A DNA stretch of 64,000 nucleotides from a virus. Each line of letters opens with the position of its first letter. The stretch's first letter is position 1. The notes under the pieces were generated by a model. It was not told the origin of the DNA. It saw only the letters and a list, made by a program, of their open reading frames with translations, and did not search any database. Where the stretch lies: IMG/VR virus record IMGVR_UViG_3300040801_004519, positions 1-64,000 of that record, one strand, 5' to 3'. Made by a program: the position numbers and the translations under genes. Below are positions 1 to 64,000 of this stretch, piece by piece.

Positions 1-3000
1 GAGGTCAATCCGGGGTTTATTGCGTCGAGTGATGTCTGGACAGTCTCAGTAACACCTTCTGACGGATTCGAATTTGGTTCAGCGGTATTTAGTGATCCTA
101 CAGTTATCTCTAAGAAACAACTTGCCTTTCCTGTCAAGAATCCGGTTATTCTTCCAGAAAAACTAACCGTAAATGATCCAGTTTTCGCTCAGTTTGAGTA
201 TTCTGGAAATATTGAAGACCTTGATATTCAATGGTTCATTAATGGTGTATTGAGAGAAGAGTATTCGGGAAAGCGACTTATTCGGCCAGAGCTTGAAGTC
301 GGAGATCGGATACAGTTTTCTGTAGGAAATTCCAATTCATCGTCATCTTCAGTTGCTATCGAGTCCAATTTAATCAAAGTTCAGGAAGTTCAAAGCAACA
401 TAAGAGGACTTCTCGTCAACGGGAAGAGATGGTCTCCAGGTGCTCCAAATGATCGACCTGTTTTAACTTGGGAAGCACAAGATTTTGATGATGTAGCTCA
501 TATAAAGATTGGAAAGTTCCCTGGAGATTCAAGTATTCTTGATGAGGTAGTAGCAAGACCAATCAACAGATTTGCAGTTCCTTCAGGTCTACTTAAGTTT
601 GGGGAGCATTATTGGGCTACTGTTTCTGTTGGCAAAAGCGATTCACAACTAACATCGACAGATTACGCTTGGTTTTCTCTTTCAGGATCAAAATGGTCAA
701 ATTCAGTTGATGCTGCAAGAGGGTGGACCATCGAAGCCTCTGTGTCTGAAGTTTCGGGAGGACATGGAATACGAATCGCTGATGGTGTACATTTCGCTGA
801 AATATCTTTTGACAGCGAAGCCGTCTCAGTTGTTTCAAGAAATACTTCATCTTTCCCCATTGATATGCTGAAGGCAAACATCATTACTGCTACAAAGCAA
901 GATGATGTACTCTCACTATATGTAAATAGAAGATTTGCATTTGAGACAAAACTAAACCATTTTACAGATGAAAAGTATCTGGAGTATGGACGGATTCGTT
1001 CATCAGGTGACGCGACATGGGGTTCCGTTAAATATACGACTACTGGGCCATATTCCCCTAGTTCTCCCGAATACCTTGAAGAGGTTCTAAAAGTTGATGA
1101 GCGTTTAGCAGGGAAGTCTATCACAAGTTTGGGCAACAATTCCTTCTCAACTTTTATGGGAGTATCGTCCTATGATGGTATTGCAGAAGTGTTCGATTTC
1201 AATGCTTTTCAGGGCGGTGTAACTTCACCATGTGCAGCTAAGACCTTTAGCCCTATCACTGGCATATCGCCTTCTGAAAACGGAGAACACCTCTACCTAT
1301 GTCATTTTGCGGGTGCCACACATTTTAGAGGACACCCTATTGTCAAATATGACGATGAAGTTGATTTCTCAAGTAGTCCAAGCGATTCTTCTTTCTTCAT
1401 AGAAGTTAATTCTGATACTTCAAGGAACCTTTACAATACAGGTGCAGGCGCAGTTCTCGACACCCGAGGAACGGGCGGAACTTGGTACTACACTCAGGAT
1501 CGTCACGGGCAACCATGGTTCGATATTCTTCCTGGAGCGGATTGGACAGTAGATTTTTCTGCCTCCTTTGCAAACTTAATTCATGACAATTCCCAGGATT
1601 CTTCTGTTAATCAAGAGGGGATAGGCGTCTACGTAAACGATGGAGTTTCTTCCGAAATTGTAAGTTTCACAAACGATAGGATTTCGTTTACAAGTTCTGG
1701 AGTAAGCACAAAGAGAGATATATCTGAGTTCGCAGATTATAGACTTTTGAAAAATGACGGTAAGCTTGAACTTTGGTCTCGTACTGGAGATTCGAAATAT
1801 CAAGTTATCTTAAGGTCATCACCAAAATTTGAAGCAACTTCAGAAGGAAATGCTTCGAGAGTTGATGTTGTTGAAGATGACTACGGAGTACTACACGCCG
1901 TTTGGCAAGATGATGGGAATACAAACGGTTCCCAGATTTACTATTCTAATAACAATGGTTCTGGCTGGTCTATACCTGATTTGATTGTTGATTACGAGTT
2001 TATCGCCTCATCTCCATCGATTTCGTACTCTAACAATGAGTTGCATGTATTCTTCGAACACCGAAAATCGACAAAGGCCTCGATTGGGACAGTAGTTTTT
2101 GCGGATGAAGTTTGGTCTGAACCAACAACCATATTCGATTCTGGTAATGCCGAATCTCCGAAGGTTGGTTCTAACGGTGACTTAACAGCATTAGTCTGGT
2201 CGGCAACTGAAGCCGGAAGCCAATCGGTATATTTTGCAACGTACAAATATGGAGAATGGTCTGTTCCCAAAAAGATGGGATCAGGCTCTCATCCATCTGT
2301 AAGTATTTCTAGCACACATGCTGCCGTTTCTTGGTCAGATGGAGAGGAGGGTAATTCCTCAATTTTTGCATCTGTACTTGAGTTTGACGGCTCGTGGACA
2401 TCAGTTGTGGAAGTTTCTGATCAATCAAGTAAGGATGCTGATATGTCGGACATACTTATTGATGGATCAATGATTCATGTTGTATGGCATGACAATCGCC
2501 ACGGTGAGTACGAGATAGAAGGATCGTTCTTTAATACCGACTTAGTTTTATCTTCTGGTCCAAATCGATTAACGAATAGAAGCAACGCTATCGGATATAC
2601 AAGCATTGGCTCTAAATCTCCAAGCTTGTCTCTCTGTAGCGATGAGAACAAAGTAGTCTTGTTTTTTGAAAAAACTAATGGCTTTGATGTAGACCAACCA
2701 AACGATCCAACTTTGCAGCCACAGTCAGTCATGTGTGCGATTGAGTTTGACCGATCTTCTGGAAACTGGTCGTCCAGCGGATTTGGAGGTAACGATACTG
2801 TTATAAGTTCATCAGAACATTATTTCTATCGACCAAGGTCTTCTAAGGTCACATCATCTCCGATTCATATCCTTTATGAAGCACAAAGGGTAGATGATGG
2901 TCACTTGTCTCGAAATCTTAGATTTTCTAGAATCAAGGATGCTGTCTATGTACCCACGGCAGGCTCGACTTATACCGCAGATAATGCAGATGAAGACGAC

Positions 3001-6000
3001 CTTGACCTAGCTGTTAGCGGGCAACTACCTCGGAAAGAAATTCGCTTTGGAGATTTCTCGTCTCTTCTAAAGGGCCGATCAATCTGGTCAAACTTTTCGT
3101 TTTTGATTAATGAGGGCGTAAGGCCCTTTGAAGCAACCGCCTCTAGAGTAGAAGACGATTCCACCGGAGATACCAGAACTTATAATGCTATTGTTGGCCG
3201 CAACGGTGATGCATGGATTGGCAACCAGAAAGGCTTTGTTTTTTACAGCGTAAGTGACAACTCTATATATTCGTATAATGATGATCAGGCCTTTTTGAAG
3301 ACAGGAAAAGCTTCTGCATTGGCTATGAGAGATGATGGACTTTTGGTTCTTGCTGGTTCCGATTTTGCTTCGTCTAGTATAGACCATATAAATTTCCAGA
3401 GCGCAGCAGAGTTAGCCCAGGATGGTGACAATAACGAGACTCTTGTTATAAGAAACCTATTCTTTGACTCAAAAGGAAGGTTGTGGATTTCAAAAAACCA
3501 AAGAGAGGATGGGGAATATCCCACTGTTTCAGTAGTTACAGTTACCACTCGAACGAGCGCATATGGAGTAACTCCTGTTATTTCTATATCTGAAGATTTG
3601 GAGGGGGATTCCCACAGCATTCGAGAAGTAAAAGCTAAGGCGGTCAACCAGATCGTAGAAGATGGGGATGTAATCTACATTGCTACTGAATATGGTTTCT
3701 GGATTTGGGATGGTGGTGCGCCAGTCCACCTCACTGTAGACAATTCCAAGATACCTTCAGATCGAGTTCTAGGCGTTGCAGCCAGAAACGGAGAAGTATA
3801 CGTTGCAACGGCATCGGGCGTTGCCAAGTTGCAGGGGAACGACTTTATCAGGTTTGAAGTTGACGGATCATCATGGAGTAGTAACTGTCGAGCCATCGCT
3901 TGGCAGGGGAGCCGAAACCTGTGGATTAGCTCTCTCTCTCGTGTGTCTCAAGTCCAGTTTTCCCCAAGCGGCGATGTCGATGGAGTAATTCAATATGAAA
4001 CATCTGATTACGCAATTGGTGCAAACAGATATGACGACTTAAAGACATTTTATCTTCAAGGCCCAACACCAGAGGGTTACCCGCAGGTTCTCGTCAACGG
4101 CAACATTGTTGATGGTGGGTATGTCCTATCTTCAGACAACAGGGTTGTAGAATTTGATTCGCCGCTCATGTATGGTGATCGAGTTGAGATCAGATTCTTA
4201 AAAGGAATAGAGAGCATATTTGACGCAAGGCAGAATCCTTCGGAAATCAGGAACCTTGGTAAATTAGATACAAAGATTGATTCTATATTTCAACTGTCAA
4301 CTGGTTCTATCTACCAGAAAATGCAGGTGGGCGATAAAACTGGCTTGTTCGAGCTTATCCGTAGAGACAATAGCTCACCTTTCGATCAAATTGTTCTGGA
4401 TACCGCTCCCCCTTCTGGTGAACTCACCATCGAACGACAAGTCTCCAAGAATCAGCTTTTGGTCAACATAGAGAACGCACAAGATGACTTGTCTGGTGTC
4501 TCTAAGATGATTATCTCTAACTTTCCTAATTTCACGGTTGATGGTACAAACCCTCAACAGCCTGTAGATTTTGCGACTGAAGCAATACATACAATTGATA
4601 CTGATTCAAATAATACAAGCACTATGCTCTCCTTTTCTGATAGCCAGGGAAGCGGAAGTTGCATAAGAAGATTCACTGCCAGCGAAGATAATGATACCTT
4701 CTACGTTGGCACATCCAGTCCAGCAAAAATACTTCGCTGGAATGGATTTACTGGAGAATGGATTGAAACAACTCTTGATTCTTCAGCTTCAGCCTCTGTT
4801 GATAATTTGATTGTTTATAAAGATCGCCTTTATGCCATGGTTGGAAGGTCCGGTGGGACTACCGCGATTTACTATACGACAAATGGTTCGACTTGGATTG
4901 CACTGGGAGTAAGCATTGCAGCGCCACATGCTTATGGAGCTTGCGTTTTCCAAGATACACTTTGGATTGGAGCACATGACGGATTTGTTTATGCATTTAA
5001 CGGGGGGAATCCCGCGAATGATCCAAATGCTTTTAGGAAAGAATACGATACCGGAACCGATGCTGTATTCGCATTAGAAAGTGCCCGAGGCTCGCTTTGG
5101 TGCGCTACCGGAAACGATGGACAGATCGTGGAAGTTAACGTAACCACGGATGCTGTTTCCGTAGTTCACACCGATGTTGATCCTCAGATCGTATCCCTAG
5201 ATGTATTGTCCCGTCTTGGCCGATTCTTTATATACGCCGGAACAAGTACAACAGCAGAGCTTATATTCAGAAATGCGATTGGCGGTGTCTTTGAAAGAAG
5301 CTTCATTGATGAACCTGCAAGAGTAAACAGGGTGAAAATTGATGACGCTGCAATGCGAATGTGCATTGGTGACACAATCTATCAAGGAACTGCTGAGCCT
5401 AATTTCTCTGGCTGGAGTCCCTTAGTCAAGCTGGATGGGACAGTTATTGATTTTGAGCCTTCTTCATATGACGGTGACATAAACTTGATCGAAGTTTGGT
5501 CGGTAACCAATGACAAAGTGTACAGGACAGTACCATCTAACGATGTGAAGAATGTATATCTTCAGTTGATTGATGCTGCCGGGAACAAGTCTGCATCAGG
5601 AGATATATTTGGATCAATATCCATTGATGATCTTGCTGGCTTTGTTAATGAGAACAAAATCATTACCATGGACATCGATGGTAATGAACTTGATGCAATT
5701 GAAACCGATTCACCTTATCGATCTGCCAGCAAGCTTGAGGAGGAAGCAGGAGAATACTTTAGTGAGATATTCTTTGGAACCGACAACCTGATTGCTTGGG
5801 ACTTGATGACCTGGAACTGCGACGTACCCGATGATACTGAGGTTGTTATTAGTTTAAGAACTGCGGATACAAGGGATGGGGTGCTCGCTTCTCAGTGGAA
5901 AACACACTATGGGTCCAACTTTAGAACGGGCGTTAACCTTGGATTCTTGCGAGGAAAGTACATTCAGTTTAGAGCTACGCTCTCATCAAAGAAACGCGGT

Positions 6001-7101
6001 GCCACTCCAACACTTTTCAACGTTGTTATCAAGGCCAGAACTAGTGAGGCTACGTACTTCTACACCACTAACTTTATCCATGGAAGTAAGGTGAAAAGTG
6101 GCTTACTTACAGCAGAGGATATAATTCCTGTTTCGGCAGAAGTTGTCTATGCCATCGACACCAATAACAGTGTAAACTTTTCTGATTATCAAGTCATTGA
6201 GAAAGACACGCTGTTCCACACCGATTCTGGCCAAACTGGAGATGGTCTTCGCATAGGCGTCAAGTTTATCACACCGTCCCCCTATGACATCCCTACAGAT
6301 GTTTTTGGAGAGTACGGGCCATATAATGAACCTTTGATAGTAAACTCAATAAACTTCACCGAAGAAGATTCTGGTCCACATGAATTTACGGTACGTTTCT
6401 TTGAAGACCCATCCATGGAACAAGAAGTTTTTGTTGCATCGACAGCGGAAAGCATTGATGGCTGGTCAATTGACGGATCACCTATCGATGAAAGTAGTAG
6501 CCATGTAGAGGTTGCAGATGGAGGAAGCTCAGTCATATACGCTATAAATGCGGAATCAAATTTGCTTTGCAACACTTACTACTATATTAAGATTGAAGCT
6601 TATGATGTTACTGACGATTCTACGCGAACGGTATTAAGCGGAGATGCCTTCGTCTACGCATGCAACGCAACTTTTGTTGATGACGTAAGTATCGAGTTTG
6701 ATGCACCCGAATCTGCAACTTACAATTTTAGAGTACGGCTCTTTGATGATCCCAAAAGAACAAGTCTTTTGAAGACTTACTACACGGGAACAAATCCTGA
6801 GCTATTCTCGCTAAACAGCGGAGAGTTCCCGAGCACTGGTGCAAGTTTGACTTCCGGTCAAACGGCTGAAGTTTTACTTCTTCCTCCAAAATCTGAGCTA
6901 CAGGTGGAGAAGGTTTATCATCTCTCCATCGATATATTCAATGGAACAGAGTTTTTTGATGAAGACAATGAGCTTACGCTTCGAATAAGCGACCCTGTAG
7001 CAGATGAATATTGTGGAGAATATCAAGGCGTGCCACTTGTTAAAAATATGGGTATAGCTTTCTCCCTCGAAGACGGAAGGCAAATCAGATTTAACAAATG
7101 A
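1..7101 (+). CDS. Giant tail-fibre/adhesin-like protein, 5' end outside window
   Basis: The reading frame is open from base 1, so the gene begins upstream and at least 2366 residues lie here. A TTG at 250 could serve as a start, but the codons before it encode the same kind of Ig-like beta sequence, so I treat the gene as 5'-partial. The sequence is Ser/Thr/Asp/Asn-rich and almost free of Lys-rich or hydrophobic helices, as expected of an all-beta extracellular protein. Visible modules are Ig-like segments near the N-terminus, two LamG-like stretches, BNR/sialidase-like propeller repeats (LHAVWQDD, IHVVWHDN), then two-component-propeller-like repeats (DAWIGN, RLWISKN, NLWISSL). No signal peptide can be judged. 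It is the first of three giant structural-type genes; the next starts 20 bp downstream. A receptor-binding fibre or baseplate role is inferred from architecture only. Confidence 0.7.
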   Translation, partial: EVNPGFIASSDVWTVSVTPSDGFEFGSAVFSDPTVISKKQLAFPVKNPVILPEKLTVNDPVFAQFEYSGNIEDLDIQWFINGVLREEYSGKRLIRPELEVGDRIQFSVGNSNSSSSSVAIESNLIKVQEVQSNIRGLLVNGKRWSPGAPNDRPVLTWEAQDFDDVAHIKIGKFPGDSSILDEVVARPINRFAVPSGLLKFGEHYWATVSVGKSDSQLTSTDYAWFSLSGSKWSNSVDAARGWTIEASVSEVSGGHGIRIADGVHFAEISFDSEAVSVVSRNTSSFPIDMLKANIITATKQDDVLSLYVNRRFAFETKLNHFTDEKYLEYGRIRSSGDATWGSVKYTTTGPYSPSSPEYLEEVLKVDERLAGKSITSLGNNSFSTFMGVSSYDGIAEVFDFNAFQGGVTSPCAAKTFSPITGISPSENGEHLYLCHFAGATHFRGHPIVKYDDEVDFSSSPSDSSFFIEVNSDTSRNLYNTGAGAVLDTRGTGGTWYYTQDRHGQPWFDILPGADWTVDFSASFANLIHDNSQDSSVNQEGIGVYVNDGVSSEIVSFTNDRISFTSSGVSTKRDISEFADYRLLKNDGKLELWSRTGDSKYQVILRSSPKFEATSEGNASRVDVVEDDYGVLHAVWQDDGNTNGSQIYYSNNNGSGWSIPDLIVDYEFIASSPSISYSNNELHVFFEHRKSTKASIGTVVFADEVWSEPTTIFDSGNAESPKVGSNGDLTALVWSATEAGSQSVYFATYKYGEWSVPKKMGSGSHPSVSISSTHAAVSWSDGEEGNSSIFASVLEFDGSWTSVVEVSDQSSKDADMSDILIDGSMIHVVWHDNRHGEYEIEGSFFNTDLVLSSGPNRLTNRSNAIGYTSIGSKSPSLSLCSDENKVVLFFEKTNGFDVDQPNDPTLQPQSVMCAIEFDRSSGNWSSSGFGGNDTVISSSEHYFYRPRSSKVTSSPIHILYEAQRVDDGHLSRNLRFSRIKDAVYVPTAGSTYTADNADEDDLDLAVSGQLPRKEIRFGDFSSLLKGRSIWSNFSFLINEGVRPFEATASRVEDDSTGDTRTYNAIVGRNGDAWIGNQKGFVFYSVSDNSIYSYNDDQAFLKTGKASALAMRDDGLLVLAGSDFASSSIDHINFQSAAELAQDGDNNETLVIRNLFFDSKGRLWISKNQREDGEYPTVSVVTVTTRTSAYGVTPVISISEDLEGDSHSIREVKAKAVNQIVEDGDVIYIATEYGFWIWDGGAPVHLTVDNSKIPSDRVLGVAARNGEVYVATASGVAKLQGNDFIRFEVDGSSWSSNCRAIAWQGSRNLWISSLSRVSQVQFSPSGDVDGVIQYETSDYAIGANRYDDLKTFYLQGPTPEGYPQVLVNGNIVDGGYVLSSDNRVVEFDSPLMYGDRVEIRFLKGIESIFDARQNPSEIRNLGKLDTKIDSIFQLSTGSIYQKMQVGDKTGLFELIRRDNSSPFDQIVLDTAPPSGELTIERQVSKNQLLVNIENAQDDLSGVSKMIISNFPNFTVDGTNPQQPVDFATEAIHTIDTDSNNTSTMLSFSDSQGSGSCIRRFTASEDNDTFYVGTSSPAKILRWNGFTGEWIETTLDSSASASVDNLIVYKDRLYAMVGRSGGTTAIYYTTNGSTWIALGVSIAAPHAYGACVFQDTLWIGAHDGFVYAFNGGNPANDPNAFRKEYDTGTDAVFALESARGSLWCATGNDGQIVEVNVTTDAVSVVHTDVDPQIVSLDVLSRLGRFFIYAGTSTTAELIFRNAIGGVFERSFIDEPARVNRVKIDDAAMRMCIGDTIYQGTAEPNFSGWSPLVKLDGTVIDFEPSSYDGDINLIEVWSVTNDKVYRTVPSNDVKNVYLQLIDAAGNKSASGDIFGSISIDDLAGFVNENKIITMDIDGNELDAIETDSPYRSASKLEEEAGEYFSEIFFGTDNLIAWDLMTWNCDVPDDTEVVISLRTADTRDGVLASQWKTHYGSNFRTGVNLGFLRGKYIQFRATLSSKKRGATPTLFNVVIKARTSEATYFYTTNFIHGSKVKSGLLTAEDIIPVSAEVVYAIDTNNSVNFSDYQVIEKDTLFHTDSGQTGDGLRIGVKFITPSPYDIPTDVFGEYGPYNEPLIVNSINFTEEDSGPHEFTVRFFEDPSMEQEVFVASTAESIDGWSIDGSPIDESSSHVEVADGGSSVIYAINAESNLLCNTYYYIKIEAYDVTDDSTRTVLSGDAFVYACNATFVDDVSIEFDAPESATYNFRVRLFDDPKRTSLLKTYYTGTNPELFSLNSGEFPSTGASLTSGQTAEVLLLPPKSELQVEKVYHLSIDIFNGTEFFDEDNELTLRISDPVADEYCGEYQGVPLVKNMGIAFSLEDGRQIRFNK

Positions 7102-7121
7102 ACAACCGATAGTTCTGACAT

Positions 7122-10100
7122 ATGCCTCTATATACGCAACACTACCGACTTGGCATTAAGCTTTCGGGCGAAGCATATTCTGCTTCTCTTGATAGAGCAA
7201 GAATGCTCACGATTGACAGCCAGCTTGATTTCATTTCTGACATTGTTGGAGATGGGAAAGTCTTTGGTTGGGATGTTGAGCCTCAAACATTCGGCATGTC
7301 GGTAGGAGATGGGATTGGGATCATAGACAAATTTGTCGTTCAAACCTTTGGGCCTATCTTTGTGCCACTAGACGAAGGTGAATCTTTCCTTTTTGCAAAA
7401 ATACGTGAAGGACAGTTTGGTGGGTATAGCGATTTCGCTGGACCTGTATCCTTTAACTACGTCGATGAATCGTCTCCCGATGCTCCTTCTTCGGCAAGTG
7501 CCTCAGCGGTATCATTTGAATCAATATCCTTGTCCTGGACAGAATCGATCTCGGATGATGCTTTTGAGTATGAGATATGGAGAAGTATTGACAACACTGG
7601 CTCTGGTTGGAATAGTGTTACTGAGCCTTTGGTTACTGTCGATGGAACAGTATTCGTCGATACTAATTTAGATCAGCAGACAACTTACTATTACAGGATA
7701 TACACCCTCGACCCTTCAGGCAACAGGTCTTCTACCTATGCCTCGACTAGCGCCTTGACACTTGATGATCTTCGTGTTCCCCTTGCACCAAGGGGGATGC
7801 AGGTGTTCACCTCATCGAGTCGTATCCAGGTTGTTTGGCAATCATCCCCCAGCAATTTTGTTAGTGGCTATAGGGTTTCTGCACAACCTTTGGACGTAAA
7901 TGGTAATCCTTCGGGTGATTCACTTTCAGCAAATATAGTATCGTCTTCCTTTTACACTTTCAATGGCCTTGACAACGGTACACGATATAAAATTTCTGTG
8001 CAAGCCAAACAGGTTAATGGCGTGTTGTCGCCTGAAGTGTCACTGAACTCCACACCCTCTGAAAACGATGGTCCGCCTGATGCAGACTCACTTGCTGTTG
8101 AGGAGTTTTGGGACGGTACTAATTTGAGCCTAAACCTTGAGTGGGATCAAAACTCTGACTCTGCGTCAGGTCCGCCATTCCGGTGGCAAATCACTCTTGT
8201 TGAGGATGGAGAGAGAAACTCAAACCCAATTCTTGTTTCTGGGCTTCGACAGAAAGTACTCATAAATAATGCTAGGTACGGAGATGAATCAAGGCCCATA
8301 TCTGAAAAGTCCAATTACTTAGTTCGGATTCAGGCAGTTAATCAATCCAACACGAAAAGCTTTGGAACGATTAGTCAAATTAAAACGAGTAAGTGGTCAA
8401 ATCCACTTCCGGTATCTAATGTTGCTTTAAATCTTTTCAGGAATGAGAACTTAAAAGTCACTTGGTTGAATCCAGTTGATGATTTTGAGAGAGTGCTAAT
8501 AAGCCTAACAAAGTTCGATCCAGCAGCAGATTCTACATCAATAATCATTTCTGATTTGAGCGTAGGCAAGGCAGAATCATATACCAGTCCAATACTTATT
8601 GAAAGCGGAGTTGTCTATTCTGCCTCCGTGGTAACTGTGGATTCTGGGGGTAATAAAAGTGAAATACAGCAGACAGATTTTTCCACAGAATCTGGTATTC
8701 CGCTTCCGCTTCCACCAACGGCTGTGAGAGCAAGAAGCCGACTTGGTTATGTTTCTGTACAATGGGATGTAAGCTTATCACTTGGGATTCAAAAGTACAA
8801 AGTCTATAGGACTCCATTTGCTTTTCTGGGTGATCCTATTTCTGCTACTGAGATAGCAACCGTGGATTCGGATGTTTACCAGATTGATGACTACAGCGTT
8901 GATGTCGGAGAACGTTACACCTATATGGTTGTATCAATAGATTCATTCGGAAATGAATCAAGTGGTCCCTCACAAGGAGACTTCTCATTTGCCTCCGCTG
9001 ATGTTACAGTTGACAATAGCTCGGGGATTGAGGAACCAAAAGACTTTGAAGGTAACTTTGACAGTGATTCCTTTAATTTAACTTGGTCTAATTCAAATGA
9101 TGGATTTGACGGGTATCAGGTGTTCCGATCCGAGAACGGCGGCATATATCACAGGGTTGCTTCTATTGGAAGATCAGAAACCTCCTGGTCCGATACCAAC
9201 TTTAACAAGATAAATGGCTCCACTTACAGCTACGTTCTGCGTAAGTATCGCAATGAAGCTGAGTTTGAGATTCGTGAGAAATCCGCACTTGGAAAAGGAT
9301 CAGTATTCCTTGGAAAGTTAGATGTGGATAGTTCTGGTAACGTTGTATATTCTGAAGATGCCTTTGTTGACCTGTCCATGTTGAGGGGGCCGATACGGAG
9401 AGAAGCCAGAAAGCGTCTCGCAAAGCATCGTCATTTTAAGTTCTCCGAAGAAGATGATCGGAGAATTAGTCTCGATACGAATTGGAAAGTATCGGATTGG
9501 TCTACAAGCAGGGGTACGGTGTGGACTACAGAAGAAAACATATTCGACACAGGATTGTTCTCTGTTTTCATTGATGGCAATCCTACAAATATCTTGTATG
9601 ATTTAGATAAAGTGAGGGGCGAGCTTACTTTTGAAGAAAGTATTGATGAGGACTCGCTTGTTGAAGTTGTGTTTTCTGATTTAGCAGAAACACAAGGTAT
9701 TTTGCCGCCCCAAAAGGTGGGAGATGTTAGTGCATCTCGTTTTGATCGAGGGAAAATACCAAAGGAGGCAATTCCCAAAATAAGTCATGAAGGAAGAAAA
9801 AGAGACAGGCTTCTTCCAAGACAGAATTTCTACACTTCTGGTGATGGCTTTGTGTTTTATCCAGATGACAGGGCTAATAATTCTTCCACAAATAATGTTG
9901 ATAATTTTGATTCGGAAATGTTTTACTCACTGGCTCCAGGTAGTTCAGAGGGTTCGATACTAGCTGCAACTGGTCGATCTTTGATGCTTAGCAATAACGC
10001 AGGTGTAGATTGGACCAATGTTCTCACAACTAACTCTTTGACAGACTTTTTTAAGGATGTCTATAAAATAGATGATAATAATTGGGTCGCAATATCTAGA

Positions 10101-12686
10101 AACAATGTGTTTTTCTCTGATGAAGAACTGCAAAGTTGGTCAAGCATCGGAGGGCAAGTATCGGGCATCGGATCATCGAAGATAGTTCGTAAGTTCTTGG
10201 CAGCCTCAGACGGGAACTTTTATGTAACAACTGATTCTGGAGTTCATAGGCTTGACAACAATGATGCTACCAAAAGGTGGGCGAGATGTTCTCCTCCAAA
10301 TGATAGTACAACAGACTCATACGGAATTTATGAAGATGACTCATTGGGTGCTATTGTTGTAAGCACGGCAAGAGGGCTTTCATACACGACTGATGGCGGC
10401 GACACTTGGACACAGTGGTCTGCCTTTGTGCGTAGAGAATCGATTTATGAGTTTATGAAAATTGGGACAAGTGTTTATGCTATTTCTGGCAATAAGCTTT
10501 TTCGCAAGAAAACGGATGATTCTACTTTTAAAGTGATGCATGTTTTCGAGAGTCGAATTCGTAGCATGGCTCATTTTAAGTCAAAAATCTACATTGCATC
10601 CGAAACTGGCGTTCACAGTTCCCAATACAACTTTGAAGATGAAGATGACAAGATCATTTTCAATTCTGTGATGCCAGAAGTGGCGACCCATGGGCAAAAG
10701 CTTGCTGCAAACTCTCTTGCAGTAATCTCTTCCAATCTTTTTATTGGGACTGAAAACAGATTGTGGGCAGCCTCTTCTCATACGAGGGCGTCGATCCAAT
10801 ACAGAAAATTTGGCTCCAATGCTCTCATGGTTTTTGTAGACGGAGAAGTAAGAAGGCTTGGATGGTATTTCTCTCTAAGCAATATTGTTTTTGATTCCCC
10901 TATATCTCCCTTGTCTGCTGTTTCCGTTTCTAATCAATTTGGAGACTGGTATTCTCAAGACAGGGGGTGGTTAACATCAGGCCCAGCCTCTCCAGTATCT
11001 GTTTTCATAAATAATGCAAAAGTTACGGAAGATCAACAGAGTGAAGCAACTTTCTCCGTTCCATTTAGTCTATCTTCAACAGCTTTATTGCGACAAAGAG
11101 TTTCTTCCGAAACTGTGTCGGATCAAGCTACGGCTTTGTCTATTATTGATAAGATGGAAGAACAGCTTGATGCCGCCAGACAGGCCCCCACTCAAGACCT
11201 AAGCGGCAATCCTGATAACTCTATTTTCGGCGAAGAAGTTCGCAAATACGCGGTCTTACTTGAAGAACTCAAGAATGTGTTTTTTGACGCATCTATATTT
11301 ACCGATCCAAATTTTAGATTTTCTTTGAATACCAATTCTAGTGCTGCAAGCCAGTACTTGGTTGATTCTGTAACAGTAGACTCAGCCGAAGGTCAGCTTT
11401 TCTTTCCAAGAGTTCGAGCAACTCAGTCTAGCAGAGAAAATACACTTAGCTCATCGGATAACTTTAATTCGTACTCTGTTGTTGAAATAGATGTTACTGG
11501 TACCTCAATTCAAGGTGAAGGAAAATACACACATGACGAGATAGAAGATTCCTTTTCGAAGAAACTGTCTTTCCTCGAAAGTCCCATTGCCCAAATACTT
11601 CGATCTAACACCATCAGGTCTGATATCTTCATGAACAATACTTACGAAGATAGCAGGGAAAAGACTTCTAGTACATCTCCACCGCACAATCTCAATATTT
11701 ACGGAGGATGCGAAAATACTTGGTATAGGAAGTTTGATTCTACCGTAGACTATTCTTTACGAGTCCGCAAAAATCCAGATAACCTGTCCCTTCTATTTCC
11801 TTCTTCGTGCATAATCGTTGAAGCGAGAAACGAAGTATGGGTTAGCGGTCTTGGCGGAATTATTGCAGTTGACATTGATTCTCTAACTGTATCAAGTGTA
11901 TTTAGAGTTGGTGACTCAAAAAACCTTCATCCGGCGAATACCGTCAACTCAATGTATGTATTCGATGACAGGGTTTTTGCAACTCTTCCGTCTTCCCTCT
12001 TAGAGTTTGATATAAGCTCACTTGATTCTATCAAGGATGATTCAGAAAACTCGCCAACAGGTTTAACTTCTGTTATAGTATACAACAACCAGCCTGTGGT
12101 TGCAGCACATAACGGAGTTTTTGTCCGCGATGTGACAAAATCATGGTTCCGATCTCTAGAGACCGAGCAACCCTGTGATGTTTGGGATGCTGGAGGCTTG
12201 GCAGTGGCCAGAGAAAGGCATAACAAATTTTACACTTCACCAACTGGAGAATCTTGGACTGAGAAGGGTGATGGAGGTATTCGCAACACGCCTGTCACCT
12301 CACTTGTTCGACACAGGACAAACCTGATTGCAACACCAAATGGTCTTTATGATGATAGCCTGACTTTATTTGCCAATACCACTCAATTTTCCAAAGCAAA
12401 TCTTCCTTCTGAAGGTGGTGCCAATGGCTCCCCGATCAACGATGTATTTTCAGATAAAGATGTTGCGGTAGTTGGAGTTTCGGATGGACGATACTATCTA
12501 TATGGAGGCGGCACAGGAATAACGGAGTATGTTGAGTATGATAACTCTGAAAACCTAGAGTTGATTCATAAAGTGCTTATTGTCAATGGCCTTCCCTGGC
12601 TTTTTGGCTCTGATCGTCTGCATATTCCATCCAGAGGCACCACAATCAAGCTTGCAACAGGTGAGAGACTACAGTGGCTAACTTAA
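7122..12686 (+). CDS. Giant fibronectin-III / BNR-propeller virion protein
   Basis: A protein of 1854 aa. The first ~110 residues form a distinct N-terminal domain of unknown family, possibly the virion-attachment part. About six fibronectin type III-like repeats follow up to about residue 700, recognised by recurring Trp, YxI and YTYMV-type strands. A central region then leads to photosystem-II-stability/BNR-like propeller repeats with Asp-box-like motifs (TTDGGDTWT, AGVDWTN), and the C-terminal third again looks propeller-like (NEVWVSGLGG). It has no obvious catalytic motif. It begins 20 bp after the preceding fibre gene and overlaps the next gene by 13 bp, which points to co-translation of a structural cassette. 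A tail-fibre or baseplate component is the best guess; the exact position in the virion cannot be read from sequence. Confidence 0.7.
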   Translation: MPLYTQHYRLGIKLSGEAYSASLDRARMLTIDSQLDFISDIVGDGKVFGWDVEPQTFGMSVGDGIGIIDKFVVQTFGPIFVPLDEGESFLFAKIREGQFGGYSDFAGPVSFNYVDESSPDAPSSASASAVSFESISLSWTESISDDAFEYEIWRSIDNTGSGWNSVTEPLVTVDGTVFVDTNLDQQTTYYYRIYTLDPSGNRSSTYASTSALTLDDLRVPLAPRGMQVFTSSSRIQVVWQSSPSNFVSGYRVSAQPLDVNGNPSGDSLSANIVSSSFYTFNGLDNGTRYKISVQAKQVNGVLSPEVSLNSTPSENDGPPDADSLAVEEFWDGTNLSLNLEWDQNSDSASGPPFRWQITLVEDGERNSNPILVSGLRQKVLINNARYGDESRPISEKSNYLVRIQAVNQSNTKSFGTISQIKTSKWSNPLPVSNVALNLFRNENLKVTWLNPVDDFERVLISLTKFDPAADSTSIIISDLSVGKAESYTSPILIESGVVYSASVVTVDSGGNKSEIQQTDFSTESGIPLPLPPTAVRARSRLGYVSVQWDVSLSLGIQKYKVYRTPFAFLGDPISATEIATVDSDVYQIDDYSVDVGERYTYMVVSIDSFGNESSGPSQGDFSFASADVTVDNSSGIEEPKDFEGNFDSDSFNLTWSNSNDGFDGYQVFRSENGGIYHRVASIGRSETSWSDTNFNKINGSTYSYVLRKYRNEAEFEIREKSALGKGSVFLGKLDVDSSGNVVYSEDAFVDLSMLRGPIRREARKRLAKHRHFKFSEEDDRRISLDTNWKVSDWSTSRGTVWTTEENIFDTGLFSVFIDGNPTNILYDLDKVRGELTFEESIDEDSLVEVVFSDLAETQGILPPQKVGDVSASRFDRGKIPKEAIPKISHEGRKRDRLLPRQNFYTSGDGFVFYPDDRANNSSTNNVDNFDSEMFYSLAPGSSEGSILAATGRSLMLSNNAGVDWTNVLTTNSLTDFFKDVYKIDDNNWVAISRNNVFFSDEELQSWSSIGGQVSGIGSSKIVRKFLAASDGNFYVTTDSGVHRLDNNDATKRWARCSPPNDSTTDSYGIYEDDSLGAIVVSTARGLSYTTDGGDTWTQWSAFVRRESIYEFMKIGTSVYAISGNKLFRKKTDDSTFKVMHVFESRIRSMAHFKSKIYIASETGVHSSQYNFEDEDDKIIFNSVMPEVATHGQKLAANSLAVISSNLFIGTENRLWAASSHTRASIQYRKFGSNALMVFVDGEVRRLGWYFSLSNIVFDSPISPLSAVSVSNQFGDWYSQDRGWLTSGPASPVSVFINNAKVTEDQQSEATFSVPFSLSSTALLRQRVSSETVSDQATALSIIDKMEEQLDAARQAPTQDLSGNPDNSIFGEEVRKYAVLLEELKNVFFDASIFTDPNFRFSLNTNSSAASQYLVDSVTVDSAEGQLFFPRVRATQSSRENTLSSSDNFNSYSVVEIDVTGTSIQGEGKYTHDEIEDSFSKKLSFLESPIAQILRSNTIRSDIFMNNTYEDSREKTSSTSPPHNLNIYGGCENTWYRKFDSTVDYSLRVRKNPDNLSLLFPSSCIIVEARNEVWVSGLGGIIAVDIDSLTVSSVFRVGDSKNLHPANTVNSMYVFDDRVFATLPSSLLEFDISSLDSIKDDSENSPTGLTSVIVYNNQPVVAAHNGVFVRDVTKSWFRSLETEQPCDVWDAGGLAVARERHNKFYTSPTGESWTEKGDGGIRNTPVTSLVRHRTNLIATPNGLYDDSLTLFANTTQFSKANLPSEGGANGSPINDVFSDKDVAVVGVSDGRYYLYGGGTGITEYVEYDNSENLELIHKVLIVNGLPWLFGSDRLHIPSRGTTIKLATGERLQWLT

Positions 12687-15600
12687 AACTTGCTCAAGTA
12701 TTTCAGACATCGCTGTCTGCCGTTTACGACCAATTCAAAACGAGCGGCAGTTATCCTAGTCTTCTTGTAAATAAATCGCTCGGGCTGAGTCTGGAAGAAT
12801 TTAAAGAACTAATGACGGGAAGAGACGTTCCCTTTTCCTCTCCTGATGGTTTAGATTATTACACCTTTACAGAGGACGAATGGAATAACTTCACCGCTGA
12901 AGAGTGGTACCATTTTCTTGGAAGTCCAAGCTATCTTCCTAGCAAAGCATCAATCTACTTAAACCTTGCAGGACAAAACCAAGGCCATTTCGTGGTCGAG
13001 GAAACGCTTGTTGTTGATGCATCGAATCATGCTGGTCTTAAAACTTCTACAGATAGTGGGTTCCTGCTGAGTCCTGGTACTGGAGGAGGCAGCATGGAGT
13101 CGATATTCGGTGGGTCGTCGCTTGATATATTTGAAAACCAAGGATTTGTAGAAAATGAATCTTCTTGGATACGATATCCTCTTCAGTTTAAAGATGATTC
13201 GGTTTATACGATAAATTTAAGACTCAAGGCAAAGGCTTCACATGGCGGAAGTTCTCGTCTGGGATTTTCAGTTGCTCTAGATGACCATCTGGTATATGAA
13301 CACAGCGAATCCGTGGTTGGAGACACCTGGATTTGGAGAAACTTTACAATTGTTGTACCTGACCCAGAGATTCACGACTTCAAAATAACTCCAACGACGC
13401 CAGAGATTTCGATTGATAAGATCGTCATTTCGAAAGACGATACAATCCCAACTGGCGAAGGTCCAGAAGCTGATCTATCTCCTTTTGTGACAGTTCACTC
13501 GCAGGTTTATTCTATCAATGATGAAACAGGTGAGCCGGAAAATCAGATGCCTGTTTATGATGCCAGAAACACTCTTGGTGATGTCTTGGACGAGGGATGG
13601 TATAACTTCGACTTAACTCCAGTTCTTTCCGGGGGAAGCTATTCCGAAACAAGTGAATTTGCCCTTGTTGTGAGTGTTTCTGGAGGCAACAATAACCATT
13701 TTGTGTCATGGGATACTTCTGTAGCATCAGAGAACATGCCTTCACTATCCTGGAATGGGGTGTCTTGGGAAGAGGATTCTACCAAGAACTATGCCTGCCT
13801 TATATATAGCAATCAGGTTGCTGTAAATGAGGAATGTGCAGTGTCTGTTCGGCCAGCACAACAGCTTGAATTAAAGGTTACAGATTTCAGAAAGGAAGAT
13901 GCCGTACTTGTAAATACGGCAATCGAAGAATCTGAATACAATGAAAACTTTGGTAAGATTGTTCTTGATTTACCGGCAAGCGAGGTCACGTTTGTAGTTG
14001 ATCACTCCGGCAGCATGACCTGGAACGATCCAGAAGGCGTACGCTTTGATTTGATAGACCGAGTATCAAAAAGAATCAATGCATCGCAAGGCGGAAACGC
14101 AAAATTCAATTTAGTAAAATTTGGTGGAAGCAAAATCCTTCCCTTCCTATTCACCTCACCAGTTGACTATCGTGGTGATGACCCGCAAGAGATACTTAAG
14201 CAGCATCTGCAAAACTCTAACTCTCCTATAGTCGGATATCGTCTAGTAAGACGGTCAGATAGTTTCCCTGAAAGTCCGATTGATGGTGATATAGTTTCTG
14301 ACGGAGTGTTCTCCAAGATACGTGACACAGACGTTATAGAAGGAACGCAGTACTTCTACAAACTTTATTCATATGATTCGAATAATAACTTCAGCCAAGG
14401 ACTTGAGTTTAGTTTTACTCCCAACTCAGATGGTCATCCTATAGGGGTGGGAAATCTTACTGCATCTGTCCTTCTTGGTACCGGAGTATCTAATGATGGA
14501 AATGTTGTTTCCTCATGGCATTTTGATGAGGGAGATGGAGATAATGCTTTTGATTTCGGAAATGATCAAGTCAGCCTCTCTGTCCCTAAAGAATCTAGGT
14601 GGTTAGATCAAACAAATGTTCCTGTCGGACGAAGTGGTATTCGTTTAGATGGAATTGAAGGTATTCGTTCGAATAGTGGTTTATCTACGTCTGGCGGTCT
14701 TGGTGACAAGATGACACTTGCGGCCTGGGTCTACTGGTACGGAGATGAAGGGACCATTATTTCGAGAGAATCTTCAAGCTCGACCAACTATATCCTTTCA
14801 ATAAGCTCTTCTGGAAACATCAACTTTCGATGTGCCGCTTCTCCGTTCTCATCGAGCACGGGAACGATTCCTAGCAATGAGTGGTGTCATGTATGCGTAA
14901 CAGTTGATCTGAGCCTTTCTGAGTCTCATTTCTATATAAACGGTGACCTAGACTCGCAGAAACCTTTAGCCTCAACCACGGATTCTTCATCTGCTATGCA
15001 AATAGTCGTGGGGGATAACTTTGCAGGTACAAGTACCTTTTTCGGAAGAATAACAGAGGTTTCAGTTCACGATGTTGTCAGAAACGAGGATTGGATTACC
15101 GAAGCAGCCACGCCAAAGGACGGAGAGCAAGATAATGGCGACAGAGTAGTCATTGCAAAATGGTTGGCAGATCAGGATTCTGGCAGCAAGGCTGTTGTGA
15201 CGCTGCATGAAGTCAAAGATGACCTTCCAATTCTTTCTTCCGAATCAGGCAATCATAAAAACATAGTTAATCAGTCACAAGGCTGGAACTGTGCTCAGGT
15301 TGGTCAAGGACTTCGGGCTGGGAAGACCTGGGATGTCCGTGTTTTCTCCAGAGAAGGCAATGTAGATAGTCAGGTACAAGATACCCCCGCTGTAGAGGTC
15401 AATATACCGCTAGTTGGCCCAGATATCTTTAAACCTGATCCCGAACCCGACTTAGCCCCTGTTTCAGCTTTTTCAGCAGTCAAGGTGCCCGGTGCGGCAA
15501 AGCTTTCTTGGTTGATGCCTGAAGACGCACGGGCTACATCTGTTCGCATATACAGAGATGCAAACGATTATCCAATTATATCGGAACATGGCGTTGTCGG

Positions 15601-18600
15601 ATCACTGGTTGGTTCGTTTGATCGTACGGTTTCTGAGCATGAAGTCAAGATATCAGGAGATGTGTATTTCACGATTGTAACAACTGACAATTTTGGAAAC
15701 ATTTCTTCTAGCAAATATGCATTCTTGTCATCAATTGGTGGAGAAGCCGTTACTCGACCACGCAACCCAACTAACGTCACCGTGAGTAGCCAAAACGGCG
15801 AGAGTGTTGAGGTATCCTTTAATATCGACAACCTTTTGCCTACAGAAAACGAATTCTACTTCGGAGATAGAGTATTTCTTTATGGTTTAGTTTTAGATGA
15901 ATATGGAAATGTTCTTAGATTACTCGATGGACTCAATCTTTCAAGACAGACAGAGGCTTCGATACAAAGCGATTCTGCATTTTATGATGTAAGCGACATT
16001 GAAACCCCAGATGCAGATCGGTTTGTTCAAGTCAATGGTTCATTTGGAGAAAATGGATTCCTAAGAGGTGGCGTAAGGTTTTCCACTGTTTCCAACCTTT
16101 TATTCCGAACAGATTTAGTTGACACAAAAATATACCTTTCTTATCTCCCGTCAGATTTCGATGAGAATGAAGATGAACCCGACAATTTTATTATTGCATC
16201 AACAGAAGTAAAGTTTATCAACCCACTCCAGGTTAATGTTGAAATTGTTGCTGAAGAAGATTTCTATGCAAGGCGACAAGCCCCTGTTCATGTGAGAGCT
16301 ACGACTACCTTTAGAGGTCAACCTTTGGCGTCTGCACGCTTACAGACAAGGAGAATCGACAACTATAGAGGTTATGAAACATTTACATTTGGTGGCAACG
16401 ATGACAGCATATGGGGGCCTGTGCAATCCAAGGTGTCTGATTCTGAGATAAATGATTTCTTCCTGAGTTCTACTGACACTCCAGCCTCAACTGAGTTTCA
16501 TGTTTATGCTGATGCTGCTGGCTTTAACAAACAGAAAATCATTAGATTCGATTTTCTCAATCCGTTGCAAGTTGATGTTGTCGCAAAAGCTCCATTAAAT
16601 AATGGAATAGATGTTCAAGAGCAAACAGCATTGGTTTATATGGTAAACCCGGACGACCCCGACATCACAACTCCTGTGCCAGACCTCACTCCCGTTCGAT
16701 GGTCCCTCAGTGAAAAGACGGGTGCTTCGAACAATATCATTAATGAGCAACCTTTCTACAGTACAGAAACAGGCATTAGAATTCAAAATGGGGTGTATTC
16801 ATACGTCCGAGATGGTGTTGCCAAAAAAGTGTTTGTTGGTCCCATTACTAATCTCTCCCAGTCATCGCAATTAGTCGGAAACCTTGAAGCATCGGTAGTG
16901 TTTGATAGTCTTTCTGCAAATGGTCAGGACGATCTGCATGTTAAACGATACCTTCCAGGTGAAGATGATGATGATTTTCAGGGGCCTCAAATTCAGCCGG
17001 TTTTCCTAGCTGAGTTTGATGAAGAAGTTAAAGAAATTTGGGCTGATGGAAAAGCATTTGCAAAGATGAGCATTATTCACGATGCAAGTGTCACATCATC
17101 AAACTTCTCTGAATGTTTCCTTGAATGTTCGAATGCGATGGATTTGGAAACAGTCTCTTTGACTCCTGGATCAATTATAACAATTTCCGTTCCACACAAT
17201 GATGTTGAAATTATCTGGGGCGATGTAGAAGAGATAAATGATTCAGAAGGCTCATATTTGGATACATCCAATGCAACGGTAGCCAAAAGAACTGCAAGTG
17301 TCGTCTTAAGCGAGGGCGAGACAACAAATGTCTGGTTCCGAGCCAACACCACAGACTTTGCTCCTCGATCCAGTAGTGGACTTCGAAGGTCTTGCTCATG
17401 TCTTCCATATGACAAGGACGACACTGGTGTCCCCATTTATCTTTCTACAACACTAACAATCAACAATGAGTTGAAAGTTGCCAGAGCGGGCGGTGGATCA
17501 GTGGAGGGAATTCCGCCAACAATTCTTCGCTTGAATGATCCCCTAGGATTTAGATTCGCTGACCTTCGTGTAGACGGTCAACCATCTTCAACATTCGTTG
17601 CCAATGGTACATCCACGAACGAATTTGTTTTTGAAGCAACATGGAGAGGCTCATCGTTGCCTCCTAGAAACAAGGTTTTCATCGAGAATGCAAACTCTGG
17701 ATCGCTTGCTCCGATTGAAATAATCAACGAACAAGAGTTCCTTCGAGCGGGCATTGATGTGCTCATAAACGCTGGAGGACCATTGCGAAGCTTTGCCACG
17801 ATCAAGGCGAAGCCAATATCCTCATCTGGAAGCTTTGAATCCACTTTTCAGGCTCATATGAGCTACGATGAGTCAGGTTCAGTAACAAGATTGAAGAACA
17901 TTTTGGTAAGTATATCATACTCCTCTTTTGTCGATGCTGCTCAAGTTGCAAACAGTACCATCTATGGAAAATCTCATAGGTATGACGTAAACTCTGATTC
18001 ATGGAGTTTGCTGGGTGACCTTGTAACTCCTCGGAGCGGACACATTATGGCTCATGACTCACTTAATGATGAGTTGTTTGTTGTAGGCGGAAGTTCTGGG
18101 AAAATCGTTCTAAGCTCTTCTGAGACATTTTCAGGTGGAACATGGTCGGAGACCAGTAGTATGTCTTTCGCGAGGTCATACGCCCTTTCAGCCGTCTCTG
18201 GAGACAAATTGTATGTGATTGGTGGCATCTCGTTTTCTCCTGTTTCTAACTCCTTCTTCATCAGCGCTGCTGTGGAGTCATACGATTTTGCCACACGTAC
18301 GTGGGAAGTTCTTTCGCCAATGCCATCACTTAACATTCTGAATGAGAATGTTCCATATGGCGTTGCAATGGGTAATACTGTAGTTTCAGGTGGGAAAATT
18401 TACGTTTTAAGTGGAATCAGTTCAATTTCTTACGACGTTGAACTGAAGAGATATATCGTGGATCGCTTTAACGATAGGGTTCTTGTTTACGATATTGCCA
18501 ATGACGAGTGGTCTGCATCGAGTCAGGTTGATTTCCCTGCTTTTGAGCGGCTTGGAGCTTTACACTTTAATGAATCAGGCAATGTAAAAGTTTTGGGTGG

Positions 18601-20815
18601 TATTTATGACAATTCTGCCCTAGATCGCGTTTCGGAATTTGCAGATATACCTTATGAAATTGATCTAACAGCAGGATCAGCAGATGATGTTGCCGCATCG
18701 CTAGATTTTGCAGATGATGAATTTAAATCTTTAAATCACCAGTTGTACAAGTCATCTCATGTTCAGTTTGGAAGCAACTTATTTGCATTTGGAGGATCAT
18801 CTCCTGATTTTCCACACATCGATGATTCTTTTAAAATTGATCTTTCAGGAATGAATTATCCTCATGGATCGATTAGCGATTTGCCAATTGGCCTTCATTC
18901 ATCTTCATCCACTTCAGATGGTTCGTTTATTTATCTAAGTGGCGGCGTGTCGAGTGGTCGCCCAGATGAGTTCGTTCAACTTTCTCTCTATACAAATGGA
19001 GAGCTTGTTCAGGATGGTATCGACACGCATACATTTGGCTTGTCAGCTTTTGATGTTAGTGGGAACAATTTAGATGGAACAGAGATCGAAGTAAAGGGGG
19101 GGACAGATCAAAATGACAACGCCTACGTTCGTTTCAACCGAACTTCACTGCCTCTTTCAGGAGATGTTTCCACTTTTGTAATATTGCCTCGATCTTCTGA
19201 TACAACTGGAAAAATCGGATTTGTTTCATTAGATTCTCGCGTAGATGATCCTTCATATTATGGATTTTTAGAGAAGAGTCGAAATGATGTTCTGGATAAC
19301 TTTTCAGAGATCGGAATAAATGGTGACAGTGTTTCACTTGTCGCAACCAGAAGTTTACCTGAATCAGATGGTGTCATTATACCAAATTCAGACACTCGTC
19401 ATTCCCCCTTTGATCTGAGTCCAGCAGTTCTTCCTCAGGGCATCAGCCAGAATGTCCCATTTTCAAATGTTGTTCTAAATTTGCCTTTGGCGGAAACAGT
19501 GCTTACTGGAGGAACTTCTAGTCTTTCCGAACTTCAAGAAGCTTTATTATCTATTCAAAGAGATATAGCTTTTGGGCCATCGCCTCTTTACGATGCGATT
19601 GATTTGGCTACAAAAGATTTGCAGAGAGAAGGCGGCACTGAGGATTTGAGGAAAAGTATATATCTGCTAACAGATGGTATTGAGTCTGGTTCTTTCGTTG
19701 ATACAGATGAACTACGAAAGGACTTGATTAGCTTAGAGAATGGGAGGCCTGCACCCCTAGTTGCCATTGATCTATCATTAACAGAAACACCGTATGAAAA
19801 TTCAACGGGAAGGGGGTCTGGTGACTATTCGATTGAATCTCTCTCAGAACAAACTGGTGGCCAGTCAATGGCTGTTGTATCTACTTCTGATATGGATGCC
19901 CTGATCGATAGAATAACTGGACGCCTTGTCGGATCGACTGGTTTTGGGTCATTTACTTACCGAATTGACTTACATCAGATTTGCAAAATTGAGTCTATCT
20001 CTATAGATTTTACACTTCCATCAAATTCTAGCGCAAACTGGACCTATGCAGTAAGTAACGAGGGATTCTCTTTCGAGTATTCAGATGAGACATTTGATGC
20101 GGGAGATGAAGTTATCCTTAAGGACGTTTCTTCGAAAGTCATCTTAATTGATGCCAACATGAAGTCACCCCTTACCACAGCGAGCGATGACGATTTAAGC
20201 CCAGCAGATGTGCCAAGCCTAAATTCCATAACCATCACTTTTGACCGGGTACATAAGGAACACATCATTCTCGGGCCAGATACGAGCGCGGGAGCCGCAG
20301 AGGATGTAGCCTTTGCAGCAATAACAGATGAGCCTTTCGGATCAGAGCTTAAAGTCGGTATTTCGAATGGGGTTGATACTGATTGGGAGTATTTCGACTT
20401 AAGTTCTTCTCCTTCAAGAGATGCGGACGGTAGGATTGTTCTTCCCAATAGGCTATTCGATCCTCAAGGCAAAGAGTATACAGGCGAACCGCTTGATGAT
20501 GTTGATGGATATGTTTACTTATCTAGATATGGAGCATGGAACCCTTCTCTTGATGTCACTATTTGGAAATTCAAAGGCGTGAAGGGTTCAAGTCTGACCA
20601 ACCGAACTGTCGATGATTATGAGGTAGTTGAAGAAGACCTATACTCTATAAAGCCATCAATAGGTGCAGTTGTCTTTAACACGATAACTGAAGATGAGCT
20701 TTGGATTGAAGTATCCGATAGCAGTCGCTTATCTGTTGCTGTATTAACAACAAGCAGGCATGCTTCATCTTCTGTTAACCTGAAGTCACTTGCAGTAATG
20801 CACTCAACAAGATGA
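12674..20815 (+). CDS. Giant adhesin with a split vWA domain, LamG and Kelch modules
   Basis: A protein of 2713 aa with a GTG start inside the end of the preceding gene. Residues ~437-500 hold the first half of a von Willebrand A domain, with MIDAS motif D443-x-S445-x-S447 after strand EVTFVV. The rest of that domain appears only near residues 2262-2420: TGGTSSL (T2281), YLLTDG (D2334) and a final TGGQSMAVVS stretch. In between lie an FN3-like module (~514-600), a LamG/concanavalin-like module (~620-810), further FN3/Ig-like stretches and about six Kelch-like repeats (~1770-2100; FVVGGSS, YVIGGIS, YVLSGIS). The C-terminus is beta-rich. The vWA should bind a divalent metal and mediate adhesion. 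Its stop codon overlaps the GT2 start (ATGA), tying glycosyltransferase translation to this fibre gene. Confidence 0.7.
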   Translation: MANLKLAQVFQTSLSAVYDQFKTSGSYPSLLVNKSLGLSLEEFKELMTGRDVPFSSPDGLDYYTFTEDEWNNFTAEEWYHFLGSPSYLPSKASIYLNLAGQNQGHFVVEETLVVDASNHAGLKTSTDSGFLLSPGTGGGSMESIFGGSSLDIFENQGFVENESSWIRYPLQFKDDSVYTINLRLKAKASHGGSSRLGFSVALDDHLVYEHSESVVGDTWIWRNFTIVVPDPEIHDFKITPTTPEISIDKIVISKDDTIPTGEGPEADLSPFVTVHSQVYSINDETGEPENQMPVYDARNTLGDVLDEGWYNFDLTPVLSGGSYSETSEFALVVSVSGGNNNHFVSWDTSVASENMPSLSWNGVSWEEDSTKNYACLIYSNQVAVNEECAVSVRPAQQLELKVTDFRKEDAVLVNTAIEESEYNENFGKIVLDLPASEVTFVVDHSGSMTWNDPEGVRFDLIDRVSKRINASQGGNAKFNLVKFGGSKILPFLFTSPVDYRGDDPQEILKQHLQNSNSPIVGYRLVRRSDSFPESPIDGDIVSDGVFSKIRDTDVIEGTQYFYKLYSYDSNNNFSQGLEFSFTPNSDGHPIGVGNLTASVLLGTGVSNDGNVVSSWHFDEGDGDNAFDFGNDQVSLSVPKESRWLDQTNVPVGRSGIRLDGIEGIRSNSGLSTSGGLGDKMTLAAWVYWYGDEGTIISRESSSSTNYILSISSSGNINFRCAASPFSSSTGTIPSNEWCHVCVTVDLSLSESHFYINGDLDSQKPLASTTDSSSAMQIVVGDNFAGTSTFFGRITEVSVHDVVRNEDWITEAATPKDGEQDNGDRVVIAKWLADQDSGSKAVVTLHEVKDDLPILSSESGNHKNIVNQSQGWNCAQVGQGLRAGKTWDVRVFSREGNVDSQVQDTPAVEVNIPLVGPDIFKPDPEPDLAPVSAFSAVKVPGAAKLSWLMPEDARATSVRIYRDANDYPIISEHGVVGSLVGSFDRTVSEHEVKISGDVYFTIVTTDNFGNISSSKYAFLSSIGGEAVTRPRNPTNVTVSSQNGESVEVSFNIDNLLPTENEFYFGDRVFLYGLVLDEYGNVLRLLDGLNLSRQTEASIQSDSAFYDVSDIETPDADRFVQVNGSFGENGFLRGGVRFSTVSNLLFRTDLVDTKIYLSYLPSDFDENEDEPDNFIIASTEVKFINPLQVNVEIVAEEDFYARRQAPVHVRATTTFRGQPLASARLQTRRIDNYRGYETFTFGGNDDSIWGPVQSKVSDSEINDFFLSSTDTPASTEFHVYADAAGFNKQKIIRFDFLNPLQVDVVAKAPLNNGIDVQEQTALVYMVNPDDPDITTPVPDLTPVRWSLSEKTGASNNIINEQPFYSTETGIRIQNGVYSYVRDGVAKKVFVGPITNLSQSSQLVGNLEASVVFDSLSANGQDDLHVKRYLPGEDDDDFQGPQIQPVFLAEFDEEVKEIWADGKAFAKMSIIHDASVTSSNFSECFLECSNAMDLETVSLTPGSIITISVPHNDVEIIWGDVEEINDSEGSYLDTSNATVAKRTASVVLSEGETTNVWFRANTTDFAPRSSSGLRRSCSCLPYDKDDTGVPIYLSTTLTINNELKVARAGGGSVEGIPPTILRLNDPLGFRFADLRVDGQPSSTFVANGTSTNEFVFEATWRGSSLPPRNKVFIENANSGSLAPIEIINEQEFLRAGIDVLINAGGPLRSFATIKAKPISSSGSFESTFQAHMSYDESGSVTRLKNILVSISYSSFVDAAQVANSTIYGKSHRYDVNSDSWSLLGDLVTPRSGHIMAHDSLNDELFVVGGSSGKIVLSSSETFSGGTWSETSSMSFARSYALSAVSGDKLYVIGGISFSPVSNSFFISAAVESYDFATRTWEVLSPMPSLNILNENVPYGVAMGNTVVSGGKIYVLSGISSISYDVELKRYIVDRFNDRVLVYDIANDEWSASSQVDFPAFERLGALHFNESGNVKVLGGIYDNSALDRVSEFADIPYEIDLTAGSADDVAASLDFADDEFKSLNHQLYKSSHVQFGSNLFAFGGSSPDFPHIDDSFKIDLSGMNYPHGSISDLPIGLHSSSSTSDGSFIYLSGGVSSGRPDEFVQLSLYTNGELVQDGIDTHTFGLSAFDVSGNNLDGTEIEVKGGTDQNDNAYVRFNRTSLPLSGDVSTFVILPRSSDTTGKIGFVSLDSRVDDPSYYGFLEKSRNDVLDNFSEIGINGDSVSLVATRSLPESDGVIIPNSDTRHSPFDLSPAVLPQGISQNVPFSNVVLNLPLAETVLTGGTSSLSELQEALLSIQRDIAFGPSPLYDAIDLATKDLQREGGTEDLRKSIYLLTDGIESGSFVDTDELRKDLISLENGRPAPLVAIDLSLTETPYENSTGRGSGDYSIESLSEQTGGQSMAVVSTSDMDALIDRITGRLVGSTGFGSFTYRIDLHQICKIESISIDFTLPSNSSANWTYAVSNEGFSFEYSDETFDAGDEVILKDVSSKVILIDANMKSPLTTASDDDLSPADVPSLNSITITFDRVHKEHIILGPDTSAGAAEDVAFAAITDEPFGSELKVGISNGVDTDWEYFDLSSSPSRDADGRIVLPNRLFDPQGKEYTGEPLDDVDGYVYLSRYGAWNPSLDVTIWKFKGVKGSSLTNRTVDDYEVVEEDLYSIKPSIGAVVFNTITEDELWIEVSDSSRLSVAVLTTSRHASSSVNLKSLAVMHSTR

Positions 20816-21522
20816 ATGTAGATTTAATCGTTCTCGTCCACAATCGCCTTGATGTTACAAGGCGATTTTTTGATGCCCTAAAACTCAACCCATCAAATAA
20901 TCTAAGATCGATTGTAGTTATCGATAACGGTTCAAATGAAGAAACATCATCATACTTATTTAACGAAATTGGCGCGAGACCTGATGTAAGGGTGTTTAGA
21001 AGCGAAAGCAACATTGGAGTAATCGAGGGAAGAAATCTTGGATGGAGCAAGGTTAAAGACCAAGACGTTGAATCGGGAGTTATGTTCCTAGATAATGATC
21101 AAATTGTTCGACATGGATGGCTGGACTCACATATCGAATTTCTTAGAAGAAACAGTTACGATCTTGTCGGTGTCGAGGCTTGGAAGATGAGTGATGATTT
21201 TCGCCCCATACGAAAGTGCAACAAAAGTGATAGGACATTCACTTATGTTGGCTGTGGGGGAATGCTCATGAGGAAGAAAGTTCCACTCAGGATAGGAATG
21301 TTTGATTCAAGGTTTTCTCCAGCTTATTTTGAAGACCCAGATTTCAACATTAGGGCATTGGCTTCTGGCTTCAGAATAGGGTGGAATACGGATAGAATAG
21401 TTGATCATGAAGAGCATTCAACACTGCGTGGACAAGATTGGAAAAACCACTTTCGATCCAGTTATCTCTCCATGGTCTCGAAGTGGCAAGGAAGGGTAGT
21501 TTTACCAGAGCTAAGAACATGA
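20812..21522 (+). CDS. GT2-family glycosyltransferase
   Basis: A protein of 236 aa with a GT-A fold. The N-terminal strand VDLIVLVHNR and the VVIDNGSNEETS segment form the nucleotide-sugar pocket. The D94-N95-D96 triad (MFLDNDQ) is the DxD metal motif, followed by YVGCGGMLMRKK and the acceptor-side EDPD motif. There is no membrane segment, so it should act in the cytosol on a soluble or nascent acceptor. It overlaps the giant fibre gene by ATGA and is itself overlapped by the DUF115 gene by ATGA, so all three are probably translated together. That coupling suggests glycosylation of the fibre, but the donor and acceptor sugars cannot be read from the sequence. Confidence 0.85.
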   Translation: MNVDLIVLVHNRLDVTRRFFDALKLNPSNNLRSIVVIDNGSNEETSSYLFNEIGARPDVRVFRSESNIGVIEGRNLGWSKVKDQDVESGVMFLDNDQIVRHGWLDSHIEFLRRNSYDLVGVEAWKMSDDFRPIRKCNKSDRTFTYVGCGGMLMRKKVPLRIGMFDSRFSPAYFEDPDFNIRALASGFRIGWNTDRIVDHEEHSTLRGQDWKNHFRSSYLSMVSKWQGRVVLPELRT

Positions 21523-22268
21523 AGGGTATATCATCAGTTTACAACTCTCATCTGGGCAAAACTGCTTTCATACTTGGAGCCGGTCCTTCTCTTATAGACC
21601 TTGACACTAATCTGATAAAAAATCATGTCACGATTACCGTCAATTCAGCTATTTTAAAGATGGCAGATTGTGACTACTGGTTGACTGATGATCAAGACGT
21701 GGAGTCTTGGGATTATTTTACAAGAGAAGTTCGAAATTCCAAATCCACTAAGCTTCTTGATTTTAGAAGATGTAACAAAATTTCTAAGAAGTTGATTGGC
21801 GAGGTTGTTCTCTACAAACATCAAGATTGGCTTGACTGGTATGATCGTAGAAGAAAAAAACATGATCTAAGCAAAGCAATCTTCACGCGAGACATTTCAA
21901 AACCTCTTGTCGGCACGAGAACCAGCGTTGGAACAGCAGTTCATGTTGCCTGGCTTATGGGGTGTTCAAAGATATGCCTTCTGGGGTGTGACTGTGGCTG
22001 GAGGAAAGACAGGAGATACTTCTGGCAACTTGATGAATGGAAAGGGAGAGTGCCGTCGAGGAGTTATCCCGATCCAACGACAAACACCCCTCAAAGAATC
22101 CTAGGCACAAAGAATTATACAGATTTTCACTGTAAAGAAATGATCTGGTTCTGGGATGCGTTCTCGCTTCTTTTGAAAAAGAACAATATAAATGTCCTGA
22201 ATTTAACTCCTGATTCGAGGATCAAGTCTCTGCCGATTGGAAACCTAGGCAATGTCGTGAAAGGTTGA
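21519..22268 (+). CDS. DUF115/MptE-like protein, putative sugar transferase or pyrophosphokinase-fold enzyme
   Basis: A protein of 249 aa. The ATG at 21519 overlaps the GT2 stop and sits just before the conserved fold, so I prefer it to an in-frame start 81 bp upstream. The key signature is TAFILGAGPSL near the N-terminus, followed by TVNSAIL, DYWLTDD and ICLLGCDCGW. This is the Rossmann-like pattern of the DUF115/6-hydroxymethylpterin-pyrophosphokinase-like superfamily, which includes the Maf proteins thought to attach nonulosonic acids to bacterial flagellin. A clear paralogue (IIGSGPSL, FAVNSAVL, IILLGNDGC) lies at 52504 next to sialic-acid genes. Its position after the fibre and GT2 genes fits a glycan-modification role; the reaction itself is inference. 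Confidence 0.7.
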   Translation: MKGISSVYNSHLGKTAFILGAGPSLIDLDTNLIKNHVTITVNSAILKMADCDYWLTDDQDVESWDYFTREVRNSKSTKLLDFRRCNKISKKLIGEVVLYKHQDWLDWYDRRRKKHDLSKAIFTRDISKPLVGTRTSVGTAVHVAWLMGCSKICLLGCDCGWRKDRRYFWQLDEWKGRVPSRSYPDPTTNTPQRILGTKNYTDFHCKEMIWFWDAFSLLLKKNNINVLNLTPDSRIKSLPIGNLGNVVKG

Positions 22269-22301
22269 TGTTGATCCCGGCAATTGGTCGAAAAGACTTT
22301 T

Positions 22302-23522
22302 ATGAATCTAGGAATTTCACAAACTGATAGTAAACCGTGGTCGGATGAAGAGTTAGTACAACTTTGGACATATCGCCAGGAAGAAACAGCTATTCCTTAT
22401 TCGACGGTTGCTCAGCGGCTTGGAAGAACCGCTGCGGCGTGCGAAACCAAGTATCGCCGAAGAAGTAAGTGGCAATCTCGACTTGGATTAGTAGAAGAGA
22501 GTGACAAACTTACGCTTGCCAAAGAAGATATGAATCAGGCTTTGGCTGATAAGTTCCTAGCAAGCGCAGATAAACAAAAAGTTCGAACTGGCATTATAGT
22601 AGACAAGGTTGTGGCTGCTGTTAAGCCCTTCAATTCTGTTACCCCTTCACCGGTCTATTACCCCAGAAACAGGAAGTCCTCTGGTTCTCCTGAAGACATG
22701 GGACTTATGTTGAGCGACTTGCACATAGGCCAGATGCATACTTTGCAAGAAACTGGCGGTGTAAGCGAATACAACATAAAAGTATTCAAAGATAGATTAT
22801 CTGAACTTAAAGACCGAGTAACCGACATATACGAGTTGCATTCCAATTTGTATCCGATTGAGACGCTTAATGTGTTTATGCTCGGAGACAATGTTCATGG
22901 AATGGCGAATGTCGGCAAGTGGAGCGCTGCCCATATTGAAGAGGACATTATCACACAGATGTTTACTGGTGCAGAAGAGATTGCCGATCTTTTGCACTAT
23001 TTTGCATCAATGTTCAAAAACGTGAAAGTTTTCTGTGTAAGCGGTAATCATGGACGAGCCAGTCACAAGGGTGTCGAGAAAGAGCATGTCAATTGGGATT
23101 ATGTAATGTACAAGTTCCTTGAGGCGAAGCTTTCACAAAGCCCTCAAGTCGAGTTTGATATTCCACAATGTTGGTTTATTGAGGCTATGATTCGAAACCA
23201 TAGATTCTATGTTGTGCATGGTGATGATGTAAAAGGTGGAAATTTTCCAGTAAAAAGTTTGGACACGGCAACAACGAAGGTGATGACCATTCGAAGAACG
23301 ATTCCAGACTATGCGTTGGCTGGCCACTTCCACCAATCGGCAGAGTTGACAACAAATTACGGCGAACTGTTTTTGAATGGAAGTTTCGTTGGTCCCGATG
23401 TCTACTCATTGAAGGCTATTCAGGCTGGGGGCAAGCCAACACAGAAGGTGTTTGGAATTCATGACAAACGTGGTGTCACCTGGAGGTATACGCTTGATCT
23501 CGATACTCGGAAAAACCGATAG
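22302..23522 (+). CDS. Myb/SANT-domain calcineurin-like phosphoesterase
   Basis: About 406 aa from the ATG at 22302; a TTG at 22284 is an alternative. Residues ~10-55 form a Myb/SANT-like helical domain (PWSDEELVQLW, VAQRLGRTAAAC), a probable DNA-binding module. The C-terminal two-thirds carry the metallophosphoesterase ligand set in order: SDLHIGQ, LGDNVHG, SGNHGR, VVHGDD, GHFHQ. This motif order is shared by SbcD/Mre11-type nucleases and simple phosphoesterases. Fusion to a DNA-binding domain favours a nuclease acting on DNA, but no SbcC-like partner is present. It is a separate gene from the two other phosphoesterases in the window (43.8 kb and 45.5 kb). Confidence 0.75.
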   Translation: MNLGISQTDSKPWSDEELVQLWTYRQEETAIPYSTVAQRLGRTAAACETKYRRRSKWQSRLGLVEESDKLTLAKEDMNQALADKFLASADKQKVRTGIIVDKVVAAVKPFNSVTPSPVYYPRNRKSSGSPEDMGLMLSDLHIGQMHTLQETGGVSEYNIKVFKDRLSELKDRVTDIYELHSNLYPIETLNVFMLGDNVHGMANVGKWSAAHIEEDIITQMFTGAEEIADLLHYFASMFKNVKVFCVSGNHGRASHKGVEKEHVNWDYVMYKFLEAKLSQSPQVEFDIPQCWFIEAMIRNHRFYVVHGDDVKGGNFPVKSLDTATTKVMTIRRTIPDYALAGHFHQSAELTTNYGELFLNGSFVGPDVYSLKAIQAGGKPTQKVFGIHDKRGVTWRYTLDLDTRKNR

Positions 23523-23529
23523 ATATCAA

Positions 23530-23934
23530 GTGTCAAAGAAAAATACCAAACAGATCATCAGGCTTCTTCCTGTTGCTGAAGATTTCTTGAAGCAGTCTGA
23601 ATGTAGTTCTTGCAACGCTGACTTTAGTGTTAAAAACGTTGTCGCGCAGGGTAATAGAAGAAACCCGTCTGGGAGAAGCGTTTACTTTTTTGAAGTTGAA
23701 TGTTTCAAGTGCCAGAGAACGTCAATATATGTTTTGCATGACCTGAAGGTGACAAGTTTTGGGCTTGCAACACTTTTCGTTGAAGGTGAAGAAGAGGAAA
23801 TCCAGGGGATGCATGACGTAGAGATAAAGAGAGCAAAAAGAGCCATTACTAAAGCACGAACAAATCGTGAATTGTTGGTTGAAATTGGTTTAACAGACGA
23901 AGAGTTAGGTATCAAGGAGAAGGAAATCAAATGA
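23530..23934 (+). CDS. Small zinc-ribbon-like protein of unknown function
   Basis: 134 aa if it starts at the GTG at 23530, 7 bp after the previous stop. Starts at 23452 or 23461 would overlap the phosphoesterase and I consider them less likely. Two CxxC knuckles, ECSSCNADF and ECFKCQRT, about 35 residues apart form a probable four-cysteine zinc site within a beta-rich core. The C-terminal half is charged and helical, ending in a Lys/Glu-rich tail. The stop overlaps the next ATG (ATGA). I do not recognise a family. Transcription- or replication-associated phage zinc ribbons look similar. Confidence 0.6.
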   Translation: MSKKNTKQIIRLLPVAEDFLKQSECSSCNADFSVKNVVAQGNRRNPSGRSVYFFEVECFKCQRTSIYVLHDLKVTSFGLATLFVEGEEEEIQGMHDVEIKRAKRAITKARTNRELLVEIGLTDEELGIKEKEIK

Positions 23935-24986
23935 GGACAGTACGGAGAAAAATCAGTGACTTCAAACTTGCAGAGCAGATCGTTAGATCAGCCTGTGACT
24001 CACTTGGTGTTCCTTTTATTGACCTTAATATTGAATTTGCTGAAGACTATGACATAGAACTCGTCAATTCAGAGCTACATCTTCCTGTACAAGATTCTCT
24101 GGCCAAAACGATCATCAGTGTTTGTATATCATACATAGATAATCTGGATATTCTTTATTCTGTCCCAGTTGAGGTCTCTGAGAAATTTGTAAAAGAATTT
24201 AGCGTAACAGCTACATCATTGATCAGAGACTTTATATATGGCGGTTCTCCGGTACCTTATCCTTCGGGAGAGCTTGAAGTGGGTTTGGTACAATTTCCGT
24301 TTGTTTGGATAATTATGAGAGATTTTGTTGGACCAGAAAATGGATTTGCTCCCAACGACACTCCTGTTCTTATGCAACCCTCGTCAACCTTCGATGCTGC
24401 ACGATGGGATGAAGATCAAGATTTGATCCTGCTCAATACAACTGTTATGAGTGAACAATACAGGGACGCCTTCCTACTTTGTTCTGCTATCGAATCTCAA
24501 GGTCATAATGTTAAAGAAGTAGTTGCAAAGCTATTTCAGCCAGAAGTACAGGACATCATTGAGCAGTTTGCAAGACTTGTTTACACAGGTTTGAATCGAG
24601 ATGAATCAGGTGAGTTCCTTCGATGCCTCGCCGCAGTGGCTGGAGTATCTCACAGTTCCTTCACTTCCGGCCTTGGCAAACAGGCTCAGTTATCTATGGA
24701 GCGTGGGGATTCAGCCGGTCCTGGCTCTGGTGGTGGTTCGGTTAGTTGGTTTATGCCAACACTTACCGAAGGCTTACTTGCTCCAATGCGGGGCGACAAC
24801 ATGACTATAAAAGAAGGTTTGGAGCAAATGAGGCAGGAGCTTTGGGACAAGGTGACCGTAGAGAAAGAGCGAAGGGGTCTATCCGATCTAACCCTTGAAG
24901 ACATGCTTCGTGTTTTAAGTGATGGTATGAAACCACAGCCTGGAGTAATACTTCAAGGGCTGTTAAGCAATGATAGAATTTGGTAA
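23931..24986 (+). CDS. Conserved-looking phage protein of unknown function
   Basis: A 351 aa protein starting at an ATG that overlaps the previous stop by 4 bp. The N-terminal ~230 residues appear to be a mixed alpha/beta globular domain (KLAEQIVRSACDSLGVPF, SFTSGLG). A short Gly-rich linker (GPGSGGGS, near residue 265) separates a C-terminal helical region that ends in LLSNDRIW. No catalytic motif, membrane segment or signal peptide is visible. Its place between a zinc ribbon and a helicase suggests nucleic-acid metabolism by context only. Confidence 0.6.
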   Translation: MRTVRRKISDFKLAEQIVRSACDSLGVPFIDLNIEFAEDYDIELVNSELHLPVQDSLAKTIISVCISYIDNLDILYSVPVEVSEKFVKEFSVTATSLIRDFIYGGSPVPYPSGELEVGLVQFPFVWIIMRDFVGPENGFAPNDTPVLMQPSSTFDAARWDEDQDLILLNTTVMSEQYRDAFLLCSAIESQGHNVKEVVAKLFQPEVQDIIEQFARLVYTGLNRDESGEFLRCLAAVAGVSHSSFTSGLGKQAQLSMERGDSAGPGSGGGSVSWFMPTLTEGLLAPMRGDNMTIKEGLEQMRQELWDKVTVEKERRGLSDLTLEDMLRVLSDGMKPQPGVILQGLLSNDRIW

Positions 24987-24995
24987 GGAGACAAG

Positions 24996-25211
24996 ATGCA
25001 AATAGAAAATAGAGTTCTTATTGACATAGTTGGCCGCATGCTTCAAAACGCATATCAGGCAAGATCATATGTAGAAGATGGTAAAGAAATCTACTGTGAG
25101 AGAAGAGTTAGTGCATTGATAGATCAATTGACGAAGTTGCACTCTGTACTTTCAGAGCCAGATGTTCAAGAAGACCAAAAAGACCAAAGTGATAGTTCTA
25201 CACGTTCATAA
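24996..25211 (+). CDS. Small protein of unknown function
   Basis: 71 aa with a good Shine-Dalgarno sequence (aaggaga) 6-7 bp before the ATG. It has a helical N-terminal segment followed by a Gln/Asp/Ser-rich tail. Its last 50 bp overlap the start of the helicase gene in another frame. No family recognised. Confidence 0.5.
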   Translation: MQIENRVLIDIVGRMLQNAYQARSYVEDGKEIYCERRVSALIDQLTKLHSVLSEPDVQEDQKDQSDSSTRS

Positions 25212-26736
25212 TACAAGCACTTTTATTGAAGGCTCAAAGGAATTATCCCGAGAACAACGTTCTGAACTTCGGGAAGTTCTTGGCTTTGAAGATGAAGCTT
25301 CGGTGTTTCGTGCTAGAAATATTCCAGGTCATGACGGGATAATTTCTACCCTCTGCTTTGGTTATGGAAAACGCCCTTGCAAATGCTATCTCAAAAAGAA
25401 TGGAATGCACTTTCCTTCTGGTCTTGTTGGAAGAGTTGTCCGCTTCTTCAAGAATCAGAAGGTCGATTTTAGAGTAAAGGATCATAGACAAAAAGTTGAT
25501 CTTGTCCACAAATACACTTTGTCAAGTGCGTGTGAATCTCGTGACTATCAGGAGTTGGCTTCCTCAAAAGCTATAGAGCAAGGTAGGGGTATTCTGGTTG
25601 CTGCGACCGGCGCGGGCAAAACCTTTATGTCTTCCAAAATCATGGCAGACTTGGGTGCATATCCATTTGTATTCTTTGTTCCTTCGCAAGACCTTTTGAA
25701 GCAAGCTAAAAATGAATTCGAGAAGTTCATTGACGGTGCTACAGTTGGTGTGGTTGGTGGCGGGGAATGCACTCTGAATGATATAACTGTTATGACCTTG
25801 CAGACTGCTGCTCGTGCCATTTGCCCAGAGAAGTATGACAAGAGAAACAAGGATGGGTCAAGATCAAAACGAAACGAGAATGCCACGGAAGATGATGAAG
25901 GCTCAAGTGATGACAACTCCGATTTAAGTGAAAAATACGAGCTAATTCGAAATCACTTAAAATCCACCAAAGCTTTTATTATTGACGAATGCCAGCACGC
26001 TAGTAGCGAAACAGTTCAGATGTTGGCTGATTTTATGGAACAAGCATATTATCGTTGGGGAGTAAGTGCAACACCCTGGAGAGACAAGGGCGATGATCTG
26101 CTGATCGACTCATGCTTTGGAAAACCAGTATGTGACATCAATGCTTCTTATCTAATAGATAAAGGTTATCTTATTAAGCCAACTATTTATTTTGTTCCAA
26201 TCACAAATATGGATGGTCTAGAATTCGATTCTTACCACGATGCTTATCAAGAGGGAATAGTTGCGAATGAGTATAGAAATAATGCTATTGCAAAAATTGC
26301 TAAAAAGCTTGTCGATGATGGTCGCACCGTTCTTGTTTTGGTTAAAAATATTGAGCATGGAGAAACACTGGAATCGATCATCGATGGTAGCCTGTTTCTC
26401 AATGGGAGCCACTCTGGCAAGGTGAGGGATGAACATCTTGAAAAAATGCGAAATCATGAAGCTCCGGTTACTATTGCAAGCACGATCTTTGATGAAGGAA
26501 TAGATGTTCGTCCGTTAGATGCTGTAATTCTTGCTGGAGGGGGCAAGTCTCAAACCAGAGCCTTGCAGCGCGTGGGCAGGGCGATTCGCCCCTATTCGAA
26601 TGAGAGTTACACTAAAAAAGATGCTGTCATAGTTGATTTTTATGATGACATGAAATGGATGAGAAAACATTCTCGAAAACGCCGTAGAATATATGAAACT
26701 GAGCCACTGTTTGAAATCAAAGACTTGAAGATATAG
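25162..26736 (+). CDS. SF2 DNA helicase, UvsW/DEAD-like
   Basis: A 524 aa superfamily 2 helicase. Walker A is AATGAGKT (~residues 147-154), motif II is DECQH (~275), motif III is SATPW, and motifs V/VI appear as ASTIFDEGIDV and QRVGRAIRP. A Q-motif-like RDYQ precedes Walker A. An N-terminal domain of about 120 residues carries FGYGKRPCKCYLKKNG and may be an accessory DNA-binding part. In between is a Ser/Asp-rich low-complexity insertion (~residues 235-260). The layout matches UvsW-type recombination and branch-migration helicases of large phages or type-III-restriction-like helicases. The start at 25162 overlaps the upstream small gene by 50 bp and has no strong ribosome site, so the N-terminus is uncertain. 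Confidence 0.85.
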   Translation: MFKKTKKTKVIVLHVHNTSTFIEGSKELSREQRSELREVLGFEDEASVFRARNIPGHDGIISTLCFGYGKRPCKCYLKKNGMHFPSGLVGRVVRFFKNQKVDFRVKDHRQKVDLVHKYTLSSACESRDYQELASSKAIEQGRGILVAATGAGKTFMSSKIMADLGAYPFVFFVPSQDLLKQAKNEFEKFIDGATVGVVGGGECTLNDITVMTLQTAARAICPEKYDKRNKDGSRSKRNENATEDDEGSSDDNSDLSEKYELIRNHLKSTKAFIIDECQHASSETVQMLADFMEQAYYRWGVSATPWRDKGDDLLIDSCFGKPVCDINASYLIDKGYLIKPTIYFVPITNMDGLEFDSYHDAYQEGIVANEYRNNAIAKIAKKLVDDGRTVLVLVKNIEHGETLESIIDGSLFLNGSHSGKVRDEHLEKMRNHEAPVTIASTIFDEGIDVRPLDAVILAGGGKSQTRALQRVGRAIRPYSNESYTKKDAVIVDFYDDMKWMRKHSRKRRRIYETEPLFEIKDLKI

Positions 26737-26743
26737 GAGCAAA

Positions 26744-27634
26744 ATGCCCAAGACTGATAGTGATAAAGTAAACGCATCTGAGAAAGCTATCCTTGATGCG
26801 ATGTTTGATGTACAGTCTCCCACAGAACTAAAAAAGGAAAAGGCAGCAGCGAAGAAAGCCAAGAGGTCAGCAAGTAGCAGTACGTCATCTTCTGGCTGGA
26901 ATACGGTAAGGTTGTCTCCTGATAAAAGAAGCGAAAAAGATATCTCGAAGTGGACTAATACTGATTTCTTTTACTATGTTAATGATAAACACTTTTCAAG
27001 ATACGGAACCAAAATTGCTGTAAGTAAAGTTTACGGTTCTGGTGCCATCGCGGAATCTCGACGTTTGATTTCAAAGGCGCTGGGAAAACGGATGCCTAAC
27101 GAATTAGTCTTGTCTTACGCAGATTGGTTTTTCGATATACACCATAAGAAGGTGGTTTCGAAGAGTAAGCCTTTTCGTATAACCATGCTCAAGTGGGAAA
27201 GCGTAATGGCATCTTTTATTGCATTCTTGTCTTCGCGGACAGAATCACAAATTGACAAAGCTCCTGCCATCAGTGACGGTATCGCTAAGCGTCCCCGCGA
27301 GGACTCATTAGAAGAGGCCGTTAAATTAAAATCTGTTATGGGAAGCAAAGCACTCATTCTTGCTTTTGGGCCAATATTAGCTGCAAATTATCTAATCGTA
27401 TCAAGGAAACATGATGAAAGTTCCGTTGGAACTGAAGTTTTGCGATTGACTCGTAGCTTGATATCAAGTGATTCTAAAAATGTTGACACCATTATATCAT
27501 CTGTGATGAGGTATGCTCCCTATCCCCCATCGCTTAAGTGGGTTGAGATTGAACAGATAGAGAAGGCTCTTGGGAGAGAGTTTGCATCAAGAAAAATGCT
27601 TGGCCCAAACCAAGACTTAGATTTTCTTGCCTGA
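26744..27634 (+). CDS. Basic protein of unknown function preceding the helicase loader
   Basis: 296 aa, ATG preceded by the ribosome site aggag. The first ~50 residues are a low-complexity basic Lys/Ala/Ser tract, followed by an alpha-helical globular domain (WTNTDFFYYVNDKHFSRYG, KWESVMASFIAFL). It shows no enzyme motif. It lies between the SF2 helicase and the DnaC-like loader, so a replication accessory role is possible but not shown. The N-terminal tract looks like a flexible nucleic-acid-binding arm. Confidence 0.55.
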   Translation: MPKTDSDKVNASEKAILDAMFDVQSPTELKKEKAAAKKAKRSASSSTSSSGWNTVRLSPDKRSEKDISKWTNTDFFYYVNDKHFSRYGTKIAVSKVYGSGAIAESRRLISKALGKRMPNELVLSYADWFFDIHHKKVVSKSKPFRITMLKWESVMASFIAFLSSRTESQIDKAPAISDGIAKRPREDSLEEAVKLKSVMGSKALILAFGPILAANYLIVSRKHDESSVGTEVLRLTRSLISSDSKNVDTIISSVMRYAPYPPSLKWVEIEQIEKALGREFASRKMLGPNQDLDFLA

Positions 27635-27642
27635 TGCCTCTC

Positions 27643-27660
27643 ATTTTCGTGAGCGAAAAT
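27643..27660 (+). terminator. Perfect 7-bp hairpin between two genes
   Basis: ATTTTCG and CGAAAAT flank the loop TGAG, directly after the stop of the gene ending at 27634 and 21 bp before the next ATG. There is no long T-run behind it, so it may be a weak terminator, an RNA-processing site or a translational element. Confidence 0.4.
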
Positions 27661-27680
27661 AGTCGATAGAAGAATGTCCA

Positions 27681-28550
27681 ATGAAAAGTATCGTACAGTA
27701 TCGCAAGAATCTCCTCAGAGAGTATGCCTCGACTTGCAGCAACGTTGAACGATCTGCTTGTTCTAAGGGTGCTGCATGCCTATGTGAAAGGGTGGCAGAA
27801 TTCTGGGCATACGTACATGCCTTGCTCCCCCATGCCTGTCAGACAAAAGATTTATCTGATTTTTCTGGATTTGTTCCTGGGGAAGACCGACAGATACTGC
27901 CAGACAAGGTTGTTGTTTCCGCAAGAGAGATTGCGGCTCGTTATGTTTGGGGTGATTCCAAAGTTGCGCACAAAGACGATTTTTCAACCCTTCCCCTTGT
28001 AAAGCGAGCCGAGGAAGTCCTTTCTTCTCGTCGCCGGTCTGGGACAAGCCTTGTGATACATGGGAATTCCATGGTCTCTCAAAAGCAAACTGTATCGAAT
28101 GATTATGGCAATTTCGAAAAAGTAAGGTCCAGATCAGTGAGGACTGGAAAGACACTCCTGGCCTCAACAGTTATGAAGGAAGTCCTACGTATGCGTCTTC
28201 AGCCGGGTCACTTGGCAGATTCCTACGAGTGGGTTCAGTTTCACACATTAAAAGGTCGTGTAGTATCGGGAGATTCTGAGGCTCAAAGCGAGTATCAAAC
28301 TTGCGATTGGCTTGTTGTTGATGGGATTGATCTGTTAAATAATGCTAGTGATGCAGCAAAGCAATACCAGATAGACTTGTTTGATAGAGTATTTTTAGAG
28401 CGAGTCGAACAAGGTCTTCCGACCATACTTGTTTTCAAGATTGACATCAACGAAATAGATGGTATTGAGGAAGAGTTGGGTAACGGGATCGCACAGATTG
28501 TATCCGATCCTTCCACATTTAAAATCGGATTGGGGAGGCCAATACTATGA
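27681..28550 (+). CDS. DnaC/IstB-like helicase loader with an insertion in Walker A
   Basis: A 289 aa AAA+-type protein whose stop overlaps the DnaB-type helicase start by 4 bp, a position typical of helicase loaders. The Cys-rich N-terminal region (CSNVERSACSKGAACLC) could bind zinc. The ATPase core has the strand SLVIHGNS, then RTGKTLLAS, a Walker B strand CDWLVVDGID and a later ILVFKID strand. The P-loop is broken: 23 residues (28071-28139) separate GNS from RTGKT. Removing them would give the normal GNSRTGKT. The frame is not disturbed. Either this loader has a functional loop insertion or its ATPase site is compromised. The loader assignment is inferred from fold pattern plus gene order. 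Confidence 0.65.
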   Translation: MKSIVQYRKNLLREYASTCSNVERSACSKGAACLCERVAEFWAYVHALLPHACQTKDLSDFSGFVPGEDRQILPDKVVVSAREIAARYVWGDSKVAHKDDFSTLPLVKRAEEVLSSRRRSGTSLVIHGNSMVSQKQTVSNDYGNFEKVRSRSVRTGKTLLASTVMKEVLRMRLQPGHLADSYEWVQFHTLKGRVVSGDSEAQSEYQTCDWLVVDGIDLLNNASDAAKQYQIDLFDRVFLERVEQGLPTILVFKIDINEIDGIEEELGNGIAQIVSDPSTFKIGLGRPIL

Positions 28551-30091
28551 GTGAAGCAAACGTAGATGACCAGATTCTCAATCTTATACTTAATGATCAT
28601 GGATGTCTTCGGACATTCATTGAGTCCCCAATTGACGCATCTCATTTCGATAGAGAAAAATCAACACTCGTTCTTGCTATATTGGATGCTGAAGCCAAAG
28701 GTTCACAGCTAACAGAGAATGGTTACGACCTCTTTATGCAAAAGAATTCTCTTTCCAAGAAAGAGAGGATTGCAAAAAAGAACGAATATTTTAGATTAGC
28801 CAATACTATTGATGCATCGCCACAAGACCTTCCAAGCCTACTTGAGAGGAAGAGGGTAGAGTATGTAGATTCTGTTACAATACGTTCAATAAATAAGTTC
28901 CGCGAGCAGAGGGATTCCGATCCTGTTGCTGCCGCAGTCTCGCTTGCAGATGAAATTCGTTTCGCCGCGACTTCAGCGTCTCAAGATAAACGAGCGGAGA
29001 TGTTTATCACCAAAGATGCTGAGTTCCGCTCATCTTGGCGTTCGGATTTGATGGAACGCCGTGTGAAGGAAGAGGAGGCTCTTTGCTGCGGAATGCCAGA
29101 GTTTGACGACATTATGGCAACTGGATTTGACCAAATGACCTTGACCGTCATTGTGGGCGATACCGGTTCTTTTAAAACCACGACTATGATGAACATAGCT
29201 TGTGGTGTTTGCGAGAAAAACAATGTTGATGTACTGTATGTCCCGTTGGAAATGACGGCTCATCAGATGTACAACAAGCTGGTGTCTCGTGGAGCGAACA
29301 TACCACTTAATGTTTTACTCAAGCCGAAAACTTATCTTACTGAAGATCATATAAACAAGATCGACAAGTTTGAAAAGGAAGAAGAAGATCGAGAAGGCCG
29401 TTTTGCACTTTTGGATATTGGTGAAAGAACTACTGTAAGCGCAATTCGGAGACAGATTGAGCAAAGCATACACATTGTTCAGCCTCGCTTAGTGGTTATC
29501 GATTACGTTGCGAACCTTTTGCCAGACCGTTCGCATAATGGTCGTCATGACCTCGAAATTGGTGACATGTTGAAGGATATGTTGAAAATGGGCAAAGCTG
29601 GGGTTGTAACCGAGAAGGGTTTTGGAGTTGTCACTGCTGCGCAGCTTGGACGAGAAGCCTTGAAGCGATTGAAGAACCAGAAAGACTCTAGTAAGATGAC
29701 TCTCGGTAGTGATGATATTCAAAACTCGCACCAATATTCGACTGACGCTTCTGCAATTTTTGGTCTTTACCGCCCATCACAAGATGCCGACAAGACATTG
29801 ATGGTCATTCCGATGAAAAGCAGATTCGGCCCGAAGACTTACGAGAATACTTCTAACCCTAACTGTGCTCTCTTGACAGTTCAACCGGAATATAGCAGGG
29901 TCATGACCAGTCAAGAGCTTGACTGGAGTTCAAATGCCGAAGAGATACTGATGAAGAGCAGTACTCCCCCCAAGGCACTTCAATCACAAAACAATTTAGA
30001 TGATTGGGATTTTGATGAGGAAAGCGGATCAGCCATAACGGTATCTGCAAATCCCGTAGAATCTGAAGAACTACAGGACTTATTGAGTTGA
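28547..30091 (+). CDS. dnaB: DnaB-type replicative DNA helicase
   Basis: A 514 aa protein with a DnaB-like N-terminal domain and a RecA-like hexameric helicase core. Walker A reads GDTGSFKTT (~residues 204-212), with Phe where most families have Gly before the Lys. The H1a region (VLYVPLEMT), Walker B (LVVIDYVANLL), the AAQLGREA motif and GSDDIQNSHQYSTDA follow in the expected order. The C-terminus is an acidic tail ending in ELQDLLS. It should unwind DNA at the phage fork with the adjacent loader and the primase zinc-domain protein, whose gene starts within its stop codon. The ATG overlaps the loader stop (ATGA). Confidence 0.9.
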   Translation: MSEANVDDQILNLILNDHGCLRTFIESPIDASHFDREKSTLVLAILDAEAKGSQLTENGYDLFMQKNSLSKKERIAKKNEYFRLANTIDASPQDLPSLLERKRVEYVDSVTIRSINKFREQRDSDPVAAAVSLADEIRFAATSASQDKRAEMFITKDAEFRSSWRSDLMERRVKEEEALCCGMPEFDDIMATGFDQMTLTVIVGDTGSFKTTTMMNIACGVCEKNNVDVLYVPLEMTAHQMYNKLVSRGANIPLNVLLKPKTYLTEDHINKIDKFEKEEEDREGRFALLDIGERTTVSAIRRQIEQSIHIVQPRLVVIDYVANLLPDRSHNGRHDLEIGDMLKDMLKMGKAGVVTEKGFGVVTAAQLGREALKRLKNQKDSSKMTLGSDDIQNSHQYSTDASAIFGLYRPSQDADKTLMVIPMKSRFGPKTYENTSNPNCALLTVQPEYSRVMTSQELDWSSNAEEILMKSSTPPKALQSQNNLDDWDFDEESGSAITVSANPVESEELQDLLS

Positions 30092-30717
30092 GTGAACATA
30101 AAGAGTCATTTACAATGTCTCAGATATCTTCTAACTGGAAGATATCTGAGTATTTAAGTTCTCAGGGAATACATCCTGAGCTTGAAACGCATGGGCGACT
30201 TAAATATTCATGTCCTCTACATGATGACGACACCCCCTCTTTTATAGTTTACGAGAATGAGGATGAAGGTGACAGCTTTTACTGCTTTGGCTGCAAAAAA
30301 GGCGGGAGAATTGTTCAACTTAAGATGCTGCTTGAAGGGATGAATGCTTCCAAAGCGATATCCCAGCTTTCAGCCGGTCTTGATATAGATATTGGTGGCG
30401 AGCTTTCTTTTTTATGCAGAAGGCTCGAAGAAGAGGTAGATCAAGAAGATGAAGATTCTCTTGAAGACATCGTTCTTTCCATTAGCAGGAAGCTTTATGG
30501 AGTTAGAAAAGCAATTCGTGATGAAGAGCCTTGGTTGTCTGGTATAGAGAAGATATTTAAGCTTGCAGACGATGCATTGTATAGATGTGATCGTAAGAGC
30601 CTGAAAGAAATTGAGGAAATGGTAAAGCTTAACTCTAGGCCTGTGATTAAATCATACAATGAAAACAAGCGGGCATCAAAAATTGACGCTGTAAAAACTT
30701 ACTCAATTGTAAAATAA
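30088..30717 (+). CDS. DnaG-type primase, zinc-binding (CHC2) half
   Basis: 209 aa with a TTG start overlapping the helicase stop (TTGA); an ATG at 30115 is the alternative. The N-terminal ~90 residues match the CHC2 zinc domain: CPLHDDDTPSF, then FYCFGCKKGG, giving a C-x2-H...C-x2-C site. The rest is helical and acidic. There is no TOPRIM core. That catalytic part is encoded 10.5 kb away at 41259. The two would together equal one bacterial DnaG, so this phage seems to use a two-polypeptide primase. Position beside dnaB fits the normal helicase-primase contact. Confidence 0.8.
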   Translation: MSEHKESFTMSQISSNWKISEYLSSQGIHPELETHGRLKYSCPLHDDDTPSFIVYENEDEGDSFYCFGCKKGGRIVQLKMLLEGMNASKAISQLSAGLDIDIGGELSFLCRRLEEEVDQEDEDSLEDIVLSISRKLYGVRKAIRDEEPWLSGIEKIFKLADDALYRCDRKSLKEIEEMVKLNSRPVIKSYNENKRASKIDAVKTYSIVK

Positions 30718-31247
30718 TGGGAAGACCAAAAAAGAAAAGGCAAGAAGATTTATTCGAACCCACCTATCGCTTTAGCGATATTACCATATTAGAAGCCCAG
30801 GGTGAATATAAGGAATGTCGCAGAATACTAAAAGAATGCGGCAGCAGGGAGCCATGGTGTCTTCGAAGTAAATTAACCATCATCCATCCATTCGGTGTTT
30901 GCGATATGGAGCTAGAGTTTCATAGTGACAGGCGTCTTCGGATTATTTCGTGCAGGCCGAGCACAAGTGAACCTGTTGCCAACTATGATCTTAGATGTCT
31001 TCGCCAGTGGGTTGAAGCCAACAACTGGAAAATACCTGTTCCGAGTAAGCATGTAATAGAATCAGATATAAATTTCTGGAAACATATGTGGGACGTCACA
31101 CTTATCGACAGTGAATTTTTTGATGAACGGTATGGTGATAAAGAAGCTATGTATTTTGAAGAAGAAGAAGACGAAGATTTTGAGTCTACATCATCTTCTT
31201 CATCTTCGTTAGATGAATTTGAGAAAAAGGTAAATGAGCTTGACTGA
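30717..31247 (+). CDS. Unknown protein with acidic Ser-rich tail
   Basis: 176 aa. The ATG shares bases with the previous stop (TAATG). A basic N-terminus (MGRPKKKRQ) is followed by an alpha/beta domain of ~130 residues with scattered cysteines, then a run of Glu/Asp and a run of Ser before a short charged C-terminus. It lies in the replication gene string. No family recognised. Confidence 0.6.
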   Translation: MGRPKKKRQEDLFEPTYRFSDITILEAQGEYKECRRILKECGSREPWCLRSKLTIIHPFGVCDMELEFHSDRRLRIISCRPSTSEPVANYDLRCLRQWVEANNWKIPVPSKHVIESDINFWKHMWDVTLIDSEFFDERYGDKEAMYFEEEEDEDFESTSSSSSSLDEFEKKVNELD

Positions 31248-32124
31248 TCTTGTATGCGATTGTGGATATACATATAAGAACGTCTCTGCTTGGTTGCGAA
31301 AGCCCTGCCCTCGATGCGGGGAATGGATAGAGGGCGGGGAAAATCATCCTTGGGTAAGAGAAACTAAGATAAGACATGATAGGTTAAAGAGAGAAGCCAT
31401 TGTGTCGATAATGAATAATATACGAGTTAATCAGAAACGGAATAAAAGCATGCCAATTAATACCAGTGAAGCATTTAAGAGTGTGAAGTTTGTCTACAAT
31501 CAAGAGGATCAAGAATTTTCTCTTGACTTCGAATATCATCACACACCTGAATTCGGACCAACAATAACAATACACAATCTGGCTGGAGGTCCACTTTCTC
31601 TTCCTGCAAATGCGTACTTTGATACTGTTGAATACCTTCGAAGTGAGGCTGGATTATTCATGGGGATTCCCCAACAGCCGCAGTCTCAGCCTGTTCACCA
31701 ACCTCATCATACGCAACAACCGCACTATCCGCCTGCCGCCGTGGGTGGCATTGCTCCAACACGTCGTGTTGTTGGTCATAGTTCGATTGTGGCACCATCT
31801 CCTGAGCCTATGCAAGCTGTTCATCCCTATTCCCCGCATGCTCAAGCCTATCCAACTGGACCCCAGGGTAATCAGCCAAACCAGTATCAGCCTGCACCAC
31901 AACAGCAACCGCAGCATCCGCAGCACTATGGAACACAAGCCTCAGTTGTTGCAAGTGGTGGTGTAGAGCCAGATGTAAAGGTTGATGGTCGGCATATAGT
32001 TCGCTCCGATGAGGATGACTCTGACTTATCTGGGATGACTCGTGAAGCTGCTAGAGCAAAAATGGCTCGGCATAAGCCTGATCCCAAAAAGAGGATTGCA
32101 AAGAGACGCGCAGAAGTTGAATAG
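31234..32124 (+). CDS. Zinc-ribbon protein with long Pro/Gln/His-rich disordered region
   Basis: 296 aa, overlapping the previous gene by 14 bp. The N-terminus has a rubredoxin/zinc-ribbon-like pair, CDCGYTYKNVSAW and CPRCGEW. A small beta domain follows (~80-135). Residues ~145-245 are highly enriched in Pro, Gln, His and Tyr, so they are probably unstructured. The C-terminal 50 residues are strongly charged with a basic end (KKRIAKRRAEVE). Such a build suggests a scaffold or condensate-type nucleic-acid-binding protein; function unknown. Confidence 0.6.
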   Translation: MSLTDLVCDCGYTYKNVSAWLRKPCPRCGEWIEGGENHPWVRETKIRHDRLKREAIVSIMNNIRVNQKRNKSMPINTSEAFKSVKFVYNQEDQEFSLDFEYHHTPEFGPTITIHNLAGGPLSLPANAYFDTVEYLRSEAGLFMGIPQQPQSQPVHQPHHTQQPHYPPAAVGGIAPTRRVVGHSSIVAPSPEPMQAVHPYSPHAQAYPTGPQGNQPNQYQPAPQQQPQHPQHYGTQASVVASGGVEPDVKVDGRHIVRSDEDDSDLSGMTREAARAKMARHKPDPKKRIAKRRAEVE

Positions 32125-32128
32125 TTAG

Positions 32129-32356
32129 ATGAAGTGGAATTGTAAAACAATTTCTTTAAATACGCTTGCTGTCACGCCCAATGGTCCAATTAAGGAGACA
32201 AAGTGTGATACATGTAAAACCAGCGATTGTAGCTACAGGATAGAAAAGGTTAATGTTTCTATTGTTGGAGTCACAAAGAAGATGCGATGTCTCATCGTTG
32301 GTAACTACCCGAGCATGGTCATTGATTGTGATGGTTATGCTCCTAATTCTCGATAA
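32129..32356 (+). CDS. Small cysteine-rich protein
   Basis: 75 aa, starting 4 bp after the previous stop. Cysteines at WNCK, KCDTCKTSDCSY, MRCL and DCDG suggest a small metal-binding fold. It ends inside the leader of the FmdB-like gene. No family recognised. Confidence 0.5.
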   Translation: MKWNCKTISLNTLAVTPNGPIKETKCDTCKTSDCSYRIEKVNVSIVGVTKKMRCLIVGNYPSMVIDCDGYAPNSR

Positions 32357-32370
32357 AGCTGAGGTGCGCT

Positions 32371-32646
32371 ATCCCAACCTACGACTACCAATGCGATAAA
32401 TGTGACGCTAAATTTGAAGTGTACAGATCAATCAAAGATGAATCTGACCAAGAATGTTTAGAGTGCAAAGAATCACCCGCTAGAAGGCTTTTGTCCGCTG
32501 GTGGAGGTTTTATCATGACGGGCAAAGAGGTTTGGGAGTATTCTGATGTTCACTACCATAAGCCAAAGTATTTGCGAAGCAGAGATGGTAAGCATCGCGT
32601 TAAGTATGATCCCAATAAGCATGGACATTCAGGTGCAAATCCTTAA
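32371..32646 (+). CDS. FmdB-like zinc-ribbon protein with apparent ATC start
   Basis: From the ATC at 32371 the frame reads (I)PTYDYQCDKCDAKFEVY, which matches the start MPTYEYxCxxCG of the FmdB zinc-ribbon family. It continues with QECLECKESPARRLLSAGGGF, the second CxxC pair and the RRL/GGGF signature. The frame has no ATG, GTG or TTG between the upstream stop (32344) and this point. The first conventional start, GTG 32419, would remove the first zinc knuckle. A GAGGTG ribosome site lies 4 bp before the ATC. Family function is poorly defined, and a nucleic-acid-associated regulator is often assumed. A total of 91 aa. Confidence 0.65.
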   Translation: MPTYDYQCDKCDAKFEVYRSIKDESDQECLECKESPARRLLSAGGGFIMTGKEVWEYSDVHYHKPKYLRSRDGKHRVKYDPNKHGHSGANP

Positions 32647-32695
32647 ATTCGTGAGAAGCTGACTTTGCTAATGCTATTGTTCCGATACCATCTCT

Positions 32696-35290
32696 ATGGG
32701 TCGAAGGTTCAAGAACGCGGATTTCTGTCACTGCCATTGCCATAGTGAGTACAGCAAGCTGGACGGCTTGCAGAAAATTACCAATATGGTGCTAAAGGCC
32801 CGAGAGATGGGGTTCCCCGCTCTTGCTTTGACTGACCACGGAAACGTAGGTGGTTGGGTAAAATTTATGGCAGAATGTAACCGAAAGAGGGGGAAAGATG
32901 GAGAGGAAATCCCTCATCCAACAATCAAGCCCCTTCTCGGCTGCCTCCTTGGTCATCAAGAAATCATCACAAGCGACGGTATAAAGCCAATTCGCGATAT
33001 CCGCAAGGGTGACTCCGTACTTACGCACAAAGGGCGTTTTCGCAAGGTGGTATACACCATGACGCGAAGGCACAAGGGTAAGGCGTACGAGATTACCACG
33101 TCAGGTGGAGAACATCGCAAGCTAATTGTAACCGATGAGCACCCTATTCTAGTTCGGTCAAATGATGGCCTGATTCAGTGGGTTCAGCCTCCCGAAATAA
33201 AGGATGGTTATGTCTCGAAGAAGCAGGGACTGAGAAAATGGAACTCTTATGTTTGCCTTCCGAAGCTCAAGATGGAAGCCCCGTATACGGTAGACTTCTC
33301 AGAATACCTGCCGGAATTCTTCAGCGTGATCGAGGGTAAAATCACTCGGTCAAAAATATACGGAAAATTTGACTCAGAGAAACATTGGAGTTTTCCAAAT
33401 AATTTCAAGACGAGCAATGACTTTGACCTTGCTTATCTCCTAGGCCTTTACGCCTCCGAGGGAAGTCTTCATCATAATAAGGATGGCAGGCTTTCGGGAG
33501 GGATTGTATTTACATTCTCTATCGAAGAGTCTCACTATGTGAAGGCGGTTCAAGATTGCATGCTAAGCATCTTTGGTCTTCAAGGGGTCGAAAGAGTAAG
33601 AGAGGACAAGAATATCCGAGAGGTCTTGTACAGCAGCGTGCCTGTTGCATATGTTCTTGAAGGTATGTGCGGATCAGGGGCAAAGAACAAGAAGATTCCT
33701 AACTTCATATTAAGTCGAGGTTTTTCCACACAGTGCCAGTTCATTGAAGGACTTCTGGACGGTGATGGAAAAAATGCCGAGAGGAGTACAAATATCAATG
33801 GTCAGAGGACACTTAGAACTGCCTCGCAGCATCTCGCTTGGGGTCTTCGCACTCTTCTTGTTGGAAAGGGTCACTGGGTCGAAGTTGCTAAATATGATGA
33901 AGGCAATAAAACTGTATATACCGTTCCTTTTAATCCAGATAGAAGCTATTCCCGCACACTTGAGGATGACAACTTCCTGTTCAAACCCGTCAAATCGGTT
34001 CGAGAGATCGACCTAGATGATGACGTGTACAACTTTGAAGTTGATGAGGACAACAGCTATGTGAGCGATTTCATTCTTCACAACTGTGAATTCTATTTGG
34101 CACGTCGTCATGAGTGGCATGGTATCAGCAAGATGGGCAAGGGATATAAAGGGCCTAACCTTCAAGAAGACGGTGCCAGAGGTAATCGACATTTTCTTCT
34201 TACAGCAAAAAACTGGATTGGATACCAGAACTTATGTAAGCTTAGTCAAGCATCTTGGACTGACGGATTTTACCGTAATCCAAGAGTTGACGTTGAGCAG
34301 CTTGCTGAACACTCAGAAGGCCTCGTTGCGTCTTCTGCCTGTTTGAGTTCAGTAGTGAATGCAGCGCTTCTCTATGACCGCTATGATGAAGCCAGAAAAG
34401 CAGTCCAAATCTTTAAAGATATCTTCAAGGAAGATTTCTTTATGGAGGTTATGTATCACGGCATTGATGAAGAAGCAGCGATAATACCCGATATTCTAAA
34501 GTTGGGTAAAGAAATGGGCGTTCCTGTAATTGCGACAAACGACAATCATTATCTTGAGAAGCATCAAGCTGAAAGCCAAGAGATTCTCATGGCGATGAAT
34601 ATGAAGAAGTGCGTATTGGACCCCAAAAAGCTTTCTTTCCCTCATCCAGAGTTTTACATGAAGAGTGCCGAGGAGATGGGCAAGATTTTTGGTCATCATC
34701 CTGAAACCATCTATAATACTCGTGCAATCGTTGATAGAATTGATGCGGAAGATATATCCAGGAACATCATGGGTGGCATGAGGCTTCCTAACATTGAGAT
34801 TCCTGAACAGTATAAGTCTCCTTTTGAATACATGGAAAAGCAGGCTTGGCAAGGGTTAAAGAGCTTGGGTTGGGACAAAAGTGAACCGCATGTAAACGCG
34901 CTAAAAAAAGAGATTGCTGATACAAAAGTTGCATTAGACAACAACGGAATGGCTTTCGATAAGTACTTCCTCATTGTTTCCGATTACTTAAAATTTGCAA
35001 AAGATAACGGAATCTTTACAGGTGGAAGTAGGGGGTCGGGTGGTGGAAGCGTTTTACTTAGAACCCTTGATATTACTTACGGGCCAGACCCCCTCAAGTA
35101 TGGCCTCTTGTGGGAGAGGTTCTTAGGATTCGATGATAGGAGGTTCTATAACGCAAGGGACTTTGGTGTTGAAACTGCTGTAGACCTCGCTTCCATCATG
35201 GACCAAGCGGAAGAGAATGCAGAAGAGTTTGAAGATATCGAGGAAGATCGTGAATACGACGACGATCCTGGTGGAGTTGATAGATACTAG
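32696..35290 (+). CDS. dnaE: DNA polymerase III alpha, N-terminal part, with intein
   Basis: 864 aa, of which 381 are an intein. Outside it, the protein starts with a PHP domain (HCHCHSEYSKLDG, LALTDHGNVGG, then LLG|CEFYLA across the intein, IATNDNHYL). It continues into the polymerase palm/thumb start (FDKYFLIVSDYLKFAKDNG, GGSRGSGGGSV, LLWERFLG). It stops at TAG 35288, just before the catalytic aspartate motif, after an acidic tail. The next gene supplies that motif in the same frame 3 bp later. Together they make a normal-length alpha subunit (~1150 aa after splicing). This is the replicative DNA polymerase of the phage. Confidence 0.9.
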   Translation: MGRRFKNADFCHCHCHSEYSKLDGLQKITNMVLKAREMGFPALALTDHGNVGGWVKFMAECNRKRGKDGEEIPHPTIKPLLGCLLGHQEIITSDGIKPIRDIRKGDSVLTHKGRFRKVVYTMTRRHKGKAYEITTSGGEHRKLIVTDEHPILVRSNDGLIQWVQPPEIKDGYVSKKQGLRKWNSYVCLPKLKMEAPYTVDFSEYLPEFFSVIEGKITRSKIYGKFDSEKHWSFPNNFKTSNDFDLAYLLGLYASEGSLHHNKDGRLSGGIVFTFSIEESHYVKAVQDCMLSIFGLQGVERVREDKNIREVLYSSVPVAYVLEGMCGSGAKNKKIPNFILSRGFSTQCQFIEGLLDGDGKNAERSTNINGQRTLRTASQHLAWGLRTLLVGKGHWVEVAKYDEGNKTVYTVPFNPDRSYSRTLEDDNFLFKPVKSVREIDLDDDVYNFEVDEDNSYVSDFILHNCEFYLARRHEWHGISKMGKGYKGPNLQEDGARGNRHFLLTAKNWIGYQNLCKLSQASWTDGFYRNPRVDVEQLAEHSEGLVASSACLSSVVNAALLYDRYDEARKAVQIFKDIFKEDFFMEVMYHGIDEEAAIIPDILKLGKEMGVPVIATNDNHYLEKHQAESQEILMAMNMKKCVLDPKKLSFPHPEFYMKSAEEMGKIFGHHPETIYNTRAIVDRIDAEDISRNIMGGMRLPNIEIPEQYKSPFEYMEKQAWQGLKSLGWDKSEPHVNALKKEIADTKVALDNNGMAFDKYFLIVSDYLKFAKDNGIFTGGSRGSGGGSVLLRTLDITYGPDPLKYGLLWERFLGFDDRRFYNARDFGVETAVDLASIMDQAEENAEEFEDIEEDREYDDDPGGVDRY
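32942..34084 (+). other. Intein with LAGLIDADG homing endonuclease inside dnaE
   Basis: A 381-residue in-frame intein. It begins with Cys at 32942 (CLLGHQEIITSDGIKPI, block A) and has a block B-like VTDEHPIL. It ends with YVSDFILHN followed by Cys+1, giving the His-Asn/Cys chemistry needed for splicing. Two LAGLIDADG-type motifs are present, LAYLLGLYASEGS and FIEGLLDGDGKN, so the intein should carry an active-type homing endonuclease. The insertion point is in the PHP domain between conserved LLG and CEFY. Excision restores KPLLGCEFYLA. Host-gene reading frame is maintained on both sides. Confidence 0.92.
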
Positions 35291-35293
35291 AAG

Positions 35294-37300
35294 ATGACCA
35301 TGAAAGACAATAAAAAAGCACAGGAAATCTGGGCGGCTATTGAGAAGCGTCATCCTGGATTAGATGGCTCTGAACTTGGTGAGAATGTAAAGAACGAACT
35401 CCAATTGGCATCAGAAATTGATGCTACGGGTGGTTCGGGCACAGCACTAGATCAACTTTATGATATCTGGAAATCTTCCAAGGGAAGCGAAGGCAACGAG
35501 AATAAGTCAAACAGTTGGATCGCATACGCCATCGGTTTGACAAGTAAGAAGCCCGAGGGAGATGTTCTTCCCCTCAGGCGTGCCTTTGCCCGCGCTGGTT
35601 TCCCCGATATCGACTCGGACTTTGAAGACGAGCGTCGAGAGGAGGTTGTCGATTATTTGGTTGAAAAATATGGACGCGATAAGGTTAGCAATATTGGGAC
35701 ATACGGAACGCTTGGAGTTCGCAGCGCTCTCCGCTCCCTGGTCAAGCCACTCGACCTTGGTGGGGGATATTACAAAGGCGAAGATTCTTGGACTAAGCTA
35801 AATAAGATCAAGTCAGATGAGATACTAGGGAGCCTTCCGAAGCCTGTTGGTAGCAACATGAAGGTTGAGGGCGAAGATGGAAACACAGTTGTCTTAAAGA
35901 GCGTTGAGGATGCTTATGAACATGTACCAGAGTTTCAGGAATATATGGAGATGCATCCCAAGCTCTTTAAGCACACGAAAGATATTGAGGGTATCACCAA
36001 TAATTTTGGAACGCACGCCTCTGGTATAATTATTGGAGACGTTCCTCTTTGCAACATAGCTCCCGTTCGTCCAGTTGAAAAGAAAACGTGGGATAAAGAG
36101 ACCATAAGTAGCGTATCTACTCAGTTCGCTGGTGAGGATTGCGAAGCTATTGGGTTAATCAAATTTGATATTCTATCGATCAAGCTTTTATCTATTCTGA
36201 AGCATGCCATAAACATGGTCGAGAAGAATTGGGATGTCAAACTCGATATACGGAACTTCCCTCTTGATGATGAAAAGACTTATAAGCTTTATCAAAGTGG
36301 AAAAACTGCTGGGTGTTTTCAGGTAGAGTCTTATGGAATGCAGAAGACTTTAAAGGAGATCGCTCCCGATAAGTTTGAGGATGTCATTGCTGCGATTGCC
36401 TTGTTTCGTCCGGGACCAATGGATAACATCCCATCTTTCGTAAATCGAAAGTTTGGCCGCGAGGACATTAATTATTATCATGGCAACATTGAGCCTCATG
36501 TAAAAAGATATCTAGAGCCAACTTATGGTATTCTGGTTTACCAGGAGCAGATCATGCAGGTCTGCAACGCCCTTGGTGGATTAACTCTTATTGAAGCTTA
36601 TGAGGTAATCAAGGGTGTAGGTAAGAAGAAGCTTGACATCATAGCTAAGTATGAAAAAAAGTTCATCAAGGGCTGCTTGGATAAAGGTGTTCCAGAACAC
36701 ATTGCAAAAGAATACTGGGGAAGCTATGACCCTGTTTCAAAGAAGCTTTCTGGATTCATTCTTCCGTTCGCAAACTACGGCTTCAACAAGAGTCACGCTC
36801 TAGCCTATGCATACAACAGTTATATGACGGTTTTTCTGAAGGCTAACTACCCAGAAGAATTCATGTGTGCCTCCCTGAACGTAGAATCTGAAAGAAAGAA
36901 GTGGAATAAAACGATTATTCTAGAGAAAGACTTGGCTAGATCAAACATAAGCCTCCTGCCAAGGAATATCAATCACTGCGGAATGAGCTATGAGATCGTG
37001 AAGCATGCTTCTGGTAGGAATAGGGGTGAGATAATGCCCTCCCTCCTATGCCAGGGGATGAAGAAGGCTGCTGCTGTTGAGATAGTCAACTCTCGCCCCA
37101 AAGGGGGCTTTAAAGATATTGTCGATTTTGCGACTCGAACATCAACTGATGTGGATTCTGCATCAGTTCAAGCACTAGCAATTGCTGGGTATTTTCCCAA
37201 AGCAAAGCCGAAAGAAATTGTAAAAACATTCGAGACAATTCGATCTGATTTGAAGAAGTGTAATCAGAAGGGCGTCCCTTCTGACGATATGTTTGAATAA
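35294..37300 (+). CDS. dnaE: DNA polymerase III alpha, catalytic and C-terminal part
   Basis: 668 aa in the same frame as the preceding half, separated by one TAG and one AAG codon. The first ~100 residues are a non-conserved linker. Then comes the catalytic motif FPDIDSDF (~residues 103-110) with ERREEVVDYLVEKYG and IGTYGTLGVR, THASGIIIGD, the third-Asp region IKFDILSIK, FRPGPMDNIP and YQEQIMQV. The fingers sequence NYGFNKSHALAYAYNSY and a tandem HhH-like C-terminal region follow. It ends in an acidic SDDMFE tail. No beta-clamp gene is visible. The ribosome-binding site is weak (ggtggag 17 bp upstream), so translation may depend on coupling or on amber readthrough from the first half. Confidence 0.88.
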   Translation: MTMKDNKKAQEIWAAIEKRHPGLDGSELGENVKNELQLASEIDATGGSGTALDQLYDIWKSSKGSEGNENKSNSWIAYAIGLTSKKPEGDVLPLRRAFARAGFPDIDSDFEDERREEVVDYLVEKYGRDKVSNIGTYGTLGVRSALRSLVKPLDLGGGYYKGEDSWTKLNKIKSDEILGSLPKPVGSNMKVEGEDGNTVVLKSVEDAYEHVPEFQEYMEMHPKLFKHTKDIEGITNNFGTHASGIIIGDVPLCNIAPVRPVEKKTWDKETISSVSTQFAGEDCEAIGLIKFDILSIKLLSILKHAINMVEKNWDVKLDIRNFPLDDEKTYKLYQSGKTAGCFQVESYGMQKTLKEIAPDKFEDVIAAIALFRPGPMDNIPSFVNRKFGREDINYYHGNIEPHVKRYLEPTYGILVYQEQIMQVCNALGGLTLIEAYEVIKGVGKKKLDIIAKYEKKFIKGCLDKGVPEHIAKEYWGSYDPVSKKLSGFILPFANYGFNKSHALAYAYNSYMTVFLKANYPEEFMCASLNVESERKKWNKTIILEKDLARSNISLLPRNINHCGMSYEIVKHASGRNRGEIMPSLLCQGMKKAAAVEIVNSRPKGGFKDIVDFATRTSTDVDSASVQALAIAGYFPKAKPKEIVKTFETIRSDLKKCNQKGVPSDDMFE

Positions 37301-37310
37301 AGAAAAAACC

Positions 37311-37676
37311 ATGAGCACAAACAAAGAAAATACGGAACGTACTACGAGTGTCCGCGTAGGAATTACTCGCACATTGAATACAGCACAATACGAGAACCTA
37401 CAGATATCGCTCCACACAGAAGATGAAATCAAGTGGAGTGATATCGAAACACGAAAGAAAAAGATTGATGGTCTCACAAAACTATTGACAGATAAGTTCG
37501 CGGCTACTCAATCTACTATACTTTCAGAACTGGGTGTTTCAGAGAAAGCGGCTTGGTTTAAGAAAACTGATCGTTCTGATAAAGTCGAAGTAAAGTCTGA
37601 TGACCCAGAACCCGAAAATGAGAATGTAGAAGAGGAATCGCCTACTGGTGAAGACGTTGACGATCTGTTTAGTTAA
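37311..37676 (+). CDS. Small acidic-tailed protein of unknown function
   Basis: 121 aa from ATG 37311; a TTG at 37293 would overlap dnaE. The N-terminal 80 residues are a compact beta-then-helix domain (TSVRVGITRTLNTAQYENLQ). The C-terminal 40 residues are very acidic and end DVDDLFS, like the tails of several neighbouring replication proteins. Its place right after the polymerase suggests a replisome accessory protein. No family is recognised. Confidence 0.55.
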   Translation: MSTNKENTERTTSVRVGITRTLNTAQYENLQISLHTEDEIKWSDIETRKKKIDGLTKLLTDKFAATQSTILSELGVSEKAAWFKKTDRSDKVEVKSDDPEPENENVEEESPTGEDVDDLFS

Positions 37677-37685
37677 GGACATTAT

Positions 37686-38996
37686 ATGGCATCACAAATC
37701 AAGACAGAACTAGAAGAAATCTTTGATAGTATCACAGATACTGCAAAGTCTATGAGCGACGAAGGTGATGATAATGGTTACTCCATTGGCGACAATGCTT
37801 CCGGCAAAAGCTTTGAAGAGAAGGTTGACGACCTTAACGCTGCTACATCTTCTCAAGAGGCGGGATTAAGCCTTGGCGGTCCCTCAGATGAGCCTTCTAC
37901 TCCAAAGAATGAGCCTGCACCACCTGCTCCCGTTCTCGCTGAGGCCGATGAGGTCGGTGACGCTTTGGATGTTGATCTTGTCAAAGACAAAGTGCCCGCA
38001 GATGGCCTGGAAGACATGCTTAAAGAATCTTTAAAATCTGATGGCAATGTTGTTTCTTCCACCGAAGAAAACTCTAACGAGATTTCCTCAGTAGAAGAAA
38101 GTCTCTCTGCAAGCTCCGAAGAGGATGCCTTTGGAATAGATGACGAATCAGTCAAAAACGAGCCTGAAGAAATTCGTGAAACACTGAATGCGAGTTCAGA
38201 AAATGACGATAATACTAGTGTGAAGGATGATACGCAAGACGATGATAATTCTTGGGTATTTTCACCACCGGCACCCAAGTTTGCTGACTTCTATAACGTA
38301 AAGCGAAACGTTGTTGAAAGAATTCTGATCAATGGCAAATTGCCCTTTGATGTCTTTCAGGACGAGCTTGCGGATGCGTTTGTTCGTATGGGTAACAGCA
38401 CGTTTGACCCTGTAGAACAAGCTGAAAAAATGAAGGAGGTGCAAACTTGGAGAGACCGTATAGAGATGATACGTTCTCAAGCATCTGACCAATATTTCCT
38501 CTGGAAGCGTCACATGGACATCCTGCGGGGAATGGCGGGTCGAGCAGAGAACGCAAAGGGTGCAGCCGTCGATGCGGCAGCAGGTACGCACCTGTTAGAT
38601 TGTGAATACTACTGGGGCCGATTAGAGGCCCTTTACAAAAAGACCGAGGGGGTCATTAAAAGTCTGGATGCGGCATATGAGAGCTTGTCAAGACAAGCAA
38701 CACTTTGTCTACCAGACGCCTCTGTAGAGAGGTATGATAGGAGCAAGTACAAGAGCAACATTGAAGATAAGAGCAACGGTTTCGGAGACGAGACCATAGA
38801 AGAAGAAAAAGCTGAAAGCAAATCGAGCAACGATAACAGAGCAAGAGCAACAACCCTTAGTCAAAGCAGTTCAAGTCAATCTAACGAAGACTTTGATGCC
38901 TTGATCTCCGATCCAGAGCCTAATGACACAGATGATGTCATGGACGGATGGAACGTAGTGAAGGAACCCGTGGTTTACGACAAGAAAAAGAAGTAA
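37686..38996 (+). CDS. Acidic disordered/helical protein of unknown function
   Basis: 436 aa. The first ~190 residues are low-complexity Ser/Glu/Asp/Asn. Residues ~200-355 form a helical domain rich in Trp, Tyr and Arg (FADFYNVKRNVVERILING, QYFLWKRHMDILRGMAG, YYWGRLEALYKK) that may be a helical bundle. The tail is again acidic with a motif DFDALISDPEPND similar to the FDALFE end of the 43.1 kb protein. It lies between polymerase and SSB. Architecture is like that of scaffold or SSB-interacting proteins, but no homology is recognised. Confidence 0.55.
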   Translation: MASQIKTELEEIFDSITDTAKSMSDEGDDNGYSIGDNASGKSFEEKVDDLNAATSSQEAGLSLGGPSDEPSTPKNEPAPPAPVLAEADEVGDALDVDLVKDKVPADGLEDMLKESLKSDGNVVSSTEENSNEISSVEESLSASSEEDAFGIDDESVKNEPEEIRETLNASSENDDNTSVKDDTQDDDNSWVFSPPAPKFADFYNVKRNVVERILINGKLPFDVFQDELADAFVRMGNSTFDPVEQAEKMKEVQTWRDRIEMIRSQASDQYFLWKRHMDILRGMAGRAENAKGAAVDAAAGTHLLDCEYYWGRLEALYKKTEGVIKSLDAAYESLSRQATLCLPDASVERYDRSKYKSNIEDKSNGFGDETIEEEKAESKSSNDNRARATTLSQSSSSQSNEDFDALISDPEPNDTDDVMDGWNVVKEPVVYDKKKK

Positions 38997-39023
38997 CCAT
39001 TTCTGGGATTCCTGACTCTTTTC

Positions 39024-39145
39024 TCGATAATCAATCGATACGCCAAGCAGCCTACAACTAGGTATGTGTTTGCTGGGGTGTTCCAGCAGCATGGTGTAGA
39101 AACTCTACGCAAAATCAAATTTAACAAAGAACCCGCCACTGCGGG
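39024..39145 (+). promoter_or_regulatory. Structured leader upstream of the SSB-like gene
   Basis: The 162-bp gap before the SSB-like gene holds four successive inverted repeats: TCGAT/ATCGA (39024-39038), TGCTGG/CCAGCA with a 6-nt loop (39071-39088), GTAGA/TCTAC (39096-39108) and CCCGC/GCGGG (39132-39145). The last abuts the aaaagg ribosome site. This is suited to translational control, as known for T4 gene 32, though no direct homology is claimed. Confidence 0.45.
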
Positions 39146-39158
39146 AAAAGGTATTATT

Positions 39159-39827
39159 ATGTCTGAAAACAAGAAAAACGAAGGTCTAATGGATTGGGGA
39201 GATATCCCAGAGCAAAGCAAGAGCAACGGCGGCGGAAAGGGAAAACTCCAGTTCCTCCGCATGGAAAAGGGCAAGGAGTATAAGCTCCGCTTCTTCCATA
39301 AGCCCATGGCGCTTTGGAGGTATTATGTCAACAAGAAGAGTGCTGTCACTCTTGACCCCAAGAACTGCCCAATCCAGTTGAAGAATTACAAGGGCGACGA
39401 TGGCGAGCCGCTCAAGCCAAAGGATCGATACGTAATTCAGTGTATCGACCGTGCCGATGGCGAGTTTAAGCTGTTAGAGAATGGGCCACAGGTCTTTGGT
39501 GCTCTCAGAAAGTTTGCCCAAAAGAACCAGATTGATCCGGGCGGTAATGATGCTCCAGATTTTACCATCGATGTGACTGGGAATCTTCCCAACTACTATG
39601 ATGTTACTCCTGGCTTTAAAGCAACGCCATTCACCCCTGAAGAGATTGCAATGCTCAAGGAGAAAAAGGTCGATCTTACTCAGATCATCAAACCAACTCC
39701 TGACATTGAGGAGCACTTGTTCCCGAATGCGTCACAAGGTGATAGTGATGATTCACCTAAAAGCACTGAGTCTGCTCAGGCTGATGATGGTGGCGACGAC
39801 TCAGACGACGTAGCCGTTTGGTCATAA
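39159..39827 (+). CDS. Putative single-stranded DNA-binding protein
   Basis: 222 aa from ATG 39159, which has an aaaagg ribosome site 8 bp upstream; an in-frame ATG at 39066 lies inside the structured leader and is unlikely. The core begins GKGKLQFLRMEKGKEYKLRFFHKPMALWRYYV, an OB-fold-like strand pattern with many aromatic and basic residues that could stack on ssDNA. Conserved-looking Pro, Tyr and Asp patches follow. The last 30 residues are disordered and acidic, ending DDSDDVAVWS, resembling SSB tails that bind partner proteins. Location between polymerase and RecA fits. Identity as SSB is inferred, not proven. Confidence 0.6.
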   Translation: MSENKKNEGLMDWGDIPEQSKSNGGGKGKLQFLRMEKGKEYKLRFFHKPMALWRYYVNKKSAVTLDPKNCPIQLKNYKGDDGEPLKPKDRYVIQCIDRADGEFKLLENGPQVFGALRKFAQKNQIDPGGNDAPDFTIDVTGNLPNYYDVTPGFKATPFTPEEIAMLKEKKVDLTQIIKPTPDIEEHLFPNASQGDSDDSPKSTESAQADDGGDDSDDVAVWS

Positions 39828-39849
39828 CTGAGTAGTCAATGTAGGAAAA

Positions 39850-39962
39850 GTTGGATATGGCGTAGTCCAACCAACAATATCTGCATATCTGTGGATCGAA
39901 GTATATATCCGCACTCCTTGCCCGAAGCGGGAGCAGGACTTAGTTCCTGTTCCTGCCTCGGG
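39850..39962 (+). promoter_or_regulatory. Structured leader upstream of recA
   Basis: The 170-bp gap before recA contains a GTTGGA/TCCAAC hairpin (39850-39871). A larger two-part stem covers 39921-39962: the inner pair is GCAGGA/TCCTGC, and CCCGA pairs with TCGGG outside, with a bulge. The recA ribosome site aaggaaag follows at 39984. A translational or attenuation control element is possible. Confidence 0.4.
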
Positions 39963-39997
39963 ATTGCGGGGGTGAACAATAACAAGGAAAGCTTCTA

Positions 39998-41338
39998 ATG
40001 AATATTGCTGAATTAAGAAAGAAACATAAGAACGGAAAGTGGTCCAAACCTTCAACTGCTGATGAGGTTGATAAGTTCGTCTTGAAAAACTTAGAGGGCT
40101 ACTGTCGTAAGGGTGCTTATGTCGAAAAACATGGTTTTTACCCAACGGGTCACTTTGATTTAGATTTTGCCGTACAGTTTGGAAAAGTGCCCGCCAACGC
40201 GGACCTTTCAAGCCTTGATGGCTTTGACCCCAAGATGCCGGGCGGAATTCCGAAAGGCAAGGTGACAGAAGTTTACGGCGAATCTGGCGGTGGTAAGTCT
40301 TCGCTGTGTCTTAGAGCCGCAGGACAAGCCCAGAAGATGGGTGATACTGTTATGTGGTTTGATAAAGAGAACAGCTTCCAAGAGAATTTGGCTAAGCTCA
40401 ATGGCGTTGATCTAGATTCGATGTACATGAGTGATGACCCGACAGTCGATGGTGAAAAGACCCTAGAGCTTGCCATTGAAGCTATGTACTCTGGCATAGG
40501 CATGGTGGTGATTGATTCGGTAGCCTCTCTTATTCCGCGAAAGCAAATGGACAATGAGTTAGATAAAGATAAAATGGCCCTCTTGGCTCGCATGCTCTCC
40601 GAGTATGTTCCGATCATGGCTGGAATTGCTGCTGAAACAGGATGTGCCCTTGTATTTATCAATCAAATACGAAATAAGCCAGGAGTCATGTTTGGCGATC
40701 CGATTACAACAAAGGGTGGCGAGGCTCTCAAGTTTTACTCATCTCTTAGAATTCAGGTGAACAAGAGATATGGGGCAAAAGCTGAGAAGTACGTCGAAGA
40801 CGAGAATGGTGACGAGATTCTTGTAGCTCAAGATAGTTACATGTATCTTCGCAAGAACCGATTTGCCAAGACTTTGAAAGAAGGCATTCCATGTCCCATC
40901 TACTTTGAGAAATATTTCCCCAAAGCAGAGGAGGTTGCTTTCAACTGTGGACGCCAGACCCAGGTCATTAAAGTGCGAAACAAGGTTTTCACTTGGGTGC
41001 ATGATGATGAGAAAATTACAACCGGCGAAGAAGGCCGGAACTCTTTCATCGATCATGTTCTTGAAAAGAATTTGCTTCCAGAGCTTATAGATGACATAAA
41101 AGAAGCGGCCAAAGATCAATCTATTGTTTTGCCACCTGAAATCTTGAGCTTTGAGGTTGTTAGCAAAGATCGCGTTCGAGAGCAGTCGGTTGAGATGGAC
41201 GATAATACAAGAGAAGTCCAAAATTATTTGGAAGAGGATGCTAAGGAGCCTCAAGAAGATGACGAAGCGACCACAACTGTTCCAAGAAGCGGAAAGAAAA
41301 AAGCTGGTCGATCTCGCAAGCAAAACACTTTGGACTGA
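39998..41338 (+). CDS. recA: RecA/UvsX-type recombinase
   Basis: 446 aa with a clear ribosome site (aaggaaag) 7 bp upstream. Walker A is GESGGGKSS (~residues 94-102). Walker B is GMVVIDSVASLIP. The RecA signature reads FINQIRNKPGVMFGDPITTKGGEALKFY when pieced together from 40651 to 40740, covering loop L1 and L2 regions. The N-terminal ~75 residues are longer than the UvsX norm, and the C-terminal tail is acidic then basic (KKAGRSRKQ). It should form filaments on ssDNA for recombination-dependent replication and repair with the SSB, SF2 helicase and nuclease genes nearby. Its 3' end overlaps the primase core gene by 80 bp. Confidence 0.92.
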   Translation: MNIAELRKKHKNGKWSKPSTADEVDKFVLKNLEGYCRKGAYVEKHGFYPTGHFDLDFAVQFGKVPANADLSSLDGFDPKMPGGIPKGKVTEVYGESGGGKSSLCLRAAGQAQKMGDTVMWFDKENSFQENLAKLNGVDLDSMYMSDDPTVDGEKTLELAIEAMYSGIGMVVIDSVASLIPRKQMDNELDKDKMALLARMLSEYVPIMAGIAAETGCALVFINQIRNKPGVMFGDPITTKGGEALKFYSSLRIQVNKRYGAKAEKYVEDENGDEILVAQDSYMYLRKNRFAKTLKEGIPCPIYFEKYFPKAEEVAFNCGRQTQVIKVRNKVFTWVHDDEKITTGEEGRNSFIDHVLEKNLLPELIDDIKEAAKDQSIVLPPEILSFEVVSKDRVREQSVEMDDNTREVQNYLEEDAKEPQEDDEATTTVPRSGKKKAGRSRKQNTLD

Positions 41339-41978
41339 TGAAGGCCTGGAGATACAGCAGTACCTGAGGATGCAAAGGGATATACCTGAAACCATATCTA
41401 AAATGATGGGTTTCGGCTATGTTCCCAAGCGTGCCCGCAGGTACTGCTTGTCTTCTTTAGGTTTTGATTTATCGGGTCGTTTGATTATGCCCCTGTGGGA
41501 TTCCCACAAGAAGCTTGTTGCTGTAACAAGTAGAGATATGGACCCAGACTCAAATCTCAAACACTGGCATGAAAGCTTTGATAAAACAATGTATCTTTAC
41601 GGACTCGATACAGCAAAACAAGCTATTTCAGAACAGGATAGTGCGATAGTAGTTGAAGGCCAATTTGATGTTGCAAGACTAAGGACATTGGGGTTCTCTA
41701 ACTCCGTTGCAATCCTTGGTAGCGCTATGTCACTCATACAAGCAGCCTTGCTTTCGAGATATTGTTCACATGTCTATCTTATGTTTGATGGAGACGCAGG
41801 CGGTGAGGGGGCAACCTCTCGCTCGATGAAAATGTTCTACGAGAATCATCTTGGATCAATGGATATGAGATTCTTCCCTTGTGAGTTGCCTGAAGGCAAA
41901 GACCCCGACGATATGGATAAGAAGGGCGTCGATGCTCTAATTGAGCAGGCCCAACGAGACGCACGTTTGGAAATATAG
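41259..41978 (+). CDS. DnaG-type primase, TOPRIM catalytic half
   Basis: 239 aa. I choose ATG 41259 because AAGGAG lies 10 bp upstream and the homologous helix EGLEIQQYLRMQRDIPETI precedes any later start. The gene therefore begins inside recA in another frame. The protein has the DnaG core pattern FGYVP, GRLIMPLWD, the TOPRIM Glu in IVVEGQFDVARL, and the Asp pair in LMFDGDAGGEGA, then LPEGKDPDD. It lacks both the zinc domain (encoded at 30088) and a DnaB-binding C-terminal domain. It should make RNA primers together with the zinc-domain polypeptide. Confidence 0.85.
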   Translation: MTKRPQLFQEAERKKLVDLASKTLWTDEGLEIQQYLRMQRDIPETISKMMGFGYVPKRARRYCLSSLGFDLSGRLIMPLWDSHKKLVAVTSRDMDPDSNLKHWHESFDKTMYLYGLDTAKQAISEQDSAIVVEGQFDVARLRTLGFSNSVAILGSAMSLIQAALLSRYCSHVYLMFDGDAGGEGATSRSMKMFYENHLGSMDMRFFPCELPEGKDPDDMDKKGVDALIEQAQRDARLEI

Positions 41979-41985
41979 GTAAAAT

Positions 41986-43023
41986 ATGGCAGTTACAAAA
42001 ATTGATTATAACGCAAGCGAAGTGCAGTTCACGACTGGTGTGATGGAAACATACCTTCGGTGGAGAGAGATGAATGGTCCTCCGCGTGGTTACGAAATCT
42101 ACCACCCGAGTGCTTTTGGAAAATGCTTAAGACTCATGCAGTACCAAAGGTACGAAGAGCGAGGATTAATCAAAGGCGTTCATGAGCAATTCGAAGGTCG
42201 AATGCTCAGGCTTTTCGAGAACGGGCACCATACTCAAGCACGATGGGAGAAGTATTTTACAGAGCTTGGTGTTCTTCGGGGAGTATGGAAGTGTGCAAAC
42301 CCGTCTTGTGCAATATTTGACAAGAACGGTAAGATCATTCCTGCTCCAGAAGGCAAGACTCACCACGACGTAATATCGGAAGGCAAGCGACGAACTTACG
42401 GCAAGGATGCCAAGATCGGCGTTTTCAAACCAGACAACTGCGCTTGTGGCTCTTCCGAGTTCACTTATCACGAAATTCTTGTTGAAGACAAGGAATTGAA
42501 CTTCCGTGGACATTGTGACTTGATAATTGATTTCTCCAGGTTTGATGTTGATATGTTTGACAAAGAGGTCAAAGATGGAAAGCTCAAGAAGTTTTTCAAT
42601 CCGGCCAATATGCCAACAAAACCTTTCGTTGCAGACTTCAAAACTGTTGGAGTCAATCAATACCAGAACAAGGTGAAGAAGCACGGACCTCACGATTATT
42701 ATCTCGTGCAGATTCAAGTCTACATGAACGTTTTAGACCTTTACTGCGGCATGATCATGTACGAGCAGAAAGATCAGTTTGAGCTTGCATTTTACAAGGT
42801 AGATCGAGATGAATCGAAGTGGCAAGAAATCCGTCGCCAAGCAATTAAGATGCAAGAGTTGGCCGAAGAGAATCCTCCCAAACTCCCACCCCCCAGGCCC
42901 ATTAGTAAAAGTTCCTGGGATTGCAAGTCTTGCTCTTATCAGCAGGTTTGCCACAAGTCCGCTGTTTGGAAAGACCCGAAGCTAGAAGAAAAACGAAAGT
43001 CTTTCTACGGAGAGCTACTCTGA
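41986..43023 (+). CDS. PD-(D/E)XK nuclease with Fe-S-type cysteines (Cas4/RecB-like)
   Basis: 345 aa. The nuclease core reads FRGHCDLIID, PFVADFKTVG and VQIQVYMNVL, which supply the Asp, Glu/Asp-x-Lys and Gln residues of a RecB-family site. A cysteine near the N-terminus (GKCLRLMQYQ) and the C-terminal WDCKSCSYQQVC give the four-cysteine pattern that holds an iron-sulphur cluster in Cas4/AddB-type nucleases. An additional CANPSC...CACG pair in the middle may bind zinc. It lies directly after the primase core and recA, fitting DNA-end processing for recombination. No Cas1/Cas2 or CRISPR array is nearby. Confidence 0.8.
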   Translation: MAVTKIDYNASEVQFTTGVMETYLRWREMNGPPRGYEIYHPSAFGKCLRLMQYQRYEERGLIKGVHEQFEGRMLRLFENGHHTQARWEKYFTELGVLRGVWKCANPSCAIFDKNGKIIPAPEGKTHHDVISEGKRRTYGKDAKIGVFKPDNCACGSSEFTYHEILVEDKELNFRGHCDLIIDFSRFDVDMFDKEVKDGKLKKFFNPANMPTKPFVADFKTVGVNQYQNKVKKHGPHDYYLVQIQVYMNVLDLYCGMIMYEQKDQFELAFYKVDRDESKWQEIRRQAIKMQELAEENPPKLPPPRPISKSSWDCKSCSYQQVCHKSAVWKDPKLEEKRKSFYGELL

Positions 43024-43105
43024 TTAATGACGATAAAACCTAAAGTGGGTTTCCAGTTCCGCTTTACATATTGCCAGAAAAATTTTACAAACATGGAAAA
43101 ATTGT

Positions 43106-43756
43106 ATGTCTACAAATCTTGATAATTATGGTGCTCCTAATGAAATAGGAAGTCCGACTGATATTGACGATATTTTGCAAGCCTTGCATACTGTTGATGA
43201 CGAGATTGAACATCTCAAGCAACTGAAGAAGCATAGAACTGCAAAGATACAAGATGAAATCACGAAGCTTGAAGAAATCCAATCAGATTATCGAGATTCG
43301 ATTCGTCAGCATATGTCAGAGAGCGGAGAAAAGCGGCTCAACTATCCCGGCGTGGGCAAAGTATCTCGTCGCGCTGGAACCCGAAAGTGGGAAGTAAAGG
43401 ACAATGAGTCTTTGCTTGATTTTCTTTCTACTCATCTTCCAGAAAAGCAGCTTGAAGACATGGGGGTAATTAAAAAAGAAGTAACCTTCGTGAAAAAAGA
43501 ACTAAACAAACTACTTGACAAGCTGAAAGACAATGGTAATATTCCAGAAGAAATAGTGGAGGAGATTGTTAGCCAAGAATCGATATCCATTACCTTCGAC
43601 AAAGATATGCTGCCTTCAGGTGTTGACGTTGATGATTTGCTTCAAGCAAAGTCCACTAAAGGATCGACAGAGATTCAAGAACCATTAAAGATTGAAACAA
43701 AATCTGATCCAGAGACTGACGATCAGGAAGAAACCTTTGACGCTTTGTTTGAATAG
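43106..43756 (+). CDS. Gp157-like coiled-coil protein
   Basis: 216 aa. The first half is a long predicted coiled coil (HTVDDEIEHLKQLKKHRTAK, KLEEIQSDYRDSIRQHM) followed by a small beta unit GEKRLNYPGVGKVSRRAGTRK. This is the layout of the siphovirus Gp157 family, whose function is uncertain. A second helical part and an acidic tail ending ETFDALFE follow. The 82 bp before the ATG carry no other gene. Confidence 0.6.
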   Translation: MSTNLDNYGAPNEIGSPTDIDDILQALHTVDDEIEHLKQLKKHRTAKIQDEITKLEEIQSDYRDSIRQHMSESGEKRLNYPGVGKVSRRAGTRKWEVKDNESLLDFLSTHLPEKQLEDMGVIKKEVTFVKKELNKLLDKLKDNGNIPEEIVEEIVSQESISITFDKDMLPSGVDVDDLLQAKSTKGSTEIQEPLKIETKSDPETDDQEETFDALFE

Positions 43757-43762
43757 TAACCC

Positions 43763-43793
43763 CTTTGCCCCAACGTACTTGGGGGGAACAAAG
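43763..43793 (+). terminator. Stem-loop after the Gp157-like gene
   Basis: CTTTGCCCCAA pairs with TTGGGG...CAAAG around a CGTAC loop, with a GGAA bulge. It starts 7 bp after the previous stop. There is no T-run, so it may terminate weakly or act as a processing or leader structure for the next gene. Confidence 0.4.
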
Positions 43794-43828
43794 CTTGTGC
43801 GTACAAACTCACTATAACGAGATTAATA

Positions 43829-44502
43829 ATGAACAACAAAAACATTAGAAAGGAGCATTATCCGACCGCCAAGGCCTCTAGAGAGACTTGGTTTGTGTCG
43901 GATACTTAGCTCATTTTGGACACGCAAACATAATCAAATATTCGAGTAGGCCATTTAGTTCTGTTGAAGAACATGATGAAACTCTGATTGAGAATTGGAA
44001 TAAGCACGTTAAAGATAACGAAGACGTTTACTTCTTGGGCGATTTTGCCTATCGAAATAAAAATGCCGCAGCCAATATCAGGAGAAGGCTAAATGGCAAT
44101 ATCTACTTTATCGAAGGAAATCATGATAAATCTGCTTTTCAAATTCGCAATACCTTCGAGTGGTACAAACAGACACATGAGATAAAGGTTGAAGGGCATC
44201 GAATCTGGCTTAGCCACTACGCTCACAGAACATGGAATAAATCACACCATGGAGCCATTCATTTATATGGACATAGCCACCATTCACTTCCCGATGATCC
44301 TCATGCACTAAGCATGGACGTTGGTGTCGATGCGATTGCTTGCCGTGCCGCTAATGTTAAAAGCGGAACAAATCCTATTCCTGTGGGTAAAACAAAGCCT
44401 GAAGATTATCGACCAATTTCTCTTGATGAAGTTATAAACTTCATGTCGGATAAGAATTGGTTTCCAATCGATCATCATGGGCGAAAACCAAACATGAGTT
44501 GA
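43829..44502 (+). pseudogene. Calcineurin-like phosphoesterase broken by a 5-bp insertion
   Basis: From ATG 43829 the frame encodes a 26-residue start ending RETWFVSDT and then hits TAG at 43907. Skipping the 5 bases TAGCT (43907-43911) continues as HFGHANIIKYSSRPF, which restores the family motif SDTHFGHANII exactly. The downstream frame stays open to 44502 with all later metal motifs (LGDFAY, EGNHDK, LSHYAH, YGHSHHS). A TTG at 43888 could start the downstream frame but would lose the first metal ligand Asp. So the gene is disrupted at its active site, by a real indel, a sequencing error or recoding. Confidence 0.75.
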
Positions 44503-44508
44503 CAATAT

Positions 44509-45522
44509 ATGCGTATTCTGATATTTACTGATGCGTGGGAACCACAAGTAAATGGTGTAGTTCGTACAATGACTACCACAACCCGCATCCTCCGGGACCG
44601 GGGACATGAGGTGAAGGTTGTTAGTCCGAATGATTTTGCTTGCTGGCCACAAGCATTTACAAGTTGGGCCGATCCTGGAATCAAGTTCTGTATTGCGCCC
44701 CCACTTCTCAAGTCATCCTCTATCGTTAAAAGCTTTCGACCAGACACCATTCACGTCTGTACCGAAGGCCCTATCGGTTGGGCTGCCTTAGCATATTGTG
44801 TTTCTAAATCAATTCCGTTCACTACAACGTATCATACAAAGTTTCCAGAGTATCTAAAAAAGAGATTTGGTGTCCCGACAAAAGCAGGATATGCGTATGA
44901 ACGATCTTTTCACAATTTCGCTTCTCGAACGATGTATGCTACTGATTCTCTTCGTGATGAGTTAGTGCAAAATGGGATCACACGACTGGCAAAATGGGAA
45001 AGGGGCGTAGACGCCAATCTGTTTCATCCTGATAGGCGAAAAGTTCACAATGGACTTCCTGTAGCACTGTATTTTGGCCGTGTCTCTAAGGAGAAGAATA
45101 TCGAGGCTTTTCTAAATTCAGAATGGTCTGGTCATAAGATTGTCGTTGGGGATGGCCCACATCTTGATGCACTAAAGTCCAAATATCCTAATGTTGAATA
45201 TACTGGGAAGCTTGTTGGGAAGGAACTAGCTGAAGTGGTTGCCTCGGCAGATGTATCAGTGTTTCCAAGTAAAACCGACACTTATGGACTGACCATGATC
45301 GAGTCCATGGCCTGTGGGACTCCAGTGGCTGCATTTAATGTCACGGGACCAAGGGATGTAATTCTGCATGGGAAAACGGGGTATCTTTCGAATGACGAAT
45401 CACTTTCAGAAGCCATGCATAGCTCTTTGTCCGTGAGCAGAAAGGAATGCAGGAAATTTGCCGAGGGAAAAACATGGGAAGTCTGTACAGATCAATTCTA
45501 CAGCAACCTTGTTTTTATTTAG
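44509..45522 (+). CDS. GT4-family (GT-B fold) glycosyltransferase
   Basis: 337 aa. It starts with MRILIFTDAWEPQVNGVVRT, the typical Gly-rich acceptor loop of GT4 enzymes such as MgtA-type mannosyltransferases. It has TTYHTKFPEYL and the donor-side motif PSKTDTYGLTMIESMACGTPV with the E-x7-E pattern. It lacks a membrane segment. It is followed 8 bp later by an LpxH-like hydrolase. The two gene types also occur as neighbours in bacterial envelope-lipid loci, so this pair may have been acquired together from a bacterium. It would add a sugar from a nucleotide donor to a lipid or glycan; specificity unknown. Confidence 0.85.
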   Translation: MRILIFTDAWEPQVNGVVRTMTTTTRILRDRGHEVKVVSPNDFACWPQAFTSWADPGIKFCIAPPLLKSSSIVKSFRPDTIHVCTEGPIGWAALAYCVSKSIPFTTTYHTKFPEYLKKRFGVPTKAGYAYERSFHNFASRTMYATDSLRDELVQNGITRLAKWERGVDANLFHPDRRKVHNGLPVALYFGRVSKEKNIEAFLNSEWSGHKIVVGDGPHLDALKSKYPNVEYTGKLVGKELAEVVASADVSVFPSKTDTYGLTMIESMACGTPVAAFNVTGPRDVILHGKTGYLSNDESLSEAMHSSLSVSRKECRKFAEGKTWEVCTDQFYSNLVFI

Positions 45523-45530
45523 GACTCATT

Positions 45531-46361
45531 GTGCATTATCGAACCCTTTTCTTCTCAGATATACACCTAGGAAGCTCCGGTGCCCAAGCAGATGCATTTC
45601 TGTCATTTATAAAAGATAAGAGCTTCGATAAGATATACGTTGTCGGCGATTTTGTTGATTTCTGGTCACTTAAGCGAAAGGGGAAGCAATGGACTCAGGA
45701 GCACAATGATGTTCTTCAAAAGCTTCTCAAAAAACACCGAAAAGGTGCAGATTGCACCTGGATCGTAGGAAATCACGATGAATTCATGTCTCAATTTTCT
45801 GGTGAAAATTTTGGTGGTATTGATGTAATGCTTCAAGACGTTCATGTCGCTGCTGATGGTAAGAAGTATTTCATTATGCATGGACACGAACTCGATGCGA
45901 TCATGCTTAACGCCAAATGGGCCATGCACCTTGGCTCAAGAGCTTATGATATTCTACTGTGGCTCAACCCCTATATGCGAAAAATATTCAATTTGTTCGG
46001 ACATAAGCATTTTTCGTTGAGTGCCTATGTCAAGTATAAAGTAAAGGGCGCTGTAAACTTCATCAGTGATTTTGAAGACGGTATCGCGGGATATGCAAAG
46101 AGACATGATGTAGATGGTGTAATTTGTGGCCACGTTCATGTCCCATCAATGACAAAGCTTGACAGCGTTTTTTATCTGAATACTGGGGATTGGGTGGAAT
46201 CACTGTCTTGTATAGTTGAACACGCAAGCGGAAAAATGGAATTGTTAAAAATGCATGAAGGAGTTATGGTGTCTTGTGCGGAAATTAATGCACATGAGGA
46301 AAAGGTGGTCTACAGTCGAAGAGAATTACTTACGCCAAACGTGGGGCAAACTACCAAGTAG
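45531..46361 (+). CDS. LpxH-like metallophosphoesterase (UDP-2,3-diacylglucosamine diphosphatase family)
   Basis: 276 aa from GTG 45531, 8 bp after the GT4 stop; the in-frame sequence further upstream overlaps that gene and is not conserved-looking. The dimetal motifs appear in order: FFSDIHLGS, VGDFVDFW, VGNHDE, MHGHELD, CGHVHVPS. The natural C-terminus of this family is YLNTGDWVES...MELL, reached here at ~46256. The last ~35 residues run on into a homing endonuclease region and are not family sequence. A second copy of the natural C-terminus lies downstream at 47037-47120. The enzyme should cleave a phospho- or pyrophospho-lipid or nucleotide-sugar bond. Confidence 0.8.
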   Translation: MHYRTLFFSDIHLGSSGAQADAFLSFIKDKSFDKIYVVGDFVDFWSLKRKGKQWTQEHNDVLQKLLKKHRKGADCTWIVGNHDEFMSQFSGENFGGIDVMLQDVHVAADGKKYFIMHGHELDAIMLNAKWAMHLGSRAYDILLWLNPYMRKIFNLFGHKHFSLSAYVKYKVKGAVNFISDFEDGIAGYAKRHDVDGVICGHVHVPSMTKLDSVFYLNTGDWVESLSCIVEHASGKMELLKMHEGVMVSCAEINAHEEKVVYSRRELLTPNVGQTTK

Positions 46362-47022
46362 TCAAATCTGTCAGAACTTAAACAGAGACTATTGTTCGAT
46401 AAACCACAAAGCTTCGAGGCTTAAATTGAAAGGCTCCGGTGTATCTAAGAGAATCTACAGGTATAATGAGTCGTTCTTCTCAGATTTCAATGCCCTATCT
46501 TGTTATTGGGCTGGGTTCATAGCAGCAGATGGCTATATTAAACAAGTATCACCAGAACTCTCGATTAAGCTTGGCATAAAAGATATAGATCATTTATCTC
46601 ATTTTTCTCAAGATATCGAGTATACTGGATCAATCAAAACCGGCATCATTGCGAATGATCGAAAATACTGTCGCATTCGTTTATGTCATGCTGAGAAGAT
46701 TGTTCAAGATTTAAACATTAATTTTGGGATATACCAAAAAAAAAGTTTTACGTTCTCGCCACCAGTCCTGGAGGGTGCAAATAGAATTGCTTTCGCCAAA
46801 GGACTTATAGATGGTGATGGGTGGCTCGCGAGTGGGAATCGCATTGGGTTCTGCGGCACAAAATTGGCTTGTGAATTTGTAAAGGAAACTTTTGAAAGCA
46901 AAGGGGAAGTTACTAAGCTTAGAAAAATATACCAAACCATAATCCCGAAAGCGAACGTTTTTGCGTTTAAAGATTATTTGGACGCCGTTGGCAGAGGGCT
47001 TAAAAGAAAATGGGCTGCATGA
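46288..47022 (+). CDS. Free-standing LAGLIDADG homing endonuclease
   Basis: About 244 aa; ATGs at 46288 and 46294 are both possible. The N-terminal 45 residues look like a Myb/HTH DNA-binding unit (RKRWSTVEENYLRQTWGKLP). The two catalytic helices are CYWAGFIAADGYI and AFAKGLIDGDGWL, each with the acidic residue at its end. The gene overlaps the end of the LpxH-like gene in another frame. Its stop TGA overlaps an ATG that opens a 35-codon remnant of that same gene's 3' end. Its role is to cut an allele lacking the insertion and spread itself. A short inverted repeat (TGTGCG/TGCACA, 46275-46294) covers its start region. Confidence 0.85.
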   Translation: MHMRKRWSTVEENYLRQTWGKLPSSQICQNLNRDYCSINHKASRLKLKGSGVSKRIYRYNESFFSDFNALSCYWAGFIAADGYIKQVSPELSIKLGIKDIDHLSHFSQDIEYTGSIKTGIIANDRKYCRIRLCHAEKIVQDLNINFGIYQKKSFTFSPPVLEGANRIAFAKGLIDGDGWLASGNRIGFCGTKLACEFVKETFESKGEVTKLRKIYQTIIPKANVFAFKDYLDAVGRGLKRKWAA

Positions 47023-47126
47023 TCGATGATACACGCTACCTCAACTGCGGAGACTGGGTTGAGTCTCTTTCCGCTGTTGTTGAACATGCTGATGGGCGAA
47101 TAGAGCTTGTTAAGTTCCAAAAATAA
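47019..47126 (+). pseudogene. Detached C-terminal fragment of the LpxH-like gene
   Basis: An open frame of 35 codons (ATG overlapping the endonuclease stop) encodes YLNCGDWVESLSAVVEHADG and onward, ending naturally in KFQK. It matches the C-terminus of the upstream phosphoesterase (YLNTGDWVESLSCIVEHASG; 46173-46256) at about 19 of 28 positions, with mostly different third codon bases. It is best read as the original 3' end of that gene, displaced by the endonuclease insertion. Confidence 0.75.
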
Positions 47127-47153
47127 AGTTTTCTCCTACAGTTGCCGATACTA

Positions 47154-47187
47154 GCAATATCATGACGCTATGATGTCACGATATTGC
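47154..47187 (+). promoter_or_regulatory. Long inverted repeat before the RHH protein gene
   Basis: GCAATATC pairs with GATATTGC, continued inward by TGAC/GTCA after one mismatch, around an 8-nt centre. It ends 11 bp before the ATG at 47199 and overlaps the ribosome-site region. It may be an operator for the ribbon-helix-helix-like protein it precedes, or an RNA hairpin controlling translation. Confidence 0.5.
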
Positions 47188-47198
47188 GAAGGAAAGCT

Positions 47199-48302
47199 AT
47201 GGAAGAGAAAACAGTACCAGTAACCGTTAGACTGCCGGAATTTATACTTGAAGGCCTTAAGAAAGATGCTAGATTGAGGTCTTTTGCAGAAGGGACTGAC
47301 ATTAATCATGTGGATTTGATTAGAAACTCACTCTCCAAGGAGTATGGGTCTTATTTGAATGATAATTTTGGTGATAAAGAATATTCGAAACTAAGTGGTG
47401 CCGAACAAAAGCTTGTGGACATGATGAACCGCCAGCGAAATTTCCTCACTGAATACCAGATAAAGGAATTTAGCAAATCAGAAGCTGGAAGCCATATCCA
47501 AAAACTTCTTGACGAAGAAGATTGGCAGGGTTTGCAGGGAGTATATGAGCGAACAGGCAACTGTTGGCTCCAGAAGGACAATCTTGCCTTTAGACTTTTA
47601 ATGGAGGTTTGTGACGAAACTCGCGCTAGATTGATTATTCGAGATACCTCAAGTATCGCTTCGATTTTAGGAAATCGCGGGGCTATACCTACTTCGATAA
47701 CAGAGTTTGAAGAGATTTCGTCCCCTGTATTTTCCGTAGGTTCTTTAAATGAAATTCGGTCCAGCGAACACGAGGGTCAAGCTTATAAGTGGTTCTCTCT
47801 CTTTAAGTCTCAGCTTAATGCTATGTCTAAAGAGATAACAAACAACATGATGACTCTTCTACTTTCTGCAACCTCAATAAACGGTCAGAGCGAGCAGCTT
47901 GAAGATATACAGAAGCTACAAGAGCATCATATCCAAAAAGCTGTGGTTGAAGTATCTCGACACGACCTTGTGCCTGATAAGATAGTTATGAGTGTTCCCG
48001 TGTACGTGTCACTCAGACTTCGATTTCCAAGCTCGATTTCTGCTCCACCCCTACCCCTTGCGATTGATTCCAAGAAGTTTGGGTTTTGGAACGGCGTTCC
48101 AATTCTGGCTGATGCCCGCATACAGGATTCCCTATGTGTCCTTGCGAGGCCTGACGATGTTGGAGTATTCTGGAAAGTTGGTAGGAATAGCTTTAAATTA
48201 AAAGATAACATCAACAAATCTTCTATTGAAGTCGCTGCAACTTCGAGACTTTCTCTCGTCGTGATAAATGACTATGGAATCGCTTCTATTGTATTTGATT
48301 GA
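47199..48302 (+). CDS. RHH-like N-terminus fused to HK97-capsid-like C-terminal region (tentative)
   Basis: 367 aa from ATG 47199 with ribosome site aaggaaag; TTG 47184 falls inside an inverted repeat. Residues ~5-45 (VPVTVRLPEFILEGLKKDA) resemble a ribbon-helix-helix DNA-binding unit. The middle is helical (~60-220). The last ~130 residues read DKIVMSVPVYVSLR, GVPILADARIQDSLCVLARPDDVGVFW, then ATSRLSLVVINDYGIASIVF. That strand order resembles the P- and A-domains of HK97-fold capsid or encapsulin proteins. The match is by eye and weak. It could equally be an unrelated phage protein. It is followed by a CxxC-rich protein gene with a 22-bp gap. Confidence 0.45.
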   Translation: MEEKTVPVTVRLPEFILEGLKKDARLRSFAEGTDINHVDLIRNSLSKEYGSYLNDNFGDKEYSKLSGAEQKLVDMMNRQRNFLTEYQIKEFSKSEAGSHIQKLLDEEDWQGLQGVYERTGNCWLQKDNLAFRLLMEVCDETRARLIIRDTSSIASILGNRGAIPTSITEFEEISSPVFSVGSLNEIRSSEHEGQAYKWFSLFKSQLNAMSKEITNNMMTLLLSATSINGQSEQLEDIQKLQEHHIQKAVVEVSRHDLVPDKIVMSVPVYVSLRLRFPSSISAPPLPLAIDSKKFGFWNGVPILADARIQDSLCVLARPDDVGVFWKVGRNSFKLKDNINKSSIEVAATSRLSLVVINDYGIASIVFD

Positions 48303-48324
48303 CAGTATTGACGATAATCTATTT

Positions 48325-49047
48325 ATGGCTGAAATATCTTTACCCCAGATGTTGGATCGAGTTTACTCTAAAATTCCTGACACTAAGGGTTGCATGGAGA
48401 ATCTAGATACTTGTGGGGCGTGGTGCTGTCGAGAACAAACACCCCATGCCCTCAAAAGTGAGTTTGGGTCACTTTGGGAATCCGTTACATCCAAGGGACC
48501 AGAGTATGTTATTGCAACAGTTGTCAGAGCGGTTGGCAATTATCTTTCATCTTCTCTCAATAAAGGTTGCGTATTCTGGGATCAAAATACGAAGATGTGT
48601 CAGGAGCATGAGAGGAGGCCTTTTGCCTGTAGAACCTACGGCATTATGCCTGAAGAAGAATGGAAGCCGCGTTACGAGAAGCTTAAAGTTCTCAACAACG
48701 ATCTGCGCCCCCAGTGTGGTTTGGTTAGTACAGAAAGTGGCGAAGAATTTTCGAAAGAAGAGAGTGATAGGCTGTGGCAAGAATTACTTAAGTATGAGCC
48801 AATTGTTGGCGTCCAGCACGACGGCGTGCGTGAGGGACCGGATGGGAACTATAAATCTCTACACGATCATATTGTTGTGGAATTTTTCCCCAAAGAAGTG
48901 GTGCGGCAGTTATCCCATGCTCGGATATCTTCCTCAGATGAAGCGAAGAAATCACTTCTACAAACTATCGAGTCAATGCTCAGGAAAAATTTAGGAATTG
49001 AAAATGGAAATATCGAACGCAGCACGAACGACGAACGCACTGATTAA
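48325..49047 (+). CDS. YkgJ-like CxxCxxCC metal-chelating protein
   Basis: 240 aa from ATG 48325; an ATG at 48268 would overlap the previous gene. The cysteine pattern TCGAWCCRE, GCVFWDQNTKMCQEHERRPFAC (read from 48564 in two parts) and RPQCG is that of the YkgJ/UPF0153 zinc- or iron-chelating domain. This family is often found beside modification enzymes, but its reaction is not established. The C-terminal third is helical and charged. It overlaps the next small gene by 44 bp. Confidence 0.65.
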   Translation: MAEISLPQMLDRVYSKIPDTKGCMENLDTCGAWCCREQTPHALKSEFGSLWESVTSKGPEYVIATVVRAVGNYLSSSLNKGCVFWDQNTKMCQEHERRPFACRTYGIMPEEEWKPRYEKLKVLNNDLRPQCGLVSTESGEEFSKEESDRLWQELLKYEPIVGVQHDGVREGPDGNYKSLHDHIVVEFFPKEVVRQLSHARISSSDEAKKSLLQTIESMLRKNLGIENGNIERSTNDERTD

Positions 49048-49363
49048 AGACGCGAGCTACAATCGTTTGCGTGATGAAGTTGTTTGGGAATGTGTCCTTC
49101 CGGGAGGAGTTCCACATACACTCAGATGGCCTAGAGTTGACTTCGGCCCTTCCATGGGCATCCAGGCCAACATACCGGCAAGCTTGGTAGAGGATTTTCT
49201 ACCCAAGATTATTGGTCGTGAGATGAAGCTCGTTATTGACCTTCCGCCACTTTCTGACGAAGATATGAGCATGGAGAACATCATTGGTGAAGCTGATAGA
49301 TTCGCGGATGGGTTATATGAAGGTAATAACGAAAAGAACAAGCTGAAAAGAAAGAATATGTAA
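49004..49363 (+). CDS. Small protein of unknown function
   Basis: 119 aa from ATG 49004 (agga 7 bp upstream). It has a beta-strand-rich first half (VVWECVLPGGVPHTLRW) and a charged helical end with a Lys/Asn-rich tail. It overlaps the YkgJ-like gene and is followed 1 bp later by the glutaredoxin-like gene. No family recognised. Confidence 0.5.
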   Translation: MEISNAARTTNALIKDASYNRLRDEVVWECVLPGGVPHTLRWPRVDFGPSMGIQANIPASLVEDFLPKIIGREMKLVIDLPPLSDEDMSMENIIGEADRFADGLYEGNNEKNKLKRKNM

Positions 49364-49364
49364 A

Positions 49365-49643
49365 ATGGTACAAGTAAAATTATATGGAAGCGATGACTGT
49401 GACAGGTGCATGGAATGCAAAAAACACCTTAAATCTCTATATGCAGATGGAAGATTGGGCGTAGATTTTCAATTTATTGATGCGATGGCAGATGAAAATC
49501 AAGATGAATGTGACGAAAATGAAGTATGGGATTTGCCTCATGTCCAAGTTATAAGTGCGGGAAAACTTTTAAAAGTGTTTATTGAACCTAGGCCCCAAGA
49601 GGTCTCAGAGTATATTGAGATGCATGGTCTCCTTTACTGCTGA
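49365..49643 (+). CDS. Glutaredoxin/thioredoxin-like protein
   Basis: 92 aa. The strand VQVKLYGSDDC leads into a CDRCMEC motif with two overlapping CxxC-type spacings. Then follow a helix, a strand DFQFIDAM and a cis-Pro-like LPHVQVI segment, which is the thioredoxin fold order. A final Cys ends the protein. In phages such proteins often serve ribonucleotide reductase, but no reductase gene is in this window. Confidence 0.7.
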   Translation: MVQVKLYGSDDCDRCMECKKHLKSLYADGRLGVDFQFIDAMADENQDECDENEVWDLPHVQVISAGKLLKVFIEPRPQEVSEYIEMHGLLYC

Positions 49644-49681
49644 TTCCTTGACCGGTGAACTTTTGAGGATACAATGGTGCG

Positions 49682-50317
49682 ATGGTTGACCCGCACAATC
49701 CAATAAAATTTGATCGAACTAAGAGCGAACTCGAAGAATGGTTCTTGTTTTCGATCATAGTCGCTGGGAAAAGAGCTTCATTTGGTTCAGAAAAAGCTGA
49801 ACGGGTGATCAATGAATCAAGAAGTTTTGCAGATCAGGTCGGAATTGAGTGTGGGAAAATGCCCCTTGATGCATTACTGGCACTCGCCAGACGCGAGGTT
49901 AATAGTGGACTAAAGCTTGTAAGGCCCCTGTTAATGAAGGTGCGAACTGGAAAATACGACTCGCTGAGCAAAGCTTTTATCTATCTTGCTGAAAATCCCC
50001 TGGATTTCTCTACTTGCACTCTTGATGATCTTGAAAAGATTCCTGGGGTAGGTCCAAAAACTGCGAGGATGTTTCTCCTTCACAGTAGGTCGGACCAACA
50101 ATATGCCGCGTTAGATACGCATATCTTAGCCCATTTAAGAGAGAATGGGATCGACGCACCCAAAGCCACTCCGTCAAGCTCACGAAAATACAAGCAACTC
50201 GAAGATGAATTTCTTAAGTTAGCGGAGTCTAAAGGCATGACACCTAGTGACTACGACATCATGATCTGGAAAGAGAAGACCCTGACAAAACCCGCACACG
50301 AAGTGGTTTCTCGGTGA
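49682..50317 (+). CDS. HhH-GPD DNA glycosylase-like protein
   Basis: 211 aa. The helix-hairpin-helix motif LEKIPGVGPKTARMFLL is followed by the AALDTHILAHL segment, whose Asp matches the catalytic Asp of the Endo III superfamily. There is no C-terminal Fe-S cysteine cluster. The N-terminal half is helical (FLFSIIVAGKRA). It should excise damaged or modified bases. It lies 90 bp upstream of the UvrD-type helicase, suggesting a repair pair. Confidence 0.75.
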   Translation: MVDPHNPIKFDRTKSELEEWFLFSIIVAGKRASFGSEKAERVINESRSFADQVGIECGKMPLDALLALARREVNSGLKLVRPLLMKVRTGKYDSLSKAFIYLAENPLDFSTCTLDDLEKIPGVGPKTARMFLLHSRSDQQYAALDTHILAHLRENGIDAPKATPSSSRKYKQLEDEFLKLAESKGMTPSDYDIMIWKEKTLTKPAHEVVSR

Positions 50318-50406
50318 GTGAAAAACGGCTTGCCAATACTGCTTGAGTGGCTATCATGTGGCTCAGCGACGACTTTTACGACCCACCCACGAAGAGATGA
50401 GACTGT

Positions 50407-52422
50407 ATGCAGCTTAACGAAGACCAAGAGAGACTAGCTTCCCACCGCACAGGTCGTGCCCTTGCCTTGGCATGCCCAGGGTCGGGCAAGACGGCAACCC
50501 TTACAGAGCGAACCTCTCGCCTCGTAAATGAGGGTGTGAATCCCAAGAACATATTGTGTGTGACTTTTACGAATAAGGCTGCTGCCGAAATGCGGGAGAG
50601 GGTGGTCCGAAAAGTAGGTGAGTCGGGAGAAGGGATATACGTCAGCACATTCCATGCACTTTGTGGGCAAATTCTTCGCAGGTTTGGCAAGTCCCTGGGT
50701 TATAGCCGTCGTATGACAATTCTTGATACGGGGGATCAGGTTGATCTTCTAACTCAGATCGCAAGGAAGAAGTACGCTGCCTTGGATATGTCAGATGAGG
50801 CAATTCGAGACAATACATCTAAGCCCAAGATGAAAAAGATTGCATGGGCTTGTAATGACTGGAGGGAGAAGTTGCAAGGTCGCGATGATCTATTGAAAAT
50901 GGCAAGTGGTGATGGGCCAATCCATGAAGATGAAGTTGATCTGATTGAAGATTACATCAAGCTTATCAGGGAGAGAAATCAAACAGATTTCTCTGGACTG
51001 TTGTCGGAGACGGTAAGGCTTCTTCGTACCGATGAGGACGCAAGGAAGAAGTTGCAGTCTCGTTTCCAGTGGATGCAAATAGACGAGTACCAGGACACGA
51101 ATGGTGCCCAGATCGAGATTGTGGAACTCCTTGCTGGACCAGCAGATAACGTTGTTGCTGTGGGTGATGCCGATCAATCTATCTATGCTTTTAGAGGAGC
51201 AAATCCCGAAGCCATCAACACGTTCATCAATAATGGCAGGGCAAAGAACGGTTGCGAAGTGTTCAAACTTGGTGTTAACTATCGCTGCACTCCAGAAATT
51301 GTCAAGGCAGCCGATACGCTGATTAGAAACAACCAGACTCGACACGCTTTGCGATTCGAGGCCCACAACCCAAGTGGAGATAAGATCATTGTCAAGATGT
51401 TTGACAATCCCACTCAGGAAGCTGAAGCGATTGCCGCTAACATCATGGCCCTGCATCGTGAAGGCAACCCTTTTAAAGAGATTGCCATTTTCTATCGGAC
51501 AAATCAGATGAGTCGGGAAATTGAACAGGCTCTTCGCAATAAATCGATTCCGTACATCATCAGTGGTGGAGGAAGCTTCTACGACAGGATGGAAATTAAG
51601 GACACCATTGCCATCCTGAGGTTCCTTGCGTCACCCAAGGATGGCATTGCCCTGTCTCGGTTTGCGAATAAGCCTGTACGAAAGTTTGGTCCCTCACTTC
51701 TTGGCAAGGTTGAATCGTTTGCGGAAGCGAACGATATCGATTTACTACAGTCACTTGAGAGATCAAATGAGTTCCTAAGCGGCGCTCAATTGAAATCCGC
51801 GGCAGAGGTCTACCGTGTCCTCGCGTTCCCTAGAGGCGATCTCTCGGTCAGCCAGATCGCTGCTACAGCCATCGCTAGGCTCAAGTACGATGAATGGATC
51901 AAGAAGGAGTACGAGAAGAAGGGCGGCAAGCGAGAAGTAGATGAGCGGATCAGGAATGTCAATGAGCTAATCAACTCAATTGCACTTTTTTGCAATGATA
52001 ATCCTGATGCTGATATCTCAGATTATCTCCAATCGATTACCCTTTACACCGAGGGCGATGATGCCGAGGAGAACGATGATGCTGTTCGCCTGATGACCCT
52101 TCATGCATCAAAGGGTCTAGAATTTGAGACCGTCTTCATGATTGGCTGCGAGAAGGACATCCTTCCGCACAAAATGTGCATTGATGAGAACCCAGAGTCA
52201 GGCTGGGACGAGGAGCGGCGGTTGTGCTATGTAGGAATGACTCGCGCCAAGAAGCGTTTGAGGATGTTGCACTGCAAATGCCGCCCTGACACGTTTAACA
52301 GGAAGAAGGGGGAACCTGTTATCAAGTACAACCCTCCGAGTTTCTACCTTGTGCAAGCAGGCTTGATGGATCAAGAGGAATACGAGCGTATTGTGAAAGC
52401 TCAGAAGAACACAGATGAATAA
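50407..52422 (+). CDS. uvrD: UvrD/PcrA-type SF1 helicase
   Basis: 671 aa. The Q-motif LNEDQ is followed by Walker A ACPGSGKT (~22-29), motif Ia VTFTNKAAAEMRER, Walker B DEYQDT, motif III GDADQSIYAFRGA, motif IV NYRCT, motif V LHASKGLEFETVF and motif VI ERRLCYVGMTRAKK. All motifs for 3'-5' helicase activity are intact. It is slightly shorter than bacterial UvrD (about 720 aa) at the C-terminus. Its codon use looks more GC-rich than its neighbours, which may mean recent transfer. The 89 bp before it hold no gene. Confidence 0.93.
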   Translation: MQLNEDQERLASHRTGRALALACPGSGKTATLTERTSRLVNEGVNPKNILCVTFTNKAAAEMRERVVRKVGESGEGIYVSTFHALCGQILRRFGKSLGYSRRMTILDTGDQVDLLTQIARKKYAALDMSDEAIRDNTSKPKMKKIAWACNDWREKLQGRDDLLKMASGDGPIHEDEVDLIEDYIKLIRERNQTDFSGLLSETVRLLRTDEDARKKLQSRFQWMQIDEYQDTNGAQIEIVELLAGPADNVVAVGDADQSIYAFRGANPEAINTFINNGRAKNGCEVFKLGVNYRCTPEIVKAADTLIRNNQTRHALRFEAHNPSGDKIIVKMFDNPTQEAEAIAANIMALHREGNPFKEIAIFYRTNQMSREIEQALRNKSIPYIISGGGSFYDRMEIKDTIAILRFLASPKDGIALSRFANKPVRKFGPSLLGKVESFAEANDIDLLQSLERSNEFLSGAQLKSAAEVYRVLAFPRGDLSVSQIAATAIARLKYDEWIKKEYEKKGGKREVDERIRNVNELINSIALFCNDNPDADISDYLQSITLYTEGDDAEENDDAVRLMTLHASKGLEFETVFMIGCEKDILPHKMCIDENPESGWDEERRLCYVGMTRAKKRLRMLHCKCRPDTFNRKKGEPVIKYNPPSFYLVQAGLMDQEEYERIVKAQKNTDE

Positions 52423-52452
52423 ATGCCAGGGCATAAAGGAATCCCTTGGTAG

Positions 52453-52491
52453 TGTCGATAAAGCTATAGGGTAAAACCCAGTTTATCGACA
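52453..52491 (+). promoter_or_regulatory. Long inverted repeat before the nonulosonic acid cluster
   Basis: TGTCGATAAA and TTTATCGACA form a perfect 10-bp stem. Inside it GGGT/ACCC form a second stem around AAA. It lies in the 81-bp gap between the helicase stop and the DUF115 start. Without a T-run it may be an operator or RNA processing hairpin rather than a classic terminator. Confidence 0.45.
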
Positions 52492-52503
52492 ATCTGTGAC
52501 TCA

Positions 52504-53208
52504 ATGAGTTTAGAAGAGTTCAAAAACCGACATCAAGGTCGGCCTGCGTACATTATAGGAAGCGGCCCATCACTTCACTTTGAAAACCTGCATGGTCTTC
52601 GAGACGAAGTGGTGTTCGCTGTAAACTCCGCTGTCTTGAAGTTTCGCAATGCGAAGTATTTTGTTTCAAACGATGCTTCGATAAGTGATTGGGAATACTA
52701 CTTCAAGGTGCTGCCCGCATTTAGTGGGCAGTTATTTTTGCGCAGGGATATGTTCAAAGACATCGCTGATGGGTTTCCGCCCAATCGCCTCACATACTTT
52801 GATCATGCCAAGTCAAAGTATTCAGAAGAGGGGGGCTTCTCGATGGATTCTGAGCATTCTCTTTTATGCCCACCTTGTTCTTCGATAACGGCAGCACATC
52901 TTGCCTGCATTATGGGCTGTTCTCCTATCATTTTGCTTGGAAACGATGGCTGCTACCTTGCTGACAAGGAGCAGTACTGGGGCTTCCCAAAAGAAGTAAA
53001 ACCTATCCGCCTTCGGGGCAACAATATTTCTAGCCCTCGAACAATGTCGAATGGAAAAGTCAGCAGCAAAGCACTTTATCGTATCGTTCGATTTTGGGAA
53101 CTGGTAAAGCGAGATAACCCTGGAGTCGATATAATAAATGCATCATGCAATGGTTTAGTCGATTGCTTTCCTCGACAACCTCTTTCAGATTGTATAACGA
53201 GATACTAG
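52504..53208 (+). CDS. DUF115/Maf-like protein, putative nonulosonic acid transferase
   Basis: 234 aa. It carries PAYIIGSGPSLHFENL, VFAVNSAVLKF, KYFVSNDASISDWEYY and PIILLGNDGCYL, the same pattern as the protein at 21519. Family members include MptE-like enzymes and the Maf proteins linked to transfer of pseudaminic/legionaminic acid to flagellin. It is followed 1 bp later by the CMP-sugar synthetase gene, so transfer of the CMP-activated sugar is a sensible guess. It lacks the long C-terminal part of bacterial Maf proteins. Confidence 0.7.
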   Translation: MSLEEFKNRHQGRPAYIIGSGPSLHFENLHGLRDEVVFAVNSAVLKFRNAKYFVSNDASISDWEYYFKVLPAFSGQLFLRRDMFKDIADGFPPNRLTYFDHAKSKYSEEGGFSMDSEHSLLCPPCSSITAAHLACIMGCSPIILLGNDGCYLADKEQYWGFPKEVKPIRLRGNNISSPRTMSNGKVSSKALYRIVRFWELVKRDNPGVDIINASCNGLVDCFPRQPLSDCITRY

Positions 53209-53209
53209 A

Positions 53210-53926
53210 ATGAACGTTGATCCCAGTAGAGTAATGGCCGTAGTTCCGGCAAGGGCAGGCTCAAAAGGATTGCCAGGAAAAAATCTGAAGCCGATACTTG
53301 GTCGCCCTCTGTTCGAGTGGTCCATCTTAGCTGCCATTAGATGTGAGCTAATCGGGAAAGTGGTCATCTCAACAAACGACGATCAAATAGTATCTCACAT
53401 TGCTGCAAATTATCCAGATTCCAATAAGGTGAATCTGGTTGTTCGTCCCGATTCGCTCTGTACCGATGTTTCTTCAACGGAAGACGCCTTGATCCATGCA
53501 CTTGATCATTTTGATCCAGATGGCGATTGTATAGATTGGGTGGTCACCCTTCAACCTACGAGTCCAATTAGAACAAACAACTTAATAGAAAGTTGCTTTT
53601 CGAAGCTTCTTTCTCATGATGCGGATAGCCTCATGACGATATCACGTCATACCCCTTTCTTTTACCACATTAACAGCGATAGCTTGCTTGAGCCTATTCA
53701 GCATGATCCATGCGATAGGCCCATGAAGCAAGACATAGAAGATTGGATGTTTCACGATAACGGCAATGTTTACATCAGTTCACCCGAAGTTTTGAAGCAG
53801 ACAAATTGTAGAATTGGTAAATGTTGTGTTGGATACGAAACGGATTTAATGCAATCACTTCAAATTGACACAATTGAAGAATTTGACAACATATCCCATA
53901 TTGCTTCCAAGTACAAAATTTTATAA
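53210..53926 (+). CDS. neuA: CMP-nonulosonic acid synthetase (NeuA-like cytidylyltransferase)
   Basis: 238 aa. The signature PARAGSKGLPGKNLKPILG near the N-terminus is the CTP-binding loop of acylneuraminate cytidylyltransferases. VVISTNDDQI, VVRPDSLCTD, the TLQPTSPIR motif and the late NVYISS and LQIDTIEEFD segments follow. It should join CMP to Neu5Ac or a related sugar (KDN, legionaminic or pseudaminic acid). It starts one base after the DUF115 stop and is followed by a vestigial neuB start, so neuA-neuB was the original gene order. Confidence 0.85.
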   Translation: MNVDPSRVMAVVPARAGSKGLPGKNLKPILGRPLFEWSILAAIRCELIGKVVISTNDDQIVSHIAANYPDSNKVNLVVRPDSLCTDVSSTEDALIHALDHFDPDGDCIDWVVTLQPTSPIRTNNLIESCFSKLLSHDADSLMTISRHTPFFYHINSDSLLEPIQHDPCDRPMKQDIEDWMFHDNGNVYISSPEVLKQTNCRIGKCCVGYETDLMQSLQIDTIEEFDNISHIASKYKIL

Positions 53927-53930
53927 TACT

Positions 53931-54011
53931 ATGAAAAAATTCATAACACAAGATAAAGAGAAGGTTGTAGCAGAGATTGGTGCAAATCACAAAATTTCTA
54001 GCCGAAGATAA
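53931..54011 (+). pseudogene. Detached N-terminal fragment of neuB
   Basis: ATG 53931, 4 bp after neuA, opens a 26-codon frame reading MKKFITQDKEKVVAEIGANH and then a few residues before TAA. It lines up without gaps with the first 20 residues of the intact neuB at 54860 (MKKYENYKKAKVVAEISANH; 13 identities), with many silent differences. It is the displaced original 5' end of neuB, cut off by the adjacent homing endonuclease gene. Confidence 0.8.
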
Positions 54012-54018
54012 AGGATTT

Positions 54019-54058
54019 TGTTGACGAATATGGCACCACTACTCCATGCTCGTCAACA
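54019..54058 (+). promoter_or_regulatory. Hairpin covering the homing endonuclease start codon
   Basis: TGTTGACGA (54019-54027) pairs perfectly with TCGTCAACA (54050-54058), with an inner ATGG/CCAT pair. The start codon at 54046 lies within the structure, so translation from long transcripts could be blocked, as known for T4 homing endonuclease genes. Confidence 0.5.
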
Positions 54059-54882
54059 AAAAATATACTATTGGTAGAAATGGTCAGATCGCATCCAGGG
54101 AGAGGGTTACTGTTTCCTGTGACTCAGATAACTGTAATTCGGAATGGTGTACGCAATATAGTAACTACAAGAGACGCAAGTGCTCTAAGGATTATTGCCA
54201 GTCTTGTAAGAACAGAATAGGCATATGTGGGATGAAAGGCAAGTCTCATTCAGCAGAAACAAAGGAAAAGGCATCGATTCGAAGCTCGGGTAAAAGAAAC
54301 CCCTTCTATGGAAAAAAACATACACAAGATGTAAAGAGTCGAATATCAAAACACCCTAACGTAAAGTCTATGAAGGGAAAGAAACGTCCTGAACACAGTA
54401 AGAAAATGAAAGAGGTTATTACGTCTTACTGGAAGGGACTTACGGAAGAAGAAAGAGCTTCGAGGCTTGCAAAACATGATTTTTCTGCTTTACAAAAAGC
54501 TTGCCTCTGCAATGGTGGAAGGTATTCAAAGCTCCATAAGTCAGTAATTTTGATGATGAACGAGGTTGGAATCGATAGGTTTGAATCTGAAAAGCAGATC
54601 GGTCGATATGTATATGACGAGGTACGAGAGGATAAGAAAGTCATCATTGAGGTCAATGGTGACTTTTGGCACGCGAACCCCAATATTTACGCTGAAGAAG
54701 ATGTTGTTAGGTTGCCAAAGGGTGACAAGATTGCGAGAGAGATTTGGAACAGCGATAAATTAAGGGTTTCTTATGCTCAGGAGCTTGGATACAAAGTGTT
54801 CATAATTTGGGAATCGGATGTAAAGTCAGGAAAAGTTTTTGACAAATTGAAAGGCATAAATGAAAAAATACGAAAATTATAA
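54046..54882 (+). CDS. Free-standing NUMOD3 / Vsr-like (EDxHD-type) homing endonuclease
   Basis: 278 aa. The N-terminal part has cysteines (CDSDNCNSEWC, CSKDYCQSC) that may bind zinc. Repeated NUMOD3-type motifs follow (GMKGKSHSAETKEKAS, GKRNPFYGKKHT, MKGKKRPEHSKKMKE). The C-terminal ~110 residues resemble Vsr-fold nucleases: FESEKQIGRYVYD, VIIEVNGDFWHANP, then KLRVSYAQELGYKVFIIWESDV. This combination is known from EDxHD homing endonucleases of phages. The gene ends 23 bp inside neuB in another frame. It has separated a remnant neuB start from the functional copy. Confidence 0.8.
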   Translation: MLVNKKYTIGRNGQIASRERVTVSCDSDNCNSEWCTQYSNYKRRKCSKDYCQSCKNRIGICGMKGKSHSAETKEKASIRSSGKRNPFYGKKHTQDVKSRISKHPNVKSMKGKKRPEHSKKMKEVITSYWKGLTEEERASRLAKHDFSALQKACLCNGGRYSKLHKSVILMMNEVGIDRFESEKQIGRYVYDEVREDKKVIIEVNGDFWHANPNIYAEEDVVRLPKGDKIAREIWNSDKLRVSYAQELGYKVFIIWESDVKSGKVFDKLKGINEKIRKL

Positions 54883-55753
54883 AAAGGCAAAAGTGGTTGC
54901 AGAAATATCTGCAAACCACATGGGTTCTATTGATACAGCAATAGAAATGATTCGCGTTGCTGCTGAATGCGGAGCAGATGTTGTTAAGTTCCAGAAGAGA
55001 AACCCAAAGGAATCGGTAAGCAGCGATTTATATACAAAACCACATCCTGTTCCTGGTAATTCATTTGGGAAGACATATGGTGAGCATCGAGAGTTTCTTG
55101 AGCTTTCTATTGGCGATCACGAACGACTCATGAGAGAATGTGAGTCGTCGGGAGTTGACTACAGCACAAGCGTTTGGGATGTGACAAGTGCAAGAGACAT
55201 TGTTAAGCTAAATCCGAAATATATTAAGGTGCCCTCGGCCTGCAATACGAACGATAAATTGCTCCGAAGCATTGTAGATTCCTTTGACGGTGAGGTTCAC
55301 GTTTCTTTGGGTATGACAACATTTGACGAAATTGATAAGATCGAAGTTGTCCTGTCGGACGTTTTATCTGAAAATTTAGTTTATTACCATTGTACTAGTG
55401 GATACCCAGTGCCAAATAACAAGCTTTATCTCAATGAAATATCTGAACTTCGCTATCGTTTTCCAGCACATCCCATTGGGTTTTCTGGGCATCATGTTGG
55501 TACTGCTCCAGACGTTGCCGCGTACGTGCTTGGTGCTGGATGGATAGAGCGACATTTCACCCTTGACCGCACACTCAAAGGTACTGATCACGCTGCCAGT
55601 CTTGATCCATCTGGACTTCGTACGCTGTGTAAAGACTTGAACGACGTGCATGAGGCAATGCGATACAAGCCTTCTGTTATGGACGAGATCGAAGTTCAGC
55701 AAAGGATGAAGCTAAAGTACTTTGAATTTCGTGAATTCCTCCAGAATAGCTAG
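54860..55753 (+). CDS. neuB: Nonulosonic acid synthase (NeuB-like)
   Basis: 297 aa. It has VVAEISANHMGS at the start, ADVVKFQKRNP, STSVWDVTSA, YIKVPSACNTND, HVSLGMTT, YYHCTSGYP, IGFSGHHVG and the IERHFTLDRTLKGTDHAASL region. These are the TIM-barrel motifs that condense phosphoenolpyruvate with ManNAc, ManNAc-6-P or mannose-6-P. It lacks the ~60-residue C-terminal SAF/antifreeze-like domain of bacterial NeuB, so it is a shorter form. Its 5' end is supplied by sequence next to the homing endonuclease, while a diverged original start survives at 53931. The presence of a phosphatase next door suggests the 9-phosphate pathway. Confidence 0.85.
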   Translation: MKKYENYKKAKVVAEISANHMGSIDTAIEMIRVAAECGADVVKFQKRNPKESVSSDLYTKPHPVPGNSFGKTYGEHREFLELSIGDHERLMRECESSGVDYSTSVWDVTSARDIVKLNPKYIKVPSACNTNDKLLRSIVDSFDGEVHVSLGMTTFDEIDKIEVVLSDVLSENLVYYHCTSGYPVPNNKLYLNEISELRYRFPAHPIGFSGHHVGTAPDVAAYVLGAGWIERHFTLDRTLKGTDHAASLDPSGLRTLCKDLNDVHEAMRYKPSVMDEIEVQQRMKLKYFEFREFLQNS

Positions 55754-55789
55754 CTTGGGTGCCGATGATGACCTTAGATCGGACACGAC

Positions 55790-56422
55790 ATGATGACATA
55801 TTATAACACCAACAGCAACACGGTCTCGACTGTAAGGCCAAGCTCGATTGAAAATAGGCCTCGTCAAAGCATGGGTTACAGTATGTCTCCCATGCCCTTG
55901 AAGAATCAGGATAAAAGATACAAGATAATTGTTGTTGATGTTGATGGAACGATGACAAATGGTCATATGACCTATGACCACCAGGGAAACGTCAGCAAGA
56001 GTTATCATACCAGAGATATCTCAGGATTGTATAAGGCAAGATTTGAAGAAGACACACGAGTCTTGATCCTCACCGGTTCACTTCATGAATGTGACATTCA
56101 TCGCTTTCGATTCCTTTGGGAGTTTGCACGGGAGGAAACAGATGCATGTCTTCTCCAGGGTGTTCAAAACAAATCTTCTGTCCTTGGTATATATCTTGAA
56201 AAACATAAGATTAAATGGGATGAAGTTGCATTTATTGGTGATGGCGATAACGACCTTGAGGTTATGCCAAAAGTAGGTCTTGCTGGTTGCCCGCGTGATG
56301 CACTTCCAGAAGTCTGGGATATTTGCACTTTCCATTCAAAATTTGATGGCGGGAAAGGTGCAGTTAAAGAATTTGTAGATTTTGTTTCCAGACTCAACAA
56401 GCTACACAGAAAAGGAAGATAA
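55790..56422 (+). CDS. HAD-family phosphatase, KdsC/NulO-9-phosphatase-like
   Basis: 210 aa. After an unusual N-terminal extension of ~42 residues the core begins KIIVVDVDGTMTNG, the HAD nucleophile motif of KdsC-like C0 enzymes. It continues with VLILTGS and IGDGDNDLEVMPKVGL. In the sialic acid pathway such enzymes remove the 9-phosphate from KDN-9-P or Neu5Ac-9-P. The start is uncertain: ATGs at 55871 and 55883 would trim the extension. It sits 36 bp after neuB, and its stop overlaps the pilin-like gene start (TAATG). Confidence 0.8.
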   Translation: MMTYYNTNSNTVSTVRPSSIENRPRQSMGYSMSPMPLKNQDKRYKIIVVDVDGTMTNGHMTYDHQGNVSKSYHTRDISGLYKARFEEDTRVLILTGSLHECDIHRFRFLWEFAREETDACLLQGVQNKSSVLGIYLEKHKIKWDEVAFIGDGDNDLEVMPKVGLAGCPRDALPEVWDICTFHSKFDGGKGAVKEFVDFVSRLNKLHRKGR

Positions 56423-56790
56423 TGAAAAAGGCTTTTACACTAGTCGAACTCCTTGTATGCATTGGGATAATCGCATTAGTGATTTCTCTTTTGCTTTCTG
56501 CTATGAGTAGTAGAAGTGACTATGAACGAGATATTTTTGATGCATCTGTCGTCAATAAGCACTCTTATCATGATGATTACGGCCATGAAGTGAATGAAAT
56601 CACTGTTCAGACTCCCGATGGTGCCAAGCAGACCTTCGTAGTGAGAGACAGAGAAGAGTGGGACGATTTTCAAATCGGATATCTTTATGACGTTTCCGTA
56701 GGAGGAAGAGGCTACCTTAAAGAATATACAGAAATCGGCTCAGACGCCGATTTGAATGGCGAAAAGAAAATCACAGATTCATCTTTTTGA
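56422..56790 (+). CDS. Prepilin-type membrane-anchored protein
   Basis: 122 aa. The N-terminus KKAFTLVELLVCIGIIALV is a textbook type IV prepilin/pseudopilin signal: cleavage after Ala, Phe+1, Glu+5, then a hydrophobic helix. The remainder is a small beta domain. It should be recognised by a host prepilin peptidase and anchored in the inner membrane or built into a pilus-like structure. It is a paralogue of the next gene (shared pattern HEVNEITVQ / HRIHEIYVF and a C-terminal KEYTEI / KYKEI). It starts inside the phosphatase stop. Confidence 0.7.
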   Translation: MKKAFTLVELLVCIGIIALVISLLLSAMSSRSDYERDIFDASVVNKHSYHDDYGHEVNEITVQTPDGAKQTFVVRDREEWDDFQIGYLYDVSVGGRGYLKEYTEIGSDADLNGEKKITDSSF

Positions 56791-57097
56791 GTTATTTGCG
56801 GTCGTGTGTATCGTCATGGGCTTAGTTCTATACTTTGTCCAACAAACAAACGTCACACGGTTTACAACAGAAGTCTTTCGTGCCAAAGTTATTACTAAAT
56901 CAAGCTGGATTCATGAAAGTCAGAGAATACATGAAATTTATGTCTTCAGAACTGATGAGAGCAAAGAAGTTCTATGGATTAATGCGAGATTTGACTGGAT
57001 TTCACTAAACAAAGGTTCAACTTATGAGTTTACAGCAACTCAAGATGGAAGAGTAGTGAAGTATAAAGAAATCAAAAATGAGAAGGAAGATAGTTGA
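56756..57097 (+). CDS. Membrane-anchored paralogue of the pilin-like protein
   Basis: 113 aa. The N-terminus QIHLFELFAVVCIVMGLVL is a single transmembrane helix with a degenerate pilin-like start (Glu retained near position 5). The soluble beta domain matches the upstream protein in order of elements (AKVITKSSW, IHEIYVF, VLWINARFDW, YEFTATQDGRVVKYKEI). It overlaps that gene by 35 bp. The function is unknown; with its partner it may form a small envelope complex. Confidence 0.6.
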   Translation: MAKRKSQIHLFELFAVVCIVMGLVLYFVQQTNVTRFTTEVFRAKVITKSSWIHESQRIHEIYVFRTDESKEVLWINARFDWISLNKGSTYEFTATQDGRVVKYKEIKNEKEDS

Positions 57098-57138
57098 TAT
57101 ATTTGAATAGATTACATTGGTCAACTTGACTAAACTAC

Positions 57139-57538
57139 GGGCACGAAACTAGGATATCGACTGGTAGATTAGAGTTGACGTTGCATGCCGAGGATGCTAA
57201 CTAGGCCTCGTAAATCATGTTAGCAAAACCCATAACTGCCAACAACGCAGTTGCTGGCCGTATCGGCTTTGCCGCTCCGGTCGCACTCGCAGCCTAAAGA
57301 ACTGTGAGAAGACCAGCCCAGAAGGGCTGAAACGAATCGGTGAAAATCCCACGAGAACCGATTCGTCTGACTAGTGGGATAAGCAATTTTCTTGTCATGA
57401 AGGTTGTCGAAAAACTTGACTCGGCCAGGATGAGGTTGCTGTTTCTTTGCACCTGGTTTAAACTAATGAAGCAGATAAGCATGTAGAAGCGTTAATTGCG
57501 ATCTATACAACACGGCGGTTCGAGTCCGCCCGTGTCCA
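57139..57538 (+). ncRNA. ssrA: tmRNA (ssrA)
   Basis: A complete transfer-messenger RNA. The 5' end GGGCACG pairs with CGTGTCC at the 3' end in a 7-bp acceptor stem, including the G3-U70 wobble that marks alanine charging. The discriminator is A57538 and CCA is not encoded. The T-arm is GGCGGTTCGAGTCCGCC. The tag frame starts at GCC 57238 and reads ANNAVAGRIGFAAPVALAA, then TAA 57295-57297. The LAA end is the usual protease signal, and an A sits at -4 from the resume codon as in bacterial tmRNAs. It would need host SmpB and AlaRS. A strong terminator follows. The 41 bp before it show no clear sigma-70 promoter. Confidence 0.95.
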
Positions 57539-57545
57539 CTAAGAG

Positions 57546-57571
57546 GCCTCGATGAAAATCGAGGCTTTTTT
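57546..57571 (+). terminator. Rho-independent terminator of the tmRNA gene
   Basis: GCCTCGA and TCGAGGC form a perfect 7-bp stem with a TGAAAA loop, directly followed by six T residues. It begins 8 bp after the tmRNA 3' end. Confidence 0.92.
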
Positions 57572-57616
57572 ACATAATACTTGAGTCGCAATTGGGCTAC
57601 AGCCGATATTGGAAGT

Positions 57617-57892
57617 ATGACACCAGAGAAGATTATAGAAAAAGTTCTAGGACGATCTATAGAAGAATTCGAACACCCAATTGATCATTCAGCCCTTATG
57701 GGTATATGTATTTCACTCGGGAAGATTCATGTTTTGCACTGGAGCGAGCTTTCAGCGGTTTACGACTGGGCATTTGGTTCAAATGGAAAAGGAGATTTTC
57801 GGTCTCTATCTGTTCAACAGCTTGGAGACTTGGTTGAACTGAATATTATTAGTGAAAAATTAATTCGAAAGAAAATAGGGTTAGATGTATAA
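57617..57892 (+). CDS. Small helical protein of unknown function
   Basis: 91 aa from ATG 57617; a TTG at 57581 in the same frame is an alternative. Helix-rich (TPEKIIEKVLGRSIEEF, LHWSELSAVYDWAFG). Its stop overlaps the next ATG (TAATG). No family recognised. Confidence 0.5.
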   Translation: MTPEKIIEKVLGRSIEEFEHPIDHSALMGICISLGKIHVLHWSELSAVYDWAFGSNGKGDFRSLSVQQLGDLVELNIISEKLIRKKIGLDV

Positions 57893-58161
57893 TGCATATT
57901 GTTGATAATGACGGTGAGTTCTCTAAAAACCTCACTGATCCAAATCTAAAGATTCCTAAAGCTCACCTGCAAGCCGTTTGCAAGAAAAAGCAAGAGGGTG
58001 CTTGTAGGTATGTGGCTATTACTCCATATGGTTGCTTCTGTCAGAAGCACACAAAATTAGGAAGAATGGTAGATGCCAGGGTTGCAGAAGGAGCTTCTGG
58101 TGCGATTGGAGATAACTGCGAAGGTTTCAAGCCCAGTAAATCCAATTTCGTGGATGATTAA
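57892..58161 (+). CDS. Small four-cysteine protein of unknown function
   Basis: 89 aa, coupled to the previous gene by TAATG. Cysteines at AVCKK, GACRY, GCFCQKH and NCEGF plus His could bind a metal. The spacing resembles small Fe/Zn-binding phage proteins but no family is recognised. Confidence 0.5.
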   Translation: MHIVDNDGEFSKNLTDPNLKIPKAHLQAVCKKKQEGACRYVAITPYGCFCQKHTKLGRMVDARVAEGASGAIGDNCEGFKPSKSNFVDD

Positions 58162-58218
58162 TGTTTTGTGTGTTTTGCTGCCGATACCTTAGTTATAAGG
58201 TTGTTGGCGGGGGAACAT

Positions 58219-58578
58219 ATGAATAATGAACATTTTGGGGATTTTAGCTCAAAGCGTCGTAGAAGACGAAGAAAGATAACGGTCGTAAAAAAATCAAAAC
58301 CCAGGGGTGTCATCGGAACTGATGATCTTCTGAAAAAACTCAACTACTCTCAAGTTGAAGGCAAAAAGTGCAAATTTAGAGTAATGCTGGAAGACGCACC
58401 TATAGCGGATAATTTGATTAAAGATGCGGGCCTATCTACTGTGTCCTATGATGAAACAGACGAAATTGCAATCTATGAAATTGGTCCTGGACCAAAGGGT
58501 TTAGATACACCAAGTGAATTGGAAGTTCTTGAAGAACTCTCTGACGAGATTCTCGAAGACGGGGAAATCTTTGACTGA
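58219..58578 (+). CDS. Small protein with Arg-rich start and acidic end
   Basis: 119 aa from ATG 58219, with a GC-rich ribosome site (ggcggggga) just upstream. Residues ~10-25 are a very basic arm (SSKRRRRRRKITVVKKSK), the middle is alpha/beta and the C-terminal 30 are acidic ending DGEIFD. A nucleic-acid contact is plausible. No family recognised. Confidence 0.5.
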   Translation: MNNEHFGDFSSKRRRRRRKITVVKKSKPRGVIGTDDLLKKLNYSQVEGKKCKFRVMLEDAPIADNLIKDAGLSTVSYDETDEIAIYEIGPGPKGLDTPSELEVLEELSDEILEDGEIFD

Positions 58579-58592
58579 TAATTGGAAAATGT

Positions 58593-58970
58593 ATGAAGTA
58601 CGATAAAGAAGTAAGATACGTCTGTGGAGATGATTGGCGATCTCAAAGCCAAGAGGAGCGTGATGGAGGTTTTGGTGTAGCCATGATGGTTGCATACCTT
58701 CAAGGTGCCTCTCCTAACTATGAGGACATTGCGTCTTCTCTTGGACTCTCTCCAAGAGAAGCAGCAGAAGCGTCAATTCCTTTTCGAAGATTACAAGTGT
58801 CTGGGATGTTCTCAGACGAATTTGACGCTTTGTCAGATCAGGCCCTTGCGGGCAATGCATCTGATGTAGATGTCAGGACAGCGTGGTGCCAAGTTGCTGG
58901 AACAGCCTCAGGCTGGCTTGGAACAGGCACCTTTATTACCCGAGACAATCGGAATGACTCCGACAACTAA
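58593..58970 (+). CDS. Small protein with HTH-like segment
   Basis: 125 aa. Residues ~47-62 (DIASSLGLSPREAAEA) could form a helix-turn-helix. The rest is helical with one Trp-rich end. It starts 14 bp after the previous stop. Function unknown. Confidence 0.45.
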   Translation: MKYDKEVRYVCGDDWRSQSQEERDGGFGVAMMVAYLQGASPNYEDIASSLGLSPREAAEASIPFRRLQVSGMFSDEFDALSDQALAGNASDVDVRTAWCQVAGTASGWLGTGTFITRDNRNDSDN

Positions 58971-59011
58971 ATGTCTCGCAGTTTTACAACACTAGAAAGA
59001 AAGAAAACTAA

Positions 59012-59323
59012 ATGAAAATTACTGAAAGAATTGTTTCGCCCAAGAGGCATACTATCGGATATGTTATCAGCCGACGCCGTTACACCAGAGATCAAGCTAT
59101 TGAGCTTGCCCAGCAAGGCAAAGTTGATGGCGTACGAATTTCGAATGGACCGAAGGGGAAGTATCTAACTTCATCAACTGATAGTTCGCTATACGACCTT
59201 CCAATTCGTATCGGCCACTCTGTCAAAGATGCACAGCCGATGTCATCTGCTCCAAAGACAACTAAGGCGAAGAGGTCAACTTCGTCTTCTCGTGTGACGA
59301 AGACTGCCAGCAACTCTAGATAG
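59012..59323 (+). CDS. DUF3892-like small protein
   Basis: 103 aa. The pattern TRDQAIELAQQGKVDGVRIS, GKYLTS and SLYDLPIR resembles DUF3892 proteins. The final 35 residues are a basic Ser/Thr/Lys tail. A terminator follows at 59367. Function of the family is unknown. Confidence 0.5.
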   Translation: MKITERIVSPKRHTIGYVISRRRYTRDQAIELAQQGKVDGVRISNGPKGKYLTSSTDSSLYDLPIRIGHSVKDAQPMSSAPKTTKAKRSTSSSRVTKTASNSR

Positions 59324-59366
59324 TTTGTCAACAAAAACCCCGTTTAGAAAACTGTGAGAGGGAGAG

Positions 59367-59400
59367 GCAAGGGGTCTGCAATGCAGGCCTCTTGCTTTTT
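59367..59400 (+). terminator. Rho-independent terminator before topA
   Basis: A 13-bp stem (GCAAGGGGTCTGC with GCAGGCCTCTTGC, two G-T pairs) around an AAT loop is followed by five T residues. It ends the transcript of the small-gene cluster. Confidence 0.9.
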
Positions 59401-59419
59401 CAGTTTAATGACCTATAAT
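59392..59419 (+). promoter_or_regulatory. Candidate sigma-70-type promoter for topA
   Basis: TTGCTT (59392-59397) and TATAAT (59414-59419) are separated by 16 bp and lie 24 bp before the topA ATG, overlapping the terminator tail. A perfect -10 box with a fair -35 supports host-type transcription. Confidence 0.5.
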
Positions 59420-59442
59420 TTTTAGTCGATAGTATAAGCACA

Positions 59443-61458
59443 ATGAGTAAGTATTTAGTAGTAATCGAGTCTCCAGGTAAGTTAAAATCATACCGTAAGT
59501 ATCTCGGCCCTGATTACGAGATAGTAGCATCTGTCGGACACGTAATGGATTTACCTCCCAAGGGTGGTCTTGGTGTAAACATCAAAAAGCAATTCGAACC
59601 TACATTCGAGGTCATGGACGACAAGAAGCAGGTTCTGAGTGATATAGTGAAAAAAGCCAAGAAGTCAAAACTCACTTATCTTATGATGGACCCTGATCGT
59701 GAAGGTACTGGAATTGCCGCTATGATAGCGAGTCAGTTTCCGAAAAGCGTAAAGTATACTCGGGCTGCAACATCGTCTATTACTAAAAAAGATATCGAAG
59801 AAGCAATATCTAATTCTGGTGATATTGATCAAAAAATGTATGATGCCTTTTTGGCTCGAAGAATTCTGGATAGGATTGCCGGTTTCAAGACTTCTTTTCT
59901 TGTAAAGCAGGCTACAGGTGGTCGGAGCGCTGGCAGAGTTCAATCCGCTGCCCTACGAATTCTAGCTGAAAGAGAAAAGGAAATTGCGGAGTTTAAGCCT
60001 CAAGAGTTTTGGCCTGTTGATGCAGACTTGAAGACAACTAGGAATGACATCGTTACGGCTCATGTTATAGAGCCAGACAAGATGGACACGAAGACCGAAG
60101 ATGATGCCAAAGAAGTTGTTGGCGTTATTGAGAAGGGGCCTGTTAAGGTTGAGAAATATGATGTTAAAGAAGTTTCTCGTCGTCCCCAACCCCCATTCAT
60201 CACATCTTCTCTGCAAGCGACAGCATCATCTATGCTAGGCTGGAACCAAAAGAAAACCATGGGTGTTGCCCAGAAGCTTTATGAAGCGGGCCATATCACT
60301 TACATGCGAACGGACTCTGCATATATCGTACCAGATAAGGTCAAGGAAATCCGTTCTGCGATTGAAGACAGGTGGAACAAGAAATTTTTGCCTGATAAAG
60401 AGAACGCATTCAAAAAGGGAAAGAATGCCCAGGAGGCCCACGAGTGTATTCGACCAACCGATCTAAACATTGAGACTGCTGGCTCTGTCGGAGATGAAGC
60501 CAAGCTCTACAAGATGATTTGGAAGCGGACCATAGCAAGTCAGATGCTCCCAGAGAAACGGGAGCAGGTTCGAGCAGTATTTAAGGCTGGCAAGGTCAGA
60601 TTGGCTGCGTCAGGTTCAAGGCAGACGTTCGAGGGGTGGAAAGCGTGCTGGGACTATAGGGATGCATCAGACACCTTTCTTCCTGAAATGAAGGTTGGAG
60701 AGAAGGTAACCGTTGAAGATGTCCGCTATGAGCAGAAGTTTACCGAACCGCCTCCCCGATATGGCGTAGCAAGTTTCAACAGTAAACTCGAAGAAGTTGG
60801 ACTTGGAAGGCCTTCAACCCTCGCTGCAATCATTGATACATTACGCGCGAGAGAATATATCGAAAATGACAGCAAGACGCACAAGGTCACTGATCTTGGT
60901 ATGAGGGTGACAGATTTTCTTGTAAAGAACAACTTTTGCTTTGCTGATGTTAAATTTACAAGGGAGATGGAGGATAAGCTTGACAGTGTGCTTGAGGGTA
61001 AAACTCAGAAGCTTGATATCTTAAATGATTTCTGGACAAGGTTAAAGTCTGATATAGCAAGCGCCAAAGAGAACAAAGATAAGTTAAGCCGAACAGAGTA
61101 TCCATGTCCACTTTGCAAGAAGGCAAATCGTGAAAAGTTCTTGCAAAGAAAATTCTCATCCTTTGGTGAGTTTTATGCATGCGAAGCTCGCACTGATAAA
61201 GAGATTAAGTGTGATTACAAAGCTGATGTCGGTGATTCTGGGGAACCAAAGGAAAAGCCGAAGAAAGAGCCTCCAAAGAAGAGCGGAATAGATTGCCCTG
61301 AATGTGGTGGAGACTTGGTTATAAGAAGTGGCAAATTTGGGGAATTCTTGGGTTGCAATAAATTTCCTAAGTGTCGCGTGACTGCTGACATGGAAGGCAA
61401 TATTAAGAAGCCTTCTAAAGGTAAGGGTAAAAAGTTCTACAAAAAGAGTAATAAATAG
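59443..61458 (+). CDS. topA: Type IA DNA topoisomerase I
   Basis: 671 aa. The TOPRIM domain opens with YLVVIESPGKLKSYRKYLG and carries the metal motif MDPDREGTGIA. The catalytic tyrosine is Y287 in ITYMRTDSAY. The signature FYKT-type stretch and LGRPSTLAAIIDTL follow. The C-terminus has two zinc-finger-like units (YPCPLCKK...YAC, and IDCPECGGDLVIR...GCNKFPKCR) and a Lys-rich tail. It relaxes negative supercoils during phage replication. Slightly shorter than bacterial TopA because it has fewer zinc units. A terminator and a promoter lie just upstream, so it probably starts a new transcript. Confidence 0.95.
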   Translation: MSKYLVVIESPGKLKSYRKYLGPDYEIVASVGHVMDLPPKGGLGVNIKKQFEPTFEVMDDKKQVLSDIVKKAKKSKLTYLMMDPDREGTGIAAMIASQFPKSVKYTRAATSSITKKDIEEAISNSGDIDQKMYDAFLARRILDRIAGFKTSFLVKQATGGRSAGRVQSAALRILAEREKEIAEFKPQEFWPVDADLKTTRNDIVTAHVIEPDKMDTKTEDDAKEVVGVIEKGPVKVEKYDVKEVSRRPQPPFITSSLQATASSMLGWNQKKTMGVAQKLYEAGHITYMRTDSAYIVPDKVKEIRSAIEDRWNKKFLPDKENAFKKGKNAQEAHECIRPTDLNIETAGSVGDEAKLYKMIWKRTIASQMLPEKREQVRAVFKAGKVRLAASGSRQTFEGWKACWDYRDASDTFLPEMKVGEKVTVEDVRYEQKFTEPPPRYGVASFNSKLEEVGLGRPSTLAAIIDTLRAREYIENDSKTHKVTDLGMRVTDFLVKNNFCFADVKFTREMEDKLDSVLEGKTQKLDILNDFWTRLKSDIASAKENKDKLSRTEYPCPLCKKANREKFLQRKFSSFGEFYACEARTDKEIKCDYKADVGDSGEPKEKPKKEPPKKSGIDCPECGGDLVIRSGKFGEFLGCNKFPKCRVTADMEGNIKKPSKGKGKKFYKKSNK

Positions 61459-61492
61459 GAGGGTATCTCTTCGTGCATAATAATAAACATGC

Positions 61493-62188
61493 ATGAAGAA
61501 CCCACTTTGTTTTCAGGAGGGCCGCAAACGACCTTTCTGGATGACTAAAAATGACTGCTGGAAAATATACCAACTCATACCTGTTGGCGAATGGTTCTGC
61601 TATGACCATTTTACTGAAATTGGTTTTCAAAGAAGTACAGCAGAGAGAAGGTTTCGTGATATCAGAAATGATGGACGCCTATCTTGGGAAACATCAATAA
61701 TTAATTCTACTCATTATTTTAGAATTACAAGCCTTGATCCAGTTGGAAGAATCGTTCCGAGCAGGAAGGCTATAACAAAATCTCAGGCAAAAAGAATTTA
61801 TGAGAGAGACGATGGCTATTGTCAGCTTTATTGCAAGAGGTGGATTCCATTTGATGAAGCAGAGTATGATCACAAGGAGCCTCATCAGGTTGGTGGAGAA
61901 ACAGTGGATGAGAATCTACAAACTTCGTGCAAGAGTTGCAATCTCCAGAAATCTTCACATTGCAGGTCGTGTGTTTTAAGCACATGCGATGGCTGCAAAA
62001 TTAAGACAGGTGACGATTGTCTTCCAATAGAATGGCAAATTGCTATATCTGATTCTGCCAAGATTTTCGATATGACAATCACTCAATTTTGCAAAACTTA
62101 CCTCACTCCAATTTTACAAACAAAGAGAACAATACCTTTGAATGTCGTGAAAGACTGTGCGACCGATGTGGGAATATCCGATACTTAG
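61493..62188 (+). CDS. HNH endonuclease
   Basis: 231 aa (ATG 61493; a later ATG at 61541 is possible). The first ~95 residues look like a winged-helix-type region (DHFTEIGFQRSTAERRFRDI). The nuclease part is RIYERDDGYCQLYC, AEYDHKEPHQVGG, DENLQTSCKSCNLQKSS, the HNH layout with zinc-binding CxxC. A further Cys cluster follows (CRSCVLSTCDGC). It lies alone between topA and the next gene and is probably a mobile nuclease, but no duplicated flank is seen here. Confidence 0.8.
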   Translation: MKNPLCFQEGRKRPFWMTKNDCWKIYQLIPVGEWFCYDHFTEIGFQRSTAERRFRDIRNDGRLSWETSIINSTHYFRITSLDPVGRIVPSRKAITKSQAKRIYERDDGYCQLYCKRWIPFDEAEYDHKEPHQVGGETVDENLQTSCKSCNLQKSSHCRSCVLSTCDGCKIKTGDDCLPIEWQIAISDSAKIFDMTITQFCKTYLTPILQTKRTIPLNVVKDCATDVGISDT

Positions 62189-62240
62189 ATAAGAGGCAGA
62201 CACTTCTGCTTAAGCGGTTCTACAGGATGTAGGTGTTACA

Positions 62241-62666
62241 ATGGCTAAGGAGAAACCACGTTACGAAGTTATTGAGGGAAGCAGAGAGATGCTAGAAAAG
62301 CTTATCTCTCTAAATGATGATAGATTCGGTCATATTGATCCGAAGATTATCGGAGTTGTTGCTATTGTAAACAAAGAGCCTTCATTTCCTTATAAGATCA
62401 TAAAGATCAACAATCCTGTGGCAATGTTTTGTCACTTACGGTATATATTCGTGTTTTTCGAATCAGTGTGGGAGTCGATGAATGAGGACCAGAGAGGCCT
62501 CATCATGCTTGACATGCTTTTTTCGCTTGACCCTGATGAGGACGAGCCAAAGCTAATTGCTCCTGACGTAAAGGATCATTCGGCAATGCTGAGAACGTTT
62601 GGCGTTGACTACTTGGATAATCCTGGAATACGGGATGTACTAACTAAACCAATTGACTGGAAATAA
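62241..62666 (+). CDS. Phage metallopeptidase-like protein lacking the zinc motif
   Basis: 141 aa. FVFFESVWESMNEDQRGLIMLD and later KLIAPDVKDHSAMLRTFG follow the layout of a small phage metallopeptidase family, in which a helix with HExxH-type ligands would come after DQR. Here that helix reads LIMLDMLFSLD, without the expected His/Glu. The protein may therefore be a non-catalytic descendant. The assignment is by pattern only. Confidence 0.45.
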   Translation: MAKEKPRYEVIEGSREMLEKLISLNDDRFGHIDPKIIGVVAIVNKEPSFPYKIIKINNPVAMFCHLRYIFVFFESVWESMNEDQRGLIMLDMLFSLDPDEDEPKLIAPDVKDHSAMLRTFGVDYLDNPGIRDVLTKPIDWK

Positions 62667-62670
62667 TACT

Positions 62671-63120
62671 ATGAAATTTGAAGTATGGTCACGAGACCAA
62701 TATGGACGTAACGAGATTCTCTCCATTCTTAATAAGAAGGGGAAGTCTGAGAATGAATGGGTAAATATCGATGATGCTTTCGAGGCAGCAAAACGATTTG
62801 TCCACGACAAGAATAGAAATAACCCAATGACTTTCGATGAGCAGAAGCGGCAGGTCACCTATGTGCTGCCAGTTTTTGGAGATGTCGATGAGCCTTATGG
62901 GATTTATGCCGGGAACCTAGTCCGTGGAATTCAAAAAGTTGTTGACTTAGAAGAAGACGAAGAGAGGAATCTTCGCGATGATGACGAGGTAGTTTTCTAT
63001 GTAGGTCAAACTCCCGATGATGAACCCTGGCTGCTATCTACGCCGAGAGGAAAACACATTACAGATTTCGAGAGTCAAGACGTGGTTGAAAAAGCCGTTG
63101 TATTTGTACATGCTCAATAA
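62671..63120 (+). CDS. Protein of unknown function
   Basis: 149 aa from ATG 62671; TTG 62653 would overlap the previous gene. A mixed alpha/beta protein, acidic in the middle (LEEDEERNLRDDDE), with a final strand-rich part (EVVFYVGQTPDDEPWLLS). No catalytic motif or family recognised. It lies 14 bp before the kinase gene. Confidence 0.5.
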   Translation: MKFEVWSRDQYGRNEILSILNKKGKSENEWVNIDDAFEAAKRFVHDKNRNNPMTFDEQKRQVTYVLPVFGDVDEPYGIYAGNLVRGIQKVVDLEEDEERNLRDDDEVVFYVGQTPDDEPWLLSTPRGKHITDFESQDVVEKAVVFVHAQ

Positions 63121-63134
63121 TTAGAAAGGCTTAA

Positions 63135-64000
63135 GTGAAAACTTTGATTATAGCAGTTGCTGGGCGTAAGCAGTCTGGCAAGTCGTCCCTTTGCAATTTT
63201 CTGGAAGCTACCCTCGCGGATCGTTTAAGGCGATCCGAGTCTGAATTGTCTCTTGATTTTACACAAGAGAAAGACGGTAGAATATCTTATCACGGAGCAG
63301 CCAAAATGGTTGACGAGTTGATAAGTGATTCATCAAAGCAATATAGTTTTTCTGACCCATTAAAAGAATTCTGCGTCAACACCTTGGGCGTTGATCGCAA
63401 GCAATGCTATGGTACGGATGAAGAGAAGAACTCCCAAACTAAATTGATGTGGGATAATCTTCCACTGTCTGTTAGATTCCATAACTCAGAAAATGCAAAA
63501 TTCGTTAAGTACGAGGACGGTATTGGCGAGCTAGAGGCTGATACAGAGTCTTTGTACTATGCATTCAATGAGCAGACACCGTTCCGCTCAATTGGAGACA
63601 TTGACAGTTACGACAACTTACCTAGGCACACTTCTTTTGAAAAGGCGCTGCAACAAGCAGCGTATCACGAGTTTCGTCCCTCCAGACTGAGAACTGGACC
63701 CATGACTGGTCGTGAAGTTATGCAGGTTTTTGGAACAGACATTATGCGACAGATGTTTGACCAAGATGTCTGGGTAAGAGCTACAATCAATAAGATTAAG
63801 AATGAAGCTCCTCCTGTTGCTCTTATAGCCGACTGTCGCTTCCGATCTGAGTTCGCAGCACTCAATAATCAAGGTGCAGTAGTTATTCGTCTTGAACGGA
63901 ATGTCTATGATGACGATCATCCTTCAGAAACAGACTTTGATGGATTCCCGTTCACAGAATATGATAATACGCTTGTCATCCCAGATGGCTTGACTTTGGA
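63135..64000 (+). CDS. Deoxynucleoside monophosphate kinase-like protein, 3' end outside window
   Basis: 288 codons are visible and the frame is open to the window edge. GTG 63135 is the start, with aaagg upstream. Walker A is AVAGRKQSGKSSL. YSFSDPLKEFCVNTLGV, the GREVMQVFGTDIMRQMF stretch and VALIADCRFRSE match the order seen in T4 gp1-type dNMP kinases. It would phosphorylate dNMPs for phage DNA synthesis. A ~40-residue insertion (63220-63330) separates the P-loop helix from the next conserved part. Confidence 0.75.
   Translation, partial: MKTLIIAVAGRKQSGKSSLCNFLEATLADRLRRSESELSLDFTQEKDGRISYHGAAKMVDELISDSSKQYSFSDPLKEFCVNTLGVDRKQCYGTDEEKNSQTKLMWDNLPLSVRFHNSENAKFVKYEDGIGELEADTESLYYAFNEQTPFRSIGDIDSYDNLPRHTSFEKALQQAAYHEFRPSRLRTGPMTGREVMQVFGTDIMRQMFDQDVWVRATINKIKNEAPPVALIADCRFRSEFAALNNQGAVVIRLERNVYDDDHPSETDFDGFPFTEYDNTLVIPDGLTL

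Follow-up and report, generated by a model that had tools for sequence, protein, structure and literature searches.

The first 64,000 nt (positions 1–64000, hereafter the window) of a 133,230-bp IMG/VR virus record, possibly a fragment, carry a complete one-piece tmRNA (ssrA) gene in which every sequence-level feature of a working tmRNA that we tested for is present. It is a further, divergent case of a known phenomenon, the phage-borne tmRNA, and it is likely to be functional and to work by ordinary trans-translation.

A complete one-piece tmRNA gene

ARAGORN calls a tmRNA at 57139–57539 (+), the sole gene it finds in the window, and Infernal with Rfam 15 aligns the same locus, at 57139–57541 (+), to positions 1–374 of the 374-position RF00023 model with 118.1 bits (E = 1.6e-45), well over the gathering score of 47. 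RF00023 is the only family that reaches its gathering threshold in the window, and this tmRNA is the only one within the record. An initial annotation made from the letters had proposed a complete tmRNA among phage genes, and the two programs, the helices, the terminator, and the phage genes on its flanks all bear that proposal out.

Because the RF00023 covariance model does not score pseudoknots, the helices were checked singly, base by base (Table 1). The acceptor stem and the T-stem pair throughout (7/7 and 5/5), the former including the G3–U70 pair and the T-arm carrying TTCGA, so that the tRNA-like end is as first described. For P2, three segments of 6 bp each can be drawn (6/6 + 6/6 + 6/6), and for P5, 4 + 7 bp; an additional 6-bp hairpin lies at 57314–57329. 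All four pseudoknots can be drawn. The significance of PK1, PK2, and PK4 was judged by simple composition shuffles: PK1 is reached in 2 of 500 shuffles and PK2 in none of 300, so that both are clearly strong and well above chance, while PK3 and PK4 are drawable but weaker, with PK4 reached in 72 of 300 shuffles and not distinctive by itself.

UAACU precedes the tag frame, in agreement with the upstream context known in other tmRNAs. The 3′ end reads CCA CUA, with CUA following A73; as no CCA is encoded there, it must be added, and the function of the tmRNA depends on a CCA-adding enzyme. The terminator claimed in the initial annotation is also present, as a hairpin with a U-run, and it is absent from the list returned by our consensus scanner. 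A consensus scan upstream of the tmRNA gave no promoter above chance.

Table 1 Coordinates of the tmRNA gene, its parts, and other genes of the window.
Feature	Position	Strand	Basis or remark
DnaE-type polymerase III alpha, split in two genes	32696–35290 and 35294–37300		
NUMOD3 homing-endonuclease-like gene	54046–54882		Upstream of tmRNA
NeuB	54860–55753		Upstream of tmRNA; homologue in matching place of G001
HAD hydrolase	55790–56422		Upstream of tmRNA; homologue in matching place of G001
122-aa gene, type IV pilin-like N-terminal methylation motif	56422–56790		Pfam N_methyl, 24.4 bits; upstream of tmRNA
Gene without assigned function	56756–57097		Upstream of tmRNA
One-piece tmRNA (ssrA) gene	57139–57541	+	ARAGORN; RF00023 over full model length
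Acceptor stem, 5′ strand GGGCACG	57139–57145	+	Pairs with CGTGTCC 57531–57537; includes G3–U70 (57141–57535), alanine identity pair
PK1 (CGAGG/CCTCG + TGCTAAC/GTTAGCA)	57189–57225	+	5/5 + 7/7 pairs
Tag reading frame	57238–57297	+	Resume codon GCC, ANNAVAGRIGFAAPVALAA, stop TAA; ARAGORN and translation
PK2, 9 bp + 6 bp	57333–57379	+	Base-by-base check
PK3, 9 bp + 4 bp	57383–57420	+	Base-by-base check; second stem weak
PK4, 5 bp + 7 bp	57425–57474	+	Base-by-base check
T-arm, 3′ acceptor strand, A73 then CUA	57514–57541	+	Base-by-base check; CCA not encoded
Intrinsic terminator, 11-bp hairpin + T run	57543–57571	+	Hairpin 57543–57568, −17.2 kcal/mol, z −7.0
Phage-type topoisomerase I	59443–61458		1.9 kb downstream of tmRNA; small unknown genes between

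The tag and its bacterial counterparts

The tag, ANNAVAGRIGFAAPVALAA, is 19 residues long and ends in a hydrophobic ...VALAA, and tagging would lengthen a protein by 20 residues, the 19 encoded ones and the charged Ala. Its description as lacking charged residues is right for acidic ones, there being no D or E, but not overall, as one Arg is present. Nor does its length, at first taken as unusual, prove to be so: it is ordinary for Patescibacteria, whose tags have a median of 21 residues (range 8–32, n = 73; a sample of mostly higher-scoring loci, ARAGORN having missed some others), and is near the 16 residues of cyanobacterial tags. The medians are 10 for enterobacterial-type control tags and 9 for Armatimonadota (n = 30), with one D/E-free, K/R-bearing case among the latter. 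Thirty-six of the 73 Patescibacteria tags are D/E-free, and K or R is present in 29 of those 36; examples of Patescibacteria tags are ANKAFSGLRFAPALA, AKTFASRVASAFRVNVFAPAVA, and ATSFVNKVKLGLLNFAPVAA. Two cyanobacterial-type tags from viral contigs (ANNIVPFARKAAPVAA and ANNIVSFSRQAAPVAA) score against the phage tag about as well as the best Patescibacteria tags. Judged by the long tags of the sampled Patescibacteria and these similarly scoring cyanobacterial-type ones, the phage tag belongs to a familiar long type; long, acid-free tags are easily mistaken for oddities and are common in Patescibacteria. The proposal that tagged proteins might be redirected finds no support, ...ALAA at the C-terminus being the usual proteolysis signal.

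No match to the tag, as an exact or a relaxed pattern, was found among 84,980 bacterial and archaeal genomes. A pattern spanning PK1 to the tag matched two genomes of this collection, one of Ca. Zipacnadia in Armatimonadota, with the tag ANNQVALAA, and one of Ca. Liptonbacteria in the phylum Patescibacteria, with the tag ANNKVAAPAFAYV.

The phage gene shares the architecture of the bacterial one-piece tmRNA described by RF00023 (e.g., E. coli ssrA), with a tRNA-like domain bearing G3–U70, a long P2, PK1, the tag frame, P5, and PK2–PK4, and it differs in its long D/E-free tag, its extra hairpin, its unencoded CCA, and its location in a phage. Patescibacteria tmRNAs resemble it in having a gene of ~400 nt and long Ala-rich tags, often with K or R and with FAPxxA-type ends. 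Some Patescibacteria tRNA-Ala and tmRNA genes come close to matching the phage T-arm and 3′ acceptor strand, whereas the remaining phage sequence is not clearly nearer to this phylum than to other groups. With blastn, 380 Patescibacteria genomes yielded matches mainly to this same part of the gene, mostly from tRNA-Ala and from a few tmRNAs, and 251 Armatimonadota genomes yielded few matches, located elsewhere in the gene. Cyanobacterial tags such as ANNIVPFARKAAPVAA are also alike, beginning with ANN, V, and R, followed by AAPVA; however, the acceptor stem of cyanobacterial tmRNAs is GGGGCCG rather than GGGCACG, the phage tag ends in ALAA, and the cyanobacterial-type viral examples that we found are mostly in two pieces. 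A tmRNA tree places the phage sequence, as a long branch, among those of Patescibacteria and next to the single cyanobacterial-type sequence included; global tmRNA similarity does not separate the groups. These likenesses suggest a Patescibacteria or cyanobacterial host. If the host belongs to Patescibacteria, the record would represent a large phage from a phylum whose phages are poorly known.

A second tmRNA occurs on a separate contig in two of the Patescibacteria genome bins (L234, G145:C16, 11.5 kb; and L235, G118:C5). The one on L234 has an acidic tag, AKEKPLYVEDLLELWGLDKELEESLV, that does not end in AA, and DNA methyltransferase genes are found on the same contig, which may represent a mobile element or may simply be stray.

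tmRNAs in other phages

One survey found a tmRNA in 402 of 18,146 phage genomes (2.3%; PMC9004378), older lists of phage tmRNAs include mycobacteriophages and phage G (PMC4131195), and huge phages carry both tmRNA and SmpB (PMC7162821). The statement that such genes are rare in phages is thus loosely correct, 2.3% being uncommon, but the phenomenon is well known, and among 26 viral records with a DnaE-type polymerase related to the one here, 6 carry full tmRNAs above the Rfam threshold, so that the trait recurs. The tags of those six (AENDLRLAA, DETVHALAA, DKTNFAMAA in two, ATPAYALAA, and DETVLSLAA) all differ from that of the present phage and all end in AA. In the two records that share DKTNFAMAA (L176 and L177, in G006 and G007), the tmRNA immediately precedes the gene for the DnaE-type polymerase; because it occupies another site here, separate acquisitions are suggested. 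Blastn of the tmRNA against 50,697 INPHARED phage records gave no significant match, and a search of viral contigs for the same acceptor-stem pattern found none.

Complete tmRNAs in large genomes are likewise known from the Mycobacterium phages Bxz1, Cali, and Wildcat, from the Bacillus phage G, from the OM43 phage Melnitz, and from huge phages (PMC4131195, PMC9004378, PMC7162821). The Melnitz tmRNA is in two pieces and under a glutamine riboswitch, unlike the one-piece gene described here, and some of the huge phages also carry SmpB, whereas the present record does not. To this set the gene adds one divergent, structurally complete member.

Genomic setting and proposed function

The tmRNA gene lies in the phage genome and not in flanking host DNA, as shown by the virus record itself, by the upstream synteny with a related phage, and by the phage-type replication genes found on both sides of it in the record. 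Its main flanking genes are closely spaced on the + strand, and elsewhere the window encodes a DnaE-type polymerase, a DnaB-like helicase, a UvsX-like recombinase, and further helicases. No near relatives of the topoisomerase I were confirmed in viral contigs. The closest relative that we found, G001, is a 92-kb fragment (GC ~34% vs 43%) that is colinear with positions 250–56422 of the window save for small differences, the synteny ending ~0.7 kb upstream of the tmRNA. No tmRNA was found in this 92-kb fragment. Since G001 has none and its synteny ends just before the locus, the gene was probably gained or lost within the phage group, to which it may not be essential.

Such a history would also suit a passenger, a host gene recently captured or left behind by integration beside ssrA and without function for the phage, and ssrA is a common integration site of genomic islands (PMC11915505). 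We nevertheless regard this as unlikely, as the phage has a full gene with its own terminator within a colinear phage region, no integrase was recognized among the neighboring genes scanned, and the long branch, far from all tmRNAs compared, together with an intact structure argues for long maintenance. Integrating elements, moreover, usually carry just a 3′ piece of ssrA.

That the frame is intact and the helices remain complementary in so divergent a sequence suggests that function has been maintained, and from the sequence we infer how the tmRNA would be expressed, charged, and used with SmpB, how its products would be degraded, and what the phage would gain. It would be transcribed during infection, and host enzymes would then process it and add CCA; host AlaRS would charge it with alanine via G3–U70. 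No SmpB gene was found anywhere in the 133,230-bp record, or in the six tmRNA-bearing relatives, which extends the earlier remark that no smpB was visible to the whole record and means that host SmpB would have to serve. Host SmpB would bind the phage tmRNA, and the complex would enter ribosomes stalled at broken mRNA ends, where the template would be swapped to the tmRNA frame at GCC 57238 and A-ANNAVAGRIGFAAPVALAA added. The ribosome would be released at UAA, and the ...LAA end would direct the tagged product to host tag-recognizing proteases. The likeliest benefit to the phage would be ribosome recycling sustained while mRNAs decay during infection.

Instead, the molecule could serve mainly to compete, by titrating host SmpB or by taking the place of the host tmRNA, and thereby alter the tag that is added or damp host trans-translation. 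Such a role has been proposed for forms reduced to the tRNA-like domain, among them that of mycobacteriophage DS6A, which has little else; inhibition of tmRNA by a similar molecule, perhaps through SmpB titration, is known (PMC4131195). A phage without its own SmpB must compete for that of the host. However, a decoy would have no need of the mRNA-like part with its frame, stop codon, and pseudoknots, all of which are intact here, and this makes a mainly competitive role quite improbable. An assembly chimera, with a bacterial ssrA stretch joined to phage sequence, is imaginable for a metagenomic contig but extremely improbable here, given main flanking genes closely spaced on one strand, upstream genes syntenic with G001 to 56422, and phage-type replication genes on both sides.

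An amber-anticodon tRNA, a protease, and other genes

The record contains a single tRNA, a complete-looking one with a CUA (amber) anticodon at record positions 98207–98281 (L122:19207–19281), which ARAGORN labels tRNA-Pyl and which scores 33.2 bits with the Rfam tRNA model against a cut-off of 29. Beyond it by 1.9 kb, at 100153–102210 of the record (L123:2153–4210), lies a gene for a 685-aa AAA+/M41 protease that joins a Clp/ClpB-type (Clp/Hsp100) AAA region (ClpB_D2-small) to an FtsH-type M41 zinc peptidase (HEAGH). Its relatives in phage records are partial matches only, and none was confirmed in viral contigs. Stop-codon readthrough is known to produce non-stop ribosomes (PMC6207430), so that a link between the CUA tRNA and the tmRNA is conceivable. 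A translation clean-up pathway of the phage's own, with the CUA tRNA reading through UAG and the AAA+/M41 protease degrading the products tagged by the tmRNA, is in our view a long shot, and these genes pose the question whether a phage ever supplies both a tag and a tag-reading protease. Amber-anticodon tRNAs without obvious targets occur in other phages, such as phage Summit (PMC9022506).

Two explanations for the CUA tRNA were rejected. Reassignment of TAG, or adaptation to its suppression, is at odds with the stops in use: TAG closes 25 of the 116 phage genes, and back-up stops are not in excess behind it. As for UAG readthrough of the DNA polymerase, the DnaE halves are in frame across the TAG at 35288–35290, yet this TAG is a true gene end and the halves are two genes, since in G001 the first half closes on an identical GGVDRY-stop and is followed by a separate gene, for a protease, before the second half. 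The first DnaE gene of the present phage holds an intein with a LAGLIDADG domain at about residues 83–463. In the relative L127, DnaE is split at the same place, with a ClpP-like head-maturation-type protease gene (L127:9277–9924) between the halves, and the second half holds an intein-like insert.

Near the AAA+/M41 protease is an SPFH/Band 7 gene (L123:6749–7951). The same phage also encodes a Ro60/TROVE protein with a vWA domain (L123:11282–12997), to which similar actinophage genes show ~42% identity, a protein with a PARP catalytic domain and a WGR domain (L123:15183–16481), and an RNA ligase (L122:4184–5308). A 1915-aa protein with several HINT/intein-like domains (PT-HINT, Hint, and Intein_splicing) is encoded at L124:2081–7828 (−).
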